From an uncultured Bacteroidales bacterium (lineage in GTDB: Bacteria; Bacteroidota; Bacteroidia; Bacteroidales; P3): DNA of 64,000 nt. The first letter of the stretch is position 1. Each line of letters opens with the position of its first letter. The position numbers were made by a program, and so were the translations under genes. Positions 1-64,000 of the stretch are shown here, one piece after another. The notes beneath the pieces are model-generated. The model saw only the letters and a list, made by a program, of their open reading frames with translations, had not been told where the DNA came from and made no database searches. The stretch is from NCBI GenBank assembly GCA_946401725.1, contig CAMIVE010000002.1, positions 40,963-104,962 on the forward strand, given 5' to 3'.

Positions 1-1153
1 CCGCCGCCGCCTTTGCAAACAGCGCTTGCTTCTCCGCCGGCGGCATCGCCGCCCAGTATTCCAGCGCCTCTTCGATCCTCCGCGCCAGCGCCTGCGGGTC
101 GGGCGCCTGCGATTTCCCCGTGGACGCGTCAAAGGGCACCGGCGCCACCAACGTGCCGATTCCATAGGCTGTCACCACGCGGTGTATCTCCGGGAAATCG
201 GTCGCCAGCACAGGTACGCCGGCCTGCACAAAGTCGGCTATCCGGTTGGGAAATGCATAGTAGTAGTTCAGTCCGCGGTTCTCCAGCAGCGACAGCCCCA
301 AACACGCATGTCGGGTCAGTCCGTACAGCACCTCGGGCACCACGCGGCCCAGGAAGGTGACGCGCTCCCGCAGGTCGGCCCGCTCTGCCTCCCGTTTCAG
401 CCGCTCGTATTCGTCGCCCACTCCGGCCACAACCAGATGGCAGTCGTCCAGATAGGGCATTGCCTCCATCACCCACTCTATTCCGCGCCCCACATTCACG
501 GCTCCCTGGTACAACAGCAGCCGCTTGCCGTCGGGCAACCGTTCCAGCAGCGCCTCCGACTGGATCCTGTCGGCCTCCTCCTGCCGCTTGCGCACCATCG
601 GCACATTCCGCACCACGCCCATCGTCAGACCGTAGCGCTCTCTGTATATCTCCGCTATCGACTCGCACACCGTCACCGCCGCGGTCCGCTTCCGCTGGGC
701 CATCCGGGGAAACAGGCGCTTCTCTATGCCGGTCCAGAACCGCTTCACCCGCGGGCGGCCCACCAGTTCGGGGACCTCGGGAAACAGCTCGTGGGCGTCG
801 AAAAACAACGGCTTCCTGCGCAACACCGCCGCCCAGTAGTTCGCTGGCAGCGTGTCGGTGTCGTTCGCATAGAACAGGTCGGCCTTCATGAAAAGCAGCC
901 GCAGGAACAGACGCATATTGTACTCCGCATAGAAGAACACCTTCTTGCGGAACAGCAGCCGCATCCGCACCGTCTCGTAGCTACGCTCCACCGCGCCGCT
1001 CTCCCGCAGCCGCCGGCCCACCAGCGTCACGCGGTAACCGGCCTCCTGCAGCGCACTGCAGCTGCGGTGCACCCGCTGGTCGGTCACCAGGTCGTTGGTC
1101 ACCGTCACCACAATGCGCTTCCGCTGCCCGTCTGTCGTCTCTTTCGTTTTCAT
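1..1153 (-). CDS. Glycosyltransferase (GT4-like), 3' end runs off the window
   Basis: Minus-strand reading from ATG at 1153: MKTKETTDGQRKRIVVTVTNDLVTDQRVHRSCSALQEAGYRVTLVGRR...DLFYANDTDTLPANYWAAVLRRKPLFFDAHELFPEVPEL...; GT4-like N-terminus. Missing from the ORF track because no stop lies in the window. Confidence 0.85.
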   Translation of the reverse strand, partial: MKTKETTDGQRKRIVVTVTNDLVTDQRVHRSCSALQEAGYRVTLVGRRLRESGAVERSYETVRMRLLFRKKVFFYAEYNMRLFLRLLFMKADLFYANDTDTLPANYWAAVLRRKPLFFDAHELFPEVPELVGRPRVKRFWTGIEKRLFPRMAQRKRTAAVTVCESIAEIYRERYGLTMGVVRNVPMVRKRQEEADRIQSEALLERLPDGKRLLLYQGAVNVGRGIEWVMEAMPYLDDCHLVVAGVGDEYERLKREAERADLRERVTFLGRVVPEVLYGLTRHACLGLSLLENRGLNYYYAFPNRIADFVQAGVPVLATDFPEIHRVVTAYGIGTLVAPVPFDASTGKSQAPDPQALARRIEEALEYWAAMPPAEKQALFAKAAA

Positions 1154-1258
1154 CTCCCCTCTAACGGCACACCCCCGAAATTATTGCCCCACGTCGCTCT
1201 TTCGGTGCAATTCCGCATCTCCTTTGCAACTTTTTTTTGCAGGTTTCGGAAAAGTTGT

Positions 1259-1266
1259 TACCTTTG
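1259..1266 (+). promoter_or_regulatory. Bacteroidota -7 element TACCTTTG upstream of topA (T-rich/TTTG element about 19-20 nt upstream)
   Basis: Sequence ttttttttgcaggtttcggaaaagttgttacctttgc; matches TTTG-N19-21-TAnnTTTG architecture. Confidence 0.55.
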
Positions 1267-1356
1267 CATCTCCGACAGTCTCCCTCTCTTGGGAACCTTT
1301 TTTGTTGGATTTGAAAGAAATAAACAATTTATTATATAATATAGATACATATATAT

Positions 1357-3687
1357 ATGAAGAACCTTGTCATTGTTGAGTCTCCAGCCAAAGCGAAGAC
1401 AATCGAGAAATTCCTTGGGAAAGACTACGAAGTCATGTCAAGCTACGGACACATCCGCGACCTCGCCAAGAAGGAAATGAGCATCGATGTGGACAACAAC
1501 TACGAACCCGAATACCAGATCTCCGAAGAGAAAACCAAACTCGTCGCCGACCTCAAGAAAGCGGCTAAAAGCGCCGACCTCGTCTGGCTCGCCTCCGATG
1601 AGGACCGCGAAGGGGAAGCCATCGCCTGGCACCTCCGCGAAACACTCAACCTCCAGCCGGAGAAAACCAAGCGCATCGTCTTCAACGAAATCACCAAGAA
1701 CGCCATCCTCCACGCCATCGAGAACCCGCGCGACATCGACATGAACCTCGTCGACGCCCAGCAGGCACGCCGCGTGCTCGACCGCCTCGTCGGCTACGAG
1801 ATCAGCCCCATCCTCTGGGCTAAGATCAAACCGGCCCTCAGCGCCGGACGCGTCCAGAGCGTCGCCGTACGCCTCATCGTCGAACGCGAGAACGAAATCC
1901 GCGACTTCCAGTCCCAGAGCTACTTCCGCCTCACGGCCACCTTCCACACCTCCGACAACCGCAAACTCCTCGCCGAACTCTCGCGCCGCTTCGATACGGA
2001 AGAGGAAGCGCAGCAGTTCCTCGAGTCCATCGCCGATTCCCAGTTCACCGTCGACAAGGTCGAAACCAAGCCGGCCCGTCGCAGCCCCGCGCCTCCCTTC
2101 ACCACCTCCACCCTCCAGCAGGAGGCCAGCCGCAAACTGGGCTACTCCGTCGCACGCACCATGCAGATCGCTCAGCAGCTCTACGAGTCGGGATTCATCA
2201 CCTACATGCGTACCGACTCCACCAACCTCAGCGAACTCGCTCTCGATATGGCCCGCAAGCAGATCGGCGCCATGTACGGCGACAAGTACATCAAGACCCG
2301 CCGCTACCACACCAAGATCAAGGGGGCTCAGGAAGCCCACGAGGCCATCCGCCCCACCGATCTCCACCATACCGAAATCAACGCCGACGCCGCCCAGCGC
2401 CGTCTCTACGAGCTCATCTGGAAACGCACCATCGCCTCCCAGATGGCCGATGCCGAACTCGAGAAAACAACCATCGACATCGAAATCAGCAACCATAAGG
2501 ACCGCTTCTCCTGCGCCGGCGAACAGGTGCTCTTCGACGGCTTCCTCAAAGTCTACTTCGAGTCCACCGACGACGAGATCGAGGAAAGCCCCAACCACCA
2601 GCTGCCGCCCGTCAAAAACGGCATGAGCCTCTCCCTCGAAGTCGCTGAAGCCACCCAGCACTACACCCAGCACCCCCCGCGCTACACCGAAGCCTCCCTC
2701 GTCAAGAAACTCGAAGAACTCGGCATCGGCCGCCCCTCCACCTACGCTCCCACCATCTCCACCATCCTCAAACGCGAATACGTCATCAAGGAAGACCGCG
2801 GTCCGCAGGACTTCGACATCACCACCCTCTCCCTCGTCCCCGGCTCCCCCGTCGCCCGCAGCCGCAAGATCGAACACCTCGGCGCCGAGAAGGGCAAGCT
2901 CTTCCCCACCGACATCGGAACCATCGTCAACCAGTTCCTCATGGAGCACTTCAACGAGATCATGGACTACAACTTCACCGCCAAAGTCGAAAAGGACTTC
3001 GACGATGTCGCCAACGGCACCCAAGCCTGGCGCAACGTCATAGGCCAGTTCTACGTCCCCTTCCATCGCAATGTCAAGCAGACCCAGAGCCACTCCAAAC
3101 GCACCTCCGGCGAACGCCTCCTCGGCACCGACCCCGCCACCGGCAAGAATGTCTACGCCAAGATCGGCCGCTACGGAACGCTCATCCAGATCGGCGACAC
3201 CAACGCCGACGAGAAACCCCGTTTCGCCTCCATGAAGAAAGGACAGAGCATCGAGAACATCACCCTCGACGAGGCCCTCGACCTCTTCTCCCTCCCGCGC
3301 ACCATCGGCGACTTCGAAGGCACCGACGTCGTCGTCAGCATCGGCCGCTTCGGACCCTATGTCCGCCACAACGGTAAGTTCTACTCCCTCTCCAAGAACG
3401 ACGACCCCTACACCATCACCCTCGACCGCGCCACCGACATCATCAAGACCAAACGCGAGCAGGCCGAAGAGAAAGAGCGCTTCAAGAGCCTCTACCCCCA
3501 TGAAATCGGCGAATACGAGGGCGAGAAAGTGGTCTCCAACATCGGCAAGTTCGGACCCTACCTCACCTACAAGTCCGAAAACTACCGCATGCCCAAGTCG
3601 GGTGTCGACCCCCTCACCATCTCCCTCGCCGACGCCGTCGCCATCATCCGCGAAATCCAGGAGAAGAAATCCAAGAAAAAGAAATAA
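1357..3687 (+). CDS. topA: DNA topoisomerase I
   Basis: 776 aa; MKNLVIVESPAKAKTIEKFLGKDYEVMSSYGHIRDL, DEDREGEAIAWHL, FITYMRTDSTNLS. Confidence 0.97.
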   Translation: MKNLVIVESPAKAKTIEKFLGKDYEVMSSYGHIRDLAKKEMSIDVDNNYEPEYQISEEKTKLVADLKKAAKSADLVWLASDEDREGEAIAWHLRETLNLQPEKTKRIVFNEITKNAILHAIENPRDIDMNLVDAQQARRVLDRLVGYEISPILWAKIKPALSAGRVQSVAVRLIVERENEIRDFQSQSYFRLTATFHTSDNRKLLAELSRRFDTEEEAQQFLESIADSQFTVDKVETKPARRSPAPPFTTSTLQQEASRKLGYSVARTMQIAQQLYESGFITYMRTDSTNLSELALDMARKQIGAMYGDKYIKTRRYHTKIKGAQEAHEAIRPTDLHHTEINADAAQRRLYELIWKRTIASQMADAELEKTTIDIEISNHKDRFSCAGEQVLFDGFLKVYFESTDDEIEESPNHQLPPVKNGMSLSLEVAEATQHYTQHPPRYTEASLVKKLEELGIGRPSTYAPTISTILKREYVIKEDRGPQDFDITTLSLVPGSPVARSRKIEHLGAEKGKLFPTDIGTIVNQFLMEHFNEIMDYNFTAKVEKDFDDVANGTQAWRNVIGQFYVPFHRNVKQTQSHSKRTSGERLLGTDPATGKNVYAKIGRYGTLIQIGDTNADEKPRFASMKKGQSIENITLDEALDLFSLPRTIGDFEGTDVVVSIGRFGPYVRHNGKFYSLSKNDDPYTITLDRATDIIKTKREQAEEKERFKSLYPHEIGEYEGEKVVSNIGKFGPYLTYKSENYRMPKSGVDPLTISLADAVAIIREIQEKKSKKKK

Positions 3688-3708
3688 CCCTTACGCTATT
3701 ACCACCTT

Positions 3709-5544
3709 ATGAGGAAAGCTTGCCTTCTCATCATCACGCTGCTCGCTGTCAGCTGCCAGAAAGAAGACCTCTCGGGACGTATCCAGCTATTCGCCGAAGC
3801 CCTCAACAGCTCCAAGGTGGTGGTCGACGGACGCAACTCCCAGTGGGTCGACGGCGAACTACTTCGCATCAACAACACCACCAAGACAATTGATGTCTCT
3901 GGAGGAGTCGCCTCTATCGACAATACCACCGAGACCGTCACCGCCCCCTTCTACGCCATCTACCCCGCATCCCTATGTCCTGATGCCGACCTCACCGCTT
4001 CCGGCACCATCGACCTCACACTGCCTTCCACCTACCACTACCAACGGGACGGCTCTAGTAGACAAATCCTTCAACTCCCCATGGCCGCAGCGGCTGCCGA
4101 TGGCAACGAGCTACAATTCAAGCACCTTACAGCAGCACTGGCCGTAAGCGTCAAAAACCAGTTCGGCGACGACATCACCGTTAACGAAATAGTGGTTGAA
4201 AGCAGCCTGTCGCAAATCAGCGGCACACGAACCGTCGATTTCTCCAACATCACCAGCCAGACTGCCAACGACGTAAGTGTCACTGATGCTGAACGCAAGG
4301 TCAACATGGTCTTTGACGAACCGCTTGTGGTCGCCAACAACGAGAGCAAGGATGTGTTACTCCCCGTCCTTCCGGTAAGCAGCAGCAACAAATTCACCGT
4401 CACTGTTATCGCGACATTCAACGGCAAACGCTATTCGTTCAGCAGAACACAAAACACGGGCGGTGCCTTGGCTCGAAACGAGATAGGCTATGTGCCGGTC
4501 AATATGAGTGCTGCCGACGAACATGTAAGCATTCTGGTCAACTCGGCCTCCGATTTCTCCAGTCTGGTGTCCTATATCAACGGTCTCTCCGCTAGCGGAA
4601 ATACCGTCCGCGTCACTATTGACGGCACCGTCAACCTCGGTGGCGCCTCTGTCACCCCCATCAATGTCCAAGGGAATACCCTTGTCATCGAAGGCACCAA
4701 CAACGCTGTCCTCAAAAACATGACGTTTTCGGGCGCCAGCAACTACTACGGACTGACCTATTCCACCAATGCCGCATCGTCAATCACCATCAACAACTTG
4801 ACAATGGAAGACATTACCATGCCTGGGTCGAATAGAACACAATGTTATATAGGTACCATGTGTGCTTACACTCAAGGAAATATAACTTTAAATGGCTGTA
4901 CCGTCAAAAATGTCAGTATTGGACAATCTTCTCAAACACTGGAAGCAGCGTTTGGTGGTCTAATAGGATATCTGCATGTTAATAGTACAGGTCGGGATCC
5001 TCTGGTCGCACAAATACAGAATTGCAATTTTTACCAAGACAATACTTTAATCAATCCGAGCATCACAAAACTGTCATATCCTTATCTAGGCGGAATAATA
5101 GGACAAATATATGAACAGAAAGATATTCGAATTCAGACAACAATAAGCAACTGTACTGTCTCTACATCCAACGAAAGTTCATTTTCCACCACAATAGCAA
5201 TGACAGGGAATCCTAATCCATTATATTTAGGAGGTCTAATTGGGTATTATAGAACTTATAATTCAACACCTGATTTTTCAAATCTAATTATTCATAACAC
5301 TGATGCTAAAATACTTTTTACTGTTACCCAAAGTGGACAAAATATTTACATCGGTGGTTTTATCGGATTTTGCATGGGATCAAATTATCCAAGCACAACC
5401 TATTGGAATGGAAATACTGTTTCTGGAGAAATAAATTATACAAGTGGAAGTACAATCCATGTGGGACAAGTGGTTGGAAACCGTACTGATGAATCCAACT
5501 GGGTCGGTCGCGTAACTCACACTGTTTCAAAAAATCCATTATAA
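3709..5544 (+). CDS. Fimbrillin-like (Mfa/FimB-type N-terminus) surface lipoprotein with C-terminal GLUG/beta-helix-like repeats
   Basis: Lipobox LLAVSCQKE; fimbrillin-like N-terminal half; repeated GGLIGYL / GGIIGQI / GGLIGYY / GGFIGFC segments. Confidence 0.65.
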   Translation: MRKACLLIITLLAVSCQKEDLSGRIQLFAEALNSSKVVVDGRNSQWVDGELLRINNTTKTIDVSGGVASIDNTTETVTAPFYAIYPASLCPDADLTASGTIDLTLPSTYHYQRDGSSRQILQLPMAAAAADGNELQFKHLTAALAVSVKNQFGDDITVNEIVVESSLSQISGTRTVDFSNITSQTANDVSVTDAERKVNMVFDEPLVVANNESKDVLLPVLPVSSSNKFTVTVIATFNGKRYSFSRTQNTGGALARNEIGYVPVNMSAADEHVSILVNSASDFSSLVSYINGLSASGNTVRVTIDGTVNLGGASVTPINVQGNTLVIEGTNNAVLKNMTFSGASNYYGLTYSTNAASSITINNLTMEDITMPGSNRTQCYIGTMCAYTQGNITLNGCTVKNVSIGQSSQTLEAAFGGLIGYLHVNSTGRDPLVAQIQNCNFYQDNTLINPSITKLSYPYLGGIIGQIYEQKDIRIQTTISNCTVSTSNESSFSTTIAMTGNPNPLYLGGLIGYYRTYNSTPDFSNLIIHNTDAKILFTVTQSGQNIYIGGFIGFCMGSNYPSTTYWNGNTVSGEINYTSGSTIHVGQVVGNRTDESNWVGRVTHTVSKNPL

Positions 5545-5564
5545 TCAAATCAATAATCATCCTT

Positions 5565-5756
5565 ATGAAAACGAAAGAAATATATACCCAACCGAAACTT
5601 ACCGTCGTGAAATTCCAGGTGGAACGGGGTTTTGACGCCAGTAATGCACCTGCAAGCATCGGCCTGCATCAAGACGAGTTACCTATGGAAAGCTTCGACT
5701 TTCGCAGTGGTTGGAGCGACGAAAGTGACGGCAACAGCAATACTTTTTGGGATTAA
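5565..5756 (+). CDS. Small 63-aa protein of the Bacteroidales 'MKxxxIYxxPxxxVxxFxVExGF.AS' type
   Basis: MKTKEIYTQPKLTVVKFQVERGFDASNAPASIGLHQDELPMESFDFRSGWSDESDGNSNTFWD; starts 20 bp after the preceding stop. Confidence 0.65.
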   Translation: MKTKEIYTQPKLTVVKFQVERGFDASNAPASIGLHQDELPMESFDFRSGWSDESDGNSNTFWD

Positions 5757-5782
5757 ACCACCATTTTTACACCAAAAAACAA

Positions 5783-5816
5783 AGAAGACCACCCCTCGGA
5801 GTGGTCTTCTCTCTTT
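5783..5816. terminator. Rho-independent terminator hairpin
   Basis: AGAAGACCAC-ccctcgga-GTGGTCTTCT followed by T-run. Confidence 0.75.
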
Positions 5817-5848
5817 TTTCTACTAGTCTGTTTCTGCAATCCATCAGC

Positions 5849-6508
5849 CTACCAGCGGCCGTAGTGGATGCGCGTGGTGTCCCACTTGTCCTTGGGCTGC
5901 TCGCCACCAGCGGGGGTGCCGACGGGGACGATGGCGTAGGGTACTACATTGCCGGGCAGCTTCAGGAAATTACGCACGGGCTCCATCTGATTCGGGAAGG
6001 GATAGCAGGCGGTCCACACGGCTCCGAGACCATGGGCTTCGACGGCAAGAAGGAAATTCTCCACACAGGCGCCCATGTCGTCTCGCCAGATGGGATTGGG
6101 CGTGGTGACGGCAGGCGCTTGGGGATTCTCTCGCGGAGGACGCGTCACGGTGGTGTCGGCACAGAAAATGAAGACGGCGGACGACTGCTTGAATTTCTCC
6201 AGGTTGAAATTGCCGGCAAAAAGCGTATCGTACTGGCTCTTGTCGGTCATCACCACGATATGCCAAGGACGGATATCCATCCCCGACGGGGCGGCAACGG
6301 CTGCGCGCAACAGGGTCTCCATAACGGTATCGGAAATGGGGTCGGCGGTGTAACTGCGCACGCTCTTGCGCTGCATGATGGTGGCAATGGTGGCTTCCGC
6401 TCTGTCGGCCGAAGGGTCAGCAGATTTGTTTTCTTTGCCGCAACAGGCGGCTGTCATGGCAGCCAGGGTCAAAAGGGCTGCACTGAGCATAAGGATTTGT
6501 TTTTTCAT
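5849..6508 (-). CDS. Nitroreductase family lipoprotein
   Basis: 219 aa; lipobox MTAACCGKE; RKSVRSYTADPISDTVMETLLRAAVAAPSGMDIRPWHIVVMTD. Confidence 0.85.
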   Translation of the reverse strand: MKKQILMLSAALLTLAAMTAACCGKENKSADPSADRAEATIATIMQRKSVRSYTADPISDTVMETLLRAAVAAPSGMDIRPWHIVVMTDKSQYDTLFAGNFNLEKFKQSSAVFIFCADTTVTRPPRENPQAPAVTTPNPIWRDDMGACVENFLLAVEAHGLGAVWTACYPFPNQMEPVRNFLKLPGNVVPYAIVPVGTPAGGEQPKDKWDTTRIHYGRW

Positions 6509-6555
6509 GGGGTATGATGTTTAAGGTTTTTATTATTTATGGTTCCTATTATATA

Positions 6556-8352
6556 TTATAGTCTGGCGGTGCGTTGATAGATATACTGGAGGAGGTATCT
6601 GACGAATCGGTCGTGTTGGGGCGACGGGCTGCCTTGCACGGGGGTGGATCGGCCGTTGACACAGTCGAAACTGGTGACGCCACTGCTGTCTATCAGATTA
6701 CAGCCGTTCTTGTATGTGTGGAGCGCGAAATGGGGTAAACGGGCATAGGCTGGACTCAGCACATTGCGGCTCAACACAAAATCTGTGGCGTCAATCCCCA
6801 GCTGCGCAAGCAGCGTGGCGGCCAGGTCGCTCTGACTCATCAAGCATTCTACCTGCCGGGGGCCGCGGACGGCACCTCCTACCCATACCATGGGCACATG
6901 GGCCACGCTCGGGTCGCCGGTGGACTGCCCCGCCCGCACGGTGACGCCGTGGTCGGGAAGGATGACAACCAGCAGGCTGTCCCACTGGGGAAGCCTGCGC
7001 AACTGCTCGACAAAAACGCCAATGCAGGAGTCGGTATAGGCAAAGGAGTTCTTCCGGTCGTCGGCCAACCGCCGCATCGGCACCTGCCAGGGTTCATGGC
7101 TGCTGAGGGTGAGGATGACATTGAACGAGGGGGCGGCGAAAGCGAACGACTCGGCCCGCAGGGTGTAGGCGTCGGGCGCCCCCCAGTTGCTGAGCCGTCG
7201 GCTGTCAGCGAAGGCTTCGCTGCCCAAAACCTCCTCAAAGCCGGTCTCGTTCAGGTAACAGCGCATATTGGTGAAATCGATATCTCCTCCATAAACAAAG
7301 CGGGTATGGTACCCTTCGCGGGCCAGCGTGGAGGCGAGCGCGGGTATCTTGCGGCACTTGTCGGTCATCTTCATCAGCGAGGTGGTGGGCATCCCCTGCC
7401 ACCCGTTGAGTACGGAGACAACACCGCGGTCGGTGCGGAAACTGTTGGCCTGGCAGTGGGTGAAACTGACGCCTTCGCGACTGAGCCGCTGTAGGTTGGG
7501 CGCCACACTGTCGTTCATCACCATGTCCCAGCCGCCGCCTTCCCAGATGATCACCAGCACATGGGGTCGTGCGGTGGTAAGCAGGGTGTCGACGATCTGG
7601 CCGTCGGTGGCGAAACAGGGGGCAACGGCCGTCTGGACCTCCTCAAAACTGGCATAATCGAACTCGTGCTCCAAATCCTCGGTCTTGAAGAGGGAGTGGA
7701 TCATATTGAACAGTGGGTTGAGCGCCGCGTGATTGCAGAAGGGATGGGGTGAGAAGTAGGCAAACGAGGGATTGGCGGTCGATTGGGTGACACTGCCGCG
7801 CATGCCGAGGAAAAGCAGGCCGGCCAAAGGGAGGAAAAGGAATGCATGCCATTTGCGCTGCATGGATTCGACACGCTCGGGCGTGACACGTCGCATCAGA
7901 TACTGGAAAAGCCAACACAATAAGCCGATAACAACGGCTCCGAGCAGGATGCTCCACCAGGTGACTGACGCCAGCATGTCCTTGGGCTTGGCGGCATAGA
8001 TGAGGTCGTTGGCGTCTATCTTGGCACCCCAGAAGGCGTAGAGGATGACATCGGCCACGAAAAGCAGCGCCATCAACACGGCGGCAAACCAATAATAGGG
8101 TACCAGCACTTTGCGCAACGCGGTGCTACGGAGAAAACAGCTGACCACCAGCACAATCAAGGGGACGACAAGCAGATAGCAGGCGGCGACGGAATCGAGC
8201 TTGAGTCCGTGGAGCAGCACGGCGGCACAGCTCCCGAAGGGGGCGCCGGCGGCATGGCCTATGTTGACAAGCATAAAGACGACTTTCTGCCCGACAAAGA
8301 CGAGGAGCAGCGTGATATAAAGGCGGAGTAGGAACAGGATGCGGGTGCTCAT
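6556..8352 (-). CDS. LTA synthase family membrane sulfatase/phosphotransferase
   Basis: 598 aa; N-terminal multi-TM, then NVVLIIWEGGGWDMV-like, SFRTDRGVVSVLNGW, LPDHGVTV motifs. Confidence 0.85.
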   Translation of the reverse strand: MSTRILFLLRLYITLLLVFVGQKVVFMLVNIGHAAGAPFGSCAAVLLHGLKLDSVAACYLLVVPLIVLVVSCFLRSTALRKVLVPYYWFAAVLMALLFVADVILYAFWGAKIDANDLIYAAKPKDMLASVTWWSILLGAVVIGLLCWLFQYLMRRVTPERVESMQRKWHAFLFLPLAGLLFLGMRGSVTQSTANPSFAYFSPHPFCNHAALNPLFNMIHSLFKTEDLEHEFDYASFEEVQTAVAPCFATDGQIVDTLLTTARPHVLVIIWEGGGWDMVMNDSVAPNLQRLSREGVSFTHCQANSFRTDRGVVSVLNGWQGMPTTSLMKMTDKCRKIPALASTLAREGYHTRFVYGGDIDFTNMRCYLNETGFEEVLGSEAFADSRRLSNWGAPDAYTLRAESFAFAAPSFNVILTLSSHEPWQVPMRRLADDRKNSFAYTDSCIGVFVEQLRRLPQWDSLLVVILPDHGVTVRAGQSTGDPSVAHVPMVWVGGAVRGPRQVECLMSQSDLAATLLAQLGIDATDFVLSRNVLSPAYARLPHFALHTYKNGCNLIDSSGVTSFDCVNGRSTPVQGSPSPQHDRFVRYLLQYIYQRTARL

Positions 8353-8364
8353 GGTGCTGATGGT

Positions 8365-9558
8365 TTAACTTTGATGGGTCTGTGTTTTGAGTCGTATGCC
8401 GTAATGCCACTCAATGAAATCGGCATGTGCGCCGTGGGCTTTGATGGAAACACCGACAAAATGGCGTATTCGACGGACATCGTCTCCGAAATGGTAGAAA
8501 AGGCCGACTCGCTCATAATAGGAGGTGTAGGCTTGGTCGGATTTCAAAAGGTAGGTCGCCAACGCCAGATGGAGCGACAGCCGGTGAAAACAGGTCTCGT
8601 AATTGGCACAGAGCCCGACATAAAAGGGCAAAGGATAGTCGTCATGCTCTATATTGCGCACTCCGGTATGGGTGGTGTTGTAGGTAAGGTCCAGATTGGC
8701 TCCTACCGCCCGGCAGGGAGTGAACCAGTACTGCCACCCCATACGTCCGGTATAGGCATAATAGAGGCGGTCGGGGACTTTGATGGTGCGGGTCCGGACG
8801 ACGCCCGAGGCGTAGGAGACGAAAAAGGAATGCCCCGGATAGGCCTCCTGTCGGCAGGCAGTGGACAAAATACGGCAGGCAGTGGAATCGACAAGCTGCC
8901 ATTCGCTGGTCGGTAAAGCGGGCAAAGTGCGGTGGGGGAATCGGTAGCCTAGTTCTACCTGCAGGTAATTGAGCCCTTTGTTGGGCCGCACAAGGTAACC
9001 GTTGGAGGAATGGTTGAACTTGCCGGCAACAACCAGGGCGGAACCGTCGGACAACGGTCGGTTGTAGGAAAGGCCGCACTGGATAAGGCAGTTGAGCGCC
9101 GATCCGATGAACACATTGTCTTCGTCGTGCGAACGGCTGTAGGGCTTCGTATAGTAGGCTAACCCCGCCCCCATCTCCAGCCGCAGTTGCCTGCCGCCAC
9201 CGAACGTCAAGAGGGGTTCGCTGATGAATCCTAACAGGCCGATCCGCTGGCCGGCAATGGCATTAGGGAAAAAGGTGAAATTGCCTCTGACACCGAGTTC
9301 ATAGGGTTGGCGTAAATGGTAGGGAGGGTCGATGGTGTCTGGAGAGTGGACAAGCCACACGCAGGGACGGCTCCAGGCGACATCCACGCCGGCAGAGATA
9401 TCGGCTATGTAACGCCATTCGGACGAATTGGGCACCGTATAGCCCGAAGTGAGCGAGGCGGTCCAATGATGCTGCGAATGCAATGGCGACACCAAAAGGA
9501 GCTGCACCACGGCAAGCACCATAAAGGACTTGCTTCGGACTATCGACCATTCTCTCAT
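8365..9558 (-). CDS. Acyloxyacyl hydrolase / PagL-like lipid A deacylase family outer-membrane protein
   Basis: 397 aa; signal peptide; GKFNHSSNGYLVRPNKGLNYLQVELGYRF is a PagL-like H-x-S motif. Confidence 0.7.
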   Translation of the reverse strand: MREWSIVRSKSFMVLAVVQLLLVSPLHSQHHWTASLTSGYTVPNSSEWRYIADISAGVDVAWSRPCVWLVHSPDTIDPPYHLRQPYELGVRGNFTFFPNAIAGQRIGLLGFISEPLLTFGGGRQLRLEMGAGLAYYTKPYSRSHDEDNVFIGSALNCLIQCGLSYNRPLSDGSALVVAGKFNHSSNGYLVRPNKGLNYLQVELGYRFPHRTLPALPTSEWQLVDSTACRILSTACRQEAYPGHSFFVSYASGVVRTRTIKVPDRLYYAYTGRMGWQYWFTPCRAVGANLDLTYNTTHTGVRNIEHDDYPLPFYVGLCANYETCFHRLSLHLALATYLLKSDQAYTSYYERVGLFYHFGDDVRRIRHFVGVSIKAHGAHADFIEWHYGIRLKTQTHQS

Positions 9559-11648
9559 GATTCTAGCATGCGTAAGTAATCTTCCTCGCTGATGATGGGT
9601 ACGCCCAGTTTTTCGGCTTTCTTGAGTTTCTCGGGTCCCATTTTCTCTCCCGCAAGCACATAGTCGGTCTTCCCGCTGATGGAACCGCTGACTTTGCCTC
9701 CGTGCTGTTCGATATGGGCTTTGATCTCATCACGAGAAAAACGGCTGAAGACGCCGCTGACAACAAAGGTTTTGCCGTCAAGCTGATGGGTGATATGGAG
9801 GTCGGAGAGGGTGAATTTGAGTCCGGCCTGGCGAAGGCGCTCAATCAGTCGCTGATGGCGCTCGTCATGGAAATAGTCGTAGATAAAGGCCGCGGTCTTC
9901 TCGCCTACGTCTTCCACGGTGGCCAGCTCCTCGATGCTTGCGGCCATCAGCGAGTCGATATGCTTGAAATAGCGGGCCAGCTTCTTGGCGCCTACTTCTC
10001 CGACATATCGGATGCCGAGGGCGAAGAGCACCCGCTCAAAGGGGACTTCCCTCGACTGGGCTATGGCTGCAAGGATATTGTCTGCGCCTTTATCCTGGAT
10101 GCTGGCGCGCCGCAGTCCGTCGCTGTCGTAGGATTCCAGCCCGACAAGCTGCTCGCGACTTAAACTGTAGAGATCGGCTACATCGCGCACCAGCCCTTTC
10201 TGATAGAGCATCTCCAGCCGCTCCGAGCCTAGATTGTCGATATTCATCGCCTTGCGGGAGACGAAATGCTCCAAACGGCCGATGATCTGCGGCGGACAGT
10301 CGTCCTGGTTGGGACAGTAGTGGCCGGCTTCTCCCTCGGCACGCACCAGCCGGGCACCACATTCGGGACAATGGGTGATATAGGCTATCGGACGGGCTCC
10401 GGGCTGCCGCTTCTGGAGGTCGACACCGACTACTTTGGGGATGATCTCACCGCCTTTCTCGACCAACAGCGAGTCGCCCTCCCGGATGTCCATCTTCTCT
10501 ATGAAGTCGGCATTGACCAGGGTGGCTCGCTTGACGGTGGTGCCTCCCAGCCATACGGGCTGCATATTGGCTACGGGGGTGATGACGCCGGTGCGGCCTA
10601 CCTGGAACGAGACGCTCAAGAGGGGGGTGGAGACTTGCTGGGCTTTGAACTTGTAGGCAATGGCCCATCGGGGCGATTTGGCGGTCAGTCCTAGCTGGTC
10701 CCAGAGCGACACTTGGTTGACTTTGATGACGATGCCGTCAATGGCGAAAGGGAGGTTCCAGCGTTCGCTGTCCCAATAGTCGATAAAGGCGCGGATCTCG
10801 TCGATATCCTTGCATTCCTTGATATAGGGCTGCACTTTGAAGCCCATACGGGTGGCCGCCTGAAGCCTCCCGGAATGGGTGGCTGCCGACTGCTGCAACT
10901 CCGTCGTGCCGGCAGGATCGCCGGCGGCCTCCCAATGGCTGGGGAGCATCATGAAATACATGCAGAACTGGAGCTTGCGTTTGGCACACTCGGCGGAGTC
11001 TTGCAGCTTGAGGCTGCCGCTGGCGGCATTACGGGGATTGGCAAAGGGTTCGTCACCGTCGGCTTCCCGCTGTCGGTTGAAGGCTTCGAAGGCGTCGAAG
11101 GGATAGACCACCTCGCCGCGCGCTTCAAAATCATCGGGATAGCAGCCGCGTAGCTTGAGGGGGATGGTCGGTATGGTCCGTGCATTGGAGGTGATGTCGT
11201 CTCCGACGGCTCCGTTACCGCGGGTGACTGCCTGCACCAACTGACCGTGTCGATAGGTGAGGCCGATGGCTACTCCGTCGTATTTCAATTCGCAGGAATA
11301 GCTGAAGGGGATATCGCCCAATAGTTTTCGGGTGCGGGCTTCAAAATCGACTATCTCTTCTATGGAATAGGTGTTGCCCAGCGAGAGCATGGGGAATCGG
11401 TGGGTCACCTGTCGGAATGTCTTGTTGACCTCCCCTCCTACCCGCTTGGTGGGTGAATTGGGATGGGCCAGCTCTGGATACTGGCGCTCGAGGTCTGTAA
11501 GTTCTCGCAACAGCTTGTCAAACTCAAAGTCGCTGACCAACGAACGGTCGTTCATGTAGTACTCATAGTTGTACTGGTCGATCAGGCGTGTCAGCTCGTC
11601 GATACGCTTCCGTGCGGGTTCTATGTCTATTTGGCTGAAGAGATCCAT
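9555..11648 (-). CDS. ligA: NAD-dependent DNA ligase
   Basis: ELKYDGVAIGLTY, AIDGIVIKVN, CPECGARL zinc finger, helix-hairpin-helix and BRCT; start MDLFSQIDIEPARKRIDEL. Confidence 0.96.
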   Translation of the reverse strand: MDLFSQIDIEPARKRIDELTRLIDQYNYEYYMNDRSLVSDFEFDKLLRELTDLERQYPELAHPNSPTKRVGGEVNKTFRQVTHRFPMLSLGNTYSIEEIVDFEARTRKLLGDIPFSYSCELKYDGVAIGLTYRHGQLVQAVTRGNGAVGDDITSNARTIPTIPLKLRGCYPDDFEARGEVVYPFDAFEAFNRQREADGDEPFANPRNAASGSLKLQDSAECAKRKLQFCMYFMMLPSHWEAAGDPAGTTELQQSAATHSGRLQAATRMGFKVQPYIKECKDIDEIRAFIDYWDSERWNLPFAIDGIVIKVNQVSLWDQLGLTAKSPRWAIAYKFKAQQVSTPLLSVSFQVGRTGVITPVANMQPVWLGGTTVKRATLVNADFIEKMDIREGDSLLVEKGGEIIPKVVGVDLQKRQPGARPIAYITHCPECGARLVRAEGEAGHYCPNQDDCPPQIIGRLEHFVSRKAMNIDNLGSERLEMLYQKGLVRDVADLYSLSREQLVGLESYDSDGLRRASIQDKGADNILAAIAQSREVPFERVLFALGIRYVGEVGAKKLARYFKHIDSLMAASIEELATVEDVGEKTAAFIYDYFHDERHQRLIERLRQAGLKFTLSDLHITHQLDGKTFVVSGVFSRFSRDEIKAHIEQHGGKVSGSISGKTDYVLAGEKMGPEKLKKAEKLGVPIISEEDYLRMLES

Positions 11649-11658
11649 GATTTGTCGT

Positions 11659-12456
11659 TTATATTTCTCCCTTGAAATTGAAGGAGACGGGTCCGGTGAG
11701 CTGCACCTGGCGATAATGGGTGCCGGTGGATTGGAAGGTGACTTTGAAATCGCCACCAAGGGTCTTGAGTTTCTGGTTGCCGCTGACAATGGCACAGGCG
11801 GTCACTCCGGTTCCACAAGCCCAGGTCTCGTCTTCCACACCGCGTTCATAGGTTCTGACGAAAAGGGTGCCGTCGGGAAGATCCTCTATGAAATCGACAT
11901 TGGTGCCTTCGGGGAACTGGTCGCTATTGTTGCGCAGCCGGCGGCCTTCTCCAACGACATCGAAATGTTCCAGATCATCGACCCGCTGCACATAATGGGG
12001 CGATCCGGTGTCGAGAAACCATCCGTCCAGACAGCGGCGCACATCGTCGCAGGCGATATCTCGCATACCGAGTTGCACCAATCCCATTCCTGAGGCTTCA
12101 TCGAATAGAAGGATCTCTGCATGATGCGGACCGTCGAAGCCGATGAAATCGAGCACTTGCCGACCGGTGGTCTCGTCACGGTGACCCAAGCCTAACCGAT
12201 GGGCAAAAGCGGCTATACAGCGTCCGCCGTTACCGCACATGGAGCCGATTCGGCCGTCGCTGTTATAGTATTTCATCTCAAAATCATAAGGGGCATCGGC
12301 ATTGCCGAGCGTCATCAACCCGTCGGCACCGACACCGAAACGGCGGTGACAGATATGGGCGATCTGCTTTTGGCTGAGTTGGGGGTCGTTTGCTCGGATA
12401 TCCAGCAGCACAAAATCGTTCCCGGCGCCATCATATTTATAGAAAGAAAGTGACAT
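11659..12456 (-). CDS. dapF: Diaminopimelate epimerase
   Basis: 265 aa; YDGAGNDFVLLD, MCGNGGRC, ETWACGTGVTA. Confidence 0.96.
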   Translation of the reverse strand: MSLSFYKYDGAGNDFVLLDIRANDPQLSQKQIAHICHRRFGVGADGLMTLGNADAPYDFEMKYYNSDGRIGSMCGNGGRCIAAFAHRLGLGHRDETTGRQVLDFIGFDGPHHAEILLFDEASGMGLVQLGMRDIACDDVRRCLDGWFLDTGSPHYVQRVDDLEHFDVVGEGRRLRNNSDQFPEGTNVDFIEDLPDGTLFVRTYERGVEDETWACGTGVTACAIVSGNQKLKTLGGDFKVTFQSTGTHYRQVQLTGPVSFNFKGEI

Positions 12457-12508
12457 TGTTTTCAGGGTTGAAGGGGGTTAGGTATTTGTTTTAGTTTGGT
12501 TTTCGTGA

Positions 12509-13771
12509 TCATTCATAGTCATACACTTCCACTTGCTCGGGCTTGTAGCCGGTATCGATGATTCGCTTGCGGCTCAACAGCACCAACAGGGAGCTGATGA
12601 CGATGGAGAAGAAAATGATGGAATAGACCATGCATTCGATTCGTTCGGCATGGGGAATGATTTCCACTCCTGCTGCGAGGTTGATCTGACGGGGCATGGA
12701 GGCCAATACGGCTGAAACCAGTCCTTTGGGAATCATGATGGAGACAATGAGGCGGTCGGTCTTGGTATTGTTGCGACCCACCAAAAAGATAAGGATGAAG
12801 CGTCCTACGAAGATGGCGGCAACTATGATGACACCCCACAACAGGGCGATGGAGTCGGTGAAGGGGATGCTGATGCCGATATAGACGAAGAAGAAGGTTT
12901 TGAGGATAAAGACTATTTCCTTGAAAAAGGATTTCTCGTTGTCACCGAGCGACTGCATGCGAAGCATGCGTCGATGATAGATTTTCCGCACAATGGAGTA
13001 CTCCAGGTAATTGGCGTTGCCCAGTACAATTCCGAACGCCAACGCGGCAATGGCTCCGCTGTAGCCGAGCGCCTCGGTGAGACCATAGACGACAAAAACG
13101 AATGCCGGCGTGAGGAACATGGAATTCTGCAACCTGCGCACTCTGCGCAGCAGAACGGACCACACAACGCCACCAACACCGCCGATGATCACCGCCATGA
13201 TGAATGAGGCCAGCACATTGCCCACTACTTGGATGACACTGATAGTGCCCATTTTGAATCCTTCCGTCAATGCCAGTGCAACCACAATACACAACACGCC
13301 GGAGATGGCCGACTCAAGGGTCAGCACGGTCTGTGTCTGATTGCTGATTCGCATCTGCTTGATGATGGGGATAACAATGGAGGATCCTGTTCCTGCCACC
13401 ATACTGCCCAAAAGCACCGACGCCCGCCACTCCAGTCCTGCTACGTAATGGGCGGTCACTGCTGCAACCGCAGTGGAAAGACAGAATGAATAGAATGTAA
13501 CCTGCACAATACCTACCCAGTACTTTCGCAGATTATTGATATTCATATCTATACCACTATCAATCAAGATAAACACCAGCGTGGCGGAAGCAAAGAGGGA
13601 GCCTATATTGCCCAACTTGTCGGGGGTCACCCACCCAAGCACCGAAGGGCCCAATAGGATACCAATCATCACAAGGAAGAGCACATCGGGCACACGGCTG
13701 CGACGGAAAAAGGCCGCAAAGAGGTGCGCGCAGAAGATCAGTGCTCCTAGAAAGATGAATGTTGTGCCCAT
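12509..13771 (-). CDS. Cation:proton antiporter (CPA family)
   Basis: 420 aa polytopic protein; FRRSRVPDVLFLVMIGILLGPSVLGWV. Confidence 0.85.
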   Translation of the reverse strand: MGTTFIFLGALIFCAHLFAAFFRRSRVPDVLFLVMIGILLGPSVLGWVTPDKLGNIGSLFASATLVFILIDSGIDMNINNLRKYWVGIVQVTFYSFCLSTAVAAVTAHYVAGLEWRASVLLGSMVAGTGSSIVIPIIKQMRISNQTQTVLTLESAISGVLCIVVALALTEGFKMGTISVIQVVGNVLASFIMAVIIGGVGGVVWSVLLRRVRRLQNSMFLTPAFVFVVYGLTEALGYSGAIAALAFGIVLGNANYLEYSIVRKIYHRRMLRMQSLGDNEKSFFKEIVFILKTFFFVYIGISIPFTDSIALLWGVIIVAAIFVGRFILIFLVGRNNTKTDRLIVSIMIPKGLVSAVLASMPRQINLAAGVEIIPHAERIECMVYSIIFFSIVISSLLVLLSRKRIIDTGYKPEQVEVYDYE

Positions 13772-13783
13772 GTTTTCTTCTAG

Positions 13784-14431
13784 TTAAAAATCAATATCGG
13801 GGAAGAGTTTGCGGAGTGTGATCATGGAGGGGTTGCGCTGAGCCATCTCTTCGAATTTCTCGCGCGGCATGTAGGCTTTGACTTCACGCTGCTCAACGTC
13901 GACAGCCACTCTGTACTGCAGTCCTTCGTTGTTGGTGACTTTTCGGAAGAAGGAACAGATTCGGTCTTGATATTCGCGCAGAAGGGTGTCGAAATAGATG
14001 TTGGGTACTTTGATATAGAAAAGGTTGTTGTTGTGTAGCGTCACCTTCTTGTCGGCCAGAAGTTCCTGGAACTTCTCGTCCTGCACATTGTCCTGCAGCA
14101 GCTGGTTCCAGTAGGCTTCGAGTTTTTCCTGGGTGAGCTGCTCCACCTCCATGCTGTCGAGCGAACGGATGGGCTGGATTTCGTGTGGAGCGGAGATAGA
14201 GACCGAGGAAAGCATATGGCGCGGTATGCCGCGCTGCACGGTGGCGTTGTTCTTTGCCGGATCTGGTGCGGCTTCCGCTGTCGGCTGTTGCTGGGGGGTG
14301 GTTGCCGGCTGGGGTGCGGTTGCCGGCTGGGAGATAGGCGTGGCGGGCTGGGCCGGACGCGGTGCCGGTTCAACCGATGGTGGGGTATCGCTAGATGGGG
14401 TTTTATGTTCCGCCTGAGGCGATCTTGCTAT
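13784..14431 (-). pseudogene. dnaX: Tau-like C-terminal part of DnaX, in the same frame as dnaX but separated by an in-frame TAG
   Basis: Minus strand from 14431: IARSPQAEHKTPSSDTPPSVEPAPRPAQPATPISQPATAPQPATTPQQQPTAEAAPDPAKNNATVQRGIPRHMLSS...MITLRKLFPDIDF; uninterrupted in the frame of the upstream dnaX ORF. Confidence 0.7.
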
Positions 14432-15550
14432 CTAACCTGCAGCCTGGGGCTGGAGTTTTTTCATCACAGCGGCTAGTTTCATCAACGCAACTTCGATGAA
14501 GAGCCGTTTGTTGTTGGCGTCACGGAAGCGGTACTCGGCGTCGGAGGCGATTTCAAGATAGCGCATCACCAAAGGCAATCCGCAGGCTGCGGACTGCTGT
14601 CCGAAACGCTGACGCTCGCTCTCACCGCACTCAAGCAGTTTGAGTGTGGCGGGGTCGATACTGACCATCAGATTGCGCAGGTGTTCCGACAAACCGGTGA
14701 TGAAATGCTGTCCGTCGAATCCTTTGTCGATGATCTCCTGATAAAGCAGCAGCGAACCGCTGATATCGCCGTTTTTGAACATGTCGACAAAACGGAAATA
14801 ATAGTCGCTGTCCAGCATATTCAAATTCTCGAGACAGCTTTTGTAGGTGAGGTTGTTGCCGGTGAAGCTGACCAGCTGGTCGAAGAGCGACAACGCATCG
14901 CGCAAGCCGCCTTCGGCTTTGCGGGCGATGATATGCAGCGCATCGGGTTCATACGGGACCTGCTCCTTGTCGGCCACATAGGCCAGATGTTTCACGATAT
15001 CTTCGGTCTCGATGCGTTTGAAGTCGAATATCTGGCATCGGGAGAGGATGGTGGGAATGATTTTGTGCTTCTCGGTGGTTGCAAGAATGAACTTGGCATA
15101 GGCAGGAGGCTCTTCAAGGGTCTTGAGGAAGGCGTTGAAGGCCGCCGAGGAAAGCATGTGGACCTCATCGATGATATATACTTTGTAACGTCCGGTCTGG
15201 GGAGGAATATATACCTGCTTGACCAATTCGCGGATATCGTCGACGGAGTTGTTGGAAGCAGCGTCCAGTTCGAAGATATTCATGGAGGCGCCACTGTTGA
15301 AGGAGCGGCAGGATTCGCATTCGTTGCAGGCTTCGGTATCGGCGGTGAGATTGGTGCAGTTGATGGTTTTGGCCAGGATACGTGCACACGTGGTTTTGCC
15401 CACGCCGCGGGGTCCGCAAAAAAGAAACGCCTGTGCCAGCTGCCCCGTGCGGATGGCGTTCTTAAGCGTGGTGGTGATATGCGACTGCCCCACGACGCTC
15501 TCAAAGGTGGTTGGGCGGTATTTGCGGGCGGAAACGATGTAATTGTCCAT
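14432..15550 (-). CDS. dnaX: DNA polymerase III subunit gamma/tau, AAA+ core (gamma-like), terminated by TAG
   Basis: MDNYIVSARKYRPTTFESVVGQSHITTTLKNAI...FCGPRGVGKTTCARILAKTINC...IDEVHMLSSAAFNAFLKTLEEPP. Confidence 0.95.
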   Translation of the reverse strand: MDNYIVSARKYRPTTFESVVGQSHITTTLKNAIRTGQLAQAFLFCGPRGVGKTTCARILAKTINCTNLTADTEACNECESCRSFNSGASMNIFELDAASNNSVDDIRELVKQVYIPPQTGRYKVYIIDEVHMLSSAAFNAFLKTLEEPPAYAKFILATTEKHKIIPTILSRCQIFDFKRIETEDIVKHLAYVADKEQVPYEPDALHIIARKAEGGLRDALSLFDQLVSFTGNNLTYKSCLENLNMLDSDYYFRFVDMFKNGDISGSLLLYQEIIDKGFDGQHFITGLSEHLRNLMVSIDPATLKLLECGESERQRFGQQSAACGLPLVMRYLEIASDAEYRFRDANNKRLFIEVALMKLAAVMKKLQPQAAG

Positions 15551-15731
15551 ATATTTTTGAATTCCTATTAAAAAAGCGTATAAGCACGGACAGCACAGAA
15601 TACGACACACACTGTTGTCGTACAATGGATTGCCGAACTTGGAGCGCAGATGTTATTCTGTGCAAAGATAGGAAAAAAAGTTGAATCGGGCAAAAGGCCC
15701 TGCGAAAAGAGGGCGGAACGACAGGGTGAAT

Positions 15732-16378
15732 CTATTTCAGATTCTTGATATTGGCAATAATGGTATTGACATCTTCCTGGGAGTAGCCCCAGCAGTGGGC
15801 ATCCTTGCGTTTGGGATTGGCCAGGAATTTGTTGAGCCAATATTTGGCTTTGTCGGGATCGCGGAAGCTGTACATGTAGTTACGAGGACCGCCCACTGCT
15901 TCCTGTCCTGCATAGACACAGGCGAGGATAAACTGGCTATTGGCATCATTGGGAGCTACGGCATGGAGGAGGGGGAGTATGTCGACAGCAGTGGCATCAT
16001 TGATGAACTTGCGCATGTCTTCATCATGAAGTCCACAGCCAAAACCGTGGAATGTACTTCTGTGACAGTAGATGTAAATGGCTTCGGGATAGCCTTCCTT
16101 GGCGTACTTCTCAATTTGTTCAAAAGGGGTCTCAAGCTCGTCGATTGTAGGTTGTTTGCCTGTTTTTAGGGCAATGGGTTTTTCAATGCGGTTGATAGCC
16201 TCTAGTCCGATGGCAGCATCGGAATATCCAAATTCGACGGCTTTGTTGTAGAAATATTTGGCTGTCCCAATCTGAATAGGTGTACCGAGTCCGAGGCGGT
16301 AACACTGGCCGGCAAGAAAAGCGGCATCACCTCGAAGCGCTCTTGAAAAAGACCATCTCCACTTAAAAGCAACCCCTA
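15732..16378 (-). pseudogene. 5'-truncated Sel1/TPR-like gene remnant
   Basis: Open minus frame reads FKWRWSFSRALRGDAAFLAGQCYRLGLGTPIQIGTAKYFYNKAVEFGYSDAAIGLEAINRIEK...DEDMRKFINDATAVDILPLLHAV...NLK*; no ATG/GTG/TTG before the internal ATG at 16016; frame runs into the 3' end of the upstream gene. Confidence 0.55.
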
Positions 16379-17794
16379 TTTCCCGCGGCCCTGGAAGATG
16401 ATAATGACGGTGTAGAGAAGTATCTTGATATCGGTGGCGATAGACATGTTCTCAAGGTAGAGAAGATCGTAACGCATGCGTTCAATCATCTCGTCAACAC
16501 TTTCGGCGTAACCGTATTTGACCTGACCCCACGAGGTGATGCCGGGCTTGACTTTGTGGAGAAGGAGGTATTCGGGGGCCTGCTCGACGATCTGGTCGAT
16601 AAAGTATTGCCGTTCGGGTCGGGGGCCGACAATGGACATGGTGCCTTTGAGGACGTTGTAGAACTGGGGGATTTCATCCAGCCGGTATTTGCGCATGATG
16701 CGTCCGAAGGGGGTGATTCGGGGGTCGTCGTCCTTGGAGAGAGCGGGTCCGTTGGCTTCAGCGTCGACATACATGGAGCGGAACTTATGCATTTTGAAAG
16801 GTTTTCCGCGATAACCGATGCGTTCCTGCGCATAGAAAACTGGACCGGGAGAGGTACACTTGACAATAAGGGCTGTAAGCAGAAATACAGGGGAAAGCAA
16901 AAGCAGCGCCAAAAGGGACAACAGGATATCCATCAAACGCTTGAGGGCGTACTGCCACTCCTCCATAGGACGGGGGTTGATGGTGATCAGCGGGGAATGG
17001 AAGATGGAGTTGATCTTGACGGATCCATAGATGATATCACGCAGGTCGGGAGTGATCTTGATGATGACATCGTCGCGTCGGTCGAGCAGACGGATAATCT
17101 GGCTGATCCGGTCGTTCTGGCAGTCTTCGACGGCGAAGATGACTTCCTCGATATGATGCTCCTCGATAAGGGTGTTGATGTCGGAGAGGGAACCCAGATG
17201 GGGCATAACCTGCTGGAGACGGGGGTCGATGAATCCGTTGACGGGGACAAACCCGATGAAGAGGTTACCGGAATAGACGGCCTGGTTTTCGAGGTCCAAA
17301 TAGGTGTCGAAGGCGCGTTTGCCGCTGCCGATAAGGAGTGTGGGGAATCCGATACGACGGGTGTGGACGAGTCGGGCGGTATGGGTGGTGATGACGAGAC
17401 GACCCAGATAGGTGATTGTGAAATGGAGGAGAAAGAGGATAAGGAAGCTGAGGTAGTATTTGTGATAGGAGGAGATATGGTCGTCAAGCAGGAGTGCGAA
17501 AAAAATGACAATCACACCGAAGAGCGATGCGAAGAGTGTCATCTCCAGCTCCTTGAGTCGTGATTTGCGATAGACGTTCTTGTAGGTTCCCTGGAAGGCG
17601 TACAAGCAGACCCATGCAACGGGCAGCAGGATGATTCCCCGCCAGAAGTTGGAATCCTGGAAGACGAGGTTGACATCCTGGAAGCGACCGTTCTCGATGG
17701 CGATTTTGCGGAACAGGAAGAAGGCGGCCCACGCGACGAGGGCGGCACAGACATCCCAGATGATATATTTGAGGGTTTGGCGAGTTGTATTCAG
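16376..17794 (-). CDS. Undecaprenyl-phosphate sugar phosphotransferase (WbaP/bacterial sugar transferase family)
   Basis: LKRLMDILLSLLALLLLSPVFLLTALIVKCTSPGPVFYAQERIGYRGKPFKMHKFRSM; N-terminus probably LNTTRQTLKYIIWDVCAAL from a CTG at 17794. Confidence 0.85.
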   Translation of the reverse strand: MNTTRQTLKYIIWDVCAALVAWAAFFLFRKIAIENGRFQDVNLVFQDSNFWRGIILLPVAWVCLYAFQGTYKNVYRKSRLKELEMTLFASLFGVIVIFFALLLDDHISSYHKYYLSFLILFLLHFTITYLGRLVITTHTARLVHTRRIGFPTLLIGSGKRAFDTYLDLENQAVYSGNLFIGFVPVNGFIDPRLQQVMPHLGSLSDINTLIEEHHIEEVIFAVEDCQNDRISQIIRLLDRRDDVIIKITPDLRDIIYGSVKINSIFHSPLITINPRPMEEWQYALKRLMDILLSLLALLLLSPVFLLTALIVKCTSPGPVFYAQERIGYRGKPFKMHKFRSMYVDAEANGPALSKDDDPRITPFGRIMRKYRLDEIPQFYNVLKGTMSIVGPRPERQYFIDQIVEQAPEYLLLHKVKPGITSWGQVKYGYAESVDEMIERMRYDLLYLENMSIATDIKILLYTVIIIFQGRGK

Positions 17795-17861
17795 AGTGTT
17801 CGGGGTTTTAGTGGTTAGAAAGGTAAGGTTAGTTTATTCGCTTGTCTCGGAACAGAGGAGC

Positions 17862-18779
17862 TTACATGGCGATAAGCTTCATGTTGTCGATAAAGAGGCT
17901 GCCGTTCTTGTGGTCTGGATTGAAAGCGGTGAAATAGAGACGGATATCAGGGTAGTGACGGTAGGTCTGACTCCATATCTTGCCGAGGTTGATGTAGATT
18001 TTCTGCCAGCCGGCCTCGGGTTTGCCGTAGATGGTCATAGCGGACATCACTATGTCGCTTCCGCCAGAATAAGAGGGGTTTTTGAGTCCGACGCTGAAGT
18101 CAAAATCGCTCCAGTAGTCCATCTCGAGGTAGAGCACGGCACCGGGATCGCCTACATGGCAGGTGGTATCGGCCCAGAAGTTGAGCGCGGTGACGCTGTC
18201 AGGGATACGAATGACCCCACAGCCGTATCCTGAACGAACGGTGTCGGACTTGTAAACCAGACGTGAGACGACGGTATCGAGCTTGACAGCTCCGGGACCG
18301 GGTTCGAAAAACTCTTTCCACAGAACACTCATAACGGAATGGCTGATATAATGCGTCTCGAGGGTGTCGATACGGGTCACGGAATCTGTCGTAAGTTGGA
18401 TATTGTTGAGTGTCAGCGTTTCGAAGAAGGGATAGGCGATGCGTGTACCGGCAATGCCATTTTGCTTGACAACGGGAACAACACGGACGATGTCGATGTT
18501 GCCTTGTTTGAGAACGGGTATACGGCACGGGAGGTTGTAGGTACCGAGGTCTGTCTCGGCTTCGTCGCCCTCTTGCCACACGATGACATTGACGGCATCG
18601 ATGGCACTGGTGAAGAATCCGTCCTCGGGACTCCAGGAGTCGGCGGGGTTGTCCTTAAGGGTGACGGTGCCGATCTCGAGATATGCGGGGGCGGTAAGAT
18701 CCCCTTCATAGCGGTCGCAGGCGGCGAAAAGGAAACCGGCGGAAAGAAGTATGATGGATTTTTTGAATATGCGATTCAT
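17862..18779 (-). CDS. Hypothetical lipoprotein
   Basis: Start MNRIFKKSIILLSAGFLFAACDRYEG, clear lipobox. Confidence 0.8.
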   Translation of the reverse strand: MNRIFKKSIILLSAGFLFAACDRYEGDLTAPAYLEIGTVTLKDNPADSWSPEDGFFTSAIDAVNVIVWQEGDEAETDLGTYNLPCRIPVLKQGNIDIVRVVPVVKQNGIAGTRIAYPFFETLTLNNIQLTTDSVTRIDTLETHYISHSVMSVLWKEFFEPGPGAVKLDTVVSRLVYKSDTVRSGYGCGVIRIPDSVTALNFWADTTCHVGDPGAVLYLEMDYWSDFDFSVGLKNPSYSGGSDIVMSAMTIYGKPEAGWQKIYINLGKIWSQTYRHYPDIRLYFTAFNPDHKNGSLFIDNMKLIAM

Positions 18780-18890
18780 CGACAATGGGGTATGTTTGTT
18801 TAAAAAAGAGAAACGTCGGATGGACATTTGTAATGGGGAAAACGCACGAAAGGGGATTATATTGTATCTTTGTTCTTTTATCTTTTCACT

Positions 18891-19808
18891 TTATACTTTA
18901 CCGCCTGCTGTTTTGACCGCTTTTTTACGCTGTGCAACGGTGAGACCGACAAAGACAACAATAATACCTGCCACTTTCAAGAGGCTGATGGTTTCCTGCC
19001 CCATCAGCAAGGCGAGGAGGAGCGAGAAGACGGGTATGATATTGTTGTAGACGGATCCGGCAGTGGCACCAAGTCGTCGCATACCGTAGTTGAAACACAT
19101 ATAGGCCACGGTGGAGCATAGGATGCCGAGAAACGCCAGATCGAACAGCATACGGGGCGAGTATGAAAGAAGCGGCAGTTTGTCGCTGTCTGTCAGAAGC
19201 ATGAGCGGCAAAAAATAGACAAGGGCTATGAGGTTCTGATAGCTGGTGATGGTCACGGGTCGATAATGGTCGAGAATCCGGACTAAGGTCAGGGTGTAGA
19301 CGACGGCAATCAGCACGGCACAGGCAAGCAGGAGTATGCCACGCGGACTGGCATTGAACGAGAAATCGTCGTTCATGGACATCAGCATGATGCCGACCAA
19401 CGAAAGGAGAACACCGATTACAGCTTGGATCCGCAGCCGTTCCTTATACACCAACGCCATCGCAAAGGGAATGAAAAGGGGGATGGTGGCAATAATGATG
19501 GAAGCGAGACTACCTGTCACATATTTCACTCCGGTGGTCTCACAGATACTGTATAGGAAAGGTTCGCAAAAAGCGAGGAGAAGGAAATACTTCAGATGGC
19601 CTTTGCGGATGGGCTCCAACTGATGGGTCAATGCAAGCAACGGCAAGGTAAACAGCGAAGCAACCAACATGCGGAAGGTGATGATAATATAGGGTGTAAT
19701 AGCTGTTTCGTTCAAGAAAAGGTCCTTCGTGAAAATGAACGAGGCGCCCCAGAAGGCCGACGAGACAACCAGTAGTGTTTGAGGCAAATATTTTTTTAAT
19801 TTTGACAT
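18891..19808 (-). CDS. EamA/DMT family transporter
   Basis: 305 aa, ten hydrophobic segments, FWGASFIFTKD. Confidence 0.88.
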   Translation of the reverse strand: MSKLKKYLPQTLLVVSSAFWGASFIFTKDLFLNETAITPYIIITFRMLVASLFTLPLLALTHQLEPIRKGHLKYFLLLAFCEPFLYSICETTGVKYVTGSLASIIIATIPLFIPFAMALVYKERLRIQAVIGVLLSLVGIMLMSMNDDFSFNASPRGILLLACAVLIAVVYTLTLVRILDHYRPVTITSYQNLIALVYFLPLMLLTDSDKLPLLSYSPRMLFDLAFLGILCSTVAYMCFNYGMRRLGATAGSVYNNIIPVFSLLLALLMGQETISLLKVAGIIVVFVGLTVAQRKKAVKTAGGKV

Positions 19809-19831
19809 TTGATGTAACTATCGTAATTTTG
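19801..19831 (+). promoter_or_regulatory. Bacteroidota promoter TTTG-N19-TAATTTTG
   Basis: TTTG 19801-19804; TAATTTTG 19824-19831; 19-nt spacer; about 40 nt before ATG 19871. Confidence 0.65.
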
Positions 19832-19870
19832 CAAAAGTACGAAATAACATTCACATAGCCATAAATAGCC

Positions 19871-20356
19871 ATGAAACGAATTGGTATTCTGTCTGATACA
19901 CATGGAAAGATTCCTAATCAAGTCTATTCTTTTTTCAAAGATTGCGACGAATTGTGGCATGCGGGCGACATCGGGAAATGGGTTCTGGACGAGTTGCGTG
20001 CTTTCAAACCGGTGGTGGCCGTATACGGCAATACGGACGATTGGAATATGCGGATGGTTGTTCCGGAGACGCAACTGTTCCGCCGCGAGAACATGAAAAT
20101 CCTCATGACGCATATCGGCGGCTATCCCGACCACTACGAGAAACGCATCCTCCCGCTGCTGACATCGGAGCGACCGGACATTTTCGTCTCGGGTCATTCC
20201 CACATCCTGAAAGTGATGTACGACAAAACGTACCAATTGCTGCACATCAACCCTGGCGCCGCCGGCCAGCAGGGGTTCCACCTCAAGGGAACACTCGTCC
20301 GGCTGGTACTCGACGGCACACCCAAAAACCTAGAGATCTGCGAATTTGAAAAATAG
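19871..20356 (+). CDS. Metallophosphoesterase (YfcE/MJ0936 family)
   Basis: GILSDTHGKIPNQ, DELWHAGDIG, VYGNTDDW, SGHSHILKV, INPGAAG. Confidence 0.93.
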   Translation: MKRIGILSDTHGKIPNQVYSFFKDCDELWHAGDIGKWVLDELRAFKPVVAVYGNTDDWNMRMVVPETQLFRRENMKILMTHIGGYPDHYEKRILPLLTSERPDIFVSGHSHILKVMYDKTYQLLHINPGAAGQQGFHLKGTLVRLVLDGTPKNLEICEFEK

Positions 20357-20420
20357 CATCCACCCCCATCAAACCCACCAAACCCATTAACCCCATCACC
20401 CCCATCAAACCCATCAACCC
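20357..20420 (+). repeat. Degenerate short tandem repeat (CCCATCAAAC-like units) in the intergenic space and leader
   Basis: catccacccccatcaaacccaccaaacccattaaccccatcacccccatcaaacccatcaaccc. Confidence 0.8.
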
Positions 20421-20969
20421 ATGAAAGAACTAGCAATGCATGTATACGACCTGATGGAAAACTCAACAGCAGCCAACGCCACAAAGGTCGAACTGACTAT
20501 CAAAGACAGCCTGAAAGAAAACATATACGACTTCACCATTGTGGACAACGGCAAAGGAATGTCCCCTGAATTCCTCGCCAAAGTGACCGACCCCTACACC
20601 ACCTCACGCACCACACGCAAAGTGGGATTGGGACTGCCGTTGATAAAGATGAACACGGAGAATTGTGGCGGCGGAATGACGCTCGAAAGCGAGGTGGGCA
20701 AAGGAACACGCCTCCATTTCTGGTTTCAGCACGACCATTGGGACCGTCCACCCATGGGCGATCTTTCGGGCACTATCGTGATGCTGTGCGCCGCCCATCA
20801 GGACATCCATATCATCTATACCCATATCACCGACGACGGCGAATTTGTCTTCGACACCGACGAAATCAAGGAGGCCCTCGACGGTATGGACATGAACGAC
20901 ATGAAAGTCTACAGCTGGCTAAAAGACATGGTTCAGGAGAACCTCGAAGAGATCAAGTACAACAACTAA
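20421..20969 (+). CDS. HATPase-fold ATP-binding protein (histidine kinase-like ATPase, no kinase core)
   Basis: 182 aa; ENSTAANATKVEL (N box), DNGKGM (G1), GLGLPLIK (G2). Confidence 0.85.
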   Translation: MKELAMHVYDLMENSTAANATKVELTIKDSLKENIYDFTIVDNGKGMSPEFLAKVTDPYTTSRTTRKVGLGLPLIKMNTENCGGGMTLESEVGKGTRLHFWFQHDHWDRPPMGDLSGTIVMLCAAHQDIHIIYTHITDDGEFVFDTDEIKEALDGMDMNDMKVYSWLKDMVQENLEEIKYNN

Positions 20970-20987
20970 GCAAACAGTTATTCAACT

Positions 20988-23783
20988 CTAGTGAGCCTCT
21001 AACCAGTTCTGTCCGACATCGATACCCACCTCCACTGGAATGGTGAGCGGCAAGGCTCCAACCATTTCGTCGTGGACTATCTGCCTTACTTGCTCCTCTT
21101 CTGGGTTGTAGAGATCAAACACCAGTTCGTCGTGCACCTGCAGTATCATCTTTGTCCGCAGTCCCTGTTCCTGTAAACGGCTCCAGATGCGGATCATGGC
21201 AATTTTAATCATATCGGCCGACGTCCCTTGGATGGGCATATTGACGGCATTGCGCTCTGCAAACTGACGCTGGGCGGCGTTGCGGCTGTTGATGTCGTAG
21301 AGGTAACGTCGACGACCCAAAAGGGTTTGTGCATAGCCGTGTTCCCTGGCGAAAGCAACATTTTCGTCAATATACTGCTTGATGGACGGATACTGCTCAA
21401 AATATTCCTCAATCAATGCGGCCGCCTCCTTGCGGGGAATACCCAATTGCTCTGAAAGACCAAAAGCACTGATGCCATAGATGATGCCGAAATTGACCGA
21501 TTTGGCATTCCGACGCTGCTCCTTGCTGACTTCGTCCAACGCGACATGGTATATCTTTGCAGCGGTGGCTGCATGAATGTCGTAATGGTTGGCGAAAGCG
21601 GCAATCATGTGCTCGTCACGGGCCAACGATGCGATGATACGCAACTCAATCTGGGAATAGTCGGCGGCAAGGATGCTGTAGCCCTCGCCACGCGGCACAA
21701 AGGCTCGGCGGATCTCCCGCCCCCGTTCCGTACGGATAGGGATGTTCTGCAGATTGGGGTTGGACGAACTGAGACGTCCCGTGGCAGTTACCGCCTGGTT
21801 GTAGATGGTATGCAGGCGACCCGTGACGGGATTGATCAGCTTCGGGAAACTGTCGAGATAGGTGGAGATAAGCTTGCTCACCGAACGGTACTCCAATATC
21901 AGCGGCACCACCGGATGTCGGGCACTCAACCGTTGAAGCACCTCCTCAGCAGTGCTGTACTGCTTGGTGGCCGTCAAGGGGGGCTTGTCGGTGATACGCA
22001 GCTTGTCGTAGAGCACCTCGCCTAACTGCTTGGGCGAACTGATATTGAACTCGCATCCCGCTTGTCGGTAGATTTCCTGCACGATCTCGTCACGCTGGCG
22101 CGAAAGGTCGGCAGAATAGCGCTGCAACGCCTCCGTGTCAATACGCACACCCTCTCGTTCCATGTCCACCAGCACATCCACCAACGGTATTTCCACCTCA
22201 TGGTATAACGCCGTCATGTCGTTTTCCAGCAATCGCTGCTTCATCGGCTCGTATAGACGGTAGAGTAGTTCGGCCATATGGAACGGGTAGTCGGCATCCC
22301 CCTCCTCGGCTGTTTCGCCCAGTACGCTGGAACATATGAAATCCAGATAGTGACGGGCCTCCGGATCCAGCAGGTAATGGGCCAGCAGCACATCGAATAC
22401 CTCTCCGTCGACAGCAACTCCCTGATCCAGACACAGATGTTTCAACTGCTTCAGGTCATAACAGACCTTGCAGGTGCCACTGTTGCCCAACGCTCCCTGA
22501 AGCAGGGAGAAGTAGGCATTCCCTTCAAATGGAAGATAGAACGATTCGTCCGCAGAAGTGGCAAAGGCGATGCCGCGCAGCTCCTTGGTCTTCGCATCCG
22601 CATCGACAAAAAGGGCAAAGTTTCGTTCCTCGAGTGTCGCCAGATGCTCAATGGTGACCGTTTGACGCCGCTTGCCGGATGCGCTGTTCTGAAGACCGTC
22701 CGTCCTCTTGCTGTCGCTGTCTGCAGGCTCCGTTTGCTCTGCAGGCATGTCGAAAAGCGACACCTGCGACGGATCAGTCGCCGGCCGCCGTTTCCCTTGG
22801 GGGCGGTCCGCCTTCGTCTCGCGGGCAGTCCCCTCCCCGCTGTCTTTTTTCCCATCTCCTTTCACCCGCAGATTCAGCTTCATGGCCAAATCAGGGTTAC
22901 TGACACTTAGATCGGTATAGATACGCTTGGCAAAAGCTCTGAATTCCAACTCGGAAAAAAGGGCGGCCAGACGCTCATAGTCGGGCGTTCCCACTGCTAG
23001 GGTCGCCTCGTCGAAGGTCACCGGCGCTTCTACGCAGATAGTGGCCAGCTCCTTCGAAAGCAACGCCTGCTCGCTGTATTCCTTCACCAGCTGACGCAGC
23101 TTCTCGTTACGGACCTCGTCGGCACGTGCCACCAACTGCTCCACACTTCCGAACTGCTCCACCAGCTGCTTGGCCTTCTTCTCCCCCACCCCGGGAATGC
23201 CCGGGATATTGTCAACCGCGTCACCCCAAAGACCCAATATGTCGGCTACCTGCGAGGGACGCTCCACGCTGAAAGCGGCACACACCTCCGCAGGGGTGTA
23301 GATACTGTCTGGCTTGCCCATCCGTCCGAAACGGTACAGATGCACATGGTCTGTCACCAACTGGGCGAAATCCTTGTCGGGCGTCACCATCAGCACCTCG
23401 TCGAAACCAGCCGCTTCCGCCTGTCGCGAAAGGGTGCCTATCAAGTCGTCAGCCTCGTAACCGGCTTTCGTCACTACCGGTATCGAGAATCCGTCAATCA
23501 CCTGATGGATGTACGGTAAAGCGGTGATGATATCCTCCGGCATCGCCTCGCGGTTCGCCTTGTAGTCCGCATAGCGTTCATGACGGAATGTCGGTTCCGA
23601 CAGGTCGAAGCACACCGCACAATGCGTGGGGCGTTGCTGACGCAGCAAATCATATAGCGTCGTGGTGAATCCCAGTACCGCCGACGTGTTCTGCCCCCGG
23701 CTGTTCATCCGCGGGTTGTGGTTCAGCGCATAATAGGCACGGTAGACCATCGCCATACCGTCCAGAAGCATCAGTTTCTTCAT
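20988..23783 (-). CDS. polA: DNA polymerase I
   Basis: MKKLMLLDGMAMVYRAYYALNHNP...; 5'-3' exonuclease, 3'-5' exonuclease region, DYSQIELRIIASLA, QVHDELVF. Confidence 0.97.
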   Translation of the reverse strand: MKKLMLLDGMAMVYRAYYALNHNPRMNSRGQNTSAVLGFTTTLYDLLRQQRPTHCAVCFDLSEPTFRHERYADYKANREAMPEDIITALPYIHQVIDGFSIPVVTKAGYEADDLIGTLSRQAEAAGFDEVLMVTPDKDFAQLVTDHVHLYRFGRMGKPDSIYTPAEVCAAFSVERPSQVADILGLWGDAVDNIPGIPGVGEKKAKQLVEQFGSVEQLVARADEVRNEKLRQLVKEYSEQALLSKELATICVEAPVTFDEATLAVGTPDYERLAALFSELEFRAFAKRIYTDLSVSNPDLAMKLNLRVKGDGKKDSGEGTARETKADRPQGKRRPATDPSQVSLFDMPAEQTEPADSDSKRTDGLQNSASGKRRQTVTIEHLATLEERNFALFVDADAKTKELRGIAFATSADESFYLPFEGNAYFSLLQGALGNSGTCKVCYDLKQLKHLCLDQGVAVDGEVFDVLLAHYLLDPEARHYLDFICSSVLGETAEEGDADYPFHMAELLYRLYEPMKQRLLENDMTALYHEVEIPLVDVLVDMEREGVRIDTEALQRYSADLSRQRDEIVQEIYRQAGCEFNISSPKQLGEVLYDKLRITDKPPLTATKQYSTAEEVLQRLSARHPVVPLILEYRSVSKLISTYLDSFPKLINPVTGRLHTIYNQAVTATGRLSSSNPNLQNIPIRTERGREIRRAFVPRGEGYSILAADYSQIELRIIASLARDEHMIAAFANHYDIHAATAAKIYHVALDEVSKEQRRNAKSVNFGIIYGISAFGLSEQLGIPRKEAAALIEEYFEQYPSIKQYIDENVAFAREHGYAQTLLGRRRYLYDINSRNAAQRQFAERNAVNMPIQGTSADMIKIAMIRIWSRLQEQGLRTKMILQVHDELVFDLYNPEEEQVRQIVHDEMVGALPLTIPVEVGIDVGQNWLEAH

Positions 23784-24826
23784 CACTTCAGCGGGTTTTC
23801 TGTCAACTGGTCGTATTCGCGGCGGTGACGCAGTATGTCGCATGCCAGAAAGACCGCACGGCGGAACGACTGTTCGCTCGCCTTCCCCTTGCCAGCTATG
23901 TCATATGCTGTCCCGTGGGCCGGCGAGGTACGAATCACATCCAGACCTGCCGTATAGTTCACCCCTTCGGTGAACGACATCAGCTTGAACGGTATCAGCC
24001 CTTGGTCGTGATACAAGGCGAGCACACCGTCGAACTTGTTAAATTCGCTCGAACCGAAGAAACCGTCTGAAGGATAGGGACCGTAGACAAGCGTTCCCCC
24101 TTCGTATGCTTCGTCAATGGCCGGCTTCACCACCTCCAGGTCCTGACTGCCGATGACCCCGTTGTCTCCCGCATGCGGGTCAAGCGCCAAAACGGCGATC
24201 TTAGGCATCGGAATACCGAAATCACGCTTCAACGAGTCATGCATGATACTGATTTTCTCCAACAGCAGCTCTTTCGTGATGGCCGCCGGAACTTCGTGGA
24301 GCGCCAGATGGTTCGTCACGATACCGATGCGGATCCGGTCGCATACCATCATCATCAACGACTTGCCGTTGAATTTGTTCGACAGATACTCCGTATGACC
24401 TGGAAAATCAAAATCCGACGACTGGATATTCTTCTTGTTGATTGGCGCCGTCACCAGCACATCCACCGACCCGTTCTTCAAATCCTCACACGCCTTGTCC
24501 AACGCCAACCGGCTCAATTTGCCGGCCACCTCTGTCGATTTACCAATGTCTATCTTGATTTCATCAGGCACAAGGTTGATCACGTTGAACTTCTTTTCCA
24601 TCGCCTGCGACGCATCGTGGATGGCCGAGAAATTCAGCTCCTGATGCTGTTGGGTGAGCAGCTTCTTGTGATACGAGGCCACCTTCGTCGATCCGTACAG
24701 AATCGGCGTGCAGTGCTCAAACATACGGAGGTCCGAGAACGTTTTCAGAATCACTTCGTAGCCGATACCGTTGATGTCACCGTGAGTGATTGCAAGTTTT
24801 ATTTTATGAGATTCGTTTTTTGTCAT
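23783..24826 (-). CDS. pdxA: 4-hydroxythreonine-4-phosphate dehydrogenase
   Basis: KLAITHGDINGIGYEVILK, FPGHTEYL, ALYHDQGLIPFK; stop overlaps polA start (TGATG). Confidence 0.94.
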   Translation of the reverse strand: MTKNESHKIKLAITHGDINGIGYEVILKTFSDLRMFEHCTPILYGSTKVASYHKKLLTQQHQELNFSAIHDASQAMEKKFNVINLVPDEIKIDIGKSTEVAGKLSRLALDKACEDLKNGSVDVLVTAPINKKNIQSSDFDFPGHTEYLSNKFNGKSLMMMVCDRIRIGIVTNHLALHEVPAAITKELLLEKISIMHDSLKRDFGIPMPKIAVLALDPHAGDNGVIGSQDLEVVKPAIDEAYEGGTLVYGPYPSDGFFGSSEFNKFDGVLALYHDQGLIPFKLMSFTEGVNYTAGLDVIRTSPAHGTAYDIAGKGKASEQSFRRAVFLACDILRHRREYDQLTENPLK

Positions 24827-24862
24827 GACAGTTGAATTATTTTTGGAAAGAAAATTACATCA

Positions 24863-26317
24863 TTAACTCTTAGCTCCCACACCATGCCAGGTCTGGAAGA
24901 ACGCATACAGCAGACGCAGCGCATATCCCGAAGCGCCTACACCGTAGAAACTCTCGCGCTTGCCGTAATACGCCACACCCGCTATATCGAGATGGATATA
25001 TGGATGGTGCGCGAAATGGGCCAGGAAACGTCCCGCCGTGATGGTGCCAGCGTGCGCCCCCAGATTGCAGTTCTTCAGGTCCGCAACCTCGGACTTCAAC
25101 ATCTCGTCGTACTCCTTCCAGAAGGGGAACTCCACCACGCGCTCATACACCTGGTCGCCCATGATGCGCAGCAAGGCAAATGCCGACGCGGCATCCTGCT
25201 GCATACCCGCGATGGCACCTGTACCCAATGCCCTCACCGCAGCGCCCGTCAGTGTCGCAGCATCGATAATCAGCTCCGGATCCTGACGGTCGGCATAGGC
25301 GATGGCATCGGCCAGAATCAGACGGCCCTCCGCATCGGTATTCGTTATCTCTACCGTCGTCCCGTCGTACATACGCAATATATCATCGGCGGCATAGGCA
25401 TTCTTTCCCGGTCGGTTGTCTGTCAACGGAAGATACGCCGTCACATATACTGGCAAGGCGTTCTCGGCAACGGCAAACAACACCGACGCCATCGTCGCGG
25501 CACCCGCCATGTCCGACTTCATCTCCGTCATATAATCTCCCGGCTTGATATTCAGTCCGCCCGTATCATACATCACCCCCTTGCCCACTAAGGCCACAGG
25601 ACGCTTGTTGACCCGATCAGCGGGCTTGTATTCCAACACTACAAAGCGGGCCTCGTCCTCACTGCCACGGTTCACCGCCAGCAGTCCGCCCATCTTCAGA
25701 CTCTCTATCTTCTTCTGCCCTAAAACGGTGCACTTCACATTGCCCAACCGCTCCGCTTCCGCCTTGATGCAGTCGGCAAACTTCGGCGCATTCAGATACA
25801 TCACCGGTTCGTTCACCCAGTCGCGACACACGTCGATACGGCGCCACAACCGCACATTCTCCTCCAACGCCTGCGGCTCCAGGATATGACGCTCCAGCAC
25901 CACATCGGTCAGCAGCACCTCTTTCTTCGTCTTGTATTTGTCATATCGGTAGTTGGCCATATGCAACCCTTCAAGGAAAGCCACCATCTCCTCGGGAATG
26001 AGGCCCTCTCCGGTCACCGCCACCCGCTGCACTTTCTCTTCCATCAAGGCAAGCTGCAACTGGGAAGCCGCCCGACGCAGCTTCTCTAGCGACTCAGCGG
26101 TAGGCAGCTCACTGTCGAAATTCTGTACATAGATCTTGTGCGGCAAACGGTTGAAGACAACAAGCGAAGCCGCATCCTCTTTGCGACGGGCCGTCAGGTA
26201 CGCCGTCTCTTCACGCTTGAAGGGCAGCGAACGAGCCGCCACTTCACTTCCGTATAAAAAAATCAGCGACGTGTGCAATTCGCTGTAATTTATTTTCTCG
26301 AGCGTTATATTCATCAT
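24863..26317 (-). CDS. Leucyl aminopeptidase (M17)
   Basis: 484 aa; VGKGVMYDTGGLNIKP, NTDAEGRLILADAIAYA. Confidence 0.93.
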   Translation of the reverse strand: MMNITLEKINYSELHTSLIFLYGSEVAARSLPFKREETAYLTARRKEDAASLVVFNRLPHKIYVQNFDSELPTAESLEKLRRAASQLQLALMEEKVQRVAVTGEGLIPEEMVAFLEGLHMANYRYDKYKTKKEVLLTDVVLERHILEPQALEENVRLWRRIDVCRDWVNEPVMYLNAPKFADCIKAEAERLGNVKCTVLGQKKIESLKMGGLLAVNRGSEDEARFVVLEYKPADRVNKRPVALVGKGVMYDTGGLNIKPGDYMTEMKSDMAGAATMASVLFAVAENALPVYVTAYLPLTDNRPGKNAYAADDILRMYDGTTVEITNTDAEGRLILADAIAYADRQDPELIIDAATLTGAAVRALGTGAIAGMQQDAASAFALLRIMGDQVYERVVEFPFWKEYDEMLKSEVADLKNCNLGAHAGTITAGRFLAHFAHHPYIHLDIAGVAYYGKRESFYGVGASGYALRLLYAFFQTWHGVGAKS

Positions 26318-26343
26318 TTTTGTAGTTATTTTAAAAATGCAAA

Positions 26344-26410
26344 ATTACATTTTTTTGAAAAACAAAACAAGGATTTTTGTCATTAATTCTTTTTTTCAAA
26401 AAAATGTAAT
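26344..26410. repeat. 67-bp element with perfect 19-bp inverted arms
   Basis: ATTACATTTTTTTGAAAAA...TTTTTCAAAAAAATGTAAT. Confidence 0.9.
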
Positions 26411-26522
26411 CACTCCGTTCGTTTGTTGCTTCTAAAAATTTGACGATAAAAAGAATTTAAAGGAACTATGACATAATTTATTATCTTTTAATCGCCCTAT
26501 TTTAAAGCAACGCTGAAGGCTC

Positions 26523-26590
26523 TTTTTTGAAAAACAAAACAAGGATTTTTGTCATTAATTTTTTTTTTCAAAAAAATGTAATCACTCCGT
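26523..26590. repeat. Second copy of a 68-bp direct repeat (copy 1 at 26351-26418), one mismatch
   Basis: ttttttgaaaaacaaaacaaggatttttgtcattaatt[c/t]tttttttcaaaaaaatgtaatcactccgt. Confidence 0.9.
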
Positions 26591-26603
26591 ATACTCCCCA
26601 TCG

Positions 26604-29072
26604 CTACTGCGGATCCACGTCGAAAACAATCGTCACGCGACTATAGGCTTTGTCCTGCAGCAGCCGCTCCGCCTCCTGTAGCATGATTCGTTTCCCTTCG
26701 GTAATCGCTTCCCCTTGGGCAAAACGCACCATGATCTTCTTGATATACTGGTTCCGTATCCGCGCCACACTGGGATATTCGGGTCCCAACACACGGTTGC
26801 CGAATTGCGCACGCAACAACCCGGCATATCGTTCGGCAACACTGTTCACTGTCTCCTGATCCTTGTGCCGGACCACTATCGTCACCAGCCTGTAAAACGG
26901 TGGATACTTGAAAACGCGCCGCTCGACAATCTGGCTCTTGTACATCGACAGGTAGTCATTATTCATCGCATCACGGATGGCCTGATGGTATGGCTGATAA
27001 CTCTGGATGATCACCTTGCCCCGCTTCCCATGACGACCCGCACGTCCGCTCACCTGCGTCATCTGCTGGAAACTGCGTTCGTAGGATCGAAAATCCGGAA
27101 ACGAGATCAGGTTGTCGGCCGAAAGAATCCCAACCACACTGACATTACTGAAATCCAACCCTTTGGTAACCATCTGCGTCCCTACAAGGATATCTATCTT
27201 GCGATCTTCAAAGTCATTGAGAATCTCTATATACCGCTTTTTCTGCATGGTCGAATCCAGGTCCATCCGCGCCACATGGGCGTCGGGGAAAAGGATTCCC
27301 AGATCGTCTTCTATTCGCTCTGTGCCGAATCCGCGCATCTTCAGCGTGGTGGAATGACAGGCGGGACACTCTGGCGGCACAGGAATGGAATAGCCACAGT
27401 AATGGCAGCGCATACTGTTGGTCGACTTGTGATACACCAGCGACACATCGCAATGCACACACTGGGGTATCCAATGGCATACGTCACACTCCACGCGCAA
27501 CGAAAAACCGCGCCGGTTCTGGAAAAGGATCACCTGTTCGTGGTTGGCGAGCGCCTCTTTGATATGGTCGATCAGAAACCGTGAGAAGTTCTGCTGTATC
27601 TCCCGTTTGCGCTGCGCCTCCTTCATATCGACACAAAACACTTCGGGCATCTGCACGCCGCCATATCGCTGGCTCATCTCCGCCAATCCATACTTGCCCT
27701 CGCTGGCATGGTAATAACTCTCCAGCGACGGGGTCGCCGACCCTAAAACGGTACGGGCGCCCCACATCCGGGCCAGATAAAGTGCACTGTCGCGCCCGTT
27801 GTAACGCGGAGCGGGATCGCTCTGCTTGTAACTGCCATCGTGCTCCTCGTCGACTATAACGAGTCCCAGATGATGAAAGGGCAGAAAGAGCGCCGAACGG
27901 GCACCCAGCAACAACTGGAAACCGTCGGCAGACGGCTGCATGGTTCGTCGCCACACCTCCGCACGCTCCTGATTGTTGAAGCGGGAATGATACACCCCTA
28001 CCCTGTTGCCGAAATATCGTCGCAGTCGATTGACAATCTGCGCCGTAAGCGCTATCTCAGGCAACAAGAAAAGCACCTGCTTCCCCTCTCGCAAAACTTC
28101 GTCTATCAAACGAATATACACTTCTGTCTTTCCGCTCGAAGTGACGCCATGCAACAGATTGACTGACTTGTCGCTATGGATGATGGTATCAAACGCTTGC
28201 TGCTGCTCGGGACTCAGCTCGATGCTCGCAACGGAAGCAGTGGCGTCACCCCCTGCCAATCGACTCTCTTCACGGTGCTCAACCTCAAGCACGCCTTTTT
28301 TCACCAATGTGTCTAACGCCGACTGGGAGAGCTCGGGGTCGTCGGTCAGCAGCTTCCGCTTGACGGCCTCCCGACCGAAACCGCTCAGCTGCATGAACCG
28401 CATCAAGACCAGCAGCTGTTTATGGGTGGCCGTCTTCCGCTCCAACGTGTCAAACAACTGCTTCGTCGCCGTTTCCTCCCGATAGGAGTCGCCCAAGGTG
28501 AGCCACACGGTTTGCTTGGGGGTGTATCGCTGTCGCAACTCCTCCTCCATCAGGACGACATGCTTCTCTATCATCGTCTTCACTATCGGCATCACCTTCT
28601 TGTATCCGGTAATCTCTTCCACCTCGTCGACGGTAATGCGGCTCTTGCGCGTAAGCACATCGAGTATCCGTATCTCGTCGGCACTCAGATCTCCATACTC
28701 ACCGCAGAAATCGGGATGAACCACGATGTACGACTCGCTGGAAAGACGCAACGACGACGGCAACGCCACCGCCATCACATCCCCCGGATAACACATATAG
28801 TACGATGCCATCCATTCCCAGAAGCGAAATTGCCTTTCATCGACAATGGGCTCCAAATCAAGAATCGACAATACATATTTGGTCTTGTAGGAGGGTACCG
28901 TCTCATGCACACGCCGCACCAGGGCGGAATAAAGTCTTTTGGATCCAAACTGCACCATCACCCGCTGCCCTACCTTCACCGCGTCGTTATATTCAAACGG
29001 AAGTCGATAGGTATAGGTCCCCGGAAGATGAAGTGGAAGCAACACATCCACAAATAAAGTTCGGCGTTCCAT
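26604..29072 (-). CDS. priA: Primosomal protein N' (PriA helicase)
   Basis: GVTSSGKTEVYIRLIDEVL, DEEHDGSYKQ, CHYCGYSIPVPPECPAC zinc motifs. Confidence 0.96.
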   Translation of the reverse strand: MERRTLFVDVLLPLHLPGTYTYRLPFEYNDAVKVGQRVMVQFGSKRLYSALVRRVHETVPSYKTKYVLSILDLEPIVDERQFRFWEWMASYYMCYPGDVMAVALPSSLRLSSESYIVVHPDFCGEYGDLSADEIRILDVLTRKSRITVDEVEEITGYKKVMPIVKTMIEKHVVLMEEELRQRYTPKQTVWLTLGDSYREETATKQLFDTLERKTATHKQLLVLMRFMQLSGFGREAVKRKLLTDDPELSQSALDTLVKKGVLEVEHREESRLAGGDATASVASIELSPEQQQAFDTIIHSDKSVNLLHGVTSSGKTEVYIRLIDEVLREGKQVLFLLPEIALTAQIVNRLRRYFGNRVGVYHSRFNNQERAEVWRRTMQPSADGFQLLLGARSALFLPFHHLGLVIVDEEHDGSYKQSDPAPRYNGRDSALYLARMWGARTVLGSATPSLESYYHASEGKYGLAEMSQRYGGVQMPEVFCVDMKEAQRKREIQQNFSRFLIDHIKEALANHEQVILFQNRRGFSLRVECDVCHWIPQCVHCDVSLVYHKSTNSMRCHYCGYSIPVPPECPACHSTTLKMRGFGTERIEDDLGILFPDAHVARMDLDSTMQKKRYIEILNDFEDRKIDILVGTQMVTKGLDFSNVSVVGILSADNLISFPDFRSYERSFQQMTQVSGRAGRHGKRGKVIIQSYQPYHQAIRDAMNNDYLSMYKSQIVERRVFKYPPFYRLVTIVVRHKDQETVNSVAERYAGLLRAQFGNRVLGPEYPSVARIRNQYIKKIMVRFAQGEAITEGKRIMLQEAERLLQDKAYSRVTIVFDVDPQ

Positions 29073-29103
29073 AATCAGCAACCCTGCGACAAATCAAGCA
29101 AAA

Positions 29104-29574
29104 CTATTGATTGTTCTCCTTCTCCTCAAGTTTTTCGAACGTCAGCACTACCTTGTCCTCCTGCAGCAACTCCAGCGAATAGGCTTCCAAACGGTATCCG
29201 TCGCACTTGCGTATCAACTGCATGAACGACGACTCCAGCTTGCGGAAAGCCTCCGGACAGGCCATCTTGGTGCCGTTAAAGTCGCTGAGCGCCATCTTGC
29301 CATTCCCTAAATCCTTGAAAGTGCCGAAATACCGGTTGCACCCATTGACGCCACTGAAAGTGCCCGCCTCGGGATTGACCTGCAACGTGGCCTTCGACTG
29401 CCCCTCCTGATAAAAAACTTCCTTGCCTCTCATCGAGACCAACACCCACGTCTCTTCCGGGTTGAACTCCGGAGCGGCATTAACCACAGCCGTCTTATGC
29501 GACTTGCATCCACAGGCCATCAACAGGACCGTGACAATGAGGAATTTGGCATTTCTGATAACGAATCTCAACAT
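29104..29574 (-). CDS. META/HslJ-like domain lipoprotein
   Basis: Lipobox LLMACGCKS; FSGVNGCNRYFGTF, KMACPEA. Confidence 0.8.
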   Translation of the reverse strand: MLRFVIRNAKFLIVTVLLMACGCKSHKTAVVNAAPEFNPEETWVLVSMRGKEVFYQEGQSKATLQVNPEAGTFSGVNGCNRYFGTFKDLGNGKMALSDFNGTKMACPEAFRKLESSFMQLIRKCDGYRLEAYSLELLQEDKVVLTFEKLEEKENNQ

Positions 29575-29608
29575 TTTTAATCTTCTTTAGATTACTGCTT
29601 AAACTTTT

Positions 29609-30580
29609 TCAACCTCCATACGCATACTCGTCCACACGGGTATAAGAATAGGTGGTTTCTTCAAAATCCTGCCGACTGGCGGCGACATAACTGTAGGTCA
29701 CCGTGCGTCGCACAGGGTAATCTCCATCGTATCGATAGCTGTAATTGATATACTGGGGCTCATTCGCCCTGGGAGGAAACGTGGCGGATACAACATTATG
29801 CTCCGAAAGCATCCGGAACCCCAAGATGACACCGTCCCACATCTCTCTGCTGCCGAATAGCTGCGAATAAGGATTCTTCTTGTCATCATACTGCAGACTG
29901 ATTTCGTATTCCTCCATATCCGTACGGCTCCTGATGACAACCACATCGTCATCATCCCATACAAACTCCATATGCTCCACATAATTGCCTTTGCACCCCT
30001 TCTTTTGCCGACGAACGTTTGTCTGCACCGTCTCTTCTGCAACCAACGCTCCCACCACATCGCCCATCACGTGCGAAAACAACACGCTACAGGCTTTTTT
30101 CTGGAATGGAGTACCCTCTAATGACGCATAGTAGACCACGTCCATTGCCGTCATTTTGCCGTCGTTGTGACGGAACTGGCAACTGTACAACAACGTGTCG
30201 CGCTGATAGCAGTCTATACGTTCCAGCTTGCGACCGTCATAAAGGAATTCGTTCCGGATACGGTATGCGGGAATGATTGTACTGCTGATCTGCTTGCCTT
30301 CATAAAAGAAGACCTCAGAGTATGGGGGACTGTCATGGTAGTCGATTCGGTACAGCTCTTTCCCGTCCCAATTCCACGCTTCCGACAGGTGCCGATCGTA
30401 GTGGTACAACTCAACATCGCCCATCATCATCCGTTCTTCGGTGAACACCTGCGACACCCGATTCTTGGTCACCAACGCCCCTTCCTTCTTGCTGCACGAA
30501 GCACAAAACAGCATGCCCGTCGCTAGCAATACAGCAGCCAATCTGACTTTTTTATCAAGAAACAACATATTGATATACAA
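29609..30580 (-). CDS. Hypothetical lipoprotein
   Basis: 323 aa; GMLFCASCSKKEG lipobox. Confidence 0.75.
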   Translation of the reverse strand: MYINMLFLDKKVRLAAVLLATGMLFCASCSKKEGALVTKNRVSQVFTEERMMMGDVELYHYDRHLSEAWNWDGKELYRIDYHDSPPYSEVFFYEGKQISSTIIPAYRIRNEFLYDGRKLERIDCYQRDTLLYSCQFRHNDGKMTAMDVVYYASLEGTPFQKKACSVLFSHVMGDVVGALVAEETVQTNVRRQKKGCKGNYVEHMEFVWDDDDVVVIRSRTDMEEYEISLQYDDKKNPYSQLFGSREMWDGVILGFRMLSEHNVVSATFPPRANEPQYINYSYRYDGDYPVRRTVTYSYVAASRQDFEETTYSYTRVDEYAYGG

Positions 30581-30612
30581 TTAATAAATAATCATTATTT
30601 AAAGTATCAATT

Positions 30613-31035
30613 CTAGTACTCCGACAGCATCGGCTCTGTCATCCGAATCGGTGAGTCAACCCCGATGGTAATCGTCACATTACCGCCGGGAATCACCCTG
30701 ATAATGGTGTCGCCCCAGCGGTGGGTACCCGCATTCGAGTCCAAACGGACCTTGAGATGCGACGTCGCCTCGTTCGCCTCAAAAACATATCGCGTACCGC
30801 TACTCGGGTCCGATATGATATTGCTGTCTATGCGGATATCGCTGGCGTCATACTCATAGACAGTCGCGGTCGAGATAAGCGCCGCCGCCAGCGAAGGGAC
30901 CTTTCCTATCACCGTATAGCGTGTCTTCCCGTCATTAAACTCCTCTTCCTCGTCTCCGCACGACACCGTCGTGGACAAGAGTGCGACAGAGAGCAGCACC
31001 CAAAAAAGTCTTCTTGTTTTCATCATGCGACACAT
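30613..31035 (-). CDS. Hypothetical lipoprotein
   Basis: 140 aa; LLSTTVSCGDEEEE lipobox. Confidence 0.7.
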   Translation of the reverse strand: MCRMMKTRRLFWVLLSVALLSTTVSCGDEEEEFNDGKTRYTVIGKVPSLAAALISTATVYEYDASDIRIDSNIISDPSSGTRYVFEANEATSHLKVRLDSNAGTHRWGDTIIRVIPGGNVTITIGVDSPIRMTEPMLSEY

Positions 31036-31122
31036 TATGTAACGTAAATAGCTGTAACGCTGGTAATAATTTATTAATTCCCTAAAAAGGGTGATACGAT
31101 ATGGAAGTCAAAATGGACAACA

Positions 31123-32052
31123 CTAAAAATGCCGCGAGCGCTTCAACACAAAAGGCTGCATAACCTGATCGAACCCTAAAGCGACATCAACAGGGATATA
31201 ATCAATCCTGTACTGCATCGCATGACGGCGCAAAAGGCGCGTCTGCTCTTCCATCTCGGCGCGGTAACGGGCGGCAATCTCCGACGGGACGGCTTTCACC
31301 TTGCGGTCGCTTTCCATATCGATGAAATAACAGGGACGGTTGCCATAGTCCAACTCCAACTCCTTCGAACGGTCGAAAGTGTGAAAGAGCAGCACCTCGT
31401 GTTTGCAATGCCGCAGATGCCTCAGAGCATCGAACAACGGCTCCTGCTGGTCTCGCTGCACAAATGCGTCGGTGAAAAGCACCACCATCGAACGGCGATG
31501 CATCTGCTCCGCCATCAGATGGATTGTCTCCACCACCGAAGTACCCCGCTTCTCCAGACTCTCCGCCTTCACAGGCTGCAAAAGTTTCTCCAGAAGCGAA
31601 TAGACATACCGCTGGTGCAAAGTGCTCGACCGCACCTCTGTCTGCAGTTCAATCTTGTCAGAGAAAAGGGTCAGCCCGAAGGCGTCTCGCTGACGGACAA
31701 GGAGTTCCATCAACAGGGCTGCAGCGTATGTCGAAAAGGTGATTTTGTTGGGTTGTGCAAACTGCCCCTGCCGCTCCAAAGGGAAATACATCGATGACGA
31801 CCGGTCTATCAACACCTGGCACCGAAGGTTGGTCTCCTCCTCGTAGCGTTTCACAAAGAGCTTGTCCGTACGGCCATACAGCTTCCAGTCGATATGTCGC
31901 GTCGACTCACCGGTGTTGTACAGCCGATGCTCGGCAAACTCGACAGAAAAACCATGGAACGGACTTCTGTGAAGCCCCGTGATGAAGCCCTCAACAATCT
32001 GCTTGGCGAAGAAATCCAGCGATTTATACTTCTCTATTTCTTGAAACGGCAT
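31123..32052 (-). CDS. DUF58 family protein (MoxR-associated, vWA-like)
   Basis: GFSVEFAEHRLYNTGESTRHIDWKLYGRTDKLFVKRYEEETNL. Confidence 0.9.
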   Translation of the reverse strand: MPFQEIEKYKSLDFFAKQIVEGFITGLHRSPFHGFSVEFAEHRLYNTGESTRHIDWKLYGRTDKLFVKRYEEETNLRCQVLIDRSSSMYFPLERQGQFAQPNKITFSTYAAALLMELLVRQRDAFGLTLFSDKIELQTEVRSSTLHQRYVYSLLEKLLQPVKAESLEKRGTSVVETIHLMAEQMHRRSMVVLFTDAFVQRDQQEPLFDALRHLRHCKHEVLLFHTFDRSKELELDYGNRPCYFIDMESDRKVKAVPSEIAARYRAEMEEQTRLLRRHAMQYRIDYIPVDVALGFDQVMQPFVLKRSRHF

Positions 32053-32089
32053 ATAAACACATGCTCCGGCAGGCCCTCGCCAACCGCCA

Positions 32090-32404
32090 TTACATCAGGG
32101 CATTCAACTTCTCTACAAGCGTCGCTTTGGCGACCAAGCCTACCGACTTGTCTACTGCGGCTCCATCTTTCAGGAACAGCACCGTGGGAACATTGCGTAC
32201 ACGGAATTCCGATGCAATACCAGGTGCATCGTCGACATCCACCTTACAAACCAACGCTTTGCCTTCATACTCTTCAGCTATTTCATCGACAATGGGAGCC
32301 AAAGCTTTGCACGGACCGCACCAGGTGGCGCCGATATCCAACAGAACAGGAAGGTTTGACTGTTTTACCTCTGCAAAATTTTCATCGTTAACTATTTTTA
32401 CCAT
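32090..32404 (-). CDS. trxA: Thioredoxin
   Basis: GATWCGPCKALAPIVDEIA. Confidence 0.95.
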   Translation of the reverse strand: MVKIVNDENFAEVKQSNLPVLLDIGATWCGPCKALAPIVDEIAEEYEGKALVCKVDVDDAPGIASEFRVRNVPTVLFLKDGAAVDKSVGLVAKATLVEKLNALM

Positions 32405-32784
32405 AGTATCTTAATTTTTAAACTGTGAAACAATAATCTCTTGCAAAAATAACGAAAAAAAACATTTAAAATTTTTAATAAAGCAAGTTTTTTTTACCAC
32501 ACCATCCAACATGCTCATTTCTTGCCATATCCGCCATATTGCGTCACACAGACCCGCGACACGATACCACCCCCTGCTGAATTCTATGGAACCCGTGTTC
32601 AAAACCACCATCATCCCTGATTATCACCCTGTGTTCTTTGTACAAATGAAAAAAATTAATATATTATAAATCAACCGCATGCACTTCAACAGTTTTTTTT
32701 TACTCTTAAAGAAGCATTCAATCCGAAAAAAAAGCGTATTTTTGCAGTTGGATAATAGTATATCTATAGTAAAATACGAAAGAC

Positions 32785-34128
32785 ATGAATCGCAAACTAT
32801 TCATCACCCTGATTGCCTTTGCACTTATCTGCTGCATCCCTTCCGCACAAGCACAGAAGAACAAGAACGGAAAAGGCAAAAATAACAAACCCGCCCAAAC
32901 GGCACCCGAAGTGGTGGAACTGCCCGCCAACAGCAACGACTGCCTCTTCGCCATTGAGCTGTCGCCCGACGTGGCCTACGGCCCCACATCCGCCCCGCAA
33001 GGTGCCGGACGTATTCAGGAAATCATGCGCGACCGCAACAACACTCGCGTGTTTGAATATGAGCACAACTCCACCTGGTACAAATTCACCGTCCCCTATT
33101 CGGGTAACCTCGAAATCAATATCACTCCGACCAACGAATGGGACGACTATGACTTCATCGTCTACAAATACACCGATATCTATTTCAGCAACCACCTGAT
33201 CCAGAATAAAATCCGTCCCATCGCATCGGATCTCTCCATGAAAGATACCACCGGTATCGCCGCAGCGACACCCAAGGGCGGAAAAAATAAAACACAGCAG
33301 GATCTCAAACCGCGCAGCCGTCGTATGGTAACCCCGACCATGGGCATGAAAGCCGACGGCAAAAAACTCTTCATCGGACCCAACGAGGACTCTGAATTCC
33401 TGCGTTCCATCCCGGTCCGTAAAGGCGAAGTATACTACATCGTCCTCGATAACAAAAGCTCCAAAGGCGAAGGCCACACCATCAAGGTCTCCATCCAGGT
33501 GGAATCGTTTGAACCGATGGTTGTCTTCTACGACCCCGTCGCCAAGAAAAATATCGACGTCGACCTGCTCATCCTTGAGAAGAACACCGACAACCGTCCC
33601 ATCGCCAAGAATCCCGCGTTCCGCGGCGGCAAACTCAAGTTCGTCCCGGGTTTCAACTACACCCTCTACGCCAAGAAGGACGGCTACTTCAGCATTTTCA
33701 AGGAGTTCAACTCCAATATCTTCAAGGACGACACCCTGATGCGCGTCATCATGAACAAGACGGAGAAAGGCACCGTCTTCCCCATCGCCGACATCTACTT
33801 TGACGACGACGCCAACCTGCTGCCCGAATCCGACACCTCGCTGCTCAACTACATGCAGATGTTCAAAGGACACCCCGAAGTGACCTTCCAGATCAAAGGC
33901 TATGTACAGTCCTACGCTGTCGATATCGAAGCCGACCAGCAACTCTCCATCGCACGCGCCAAAAGTGTCAAGGATTTCTTTGTCGCCCACGGACTCAACC
34001 CCGACCAGATTACCATTGCCGGCATGACCCAGAACGAAATCAAACGTTCTGCCGCCGCCGCCCTCAATAAGCGCCAGGCATTCAAAGACACCAAGGTGGA
34101 ACTCATCATCACCGGTATCAGCAAATAA
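32785..34128 (+). CDS. OmpA-family C-terminal domain secreted protein
   Basis: 447 aa; signal peptide; IYFDDDANLLPESDTSLLNYMQMF...IARAKSVKDFFVAHGL. Confidence 0.85.
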   Translation: MNRKLFITLIAFALICCIPSAQAQKNKNGKGKNNKPAQTAPEVVELPANSNDCLFAIELSPDVAYGPTSAPQGAGRIQEIMRDRNNTRVFEYEHNSTWYKFTVPYSGNLEINITPTNEWDDYDFIVYKYTDIYFSNHLIQNKIRPIASDLSMKDTTGIAAATPKGGKNKTQQDLKPRSRRMVTPTMGMKADGKKLFIGPNEDSEFLRSIPVRKGEVYYIVLDNKSSKGEGHTIKVSIQVESFEPMVVFYDPVAKKNIDVDLLILEKNTDNRPIAKNPAFRGGKLKFVPGFNYTLYAKKDGYFSIFKEFNSNIFKDDTLMRVIMNKTEKGTVFPIADIYFDDDANLLPESDTSLLNYMQMFKGHPEVTFQIKGYVQSYAVDIEADQQLSIARAKSVKDFFVAHGLNPDQITIAGMTQNEIKRSAAAALNKRQAFKDTKVELIITGISK

Positions 34129-34139
34129 ACGGGCGCTGA

Positions 34140-35993
34140 ATGTCCGACATCATCAACATACTGCCCGACAGTGTGGCCAACCAGATTGCCGCCGGCGAGG
34201 TGGTCGATCGGCCTGCGTCTGCCGTCAAGGAGCTGCTTGAAAACGCCCTCGACGCTGGCGCCACCGCCATCCAGCTTATCGTCAAAGACGCCGGCCGCAC
34301 ACTCATCCAAGTCGTCGACAACGGCTGCGGCATGACCGAGGGCGACGCCCGTCGCTGCTTCGAACGGCACGCCACCTCCAAAATCAAACAGGCCGACGAC
34401 CTCTTCGCCATCCGCACCATGGGTTTCCGCGGTGAAGCGCTGGCTTCCATCGCCGCAGTGGCGCAGGTGGAACTCAAGACACGTCAGCACGACAGCGAAT
34501 GGGGCACCCAGATCGTCATCGAAGGGTCCGACCTCAAGGAACAGTCGCCCTGCAGCTGCGCCCCCGGCACCTCCATCGCCGTCAAGAACCTTTTCTTCAA
34601 TATCCCCGCACGACGCAATTTCCTCAAGCGCGACAGCATCGAACTGTCACACATCGAAGAGATCTTCAAGCGCGTGGCATTGGCCAACTACACGGTCGAC
34701 TTCTCCTTCCACCACAACGGACGCCTGCTCTACGATCTCAAGTCGGGCAATTTCGCCCAGCGGATCACCGCCATCTTCGGACTCTCGTTCAAAGAACGGC
34801 TCTACCCTGTCGAGGAACAGACAGAACCGGTGAAAGTGCGCGGCTACGTGGGCAAGGCGGAGTTCGTCAAGCGGATGCGCGGCGAACAGTACCTCTTTGT
34901 CAATAACCGGTTCATCCGCCACAACGGGCTTTCCGCCGCCGTGGAAAGAGCCTACAGCGAACTCATCCCCGAACGGACCTACCCCTCCTACTTCCTTCTT
35001 CTCGAGGTTGACCCTCAGCGCATCGATGTGAATATCCACCCCACCAAGACCGAGGTCAAATTCCTCGACGAACAGGTCATCTTCGCCATCCTGCGCGCCG
35101 CCACCAAGAAAGCACTCGGACAGTTTTCCTTGGCTTCCGAACTGGAATTCAACCCTTCGACAGAAATCGACTTCACCCCCGCAGCCAAAGACTATATCCC
35201 TCATAAACCGACGGTCAGCTACAACCCCAGCTACAACCCCTTCCGCAGTACCTCCTCGGCTTCCGACGAACGGAAAGGCGGCTCCCGCAGCTTCACTCCC
35301 GACCGCACTCTTGATGCAGACATTAACGAGCCTCCCCGCGATTTCTTCGACAACGGACAACCGACGGACGCTCCACTGGAGCTGTTCGAAGGACAACCCG
35401 CCGCCGACAGCCAGACTACCGCAGCCTCCGGAGGGACGACACCTATCTCCTACCTCAACCGATACATCGTCACCACGCTCAAGTCGGGCATCGTCGTCAT
35501 CGACCAGCAGCGTGCCCACGAACGCATTCTCTACGAGAGACTCCTGCAACGCCGTGCCGCCGCCCAGCCATCAGCCCAGCAGCTGCTCTTCCCCGTCAAC
35601 TGCACCTTCAACGCCGCCGACAGCGAACTGCTGACCGAAATCACCCCCTCGCTGGAAGGTCTCGGTTTCGTCATACAGCCCCTCGGACAAAACACCTTTG
35701 TCGTGACTGCTGCGCCGAGCGACTTAGACGACAGCGACCTGCAGCAGGTGCTCAACTACCTGATAGGCGACTACAAGAACAGCATGATGCAGCGCTACAG
35801 CGACCGCGACAAGAGCATCTGCCTTTCCCTGGCACGACACATGGCTGTCCGCAGCGGCAAACCGCTCCAACCTGAAGAGATGCAGCACCTCATCGCCGAG
35901 CTTTTCAGCTGCCAGGCACCCGACATGTCCCCTTCCGGCAAACGAACCATGATCATCTTCAACGAGCAGGACCTGTCGGAGAGATTCAAATAA
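34140..35993 (+). CDS. mutL: DNA mismatch repair protein MutL
   Basis: INILPDSVANQIAAGEVVDRPASAVKELLENALDAGA, GFRGEAL. Confidence 0.97.
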   Translation: MSDIINILPDSVANQIAAGEVVDRPASAVKELLENALDAGATAIQLIVKDAGRTLIQVVDNGCGMTEGDARRCFERHATSKIKQADDLFAIRTMGFRGEALASIAAVAQVELKTRQHDSEWGTQIVIEGSDLKEQSPCSCAPGTSIAVKNLFFNIPARRNFLKRDSIELSHIEEIFKRVALANYTVDFSFHHNGRLLYDLKSGNFAQRITAIFGLSFKERLYPVEEQTEPVKVRGYVGKAEFVKRMRGEQYLFVNNRFIRHNGLSAAVERAYSELIPERTYPSYFLLLEVDPQRIDVNIHPTKTEVKFLDEQVIFAILRAATKKALGQFSLASELEFNPSTEIDFTPAAKDYIPHKPTVSYNPSYNPFRSTSSASDERKGGSRSFTPDRTLDADINEPPRDFFDNGQPTDAPLELFEGQPAADSQTTAASGGTTPISYLNRYIVTTLKSGIVVIDQQRAHERILYERLLQRRAAAQPSAQQLLFPVNCTFNAADSELLTEITPSLEGLGFVIQPLGQNTFVVTAAPSDLDDSDLQQVLNYLIGDYKNSMMQRYSDRDKSICLSLARHMAVRSGKPLQPEEMQHLIAELFSCQAPDMSPSGKRTMIIFNEQDLSERFK

Positions 35994-36012
35994 CACCCAA
36001 CGACCACACACC

Positions 36013-36861
36013 ATGAACCAACAATACAGCCCCCAAGGCTTCCGCATGCTCCCCACCGGTGTCAAACACCTGCTGATCATCAACATCCTTTTCTTCGCTG
36101 CCACCCTTATCCTGCGCAAATCGCTCGGCTTCGACCTCGAGCAGCATCTGGCGCTCTATTTCGTGGACAGCGACATGTTCCGCCCCTGGCAGTACATCAC
36201 CTATATGTTCATGCACGGAAGTGTGGAGCATATCCTCTTCAACATGTTCGCCCTCTGGATGTTCGGTTATATCCTCGAAAACTTCTGGGGCACCCGCCGC
36301 TTCCTGGTCTTCTATTTTATTTGCGGCATCGGCGCCGGACTGGTCCACACGGCAGTCACCTGGATCACGTCGGCACCCGTTCTCAACGCCATCAACCTCT
36401 ACGCCTCCAATCCGTCGCCCGACGCACTGATACAAATCGCCAACGACCATTTCCGCGGCATCATCAACCCCGAATGGGTAACCGAGATCACCAACGCCTG
36501 GCGACAGGGCCAGTATGTTCCCGGCGGATTCGGTCTCATGACCTCCGACGCGCTGCTTGACCTCTACAACAAGGCCATCATCGGCATCCCCACCGTCGGA
36601 GCCTCCGGCGCCATCTACGGCATCCTGCTAGCTTACGGACTCATGTTCCCCAACCAATACATCTACCTGTATTTCTTCCTTCCCATCAAGGCTCGCTGGT
36701 TCGTCATCATCTACGCCGCCATCGAGCTCTTCACCGGCGTAACCGGCACCAACGACGGCATAGCCCATTTTGCACACCTGGGTGGCATGCTCTTCGGACT
36801 CCTCATGATTCTTTACTGGCGTAAAAAAGACCGCTCCGGCCATTGGAGCAACCCGATATGA
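36013..36861 (+). CDS. Rhomboid family intramembrane serine protease
   Basis: MFMHGSVEHILFNMFALWMFG, VGASGAIYGIL, AHFAHLGGMLFG. Confidence 0.92.
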   Translation: MNQQYSPQGFRMLPTGVKHLLIINILFFAATLILRKSLGFDLEQHLALYFVDSDMFRPWQYITYMFMHGSVEHILFNMFALWMFGYILENFWGTRRFLVFYFICGIGAGLVHTAVTWITSAPVLNAINLYASNPSPDALIQIANDHFRGIINPEWVTEITNAWRQGQYVPGGFGLMTSDALLDLYNKAIIGIPTVGASGAIYGILLAYGLMFPNQYIYLYFFLPIKARWFVIIYAAIELFTGVTGTNDGIAHFAHLGGMLFGLLMILYWRKKDRSGHWSNPI

Positions 36862-37733
36862 CCCCCTACCGCAAAGGACTGATCTACGGACTGCTCTGCT
36901 ACACCATCTGGGGGCTGTTCCCGCTCTACTGGCGGCTGCTCGATCATGTCGACAGCTTCGAAATCCTCGCCCACCGCATGGTATGGTCGGCCGTGTTCAT
37001 GGTTACCCTCTTCATCGGCATCCGCCACATGCGGCTCCGGCAGCATATCCGTTCCCTCCGACAGTACCTGATGCTCCTGCTCACCGGCGCACTCATCTCC
37101 TTCAACTGGGGACTGTACATCTGGGCCATCAACCACGGCTACATCCTCCAGAGCAGTCTGGGCTATTATATCAACCCACTCGTCAACATCCTGCTGGGAC
37201 GCCTCTTCCTCCACGAACGGCTCAACCGGGCGCAGACCGTGGCACTCATCCTGGCACTGACCGGCGTACTCTATTTCACCATCGACTACGGCCACTTCCC
37301 GATTATCTCCATCGGACTGGCTCTCAGCTTCGGCATCTACGGTCTCTTGAAGAAAAAGATGGGACTCAACGCCACCCCTGCCCTCACGGTGGAGACCCTC
37401 TGGATGGCGCCCGCCGCGATTGCCTTTATCGTTTACTGCTACACCCAAGGCGACTCGGCCCTCAACACCTTCGAGCCTCTCACCTGGCTGCTCCTGCTCC
37501 TGGCCGGCGCCGTCACCGCCATCCCCCTGCTTCTGTATGGTAAAGCCGCCGAGCGGATCACCCTGACCGCCCTCGGCTTCCTGCAATACGTCTCCCCTAC
37601 GGGACAGTTCCTCATCGGCATCTTCGTCTACGGCGAGTCCTTCACCACCGCCCATATCGTCTGCTTCTGCTGCATCTGGGCCGGACTCACCTTCTTCTCC
37701 GTCGACACCATCCGCCGCCTGCGCCGGCATTAA
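36858..37733 (+). CDS. rarD: EamA family transporter RarD
   Basis: KGLIYGLLCYTIWGLFPLYWRLL; ATGA overlap with rhomboid stop. Confidence 0.9.
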   Translation: MTPYRKGLIYGLLCYTIWGLFPLYWRLLDHVDSFEILAHRMVWSAVFMVTLFIGIRHMRLRQHIRSLRQYLMLLLTGALISFNWGLYIWAINHGYILQSSLGYYINPLVNILLGRLFLHERLNRAQTVALILALTGVLYFTIDYGHFPIISIGLALSFGIYGLLKKKMGLNATPALTVETLWMAPAAIAFIVYCYTQGDSALNTFEPLTWLLLLLAGAVTAIPLLLYGKAAERITLTALGFLQYVSPTGQFLIGIFVYGESFTTAHIVCFCCIWAGLTFFSVDTIRRLRRH

Positions 37734-37760
37734 AACAGCCCCCTCCACTAAACAAAAAAA

Positions 37761-37783
37761 AGGCTCACGTTTCACGTGAGCCT
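37761..37783. terminator. Bidirectional terminator hairpin
   Basis: AGGCTCACGT-ttc-ACGTGAGCCT with flanking A-run/T-run between convergent genes. Confidence 0.85.
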
Positions 37784-37809
37784 CTTGTTTATTAAGGGAA
37801 AACACACAT

Positions 37810-38823
37810 TTATTCCACAACGACGTTCCAGTGGTGGACATCTTCAATTTCGCCCAACTGGATACCGCGCAGGTGCTCATACAGCTTGGTGCTGATGGGA
37901 CCCGGCTTCTTGCCGAACTCGTAGCTCTTGCCTGCCTCGGGGTCGTCGATGCGCTCGATGGGGCTGATGACAGCGGCGGTACCGCAAGCACCGGCTTCCT
38001 GGCAATCGGCCAGCTCTTCGACGGCGATGGGACGACGTTCCACCTTGATACCCATATCCTCAGCCAGCTGCATGAGGCTCTTGTTGGTGATGGAAGGCAG
38101 GATGGAGGTCGACTTCGGCGTGATGTAGACACCGTCCTTGATGGCGAAGAAGTTGGCAGCGCCAGCCTCGTCGACATATTTCTTCTCCTTGGCATCCAGA
38201 TAGAACTCGCAGGCGTACTGACCGCCGTGGCAAGCCTCGACGTGAGCCTTCAGCGAAGCAGCGTAGTTGCCGCCCACCTTGTAGATACCGGTTCCCAGAG
38301 GAGCCGAACGGTCATACTTGCGGGTGATGACATAGGGGTTGGCCTGGAAACCGCCCTTGAAGTAAGGTCCCACGGGGGTAACGAAGATGAGGAAAAGGTA
38401 CTCGTTGGCGGGTTTCACACCCACGGTGATGCCGGTACCGATCATCAGAGGACGCAGATAGAGGCTGGCACCCGTGCCGTAAGGCGGGATGAAACGCTCG
38501 TTCATCTTGACAACCTTCTTGCACATCTCGATGAAACGGTCGGTGGGCATTTCAGGCATCATGATACCGCGGCTGGTGTTCTGCATACGGGCAGCGTTCT
38601 CGTCGGGACGGAACATACGGATTTTACCATCCTTGCAACGATAAGCCTTCAAGCCTTCGAAAGACTCCTGGCCATAGTGCAAACTTGAAGCAGCCATGTG
38701 GATGTTGATGGTCTCTTCGGAGGAAACCTCAATCTCACCCCATTTGCCGTCGCGATACCAGCAACGAACATTGTAATCCGTTTTTACGTAACCAAACGGA
38801 AGGTTTTGCCAATCTATATTCAT
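37810..38823 (-). CDS. ilvE: Branched-chain amino acid aminotransferase
   Basis: SSLHYGQESFEGLKAYRCKDGKIRMFRPDENAARM, DEAGAANFF. Confidence 0.95.
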   Translation of the reverse strand: MNIDWQNLPFGYVKTDYNVRCWYRDGKWGEIEVSSEETINIHMAASSLHYGQESFEGLKAYRCKDGKIRMFRPDENAARMQNTSRGIMMPEMPTDRFIEMCKKVVKMNERFIPPYGTGASLYLRPLMIGTGITVGVKPANEYLFLIFVTPVGPYFKGGFQANPYVITRKYDRSAPLGTGIYKVGGNYAASLKAHVEACHGGQYACEFYLDAKEKKYVDEAGAANFFAIKDGVYITPKSTSILPSITNKSLMQLAEDMGIKVERRPIAVEELADCQEAGACGTAAVISPIERIDDPEAGKSYEFGKKPGPISTKLYEHLRGIQLGEIEDVHHWNVVVE

Positions 38824-38869
38824 GATATTTAGTTTTTTATTAATGTTTTACATTTATTTTTAGTAAATG

Positions 38870-38900
38870 CAAAGATAAACCAAAAAAGTGAATTGGCAAA
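38870..38900 (-). promoter_or_regulatory. Bacteroidota promoter TTTG-N19-TATCTTTG for ilvE
   Basis: Minus strand TTTGCCAATTCACTTTTTTGGTTTATCTTTG. Confidence 0.65.
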
Positions 38901-38938
38901 AAAATAATTGAAAATGGATAAAAAGGTGATAAAAAAAA

Positions 38939-38957
38939 GGAAACCGCAACGGTTTCC
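38939..38957 (-). terminator. Terminator after the tRNA
   Basis: GGAAACCG-caa-CGGTTTCC followed by a T-run on the minus strand. Confidence 0.75.
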
Positions 38958-38964
38958 ATTTTTG

Positions 38965-39038
38965 TGGTCCCTCTTGGGCTCGAACCAAGGACCCGCTGAT
39001 TATGAGTCAGCTGCTCTAACCGACTGAGCTAAGGGACC
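38965..39038 (-). tRNA. tRNA-Met (anticodon CAU)
   Basis: GGTCCCTTAGCTCAGTCGGTTAGAGCAGCTGACTCATAATCAGCGGGTCCTTGGTTCGAGCCCAAGAGGGACCA; anticodon loop CTCATAA; no encoded CCA beyond the discriminator. Confidence 0.92.
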
Positions 39039-39274
39039 GAAACGACCTGGGAGAGACAGACGAAACTGAGTTCTCCGCGTCAATTTCGAGGTGCAAAAGT
39101 ACAAACAATTTGCGACATGGGCAAAAAAAAATGACAACCCATCAAGGCATCCCCTCTAACTCGTTTATTTTCATAAATAATTTTTCATGGCGAAAAAAAG
39201 TTTTTTTCAATCAAAAAACACTTCCATTACGAATTATTTTGTAATTTTGCACCTTGAAAAATGATTGTTTTTGT

Positions 39275-39700
39275 ATGGCAAGAATCATGGCAATTGACTA
39301 TGGCAGAAAGCGTACGGGCTTGGCAGTGACCGACGAGTTGCAGCTCATTGCGACAGGGTTGACCACCGTGGAGACCTCCAAGCTGACGGCTTTCCTCGAC
39401 GACTATTGCCGCAAAGAGAAAGTGGAGCGTTTTGTGGTGGGCGAAGCCAAGCACATGGACAACACCCCATCCGAATCAGCCCAGTACATCGAACCTTTCG
39501 TTGCCTCCCTCTCCAAACGCTTTCCCGACATCCCCGTGTCGCGCATTGACGAACGCTTCACCTCCAAGATGGCGTTCCAAGCCATGATTGACGGCGGACT
39601 GCATAAGAAACAGCGTCAAAACAAAGGTCTGATTGACACCGTCAGCGCCGTCCTTATGCTCCAGAACTACATGCAACTACAATCTAACCTTAAAAAATAA
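39275..39700 (+). CDS. ruvX: RuvX/YqgF Holliday junction resolvase-like
   Basis: MAIDYGRKRTGLAVTD...RIDERFTSKMA. Confidence 0.92.
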   Translation: MARIMAIDYGRKRTGLAVTDELQLIATGLTTVETSKLTAFLDDYCRKEKVERFVVGEAKHMDNTPSESAQYIEPFVASLSKRFPDIPVSRIDERFTSKMAFQAMIDGGLHKKQRQNKGLIDTVSAVLMLQNYMQLQSNLKK

Positions 39701-39717
39701 CGAAAACCAAAGAACCC

Positions 39718-40284
39718 ATGATCCTCCCCATTGTAGGCTACGGCGACCCCATCCTCCGCAAGGAATCCGCCCCCATCACCAAAGACTATCCCGAACTCAA
39801 GCAACTCATCGACGACATGTTCGAGACCATGTACGCCGCCGACGGCGTAGGTCTCGCCGCACCCCAGATCGACCGTTCCATACAACTCGTGGTCATCGGA
39901 TTCCGCCCCTACGACGAGAAGACCGACACCTACGGAGAAGAAGACGAGCGCCATGTGCTCATCAACCCGGAGATTCTCGAGGAACGCGGGGAGAAGAAAT
40001 ACTTCAACGAGGGCTGTCTCAGCATCCCTGAAATCCATGAAGACGTGCTGCGTCCCGACACCATCCTGCTCCATTGGTTCGACGAAAATTTTGAGGAGCA
40101 CACCGAGGAAATCACCGGCATGTTCGCACGCGTCGCACAACATGAAATCGACCACCTGCACGGCAAAGTCTTCACCGACCGGCTCAGCTCCCTCAGAAAG
40201 ACCATGATCAAGCGCCGCCTCAACGAAGTGGCCGCCGGCAAAGTCAGCACCCGTTACCGCATGAAAAGAAACAGAAACAAATAA
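39718..40284 (+). CDS. def: Peptide deformylase
   Basis: GVGLAAPQID, EGCLSIPEI, QHEIDHLHGKVF. Confidence 0.96.
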   Translation: MILPIVGYGDPILRKESAPITKDYPELKQLIDDMFETMYAADGVGLAAPQIDRSIQLVVIGFRPYDEKTDTYGEEDERHVLINPEILEERGEKKYFNEGCLSIPEIHEDVLRPDTILLHWFDENFEEHTEEITGMFARVAQHEIDHLHGKVFTDRLSSLRKTMIKRRLNEVAAGKVSTRYRMKRNRNK

Positions 40285-40295
40285 TCCATACATCC

Positions 40296-40829
40296 ATGAA
40301 GAAAATATCCCTTATAATTTGCGCCATTGCGCTTGTAGCCGCAGTGGGTTGTAAGCAGAAAAACCATAAAATGAGTCACGACGAGTTACGTGCCGCCATC
40401 GACTCCATTGAAAAGCCGCTGATGAGTGCCGCCCAGTTCCAGCCCATCGACACCGTCAAAGGACGCAACCTTGTAGACCTATATGTGGAATTCGCAGACA
40501 ACTATTCCGACGACACCATCGCAGCCACCTACCTCCACCGTGCGGCCCAGGTGTGCAACGGGTTGGACTGCATCGACGAGATGGTCACCTACTACGACCG
40601 CGTTATCGACGAATATCCCGAATACAGGCATCTGGACGAATGCTATTACGAGAAAGGCATCTACCTTGACAATGCCGGACGTAAAGACGCCGCCCGCGAC
40701 GCCTACCAGCAGTTCCTCGACAACTACCCCAACCACTTCCTCGCCGAGGATATCCGCAAAGCCATTCCGCTACTCGACCTGTCCGACGAACTCCTTATCA
40801 AGCACCTCCAGCAGCAAGAAAAGAAATAA
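40296..40829 (+). CDS. TPR-like lipoprotein
   Basis: 177 aa; LVAAVGCKQKN lipobox; helical repeat-like C-terminus. Confidence 0.75.
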   Translation: MKKISLIICAIALVAAVGCKQKNHKMSHDELRAAIDSIEKPLMSAAQFQPIDTVKGRNLVDLYVEFADNYSDDTIAATYLHRAAQVCNGLDCIDEMVTYYDRVIDEYPEYRHLDECYYEKGIYLDNAGRKDAARDAYQQFLDNYPNHFLAEDIRKAIPLLDLSDELLIKHLQQQEKK

Positions 40830-40856
40830 GAAATCAATAACATAGAACATCATAGC

Positions 40857-40881
40857 AGGCGCCGCCCATCGGGCGGCGCCT
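40857..40881 (+). terminator. GC-rich terminator hairpin
   Basis: AGGCGCCGCC-catc-GGGCGGCGCCT. Confidence 0.75.
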
Positions 40882-41238
40882 ACTGTTTATCTATGAATGA
40901 TCTTGAAAAAGTCCAATGGTGCCAGTCCCCTGTCGCCAATATAATTCGTACAGAAAAACGATTTTTTTTCGTTTATCTGTACAAAATATGTATATTTGCA
41001 CTTGGAACAGAAAACCTTTATCGTTGTTCGACGTAAATTGTTTCTATTTCCTTTTATGGTGCGCCGTCGGCTTGGCCGACAAAGTGAATTGCCATTAATT
41101 GGTCGTTAATAAAAAATGGAGCCGCCACTATGGCTATCTCCTACGGTCAAGAAGCCATCTTACATCTTCTTATTCCTTGCTTTCATCGTATTCGACATCT
41201 GGCTGGGCTTCGCCTTTCATATCTGTGTATTTTTTGTT

Positions 41239-42339
41239 TTATTTGGATGTTTTTATCAACGGTTCGCAGAATTCTTTGTTTACTACTCTATCTCGCATCA
41301 ATTTCATGTCGGTAAAGTTGCGGCTGATGTTTATTACCAACTCATTATAGTTATCTTCTCCATTATCTTTTATATAATAGTATGGTTTTATTGAGATACA
41401 GTTGCGATGTTCGAAGAGGGTGTTCAACAGCGTACGGTCGGAATTACCGCACGAGTGCCCCATAATAACGACTTGGAATGGGGCCGACTCGATGAATTCA
41501 AGCAAACGATGGTAGTTATCGTGCTCCAGATAGCGGATGGATTTCACGTGTCGCAAACATTCGTTGTCGTTTTGTTCTTTGAGCCTCTTATAATTCTCGT
41601 CCAACTCGTCCCCATAGCCGAAAATAACACTCGGTGGATCGTCTAAATGCCCGTGTATATGGTTAATTGTTACATTTGAATGACCATCCATATATAGTTT
41701 AGGGGTGTTGGTGTAGTTGAAGTTTAGTAGCATTAAATTTTCAAGTCCCCAAGAAACATCAGTATTATTTCTTTCTGACACGGCAACTTCCCTACGTTTT
41801 ACAGGTTTATATATCTTCTCGTTAACATCTTCAATTAAAGAGACATCCTTCTTAGTATTTTCTCCAAGATACTCAATCAGTTTGTTGCATAAATACTCAA
41901 GTTGTATGTTTAGTGAACGATAATTAACTGGCCGATGTATTTCAAAAGTGTGTTTAACTATGGTTAATTGTGAATAGTATTCTCGTTCAATATCCACCCA
42001 TTTTTTCGTTTCAATCTGTTTATTGATTTGTTCAAAGAAATTATCCGTGTATTTTAACAAACCAATATCTTTATTTTTTTTGATATAATTCACTAACAAG
42101 TTTCCATCCCACACTTTTGGTCTTTCATTATGAATAAAATATATCGACCAAAATTCATTCCAATTAAAATGACTGTCAATTAATTTAATGGAACACAACT
42201 CATCGGACAATTCATTCGTATGTTCTTTCAGCAACTGCATCCCCTTTTTGTCCCAATACCAGTTGATGAAATCCGCATAGCTTGTTTTCAAGCCGTGCGC
42301 TATGTCGAAGCCGTTTCCTATGAGTACAAGCCTGTTCAT
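41239..42339 (-). CDS. AbiH family abortive-infection protein
   Basis: 366 aa; MNRLVLIGNGFDIAHGLKTSYADFINWYW...NFNYTNTPKLYM..NHIHGHL....VVIMGHSCGNSDRTLLNTLF; AbiH-like. Confidence 0.88.
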   Translation of the reverse strand: MNRLVLIGNGFDIAHGLKTSYADFINWYWDKKGMQLLKEHTNELSDELCSIKLIDSHFNWNEFWSIYFIHNERPKVWDGNLLVNYIKKNKDIGLLKYTDNFFEQINKQIETKKWVDIEREYYSQLTIVKHTFEIHRPVNYRSLNIQLEYLCNKLIEYLGENTKKDVSLIEDVNEKIYKPVKRREVAVSERNNTDVSWGLENLMLLNFNYTNTPKLYMDGHSNVTINHIHGHLDDPPSVIFGYGDELDENYKRLKEQNDNECLRHVKSIRYLEHDNYHRLLEFIESAPFQVVIMGHSCGNSDRTLLNTLFEHRNCISIKPYYYIKDNGEDNYNELVINISRNFTDMKLMRDRVVNKEFCEPLIKTSK

Positions 42340-42346
42340 TATATAA

Positions 42347-43708
42347 TTATGCTAAGGATTCTTTGATATTGTCAAGGACTGCAAAGAGTTCTTCTATCTT
42401 TGTTACGATGCGAAGTTGCTCCTGATATGGAGGAATGGGTATTGTTAATTCTCTGAACATCTTCTTATTAAGGTGGGGAATTGCAGATCCGACCTTATTC
42501 TCTCGCAATGCCTTTTGATTCAATCTTATAAATAGAAGAATGTATTTAGAATTAACATTTTTATTAATGTTGAGTATTTTCAGTGTGCTTCCCTGATAGC
42601 CATCAATAGGTGTGCGAAAGACTTCTCCTGAATTTTCGCCATCTACAAGTATTAAGGTGGCTCCCTGTTTAATATGCTTGCCCGACTGTTTTGTGGTGAA
42701 ACTACCAGTCCTTATTCCTTTGACATCTATATATGGATATTCTCTATCCGCAATGGCTTCGCCCTCTGTCAAAAAGCATATATTCCCCAAGTGTGTTGTA
42801 CGCCAGGTATCAGGGATGCCTTCGTATTTCTCCTCATCGCAAGGTTCAAACTTGGGATTGATGCGCTTTAAGAGTTCGATAGCTGGCTCGTCATTGGGGT
42901 CTTGGGGTACAAGTTTACCATATATGGCGAGGTCGAGGATTTTGGACTTTGCTTTATCGATAGCCCTCAACAAATCACCCTCATTGCTTTCCATCACATC
43001 TAATTCAGCATACCAACGTTCAATTTCATTAACAATGCGTTTTTGTTCATTAACAGGAGGAAGAGGAACTCTTACATTCTTAATTATATCTGTATTAAGA
43101 TTGGGTTGGGCAGCACCCTGATTAAAGCCTCTAAATCTTCCAGTATTTGCCTTAAGAAACCAATACATATAATATTGTAATTCTTGCGGCAAATATAAGA
43201 AAGCGGCAATCCCGTCATTTATAGTTGCAGGAAATGTGTTTATTTTAGGTACGCCTAAGGTAGCCCCACTATTGGTTAATAATAATGTATTAACCTCAAT
43301 TTGTCTTGTCTTCACAAGACCTGCCTCTTTTATTGAGTTTTGGGCATAAGTAACATACATGATATTGTCACGGGTTAAGTCTGCAACCTTTAGAAAAGGA
43401 ATGTCACCATCATAAAACTCTTTACTTCCTGCAGGTCTCGGTGACCCACCTCGAACAACATCGCAAAGATCATCTATATAACACCAGCACCATCCTTTGG
43501 GGACTTCAAACATTTCATCCTCATAATTTGGCGTATCAGAAGCAGATGTCTTGCTACGCTTGATCTTTCCTTCTTTGATGAGGCGTTCTTTTTCAGCACG
43601 GATGCGCTCCAGCAATACGGATGCTGGCTCGTCATTCGGGTCTTGGGGAACGAGCTTTCCACGAATGGCGAGGTCGAGTATCTTTTGGCGTAGTTTCTTT
43701 GTATCCAT
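42347..43708 (-). CDS. hsdS: Type I restriction enzyme specificity subunit
   Basis: 453 aa; two target-recognition halves, each with a KILDLAI.GKLVPQDPNDEPA segment. Confidence 0.95.
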   Translation of the reverse strand: MDTKKLRQKILDLAIRGKLVPQDPNDEPASVLLERIRAEKERLIKEGKIKRSKTSASDTPNYEDEMFEVPKGWCWCYIDDLCDVVRGGSPRPAGSKEFYDGDIPFLKVADLTRDNIMYVTYAQNSIKEAGLVKTRQIEVNTLLLTNSGATLGVPKINTFPATINDGIAAFLYLPQELQYYMYWFLKANTGRFRGFNQGAAQPNLNTDIIKNVRVPLPPVNEQKRIVNEIERWYAELDVMESNEGDLLRAIDKAKSKILDLAIYGKLVPQDPNDEPAIELLKRINPKFEPCDEEKYEGIPDTWRTTHLGNICFLTEGEAIADREYPYIDVKGIRTGSFTTKQSGKHIKQGATLILVDGENSGEVFRTPIDGYQGSTLKILNINKNVNSKYILLFIRLNQKALRENKVGSAIPHLNKKMFRELTIPIPPYQEQLRIVTKIEELFAVLDNIKESLA

Positions 43709-43715
43709 TATCCGC

Positions 43716-46234
<2,519 letters not shown>

Positions 46235-48940
46235 TTATGCGGTTTTTCTGTAAAGTAAGAATTTCGAAAGTGACACAAGGGCTTCATCAGCCTGTTCTTT
46301 TCCTCCAAAAGCACTGATAAGCTGGGCCGCACGGTTTCTGTCGTCCTCGATAATATCCTTGATGGTGCAGGCCCCATTGGAAGCTATATAATCCACTATC
46401 TGTCGGATGATGGCTATTTGGGACTCTGTCACCGTGCGCTGCATCTGACCATACCAGAGGTTGAAGCGCTGCTGAGCCATAGGATACAGGCTCTCCAGTT
46501 TCTCTATCTGATGGTTGGCGAAACGAACCAGCTGAATGATATTGGTGAGCGCCTCTTTTTCTTCCTTGGTGGAATATTTCTTCACCGATTGTGGTCTCAC
46601 GATGGCATACGAGTTCCAAATGCGAGATGACTGGAAGCGATTGTTAGCCATCTTTAGCTTGTTCTCCAAATCTTTCAGTATATAGTAAGTCAGAGGCTCA
46701 CCATCGTTGTTGTATATCATACGAAGCGCCTCTATCTCGTCCTTGTGTTCCTCGCAGTATCTCTCAAAAGCTGAAGTGAGCTCTTTCGCCTCTTCTTGTG
46801 AGAAACCCTTGGAGATCAGCTGGTCTTCGCCAGGCATAAGCGTTTCCACAAAACCAGCTGCAAGGATAAGCAGATACTGACGTACCTCAGGGTGGTGTGT
46901 CAGCGGAGCCACCAACCCTTTTCGCTCAAGATTCGGCTCATCGATGCTTTCGTATGGAGGCAATGCGTTTTTTTCCAAAGCGTCGAAGATGGCAGCTGCT
47001 ATTTCCTGCATCCCACTGTATGCTTTCTGCTTGAATTCCTCGCGCTGTTTGTCCGTACACTTGCTGTAGATACGTGCAAGTTTGGCGGCAATCAAGCGCA
47101 GGTAGTCATCGTGCACATTACCGTGGGTCAGCAGCTCCAGCAATCGTTTCAGTGTGATGTTTTTCTCGGTTTCACCATTACTAGGACTTGTTACTGTCTT
47201 CTGACTCTCAGTTACGCCTACCGCATCTACGAGGAAGAAACAATCCTTGCTGAATGCATTAGGTGTGACGTTGCGCAGCTGGTCGTCGCCAATGGTGCGC
47301 ACACCGCGGCCTTTCATCTGTATATAAAGCGGTTCGGATGCTACATCGCGCATAAATATCAAAACTTCAAGTGGCTTTACGTCAGTACCCGTTGCCACCA
47401 AAGTGCAAGTTACAGCTATACGGAATTCCTTGTCGTTACGAAATTGACGAATCAACTCGTTGCTGTCGCCCGAAGAATAGGTAATCTTCTGTACGAACTT
47501 ATCGTCTGTCCGGCCAAAAACTTCCTTAGCAATAGTTACAATATTGTTGGCGTGTATTTCATTCAACGCAAAGATGAGTGTCTTAGGGAGATAATCCATA
47601 TTCGGCTCACGCGGAGGATCAGTGAACATCTCAGTATAAACAGCACCGCGATAAGTCTCCAGCACAAGCTTGATTTGCGCTGGGTTGATGATGCTGCGGT
47701 TCAGCTCCTCTTTTGTGTAGTTCTTCGATTCTTCGTGGCGGATGGTTTCCACTTTACCCGTATAACGTGTAACGCGTCTCAATTTATCACCTTTCAAGAT
47801 GGCGCCACCATTCTCTGTGGTCTCCGTCTTGATGCGATATATGCGGCCATCTACATTCACGCCATCCACGATGGATTGCTCCAACGTGTAATTGACCACA
47901 ATGTTGTTATTGAAGAAAGCCTTTGTTTCAGGAACAGGTGTCGCTGTCAGTCCTATCATCTTAGCTGTGTGAAAATAATCCAATACTTTTTTCCAGTTGC
48001 CATAGATGGAACGGTGGCATTCGTCGATGATAATCAGGTCAAAAAAATCTGGCGGAAGTGTGATATTTCCTCTCAACTGTACTTCTTCTATGGCGGTGTC
48101 TTCATCGTCATCATCATTATCTACAATCTCCTGACCAGTTAGAAGTGAGAACAGGCGTTGTATGGTAGAGATGACCACATTGCTTTCTGATGGTATCTTG
48201 GCTGATTTCAAGCGATTCACCGTATAGATAGTGTTGAATGGGTCGCCATTCTCCGTCAATCGGAACATCCCGAACTCACCTTCTGCCTGTTTGCCAAGAT
48301 TGTTTCGATCGACCAAGAAGAGGACGCGCTTCATCGGTGTGAACGCCAAAAAGCGATAGGCAGCCATACAAGCTGTATAAGTCTTGCCAGCACCTGTGGC
48401 CAAAACTATCAAGGCTTTTTTTTGACCAGAGCGGAAACTGCTTTCCAATTCGGAAATAGCCTCATATTGGCAGTCGCGCAAGCCTTTTTTCTTCAAGTCA
48501 GGTAAACCGGCGTATGGGTCGTCAATACCCAGCATTTTGGCAATCTCCTTAGGGGTGTGGATGCGATTGATCTCGATTAATTCTCCATCTCTATCGCGGA
48601 AATCACGAAAGAATGTTTCTTCTCCGTTTGACTGATAGATTATGGGCAGAGGCCGTGAGTATGCCCTATAGCAATCGGGAACACCACGAGCATATAGTTC
48701 TGTCTGTTCACAGACTCTAGTTGTGCTTACATCTACTTCTTTACGTTTAGCTTCCAACACACCTACAGCCATACCGTTAATAAAAAGAAAGTAGTCGGCT
48801 TCCCGATTACCATTCAAGAGACCTTCTCGGATAGCAGCGGCTGTGAGGGTAGGCGAATAGAAATCCCTATCCACCACCTTCCATCCAGCATCCTCGAACA
48901 TCTGGTCAATCTTAACCCTTGCCTTCTTTTCTGGAGTCAT
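46235..48940 (-). CDS. hsdR: Type I restriction endonuclease subunit R
   Basis: 901 aa; ALIVLATGAGKTYTACMAAYRF, DECHRSIYG, GLTATPVPETKAFF. Confidence 0.96.
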   Translation of the reverse strand: MTPEKKARVKIDQMFEDAGWKVVDRDFYSPTLTAAAIREGLLNGNREADYFLFINGMAVGVLEAKRKEVDVSTTRVCEQTELYARGVPDCYRAYSRPLPIIYQSNGEETFFRDFRDRDGELIEINRIHTPKEIAKMLGIDDPYAGLPDLKKKGLRDCQYEAISELESSFRSGQKKALIVLATGAGKTYTACMAAYRFLAFTPMKRVLFLVDRNNLGKQAEGEFGMFRLTENGDPFNTIYTVNRLKSAKIPSESNVVISTIQRLFSLLTGQEIVDNDDDDEDTAIEEVQLRGNITLPPDFFDLIIIDECHRSIYGNWKKVLDYFHTAKMIGLTATPVPETKAFFNNNIVVNYTLEQSIVDGVNVDGRIYRIKTETTENGGAILKGDKLRRVTRYTGKVETIRHEESKNYTKEELNRSIINPAQIKLVLETYRGAVYTEMFTDPPREPNMDYLPKTLIFALNEIHANNIVTIAKEVFGRTDDKFVQKITYSSGDSNELIRQFRNDKEFRIAVTCTLVATGTDVKPLEVLIFMRDVASEPLYIQMKGRGVRTIGDDQLRNVTPNAFSKDCFFLVDAVGVTESQKTVTSPSNGETEKNITLKRLLELLTHGNVHDDYLRLIAAKLARIYSKCTDKQREEFKQKAYSGMQEIAAAIFDALEKNALPPYESIDEPNLERKGLVAPLTHHPEVRQYLLILAAGFVETLMPGEDQLISKGFSQEEAKELTSAFERYCEEHKDEIEALRMIYNNDGEPLTYYILKDLENKLKMANNRFQSSRIWNSYAIVRPQSVKKYSTKEEKEALTNIIQLVRFANHQIEKLESLYPMAQQRFNLWYGQMQRTVTESQIAIIRQIVDYIASNGACTIKDIIEDDRNRAAQLISAFGGKEQADEALVSLSKFLLYRKTA

Positions 48941-48978
48941 CAGCGTATTAATTTGAATTCAATTTTTTTTTTAATTTG

Positions 48979-48986
48979 CAAAAATA
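48979..48986 (-). promoter_or_regulatory. Putative -7 element TATTTTTG upstream of hsdR
   Basis: Minus strand GTGTATTTTTGCAAATT about 40 nt upstream of the hsdR start. Confidence 0.5.
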
Positions 48987-49035
48987 CACATAATTTCTGA
49001 TATAGCGGTATTTATTTTGTTCGCGGGCGCAAGGG

Positions 49036-50037
49036 TTATACCCGGCGGAAGCGGTCTTGAAGAATATGTATCCTGTCTATTAAGCTGTCAAACGCTAGGC
49101 TTTTGCCATAAATGAAGGACTGCTGCATGGCCTCATAATCCGAACGCCAGTCGGGCAATAAGATGTCTGGAGGACAAATCATTATCCTGTCGGGATTATT
49201 GCTGTCATAATCAACATACTTCAGGCAATAATATTCCCGTCGGTGCTGTACAATTGTCCGATACAACGTCATGTCCGACAACGCCGACAGGCCGTATTCC
49301 GTATCCATCATTCGCTCCAGGTCGTATAGGTGTCGGCTCATACGGAAACTGCGAGAGTGGTCGCGCTGATATTCCTCATTTAGCAGGAAGGCCTTCTCCA
49401 AGAATGTCCGGGTGGGCAACACGGTGTTCATCTCAAAGGCATCGTCCTGTTCCAACGCAGGAATGCATTGCGATAGCAAAGAGGATAAGTTCCTCGGTGC
49501 AACGGGTTCTTTCATCGACAGGCAACTGATTTCTATCATCACCGCCGGTTGTAGATAGGACAACAGGGAGGGATACAGACTTTTATACTTCACCAGTATT
49601 GTCGTGGGGTCTTTGTCTCCATCAATCTCTTTGTCGCGTATAGTTGTCACAGGTTCGACGGTATAGCCGCTGCATCCGAGTGCACCGAGCGCATCGTTCA
49701 GCTCCGATGAGAGTGTTTCGGTAATAAACTGACGGCTTTCTTTGCGCAGTTTTAGACGCTGGCTCCGGCTGGTATTGTCGATACCAAAGAAGGTATGGTC
49801 CAAAGCGAGGTCGACATCCTCGCTGAAGCGATCAATCAGCCCCCATGCTTTGCTTAGTGATGTGCCACCCTTGAAACTCAGATGGTTGGCACATGAGGAT
49901 TGCGAGAGCAGCTGCAACACTATTGTCACCCACCAGTCTTTCTCGATAACCTGTACCGACAGCTTTGTCTGTTCCGAAGCCTGTGCAAAAAGCATTTTCT
50001 TTTCCTTATCACCGAGTGCTGCAAACCTATTTCTCAT
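49036..50037 (-). CDS. AbiEii/AbiGii-type nucleotidyltransferase toxin
   Basis: 333 aa; VIEKDWWVTIVLQLL, LSFKGGTSLSKAWGLIDRFSEDVDLAL. Confidence 0.93.
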   Translation of the reverse strand: MRNRFAALGDKEKKMLFAQASEQTKLSVQVIEKDWWVTIVLQLLSQSSCANHLSFKGGTSLSKAWGLIDRFSEDVDLALDHTFFGIDNTSRSQRLKLRKESRQFITETLSSELNDALGALGCSGYTVEPVTTIRDKEIDGDKDPTTILVKYKSLYPSLLSYLQPAVMIEISCLSMKEPVAPRNLSSLLSQCIPALEQDDAFEMNTVLPTRTFLEKAFLLNEEYQRDHSRSFRMSRHLYDLERMMDTEYGLSALSDMTLYRTIVQHRREYYCLKYVDYDSNNPDRIMICPPDILLPDWRSDYEAMQQSFIYGKSLAFDSLIDRIHILQDRFRRV

Positions 50038-50635
50038 AAGCCCTCCTCACGATAAGACTAATCCATTCCGGCATCAAAGCAAGGTCGGCCATCATGGATT
50101 CTTTCGTTTCGTTTCGCAACAAGGCTACAATGGCATTCTCCTGCTCGGCAGTAACCTTGTCGGCACCTATCTCTTTCAATGCAAAGGTGATGAGCATAGC
50201 GAGGCTGTTGGAGAAGGCCAGGTTTTTAGGTGCCGTGTGACGAAAAAGGATACCTCTATCGCCATCGAGTCGTATCTTTCTGGCGGAACCATCAGTCAGA
50301 TAGACGGCATTCATCGGCACCTGTTCCGAAAGACCCAGCATATTGAGGGCTTGGTCGCCTGTGGGTGCAATTCTTGCCTTATCACGCCGGGCAATAGCTT
50401 GTGCAATCTCGTCGTAGGTGGGGCGCAGAATTCCCAGACCCCACTGCTTGTCCACTTTAGGATAGCAATAGATGCCTCTTGAAACGCGAATAATGTCACC
50501 TTTGTTCACAAGTCGTTCCAACGCTTTCAGAACAGATTTGCTTTCTCCGAGTGTGGTGAAGTCTGTCGAGAAGAATATGCAACCTCTACCTCTTCCATGA
50601 AGACGTGCTAATATCTTATCATCAATACTTTGCAT
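50027..50635 (-). CDS. AbiEi-like (DUF6088) antitoxin with N-terminal winged helix
   Basis: MQSIDDKILARLHGRGRGCIFFSTDFTTLGESKSVLKALERLVNKGDIIRVSRGIYCYP; overlaps the AbiEii start. Confidence 0.88.
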   Translation of the reverse strand: MQSIDDKILARLHGRGRGCIFFSTDFTTLGESKSVLKALERLVNKGDIIRVSRGIYCYPKVDKQWGLGILRPTYDEIAQAIARRDKARIAPTGDQALNMLGLSEQVPMNAVYLTDGSARKIRLDGDRGILFRHTAPKNLAFSNSLAMLITFALKEIGADKVTAEQENAIVALLRNETKESMMADLALMPEWISLIVRRAYEK

Positions 50636-50654
50636 AATATTATACCGTTTATAT

Positions 50655-50687
50655 TTTGTCGCAAAAATACATATTTTTTTCGACAAA
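50655..50687. promoter_or_regulatory. Inverted repeat flanking the predicted AbiE promoter
   Basis: TTTGTCG-caaaaatacatatttttt...-CGACAAA, containing -7 element TATTTTTG (minus). Confidence 0.55.
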
Positions 50688-50921
50688 TAGATATACTTTA
50701 CATAATTCATATCAAAAATTATCAACAAACTTTATATTTTAAATACATTCTGATTGACAACAGACCCGGCAAAGCGCAGATGGCGATAGAGATAGAGGCT
50801 TGGAATAATACGAAAACTGTGAGCTATCTGCTTCAGGAGAATCTCCGCTGCCTAAAGTTTTTCTATCGCTTTTGCTACTGCACGACGGGAAATACCCAGA
50901 GCCAAACTCGTACTCTATAAT

Positions 50922-50957
50922 AAAAGCGCCGAAATGGGTCTCATTTCGGCGCTTTTT
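50922..50957. terminator. Strong terminator hairpin
   Basis: AAAAGCGCCGAAATG-ggtct-CATTTCGGCGCTTTT. Confidence 0.85.
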
Positions 50958-50972
50958 TGGATTATTAACCTA

Positions 50973-51662
50973 TTATTCGGGATAATACTCTGAAAATGAG
51001 TGGTCGTCGTAGAGGACCACGACTTTGACGATTTTTTTCTTCTTGAGACTTTGATTTTCGGCAATAACTGCCGGGGCGATGGCGTCCACGCGATTCTCGT
51101 TGAGTTGCGGCTGGGGGGCCGTCTCGACGACTTCGGGAGCCGCAGGAGGGAGGGGAGTTTCTTTCACGGGCACGGGCTGCTCCTGGGTCGGCTGCTCAAC
51201 CACCGGAAGGGTCGGCTCTGCAACAGGCTGCACCGGTGCTACAGGAACTTCATTACGAATTTCCAAACTCTCAGGATTCGCCTGCGGACGAGGTTCGGCA
51301 GGAGTGATTTCCTGCACCGTGCTGCCAAACAAGGTACCCTCCATGCTGCTGAACAAGTCAGGCTCTGCGGCCGGTCGGACCGTACGATTCATCACTGTAG
51401 CAGACGATTGACGGACGGGATTCGACGGCGCAGCAGGTACAGCCGTCATGGAAGGGGCGTACATTTCGCCTTCACCAAGGGTCAACCATTTGATGTCAAT
51501 CTCAGGATAACGGTTGATAACCTTCATCACAAAATCCAAACTGGGACGGTTTCTGCCAGACATAATATGCGACATTCCCGAGGGCTGAATTCCGATCTCT
51601 TCTGCAAACTGTCTTGCAGTGATATTTTTCGCCTTTAAAATCAAATTTATCCTGTCAATCAT
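50973..51662 (-). CDS. XRE-family HTH protein with proline-rich C-terminal region
   Basis: MIDRINLILKAKNITARQFAEEIGIQPSGMSHIMSGRNRPSLDFVMKVINRYPEIDIKWLTLGEGEMY. Confidence 0.88.
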   Translation of the reverse strand: MIDRINLILKAKNITARQFAEEIGIQPSGMSHIMSGRNRPSLDFVMKVINRYPEIDIKWLTLGEGEMYAPSMTAVPAAPSNPVRQSSATVMNRTVRPAAEPDLFSSMEGTLFGSTVQEITPAEPRPQANPESLEIRNEVPVAPVQPVAEPTLPVVEQPTQEQPVPVKETPLPPAAPEVVETAPQPQLNENRVDAIAPAVIAENQSLKKKKIVKVVVLYDDHSFSEYYPE

Positions 51663-52241
51663 AAATTTAGAATTATAAATGTAATTTTATTCGATTTACA
51701 AAAGTACACATAATTTTTGAAACATTTGTAAAATGTATAATTTTTACTTTTGTAATCATTATTTGAATCGAATTTCAGATTTAAGTTATCAATTTTAAAA
51801 CACATTAATATAGTATTTTAAATAGTTATGAACAGGATAAATGTTAAATTATGTAGTATTATCGAAATATTTAAATCATCACTTGAATAAAAATAAAAAT
51901 TGTGTATTCAATCAAGTATTTAGATTTTAATAAGAATTATATTATTTGATTATTCTCAAATTTACATTTTTAACACTATAACATTTGTAAAATTCACATC
52001 TGTTTCCTATATGAGCGCATTTTACATCTGTATAACATATCATTGTGCTACAAATGTGAATTTACAAAAATCAACGCTAATGCAATATCTCCTCTTTTGA
52101 CACAGAATCTCCCCTCTCCTACGCAGAAAGTCGCTTAGACGGCAAATTTCTACAGTCAAAAAAAATGCTAATTTTTTTCATTCCCACATACCTTTAGCTA
52201 TAATTCCGCGTTATCCAGAAAATCATTTAAAAATAGACAAC

Positions 52242-52364
52242 ATGAAAAAAGGTATTGCCGTTCTCCTCATTGTGATGGTTTTTGCCATGTTAGGCGTTTC
52301 TTGTGCCCACAAGACCTGCCCTGCCTACCGCGGCTCTGTTTCCGAAAACATCGTCAACGAATAA
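52242..52364 (+). CDS. 40-aa small lipoprotein
   Basis: MKKGIAVLLIVMVFAMLGVSCAHKTCPAYRGSVSENIVNE; lipobox LGVSC; below the ORF-track cutoff. Confidence 0.65.
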   Translation: MKKGIAVLLIVMVFAMLGVSCAHKTCPAYRGSVSENIVNE

Positions 52365-52540
52365 ACCATCCCGCAGGGGTTTCCATTTCTAAGGGAACGT
52401 ATAACCTGTGCTGAGGAAGGGGTACTCCCCTACCCCATCGGCTCAAACATCAGCAAGGACCCGAAGCTACACTTCGAGTCCTTGTTGTTTTTGCTCTTGA
52501 TTCGTTAATGTCCTGTTGTGAAGGCAATCCAACAAAACCA

Positions 52541-52573
52541 AAAATGCCCTGTAGCGTTTCTACAGGGCATTTT
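52541..52573. terminator. Terminator hairpin
   Basis: AAAATGCCCTGTAG-cgttt-CTACAGGGCATTTT. Confidence 0.8.
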
Positions 52574-52636
52574 CATTATTTCACGAGAATCGTCTATCCG
52601 GGTACGATTCCCTTACGAGAGTCATACAGGCGATTC

Positions 52637-54334
52637 TCAGAGACCAATCTTTTCGTTGACGATTTTGAGGATTTCGGCCTCTTCCTTGATGGCGGCAGCC
52701 TCGATGGCGGCGGCTTTGGCAAGGATGTCGTTCTTGAAGGCCTCGTCTTTCAGACTGCTGGCGTTGATCTTCACATTGAGATGGGCTCCCATCACGGCGC
52801 TGCGGGCGGCAAGTGCTCCCACGCCGCCATCGGTGACGCTGGCGGGATTGCCCCACTCCACCATGGCACGGCAGACTTCGAAAGCCTCCATAGACTTCTG
52901 CATGGTGTGGAACGGTACCTCGGTGGCAAACTTGGTAGCCTCCTGGATGGCGGCACTGCGGGCGGCCTTCTCTTCGTCGCTCTTCTTGGGCAGACCGAAG
53001 GCATTCATGATCTTGTTGAAGGCGTTGGTGTCCTCGTCAACCAGATGCAGCAACTCGTTCTTGATTTGCTGTCCGTGGACGGCGACATCGCTGAATTTCT
53101 CCCATTCGTCGTCGTAAGCGGCCTTGCCACCGGTGAGGTTGGCAACCATGGTGCCGAGCGAAGCGGCGAGGGCGCCCATATAGGCACTGACGGAACCACC
53201 GCCGGGAGCGGGACTTTCGGAAGCGGTCTCCTCGCAGAAACCGGTGCAGGTGAGGTCGACCAGTTTCTTCTGGCTGTTGTCCTCAATCAGGAATTCAATG
53301 ACTTTCTCCTTGGGGTTGAACGGCTTGAGGTCGTCAAGGCCCATGGATTTGACAGCGATCTTCATGATTTCCTCTTCGCTGACGCCAAGGGAACGTTTCT
53401 GTTTGGCCAGATAGTATTTGCCGGCATCGATAAGGACGCTCTTGGGGATAAGGCCCACAATCTCACATCCGGTGACGCGGACACCGCGGTTGGCGGCACA
53501 GCGGCACACTTCGTCGAAGCAGAGATGGACGGGGGCCACCTTGATGGAGGTGATGTTCATGGAGACCTGCGCGATGCCGTAGTCCTCGATGAACCAGCCG
53601 ATGGCCTTGGTGCCTTTGAGGGTACCGGGGATCATGATGGTCTTGCCATTCTCGTCCTTCATGGGTTTGCCAGAGGGCTTGCCGCCTTCACGCATGGGAC
53701 GGCCTTTCTCACGGACGTCGAAAGCGATGGCGTTGGCGCGACGGGTGGAGGTGGTGTTGAGGTTGTAGTTGATGGCCACGAGGAAATCGCGGGCGCCCAC
53801 CTGGGTGGCACCGGTCTGGGCAGTGTGGTCGTTCCAGGCGTTGGGACCGTAGTCGGGGCACCACTGCTCGGTACCGAGACGGGTCGAGAGCGATTCGTAT
53901 TCGCCGGTACGACAGTAAGCCAGGTTGCGGCGTTCGGGAATCTTGGCTGCGTTCTCGTAGCAGTAAATGGGTATCTGCAGCTCGTTGCCGATGCGCTCAG
54001 CTAGCTTGTGGGCGTAAGCGACGGTCTCTTCCATGCTGATGTTGCTCACCGGGATGAGGGGGCAGACATCGGTGGCACCCTGACGGGGATGGGCGCCGTG
54101 GTGCTGACGCATGTCGATGAGTTCGGCGGCTTTCTGAACCACACGGAAAGCGGCTTCGCAAGCCTGCTCGGGTTCGCCGACGAAAGTGATGACCGTACGA
54201 TTGGTGGTCTGGCCGGGATCGACATCCAGCAGTTTGACACCTTCCACCTTTTCAATCTCGGCAGTGACCTGATTGATGATATTCATGTCGCGTCCTTCGG
54301 AGATATTGGGAACGCATTCAATCAATTGTTTCAT
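52637..54334 (-). CDS. ftcD: Bifunctional glutamate formimidoyltransferase / formimidoyltetrahydrofolate cyclodeaminase
   Basis: 565 aa; ECVPNISEGRDMNIINQVT, ESPAPGGGSVSAYMGALAASLGTMVANLT. Confidence 0.95.
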   Translation of the reverse strand: MKQLIECVPNISEGRDMNIINQVTAEIEKVEGVKLLDVDPGQTTNRTVITFVGEPEQACEAAFRVVQKAAELIDMRQHHGAHPRQGATDVCPLIPVSNISMEETVAYAHKLAERIGNELQIPIYCYENAAKIPERRNLAYCRTGEYESLSTRLGTEQWCPDYGPNAWNDHTAQTGATQVGARDFLVAINYNLNTTSTRRANAIAFDVREKGRPMREGGKPSGKPMKDENGKTIMIPGTLKGTKAIGWFIEDYGIAQVSMNITSIKVAPVHLCFDEVCRCAANRGVRVTGCEIVGLIPKSVLIDAGKYYLAKQKRSLGVSEEEIMKIAVKSMGLDDLKPFNPKEKVIEFLIEDNSQKKLVDLTCTGFCEETASESPAPGGGSVSAYMGALAASLGTMVANLTGGKAAYDDEWEKFSDVAVHGQQIKNELLHLVDEDTNAFNKIMNAFGLPKKSDEEKAARSAAIQEATKFATEVPFHTMQKSMEAFEVCRAMVEWGNPASVTDGGVGALAARSAVMGAHLNVKINASSLKDEAFKNDILAKAAAIEAAAIKEEAEILKIVNEKIGL

Positions 54335-54427
54335 ATATATCTTATTAAATTACAATAATCTATTAATCCGAATCCCTATCGGTTCGAGACCACAAAGTTA
54401 CAAAACTTTTTTGGATTGCGCGTCAGA

Positions 54428-54916
54428 CTATTTCTTCTTCAACGTAAGCAGTATTTTTTCCAGGACGGGCAGGTATGTAGCTTCTTCGTCCAGCATGAAA
54501 CTCATGACGCCGGTGAAAGCCTCCGCGTCGCGGATGACCACCACATAGTCGTATTCCACTAATTCATCACGCACCTTGCGCAGCATCATGATGTTGTCCT
54601 TCACTATAGGATCGTCTATTTTCCATGCGGGCGTACCGTCTTCAGAATCCTCTTTCGACATCTTCACCGTTTCGCCGTAAAGCTTCAGCATGTCGACCGG
54701 CGTCACATCATCGCCATACCATACAGACAACTTGTGGTTGTCGTCCTTTTTCCATACGTTCACGGCATCGTCCCACGGGTCGACGACGTCTTTGTAGTCT
54801 TTCGGGTGTTGCACACTGAACTGGGGTCCGTCATAGGTTACCAAATCCACAGCGCTCTGGGCGTTGATTGTCATCGCAATGGCCACAAAAGCCATCATTG
54901 TAAGTATTTTTTTCAT
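54428..54916 (-). CDS. Hypothetical secreted protein
   Basis: 162 aa; signal peptide MKKILTMMAFVAIAMTINAQ. Confidence 0.75.
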   Translation of the reverse strand: MKKILTMMAFVAIAMTINAQSAVDLVTYDGPQFSVQHPKDYKDVVDPWDDAVNVWKKDDNHKLSVWYGDDVTPVDMLKLYGETVKMSKEDSEDGTPAWKIDDPIVKDNIMMLRKVRDELVEYDYVVVIRDAEAFTGVMSFMLDEEATYLPVLEKILLTLKKK

Positions 54917-55045
54917 GAGTAGATAAGTTTAAAAGTTCGTTTTTTTAAGTTTAACTATCAGATATTTTTAAGATTTGTTTGATTTGTATCAATTTGCAGG
55001 ATTTCTGCCGCAGAGCGACATTCTCAAGCATCGCTTCACGAGAAA

Positions 55046-55663
55046 TCATTCATAGTACTCAATCCTGCGGGAGATTCTACTTGTATAGGTCGATCTTTGA
55101 ATATTGTCATAATCATCTTCATATATTTCTGTACTTGACGTTGTGCATTCAGCCTCTATCCAATTACCATATCTGTCGAATTCAAGATAAACATATGTAT
55201 TAATAAAACTATATTCCACCAATTCGGCGCCGCCTTTGGCTACAAAATACCGTATATTTCCTGTTTCGTCCCATGTGATTTCTGCATCATATCCTGCATC
55301 CAATAATTCGCAGCTCACCTTATTAATATAACCATCTGAGCCATAGAAATACTCATTGTTTTGCATTCTGTCGTTAAGAGAGTTATTACCCCAATAAATC
55401 TGCCAACCCTTCAAAAAATTATATGAATTTCTTTTTATCTTTCCCTTGTCATTGGGCGTATCATGGTAATACGGTACCAATTGGGTTATCATACTATTTC
55501 TGTTAAAAGATACCATTTCTACATTTAAGATAGGATCTTGGCCCTCTGTATAAACGATACGCTTCACCGGTCCGCGTACGGCCAGTATCTTCTGGTCGCT
55601 TGTCTGGGCGTTGATTGTCATCGCGATGGCCACAAAAGCCAAAACAGTCAGTATTTTTTTCAT
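55046..55663 (-). CDS. Secreted protein homologous to the C-terminal domain of the nearby Ser/Thr kinase
   Basis: MKKILTVLAFVAIAMTINAQTSDQKILAVRGPVKRIVYTEGQDPILNVEMVSFN...SRRIEYYE*. Confidence 0.75.
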   Translation of the reverse strand: MKKILTVLAFVAIAMTINAQTSDQKILAVRGPVKRIVYTEGQDPILNVEMVSFNRNSMITQLVPYYHDTPNDKGKIKRNSYNFLKGWQIYWGNNSLNDRMQNNEYFYGSDGYINKVSCELLDAGYDAEITWDETGNIRYFVAKGGAELVEYSFINTYVYLEFDRYGNWIEAECTTSSTEIYEDDYDNIQRSTYTSRISRRIEYYE

Positions 55664-55716
55664 AGGTTGAACTATTGATATATTAAAAAAGGTGGAGTTC
55701 CCGGGCTGCACTTCCA

Positions 55717-56487
55717 TCATTCCACTACTTTGCCGGTTTTGTCTATTGTGAAGTACTTTCCACTTTTTGACACCATTGCACGTCCATTCTTAAAAGGATC
55801 GGCGTCATCGTACTCGCATGGGATAACCATACGGCAGTTTTCGTCCATAAAGCCGTAATGATACACTTGGCGAAGCGGAGGACCATGCTCCTCTGTGTTT
55901 TCTATCCACTCCGTTTTTAGCAACACAGACAATCCTTCAACAAAAGGAGATACCATCATATACGATTCCCCATCAAGTGTGATACTTGGGTAGCCAAATG
56001 AAAATACTGGCAGCTCAACATTATCAAGCCTCAGCGGAGTGATGGAGCTTCCATCTTCATCTATCAAGCCCCATTTAACACCATCCGACACAGCGATGAA
56101 ATACTGCTCCTCCTTACTGAATTTGCCCAATAGCATATCTTTGTACGCTTTCTTGCTGAGTATCTTGCCTCCCTTTGTAACCAGCCACCATCCCTGTTCG
56201 TCCCTCACCGTGAAGAGGTTGTCTAAGAGATATCCCAACTCCCTGTACTTTACAGGAAGGACTTCGTTCAACAACGTGTCAAAAAGTCCTGTCCTGCCAT
56301 CTTTCACAACAATGAGATATTGCTCCATCCGACGCACCTCATCGTACTTTCCCGTGAATTTCGACCATTGCCGTGAAGATATGCCATTCGGAATATCTTT
56401 GTCTTGAGAGAACAGACAAGGAACCGACCCTAACAGGAATAAAGCAAGCAATAAAAATTTTGTGTGACGTATCATGTGGTATGGCAT
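55717..56487 (-). CDS. WG-repeat-like secreted protein
   Basis: 256 aa; signal peptide; repeats GRTGLFDTLLNEVLPVKY, VKWGLIDEDGSSITPL, YGFMDENCRMVIPCEYDDADPFKNGRAMV. Confidence 0.75.
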   Translation of the reverse strand: MPYHMIRHTKFLLLALFLLGSVPCLFSQDKDIPNGISSRQWSKFTGKYDEVRRMEQYLIVVKDGRTGLFDTLLNEVLPVKYRELGYLLDNLFTVRDEQGWWLVTKGGKILSKKAYKDMLLGKFSKEEQYFIAVSDGVKWGLIDEDGSSITPLRLDNVELPVFSFGYPSITLDGESYMMVSPFVEGLSVLLKTEWIENTEEHGPPLRQVYHYGFMDENCRMVIPCEYDDADPFKNGRAMVSKSGKYFTIDKTGKVVE

Positions 56488-56619
56488 TTTAAAGATATAT
56501 CCTAGTTTTTGTATTGTTTGATATGATTGAATTTGAGTGATTTATTTCGATTTGTATGATTTGTTTCGATTTGTAAGATTTCTGCCGCCGGGCGGCACGC
56601 CTAAACAAAAGTCCTATTA

Positions 56620-58269
56620 TCATTCGTAGTATTCAATTGTACGGGTGATTTTTTTACGGGTAGTACTCTTCTCACCTTTGTAGTATGAATCGTGCTCATA
56701 ATCATATCCTGTATTTGTATATTCCAACTCTGTCCAATTGCCGAATGCATCAGTCTTGAGGTATTTGTATGTGATTGTAAATTCCCAAACAAAACCTTCC
56801 CCGCTACCTTCGCCTTTAATCTTCGTCAATTTCCCATCTTTGTCCCATGATACTGAATTTTCCGTACCACTTTCCCAGTATAAATCAGTTATTTTTTTTA
56901 CAAATCCATCAATATTAAAAGTATATTGATGTTTTTCTCTTGCGTCGTTCATATAATCATCATCCCAAAAGAGGCTCCATTCTTCCAATGAATTGTCAGA
57001 ATCTCTTTTGAGAACAGCCTTGTCTTTGGAAGATTTATTGCTGGATATCATTTTGTTTATCAGGCCATTTTCGTCAAAATATATTTTATCAACAAATAAT
57101 ATAGGATCAACTTCCTTGTTATACACAATGCTTTTTATCGGGCCATGGGCGCCGACCATCTTCAGGTCGGGCGTTTGGAAATTGACACGGGCAATGGAGT
57201 CCTCGATGGCTTTCAGCCTTGCCTGTTCTTTCTCTTCACGGATTTTCCGTTCCAAAGCAGCCTGCTGTTCGGCGAGGAGTTGTGCCTTATGCTGGTTGTT
57301 CCGGTGGATTCCAAACCACATACCGACGGCAAAAAATATCACCACAGGGATAATCCAGTACGGAAAATCCCTGGTCGGTTTGGAGGGTTGAACGGGGGGT
57401 GTCGACGGCTTGACATTCCGCAGGTCATCCATAAACTCCTGCATGGTCTGGTGGCGGTCGGCCGAATTCAGCTGCATGGCCTTGAGGATGGTGCGGTTGG
57501 CTTCGTCAGGAATGGCGGAATTCAGCGTTTGGGGCTCAACCATCACGTCGGTCATACGCGAGACAGCATCCAAAGGCACCTTGCCGGTAAGGGCGAAATA
57601 AAAGGTGGCGCCCAAAGCGTAGATATCGGTATAGGAGCCCTTACGGCTGGTGGTGGAGTACTGCTCCGGAGGAGCATAGCCATGCGTGAGTATGGAGGTG
57701 TGGGACTGGGTCTTGTCGTTGACAAACTCGCGCGCCGAGCCGAAATCGATAAGGATGGCACGGTAGTCGGCTGTAATGATGATGTTCTCAGGCTTGATGT
57801 CGCGATGCAGGATATGCCGCTCATGGATATAGGTCACCGCATCGGCCACCTGGGCCAGGTAATTGACCGCCTTCGGATAGTCGAGCGGACCCTCTCTGTC
57901 TACAACCTGCTGCAAGGTGTTCCCCTCGATAAAAGGCATCACCATGTAGGAGGTGTTGTTCTCGTCGAAGATGTCAATCACCTCCACGATGCCCGGGTGC
58001 TGTAACGTGGAAAGGGTCTCTGCCTCTTTCCTGAAAGCCTGACGGTACTTCTCGAAAACAGCCGCATCTTTGTCCTGCGGCATGACCTGGTGGGTGAACA
58101 CATCCCGTGTGCAACGAACCGATGGGAAATACTCTTTGATGCACACTATCCGGTTCAGATCGTTCTGTACGGCACGGTAAGTGAAACTGAAACCGCCCTC
58201 ACCGATTTTTTCCATGATGGTGTAGCGGTTACCACAAAGTGTTTTTCCGGGTTGTAAATCAATCAACAT
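56620..58269 (-). CDS. Transmembrane Hanks-type Ser/Thr protein kinase with extracytoplasmic C-terminal domain
   Basis: 549 aa; HILHRDIKPENIIITADYRAILIDFGSARE; TM FPYWIIPVVIFFAVGMWFGI; C-terminal HGPIKSIVYNKEVDPILFVDKIYFDENG...TRTIEYYE. Confidence 0.93.
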   Translation of the reverse strand: MLIDLQPGKTLCGNRYTIMEKIGEGGFSFTYRAVQNDLNRIVCIKEYFPSVRCTRDVFTHQVMPQDKDAAVFEKYRQAFRKEAETLSTLQHPGIVEVIDIFDENNTSYMVMPFIEGNTLQQVVDREGPLDYPKAVNYLAQVADAVTYIHERHILHRDIKPENIIITADYRAILIDFGSAREFVNDKTQSHTSILTHGYAPPEQYSTTSRKGSYTDIYALGATFYFALTGKVPLDAVSRMTDVMVEPQTLNSAIPDEANRTILKAMQLNSADRHQTMQEFMDDLRNVKPSTPPVQPSKPTRDFPYWIIPVVIFFAVGMWFGIHRNNQHKAQLLAEQQAALERKIREEKEQARLKAIEDSIARVNFQTPDLKMVGAHGPIKSIVYNKEVDPILFVDKIYFDENGLINKMISSNKSSKDKAVLKRDSDNSLEEWSLFWDDDYMNDAREKHQYTFNIDGFVKKITDLYWESGTENSVSWDKDGKLTKIKGEGSGEGFVWEFTITYKYLKTDAFGNWTELEYTNTGYDYEHDSYYKGEKSTTRKKITRTIEYYE

Positions 58270-58402
58270 AGTTCAATGCATTTCCTATCGACACACGGGG
58301 ATTATTTATTCCAAAAACAAAATGCAAAAATACAACTTTTCTCTCAAACGACAAAATAGGTCTTATTTTTTGACTTGCACACATTTCAATTGAACTTTTT
58401 TG

Positions 58403-58410
58403 TATATTTG
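58403..58410 (+). promoter_or_regulatory. Putative -7 element TATATTTG
   Basis: About 70 nt upstream of ATG 58479. Confidence 0.45.
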
Positions 58411-58478
58411 CACTAAAGAAAAGAAAACGAAAAGATAGATAAAACCAACTATAAATCAATTCAAAAAACCATACAACG

Positions 58479-59174
58479 ATGAAAAAAGCGTTTATTTTCA
58501 TTTTATGTTTTGCAATGGGCGGAGTCCTGTTTGCCCAATCCAAAAGCGAACTCAAAGAGCAGTTAGACGCAATGACTATCAAGGTGACGGAATTAAGTTC
58601 CATTGTGATGGAACTGGAAAAAAAGGTGCAACAATCAAACAATGAACGTCAACAGCTCCAAGCAAAAATCAATACGATGGCGGATGAAACCGATAGACTC
58701 AACAACACCATCAAAACACAGAACACGGCTCTGGCAAGCTACGCAGAACAGGTAGCGCGTCTGAACAGCGAAATAACGGCACTCAGCAACCTCGTAGCAA
58801 GCAACGACAGAAAGGGAGCTGATGCAACGGCAACAGCTGGTGAACGGGAATTTGTGGTGTTTTTCAGCAACACGCAAAACAACACCTTCACTGTCCCAGA
58901 AGGGAAGTCTTGGCTTGTATCCGGATTTACACTCGGATGGGTTTACGGAAAATATAAAGATGCTCGTGCTTATGTACGTCTAACAAAATGGAATACACAA
59001 AAAATAACAAATTATCCCATAGGTGGTACAAATGGTTTTGAAACCTATCAAGAGGCAATCCCCGAGAAGACAACGATAACCGTCCAAGTCCGTACGGGAG
59101 GCGAAGATGACAATCCTGTATTCGCCCCCGATGCCGAAGGCTACCTTTTAATCAAGGAAATAGACAACAAATAG
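58479..59174 (+). CDS. Secreted coiled-coil protein with C-terminal beta-rich domain
   Basis: 231 aa; signal peptide MKKAFIFILCFAMGGVLFAQ; heptad region; FVVFFSNTQNNTFTVPEGKSWLVSGFTLG. Confidence 0.75.
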   Translation: MKKAFIFILCFAMGGVLFAQSKSELKEQLDAMTIKVTELSSIVMELEKKVQQSNNERQQLQAKINTMADETDRLNNTIKTQNTALASYAEQVARLNSEITALSNLVASNDRKGADATATAGEREFVVFFSNTQNNTFTVPEGKSWLVSGFTLGWVYGKYKDARAYVRLTKWNTQKITNYPIGGTNGFETYQEAIPEKTTITVQVRTGGEDDNPVFAPDAEGYLLIKEIDNK

Positions 59175-59176
59175 TG

Positions 59177-59220
59177 AAACATTAAAAAACAGGGATAATC
59201 ATCCCTGTTTTTTAATGTTT
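59177..59220. terminator. Bidirectional terminator with perfect 20-bp stem
   Basis: AAACATTAAAAAACAGGGAT-aatc-ATCCCTGTTTTTTAATGTTT. Confidence 0.88.
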
Positions 59221-59280
59221 GACGAAAATGTCTTAGCGGCAGACCGGTATAACCAGATTGGAAGTAGGAACAATCGCTTT

Positions 59281-59880
59281 CTATTTATAGTCAAACAGAC
59301 CGTAATCGACGCTTTTTCCCATGCCAACAACTTCGAGGCGGTCAGCGGGGATGCCAAACTCTTTGGTGAGTTTGTCGGCGACTTTCTCTGCTCTCTTCTC
59401 GCTTAATTTCTGAACATATTCTGAACTGCCAAACCTGTTATGCACACCAACGACACGGATGGTGATTTCAGGGCGGTTCTTTATCTGACGAACAACAGCT
59501 TTCAAGGCTCCCATGCCATCGGCACTCACCTCCAATTCGTCTTTTCCAAAATAAACCCAACCGAAGGGCATCTGGTTGGCTATTTCATTGTCTGACATAT
59601 CCGGTCTTTCAATGAAAAATGCAACGGCACCATCTATTTCCTTTTTCTTCTGGATCATCACAGCGGTCTCCGCCTCGCTCTCTTCTGAATTATCTTGAGT
59701 CAAGGTTACTTGTTCGTCTTTCACTTCAGTTTCAGAATTGACGGAGCTTTTCGGATTGGAGTTGGTGGAACCGTCATTGCCATTTCGGCACAATAACAAA
59801 ACGACGAGGCCGATTACCAAAACGATGGCGATAATAAGAATCCAGATGCTTTTTTTCTGTTTGCTGCTGTTTGTTTCCAT
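59281..59880 (-). CDS. Membrane-anchored OmpA-like C-terminal domain protein
   Basis: 199 aa; TM IWILIIAIVLVIGLVVLLL; RPEITIRVVGVHNRFGSSEYVQKLSEKRAEKVADKLTKEFGIPADRLEVVGMGKS. Confidence 0.8.
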   Translation of the reverse strand: METNSSKQKKSIWILIIAIVLVIGLVVLLLCRNGNDGSTNSNPKSSVNSETEVKDEQVTLTQDNSEESEAETAVMIQKKKEIDGAVAFFIERPDMSDNEIANQMPFGWVYFGKDELEVSADGMGALKAVVRQIKNRPEITIRVVGVHNRFGSSEYVQKLSEKRAEKVADKLTKEFGIPADRLEVVGMGKSVDYGLFDYK

Positions 59881-60107
59881 GGTGATTTAATTAATTATAA
59901 GATAATTGAAAGTAAAATAATAAGGAAATCCACTACGGAAGTTTAAATGGACAAATGATTCTGTATTGTCCTGTGCGCAGCACTTTACTTCCATTTTTAC
60001 TTCCATCGAAGATTCACTTCCTTTTATTACTTCCTGTTATTTACATTTTATGTTATTAACGTTAAACTCATTTTTTTATTTCATTTCGTCGGAATTAATT
60101 TTATATG

Positions 60108-60115
60108 TATCTTTG
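60108..60115 (+). promoter_or_regulatory. Putative -7 element TATCTTTG
   Basis: Located 26 nt before ATG 60141. Confidence 0.5.
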
Positions 60116-60140
60116 CATCGTTTTTAGAAAGAAACACGCT

Positions 60141-60596
60141 ATGAAGAAAACACTTTATATTGACATGGACAACGTCCTGGTCAACTTCCGATCGGGCTTG
60201 GACAAAGTGGACGAGGCAACCAAACAAGCCTATGAAGGGCATTTGGACGACATTCCCGACCTGTTTGGCCTGATGGAGCCGATGCCGGGCGCCATCGATG
60301 CCGTACATCGCCTTGCAGGGATTTACGACTGCTACATACTCTCTACGGCACCGTGGAAAAACCCATCGGCATGGGCAGACAAGGTAAAGTGGGTGACACG
60401 GTATTTGGACGATGTGTTCCACAAACGACTGATCATCTCTCACCATAAGAATCTTTGCCAAGGGGATTATCTTATCGACGACCGCGGAAAGAACGGCACA
60501 AGCGAGTTTTCGGGCGAATGGATCCCTTTCGGCTCGCCGGAATTCCCCGATTGGAAGCATGTCGTGGACTACCTCTGCAACGACAAAAACAACTAA
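60141..60596 (+). CDS. 5'(3')-deoxyribonucleotidase (HAD family, NT5C type)
   Basis: MKKTLYIDMDNVLVNFRSGLDKV...YILSTAPWKNPSAWADKVKWV...DYLIDDRGKNGTSEF. Confidence 0.9.
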   Translation: MKKTLYIDMDNVLVNFRSGLDKVDEATKQAYEGHLDDIPDLFGLMEPMPGAIDAVHRLAGIYDCYILSTAPWKNPSAWADKVKWVTRYLDDVFHKRLIISHHKNLCQGDYLIDDRGKNGTSEFSGEWIPFGSPEFPDWKHVVDYLCNDKNN

Positions 60597-60820
60597 ACAT
60601 AACACACTATAATTCAGTTTTATATATTAACAAAACTACATTTTCAACATTCATTGCACAAAAAGTTGAAAACTTTTTAACATTTTATTTTCGCAGTTCC
60701 ATTTTTCTTTGTAATTTTGCAAAAAATAATTTTGCAATACCTATTAGTATTTGGTTTTCACCCCAAAAACTTTTGCAATTATTATTTCATCATACTACTT
60801 AAGAAAAAACAACTGCGTCA

Positions 60821-61729
60821 ATGGATCTCACGTTTGAAATATCAGAGGATGAACTGGACCTCGAAAGCCAGGAAGCGTCGCTCAAGGAACTTGAAGCGAT
60901 GGATGCCGGCGAGTCAACGGCCTCGTCGGACGCTGATCCTTTGGAGTTCAACGGAGACGCACCGGAGTTGCTCAAAATGATGGCCAAGATGTTGCGCAGC
61001 CGCGAAGCGGAAGTCATGCAGCTCTTCCAGATTGTATCCGACAAGTCGAAGTCCATCAACGAACTCCTCATCAAAAACACGCAGCTGCAGGCGGACCTCC
61101 ACATCGCCCAAAAAGAGGCGGAGACAACGCGCAAGGAAAACGACAAACTCCAAGAGGAGGCAGCACTGCTGAGGGCAGAAATACAACTGCTCCGCCGAAA
61201 AGAGATCCCCTACCACTCTTACGACCCGACAGCAGCCAACCGACTTCAACAACACACCACCGAAACCATCCGCACGGAATACCAGAAAGGCATCGCCGAA
61301 GCCACCAGCGACATGGCACGTCAGGCGACACAACTGCCTCCTATCGCCCGCGCCACATCGACCTCCAAACAGCACCGCCAAAAAGAGGCTGCACTTGACT
61401 GGGAGCTGTTCGACGCCCTCGTCCAGAAGGACAACAAGATGTCGGAACTGAACAACGACCGTGCCAAGGTGTTTCTCAACGCGCTCCACATGCAGCACAT
61501 CATCGATGAGAAATTCCACGCCCGCAAGAACATCACCAACAACGTGGTATGCTTCATCGCCAAAGAGCTGCACCGACGCATCCCCACCTCCATCAAATGG
61601 GAGATTTTCAGCCACCTCTTCAAACGCAACGCCATACGCACCTACGACGGGAAGGATATGAAACCTGCCGACCGGCGACTGGTGCGTGAATTGACGGCAT
61701 TGTTCGACAGCATCGAAGAAGGGGTATGA
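60821..61729 (+). CDS. Hypothetical coiled-coil protein
   Basis: 302 aa; acidic N-terminus, central coiled coil (LQADLHIAQKEAETTRKENDKLQEEAALLRAEIQLL), basic C-terminal domain. Confidence 0.75.
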   Translation: MDLTFEISEDELDLESQEASLKELEAMDAGESTASSDADPLEFNGDAPELLKMMAKMLRSREAEVMQLFQIVSDKSKSINELLIKNTQLQADLHIAQKEAETTRKENDKLQEEAALLRAEIQLLRRKEIPYHSYDPTAANRLQQHTTETIRTEYQKGIAEATSDMARQATQLPPIARATSTSKQHRQKEAALDWELFDALVQKDNKMSELNNDRAKVFLNALHMQHIIDEKFHARKNITNNVVCFIAKELHRRIPTSIKWEIFSHLFKRNAIRTYDGKDMKPADRRLVRELTALFDSIEEGV

Positions 61730-62046
61730 TAAACCGTCTGAAAGTCTCTGAAATCCGAGAAAAATCGCTGCTTTCTCTTTGTTTTTTCAACGCTTAGCCT
61801 GTAGCGTGAGATACTACACATCAAAAAACAGGCTACATTTCCCTGTTTTCCTTCAACCGCATAGTACCTGTTGACGCAAGCCGCCGTCTATGGTCATCGC
61901 AGGACTTGTAGTCTCTGTTGTAGTTCAATTGTAGTATTCCTTGTAGTATTATCAGTTTTCTATATTATATATCAATACCTTATCACTGAAACCACTACGA
62001 TTCCTACAGGGTATTACACAAAATAGCCAGACGGAAAAAACGGCAT

Positions 62047-62054
62047 TACCTTTG
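62047..62054 (+). promoter_or_regulatory. Putative -7 element TACCTTTG with a long (about 160 nt) downstream leader
   Basis: ggcattacctttgcatcg; CDS starts at 62220. Confidence 0.5.
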
Positions 62055-62219
62055 CATCGTCTTTCTCGGGAAAGGAAAGCCGAAGTCGACTTGACGCGTC
62101 CGACGACGATAAAGAGATGCGTACGGCTCTGCGACACCGGAAGCGTCCGACTCCCCTGCCCCGCCCCAAGACAGACATCGTGAATCAATCTTATTTATTA
62201 ACCCTTAAAAATTGAAACA

Positions 62220-62855
62220 ATGGGTAAAATCAAACAAGGAGTCCTCGGAGGCTTCTCAGGAAAAGTAGGACCCGTCATCGGTTCCTCATGGAAAGGTAAA
62301 GCAGTTATCAAAGGGCGCGCACTCAGCTACAACGACGCCAACAGCGAGGCACAGCAGCAGACCCGTGCCAAATTAAAGCTGCTCTCCCAGTTCACATCGG
62401 CCACCTACGGCTTCGTCAGCGTCGGATTCAAATCGCAGGCCACCGACATCACCGAACAGAACGCCTCGATACGCTACAACTTCGCCGACGGCATCACCGG
62501 CACCTGGCCGAACTACCAGCTCAACTATTCCAAGCTGCTGCTCGCACGCGGCAAAGTCGACAACCCCTACAACACGACAGCCCAAGTGCAAGGCACCGAT
62601 CTGAGTTTCTCGTGGACCGACAACTCGGGTATCGGCAACGCCCTGGAGACCGACAAGGCGATGTTCGTGGTCTACAACAGCGACAAGAAGCAGTCTATCT
62701 ACGATACGGAGGCTTCCGACCGCTCCACCCGTCAGGCATCTGTATCGCTGCCTTCCTCCTGGACCGGCGACACTGTCGAGGTCTACTTCGCCATGCGCCG
62801 CAACGACAGCGACGAAACCAGCAACTCTCTCTACCTGGGCAATTTCACCCTCTAG
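62220..62855 (+). CDS. DUF6266-like family protein
   Basis: MGKIKQGVLGGFSGKVGPVIGSSWKGKAVIKGRALSYNDANSEAQQQTRAKLKLLSQF. Confidence 0.8.
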   Translation: MGKIKQGVLGGFSGKVGPVIGSSWKGKAVIKGRALSYNDANSEAQQQTRAKLKLLSQFTSATYGFVSVGFKSQATDITEQNASIRYNFADGITGTWPNYQLNYSKLLLARGKVDNPYNTTAQVQGTDLSFSWTDNSGIGNALETDKAMFVVYNSDKKQSIYDTEASDRSTRQASVSLPSSWTGDTVEVYFAMRRNDSDETSNSLYLGNFTL

Positions 62856-62876
62856 TCTTCATTGACACACTATGAC

Positions 62877-62909
62877 AAGTGGTGGCGTTTCCGCCACCAC
62901 TTTTTTTAT
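62877..62909 (+). terminator. Terminator hairpin after the DUF6266-like gene
   Basis: AAGTGGTGGCG-tttc-CGCCACCACTT followed by T-run. Confidence 0.85.
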
Positions 62910-62941
62910 CCCGTTTCGCATTAACATCAAAAGACAACAAC

Positions 62942-63460
62942 ATGACACCATCCATGAATCTTATGGCCATCGTACAGGCATACGATCCGACCTCACCGGC
63001 GGCACAGTCACGCGACAAATTCCGTCAACAAGCCCTGCTGCTTTTTCAAAAAGCAGAACCGCTCATCCCTCTCGTGCAACCTCTAATCGGCAAACAGACA
63101 CGGCAATACGACCCTCAGTCGGCCTTCGATGCGTTGCTGAGCATCGCGCTCGACATGGGAAGCGACAGCTTTCTTATGTCAGCTATTCCGTCGCTCATAC
63201 GCAACAAGGCGTCGAAAAAACGCCTCACCGACGCCATCTGTTCCCTACCCGTCACCGACAACAGCCTGCGGCCCGAGCTGGCAGAACAGCTCTATCAATA
63301 TCGTATCATAAAACCCGGAGAAGCTATCCCCTCCCGCCGCCATTTCGAAGCACGACTCTATTTCGGAATCCCCTACTTCACCATCACACCCGTACGAAGA
63401 AACAACAGAGTGCAATCGTTCACCCCTCAGGTACTCCACCCCTTTTTCCTCTTCCGATAA
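62942..63460 (+). CDS. Hypothetical protein
   Basis: MTPSMNLMAIVQAYDPTSPAAQSRDKFRQQALLLFQKAEPLIPLVQPLIGK... Confidence 0.65.
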   Translation: MTPSMNLMAIVQAYDPTSPAAQSRDKFRQQALLLFQKAEPLIPLVQPLIGKQTRQYDPQSAFDALLSIALDMGSDSFLMSAIPSLIRNKASKKRLTDAICSLPVTDNSLRPELAEQLYQYRIIKPGEAIPSRRHFEARLYFGIPYFTITPVRRNNRVQSFTPQVLHPFFLFR

Positions 63461-63540
63461 AAAAAGTGTAGGAATTCTGCCATGAAGTGGCATTTGAAAA
63501 ACATGCGAAATTTATTTTTTGCCAGTCCGATGTTTTTTCA

Positions 63541-63548
63541 TATTTTTG
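63541..63548 (+). promoter_or_regulatory. Putative -7 element TATTTTTG
   Basis: About 60 nt upstream of gcvT. Confidence 0.4.
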
Positions 63549-63608
63549 TATTTTGAACTTTTTAGCGAAAAATTTATACAAATAATAATAAATCAATTCA
63601 ATACAGAA

Positions 63609-64000
63609 ATGAAAACCACTCCGTACACAGACTTACACATCAGTTTAGGGGCCAAGATGGCCGAATTTGCAGGCTACAACATGCCTATCCAGTACACCGG
63701 CCTCGTTGAAGAGCACAACAATGTCCGCAACAACGTGGGCGTGTTCGACGTGAGCCACATGGGCGAGTTCCGCGCCAAAGGCCCCATCGCCAAGCACTTC
63801 ATGCAGTATGTCACCACCAACAACGTCGAGGACCTCTTCGACGGCAAGGTGCAGTACACCTGCCTCCCCAACGGTCAGGGTGGCGTGGTCGACGACATGC
63901 TCGTCTACCGCGTCCATGACGACGAGTACTTCATGGTGCCCAACGCCGCCAACATCGACAAGGACTGGAACTGGATGAGCCAGATTGCCGACAAGATGGG
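63609..64000 (+). CDS. gcvT: Glycine cleavage system T protein (aminomethyltransferase), partial
   Basis: [54 protein letters not shown]; runs off the window end. Confidence 0.95.

Follow-up and report, generated by a model that had tools for sequence, protein, structure and literature searches.

Why a bacterium should encode the extracytoplasmic domain of a receptor kinase a second time, as a free secreted protein within the same gene array, is the question raised by the locus described here. It lies in a 64,000-nucleotide stretch (the window, G000:C2:40963-104962) of a 1.6-Mb, approximately 60% complete MAG of Bacteroidales type, and close relatives of its kinase come from Bacteroidales MAGs named from rumen and gut. 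A first-pass annotation had noticed the similarity between the two proteins, left their common domain without a name and interpreted the pair as part of an envelope-sensing system. This interpretation stands in part: the common domain and the tethered/free layout were borne out, and envelope sensing by the kinase is plausible, but conservation of the gene group was not found.

The kinase, a WG-repeat protein, the free copy of the kinase ectodomain and a fourth gene are all co-directional on the minus strand (Table 1). The kinase carries the motifs HRDIKPEN, DFG and PPE (by reading) and, according to hydropathy, a TM segment followed by a predicted extracytoplasmic domain, as is characteristic of transmembrane Hanks-type Ser/Thr kinases. 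The middle gene, whose position between kinase and free copy had been correctly recognised, combines PF14903 repeats with a heuristic signal peptide. At its N-terminus, the free copy has the sequence MKKILTVLAFVAIAMTINAQ, on reading a typical signal peptide, in keeping with the export previously predicted for it; a longer ATG-ORF reaching 55720 is also present. For the product of the fourth gene, a Pfam scan gave no match. The signal peptides of the free copy and the fourth gene are identical at 54 of 60 nucleotides, which suggests a signal-peptide duplication or conversion between adjacent, otherwise unrelated genes. A consensus scan found a promoter-like site ahead of the kinase (a consensus match only), and the sole other minus-strand match in the interval 54300-58700 is at 54400, past the fourth gene. 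Because of this spacing, the four genes likely form one operon, whose members would be co-transcribed. Elsewhere in the window, two adjoining ORFs at 49036-50728 look by eye like an AbiEii/AbiEi-type toxin-antitoxin pair.

Table 1. Features of the kinase locus (nucleotide positions refer to the window, residues to the kinase protein)
Feature	Position	Strand	Description
Promoter-like site	58325-58355	minus	TTTG-N19-TATTTTTG, Bacteroidales-type, upstream of kinase
Kinase	56620-58269	minus	549 aa, transmembrane Hanks-type Ser/Thr kinase
Kinase catalytic domain	residues about 16-289		PF00069, E=9e-45
Kinase juxtamembrane stretch and linker			Pro-rich juxtamembrane stretch; charged linker between TM and ectodomain
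Kinase TM	residues 303-321		hydropathy; single hydrophobic segment, N-terminal to ectodomain
Kinase YD-type ectodomain	residues about 362-549		BLASTP against free copy
Ectodomain-coding segment of kinase gene	56620-57186	minus	AT-rich, homologous to free copy
39-nt core of 3' flank, copy 1	56550-56588	minus	past kinase stop codon
WG-repeat protein	55717-56487	minus	PF14903, E=1.9e-19, two stretches; signal peptide by heuristic
Free copy of kinase ectodomain	55046-55663	minus	205 aa; signal peptide and YD-type module
39-nt core of 3' flank, copy 2	54973-55011	minus	past stop codon of free copy
Fourth gene	54428-54916	minus	small secreted protein
Gene beyond fourth gene	52637-54334		565 aa, formimidoyltransferase-type enzyme, by reading

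The kinase C-terminus and the free copy are clearly homologous (BLASTP: 127 bits, E=1e-38, 33% identity over 189 aa with one gap), as had been claimed. A search of the genome, within the limits of a 60%-complete MAG, returned these two as the only copies of the module; a third match is merely the signal peptide of the fourth gene. In a 28-row tree of YD-type modules they form a sister pair with 99/94 support. Homology extends past both stop codons into the non-coding flanks over approximately 80 nt, starting 22 and 25 nt into the two flanks, with a score of 37.5 against 22.5 for the best of 500 shuffles. Within it, a 39-nt core occurs exactly twice in the (60%-complete) genome, after the stop codons of the kinase and the free copy. 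The sister placement and the common flank with its twice-only core argue for an origin of the two copies by local duplication of the module together with its 3' flank, and this predicted origin is well supported. The core copies differ at 5 of 39 positions, whereas the coding parts share 55% nucleotide identity, so that either the coding sequence has diversified fast or the flank is constrained.

Third codon positions are AT-rich in both copies (GC3 of 0.35 in the ectodomain and 0.37 in the free copy, compared to 0.70 in the kinase domain), for which reason each copy resembles a graft placed after a native leader; a similar drop in GC3 past the TM is seen in several paralogous kinases, such that this is a trend and not unique to this kinase. 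As to the direction of transfer, the end of the free copy's signal peptide (INAQT) resembles VNFQT in the kinase, and YD proteins are mostly secreted, which is why capture of a secreted form by the kinase is tentatively favoured, although the fourth gene has a signal peptide much like the one on the free copy.

Neither the free copy nor the ectodomain was named directly by Pfam or NCBIfam, and RHS_repeat (PF05593) had no Pfam match in either, though it is matched by two relatives and by neighbours in locus L079. A profile built from the two copies finds secreted proteins of other Bacteroidales with the pattern GPVK...YDxxG...DxxGNWxxR...RxIxYY. In a profile-profile comparison with eight independent proteins of this kind, the similarity was upheld (hhalign probability 99.5, E=8.8e-23), and a joint profile, which includes the window copies, matches an Rhs protein (PDB 8h8a, 7e-7) and teneurin-like chains (3e-6). 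Furthermore, a related locus encodes secreted proteins whose YD repeats are unmistakable (PF05593, 5e-8) and whose last residues, IEREIEYYE, closely resemble those of the window copies. On the strength of these profile matches and shared ends, the domain is a short (about 180 aa), divergent module of the RHS/YD-repeat type. It has the YD-repeat pattern in common with Rhs proteins and teneurins (PDB 8h8a, 9ifo) by profile match, but these are large encapsulating shells. The same module, with GPVK at the N-terminal and DxxGNWxE...RxIEYY at the C-terminal end, makes up small secreted Bacteroidales proteins for which we found no dedicated Pfam family. Of 393 Bacteroidales genomes sampled, 60 contain it, and the relatives examined by reading are stand-alone small secreted proteins and lipoproteins; none of them is fused to a kinase, and no second kinase bearing the module was found in the sampled genomes. 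AlphaFold2 models from two- and four-sequence inputs are beta-rich, but their pLDDT values of 38.6 and 41.2 are too low to use.

The kinase itself has a number of relatives. It matches nine sequences in its own genome (one of them being the free copy's locus or a short kinase) and eleven in one genus-mate, and none in most genus-mates at the same threshold. In the closest of these relatives, the kinase domain shares 52-75% identity with that of the window kinase, while the parts past the TM are unrelated. Paralog ectodomains include YARHG (PF13308, 7e-25), FGE-sulfatase (2e-48), MORN (7e-20) and CD225 (5e-25), a weak Fib_succ/Lcl_C match and several without a name, and a more distant kinase uses WG repeats as its ectodomain (1e-83). 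The nearest kinases (75% identical) bear YARHG or an unnamed domain and the next nearest a Fib_succ-like one; this genome encodes one such YARHG (PF13308) paralog, at 75% identity, with a D-Ala-D-Ala carboxypeptidase-like gene after it. With classes assigned via BLAST, Pfam and reading, at least 23 changes of ectodomain class are needed across 34 kinases, and in two species, represented by the window genome and genome G060, a chromosomal site bounded by the same genes holds kinases with different ectodomains. At the sequence level, these comparisons show the kinase to be a member of a lineage-specific family with a conserved catalytic and TM chassis and ectodomain turnover.

What follows the kinase gene is also of interest. 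Of 27 next co-directional genes, 21 encode a signal peptide, compared to 48 of 209 other genes in these loci (p=3.5e-8, by a home-made rule and with related, hence not independent, loci). These downstream partners include L,D-transpeptidases, BACON and MORN proteins and a beta-propeller, and a D-Ala-D-Ala carboxypeptidase-like lipoprotein directly follows one kinase. Partners are homologous in 23 of 35 kinase pairs with homologous ectodomains, but in only 5 of 290 others (permutation p=0.0002), and the association persists when the largest ectodomain group is left out (4/14 versus 5/290, p=0.0003). At 70-80% kinase identity, a homologous partner is seen in 15 of 19 pairs sharing an ectodomain and in 0 of 76 others, which argues that the ectodomain and the adjacent secreted gene travel as a single 3' cassette. 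Below 70% kinase identity, the effect (2/9 ectodomain-sharing pairs, permutation p=0.17) is not significant; vertical descent (orthology) therefore accounts for part of the co-segregation. The simplest account would be recombination within the conserved kinase domain that swaps the 3' end of the gene along with what follows it. We found no published description of such a cassette in open-access full texts. What this pattern supports is that ectodomains and neighbours are paired as a general feature; it does not extend to the two YD copies specifically: at the window locus, the positional partner is the WG protein, and the free copy lies one gene further on.

Several other regions harbor dense Ser/Thr kinase clusters. 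Loci L049, L050 (G000:C11) and L064-L081 hold many TM-bearing FHA proteins as well as PP2C-like, vWA-FHA and zinc-ribbon (CPNGHYY) proteins, and read as an extensive phosphosignalling island of eukaryotic-like character in gut Bacteroidales. In kinase/FHA clusters of related Bacteroidales, as at L066, a 1104-aa FHA-FtsK/SpoIIIE protein (508-3819, plus strand) adjoins a 97-aa protein (3904-4194, plus strand) with a sub-threshold WXG100 match (20.5 bits versus a cut-off of 27.3); the two resemble a type VII secretion ATPase and its substrate outside Bacillota/Actinomycetota. Homologs of this ATPase are found in 6 of 190 family genomes, and the observation also covers G110, G032, G024, G182 and G060.

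The first-pass annotation had expected the kinase, the WG gene and the secreted gene to be conserved together, and a conserved triad must be rejected. There are no close copies of the module in the 189 other genomes of the family (190 in total), and the triad is absent upstream of the orthologue of the formimidoyltransferase-like gene in six genus-mates. That gene is 88-96% conserved in the genus-mates, and its upstream neighbourhood differs in each of them; the region is a possible insertion hotspot. In G060, the same upstream region holds a CRISPR-effector lookalike and cas genes (L129:660-6434), recognised by eye. Within-locus comparison likewise led us to reject a general rule that a kinase ectodomain has an adjacent free copy. 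The only cases of sharing within a locus are the window pair, one tandem kinase pair and a CD225 segment common to a kinase and an FHA protein, and no other locus examined has an adjacent free secreted copy matching the kinase ectodomain. The CD225 case comes closest: a kinase and a nearby FHA protein (L076:4994-5596 and L076:6085-7356, plus strand) both end in a CD225 (interferon-induced TM protein) segment, 70% identical between them, which makes this a second kinase C-terminal module that recurs in a neighbour.

How the two YD copies relate functionally can be approached from these data. We consider a modular envelope-sensing kinase with a co-transcribed set of secreted partners, in which the free copy acts as co-sensor or oligomer partner, to have a probability of about one half; interaction, export and ligand are all predicted here. 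A secreted RHS/YD-type module with its 3' flank would have been duplicated locally, leaving one copy attached after the TM of the kinase and the second preceded by a signal peptide. The kinase chassis would repeatedly gain new ectodomains, each arriving with its adjacent secreted gene in a single 3' cassette. What the tethered module would read is an envelope ligand, either its state or its occupancy; in the same compartment, the free copy, together with the WG protein, would serve as co-sensor or hetero-oligomer partner and set kinase clustering and autophosphorylation. The pair could instead be an evolutionary by-product, in which an adjacent secreted YD gene gave or received the module and nothing beyond adjacency links the two at present. 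We regard this as rather unlikely, even though stand-alone secreted proteins made of the module are common, ectodomains and secreted neighbours are drawn from one domain pool (WG, MORN, Lcl_C/Fib_succ, FGE), the copies have diverged down to 33% amino acid identity and the pair is lineage-specific. Across loci, the type of ectodomain co-segregates with the adjacent partner, and both copies are still open within one co-directional array that has no second clear promoter.

The occurrence of the same module in tethered and free form, in one operon and with the same compartment expected, would also suit a decoy or competitor that would capture the ligand recognised by the kinase ectodomain and thereby dampen the signal. 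Such a role is improbable, given that 33% identity gives no hint of one retained binding site and that the arrangement does not recur at other loci. That the module is a remnant of an Rhs/polymorphic-toxin type element, and not a sensor, is suggested by its sequence class but highly improbable, and we set it aside because of domain length and architecture: it spans about 180 aa, is without core or toxin tip and is fused to an intact kinase, and its relatives are small secreted proteins and lipoproteins.

The kinase has parallels in known receptors. Like the PASTA-type Hanks kinases PknB and StkP, the window kinase combines a cytoplasmic Ser/Thr kinase, one TM and an extracytoplasmic sensor domain, with the same envelope logic; in contrast to them, it has a YD-type ectodomain and a free copy of it in the same gene array. 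A Pfam scan found no PASTA repeats in it, and the NCBIfam PASTA-kinase model matches only its kinase part, far under the cut-off. The ectodomain of StkP binds peptidoglycan (PMC12077195). YARHG-domain kinases have a comparable kinase-TM-extracellular module but a different ectodomain; the paper describing them covers six kinase fusions and not an exchange of ectodomain/partner cassettes (PMC3355149). By analogy with StkP and the YARHG kinases, the window kinase probably reports on the envelope; the peptidoglycan enzymes that adjoin several paralogs are in line with this. At L054/L077 and L067 (kinase and YkuD), an L,D-transpeptidase gene comes directly after the kinase, and at L048:9248-11417 the gene right after the kinase is D-Ala-D-Ala carboxypeptidase-like; such neighbours hint that these paralogous kinases sense peptidoglycan.

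The receptor-type Hanks kinase is thus a known type, and the point of wider interest is the ectodomain/partner cassette. We tentatively propose that the receptor kinases of herbivore- and termite-gut Bacteroidales are combinatorial, with one chassis and exchangeable ectodomain-plus-partner cassettes in which the partner would be the cognate extracellular counterpart; the window would be an extreme case, in which a partner is the ectodomain's own diverged copy in free form. Only a minority of bacterial Ser/Thr kinases has a known extracellular signal. If ectodomain and adjacent secreted gene are indeed matched cassettes, gene order alone would nominate partners for dozens of orphan kinases, and the window locus offers a tethered/free pair that is open to testing. 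Such receptors may switch specificity by replacing everything downstream of the conserved kinase domain.
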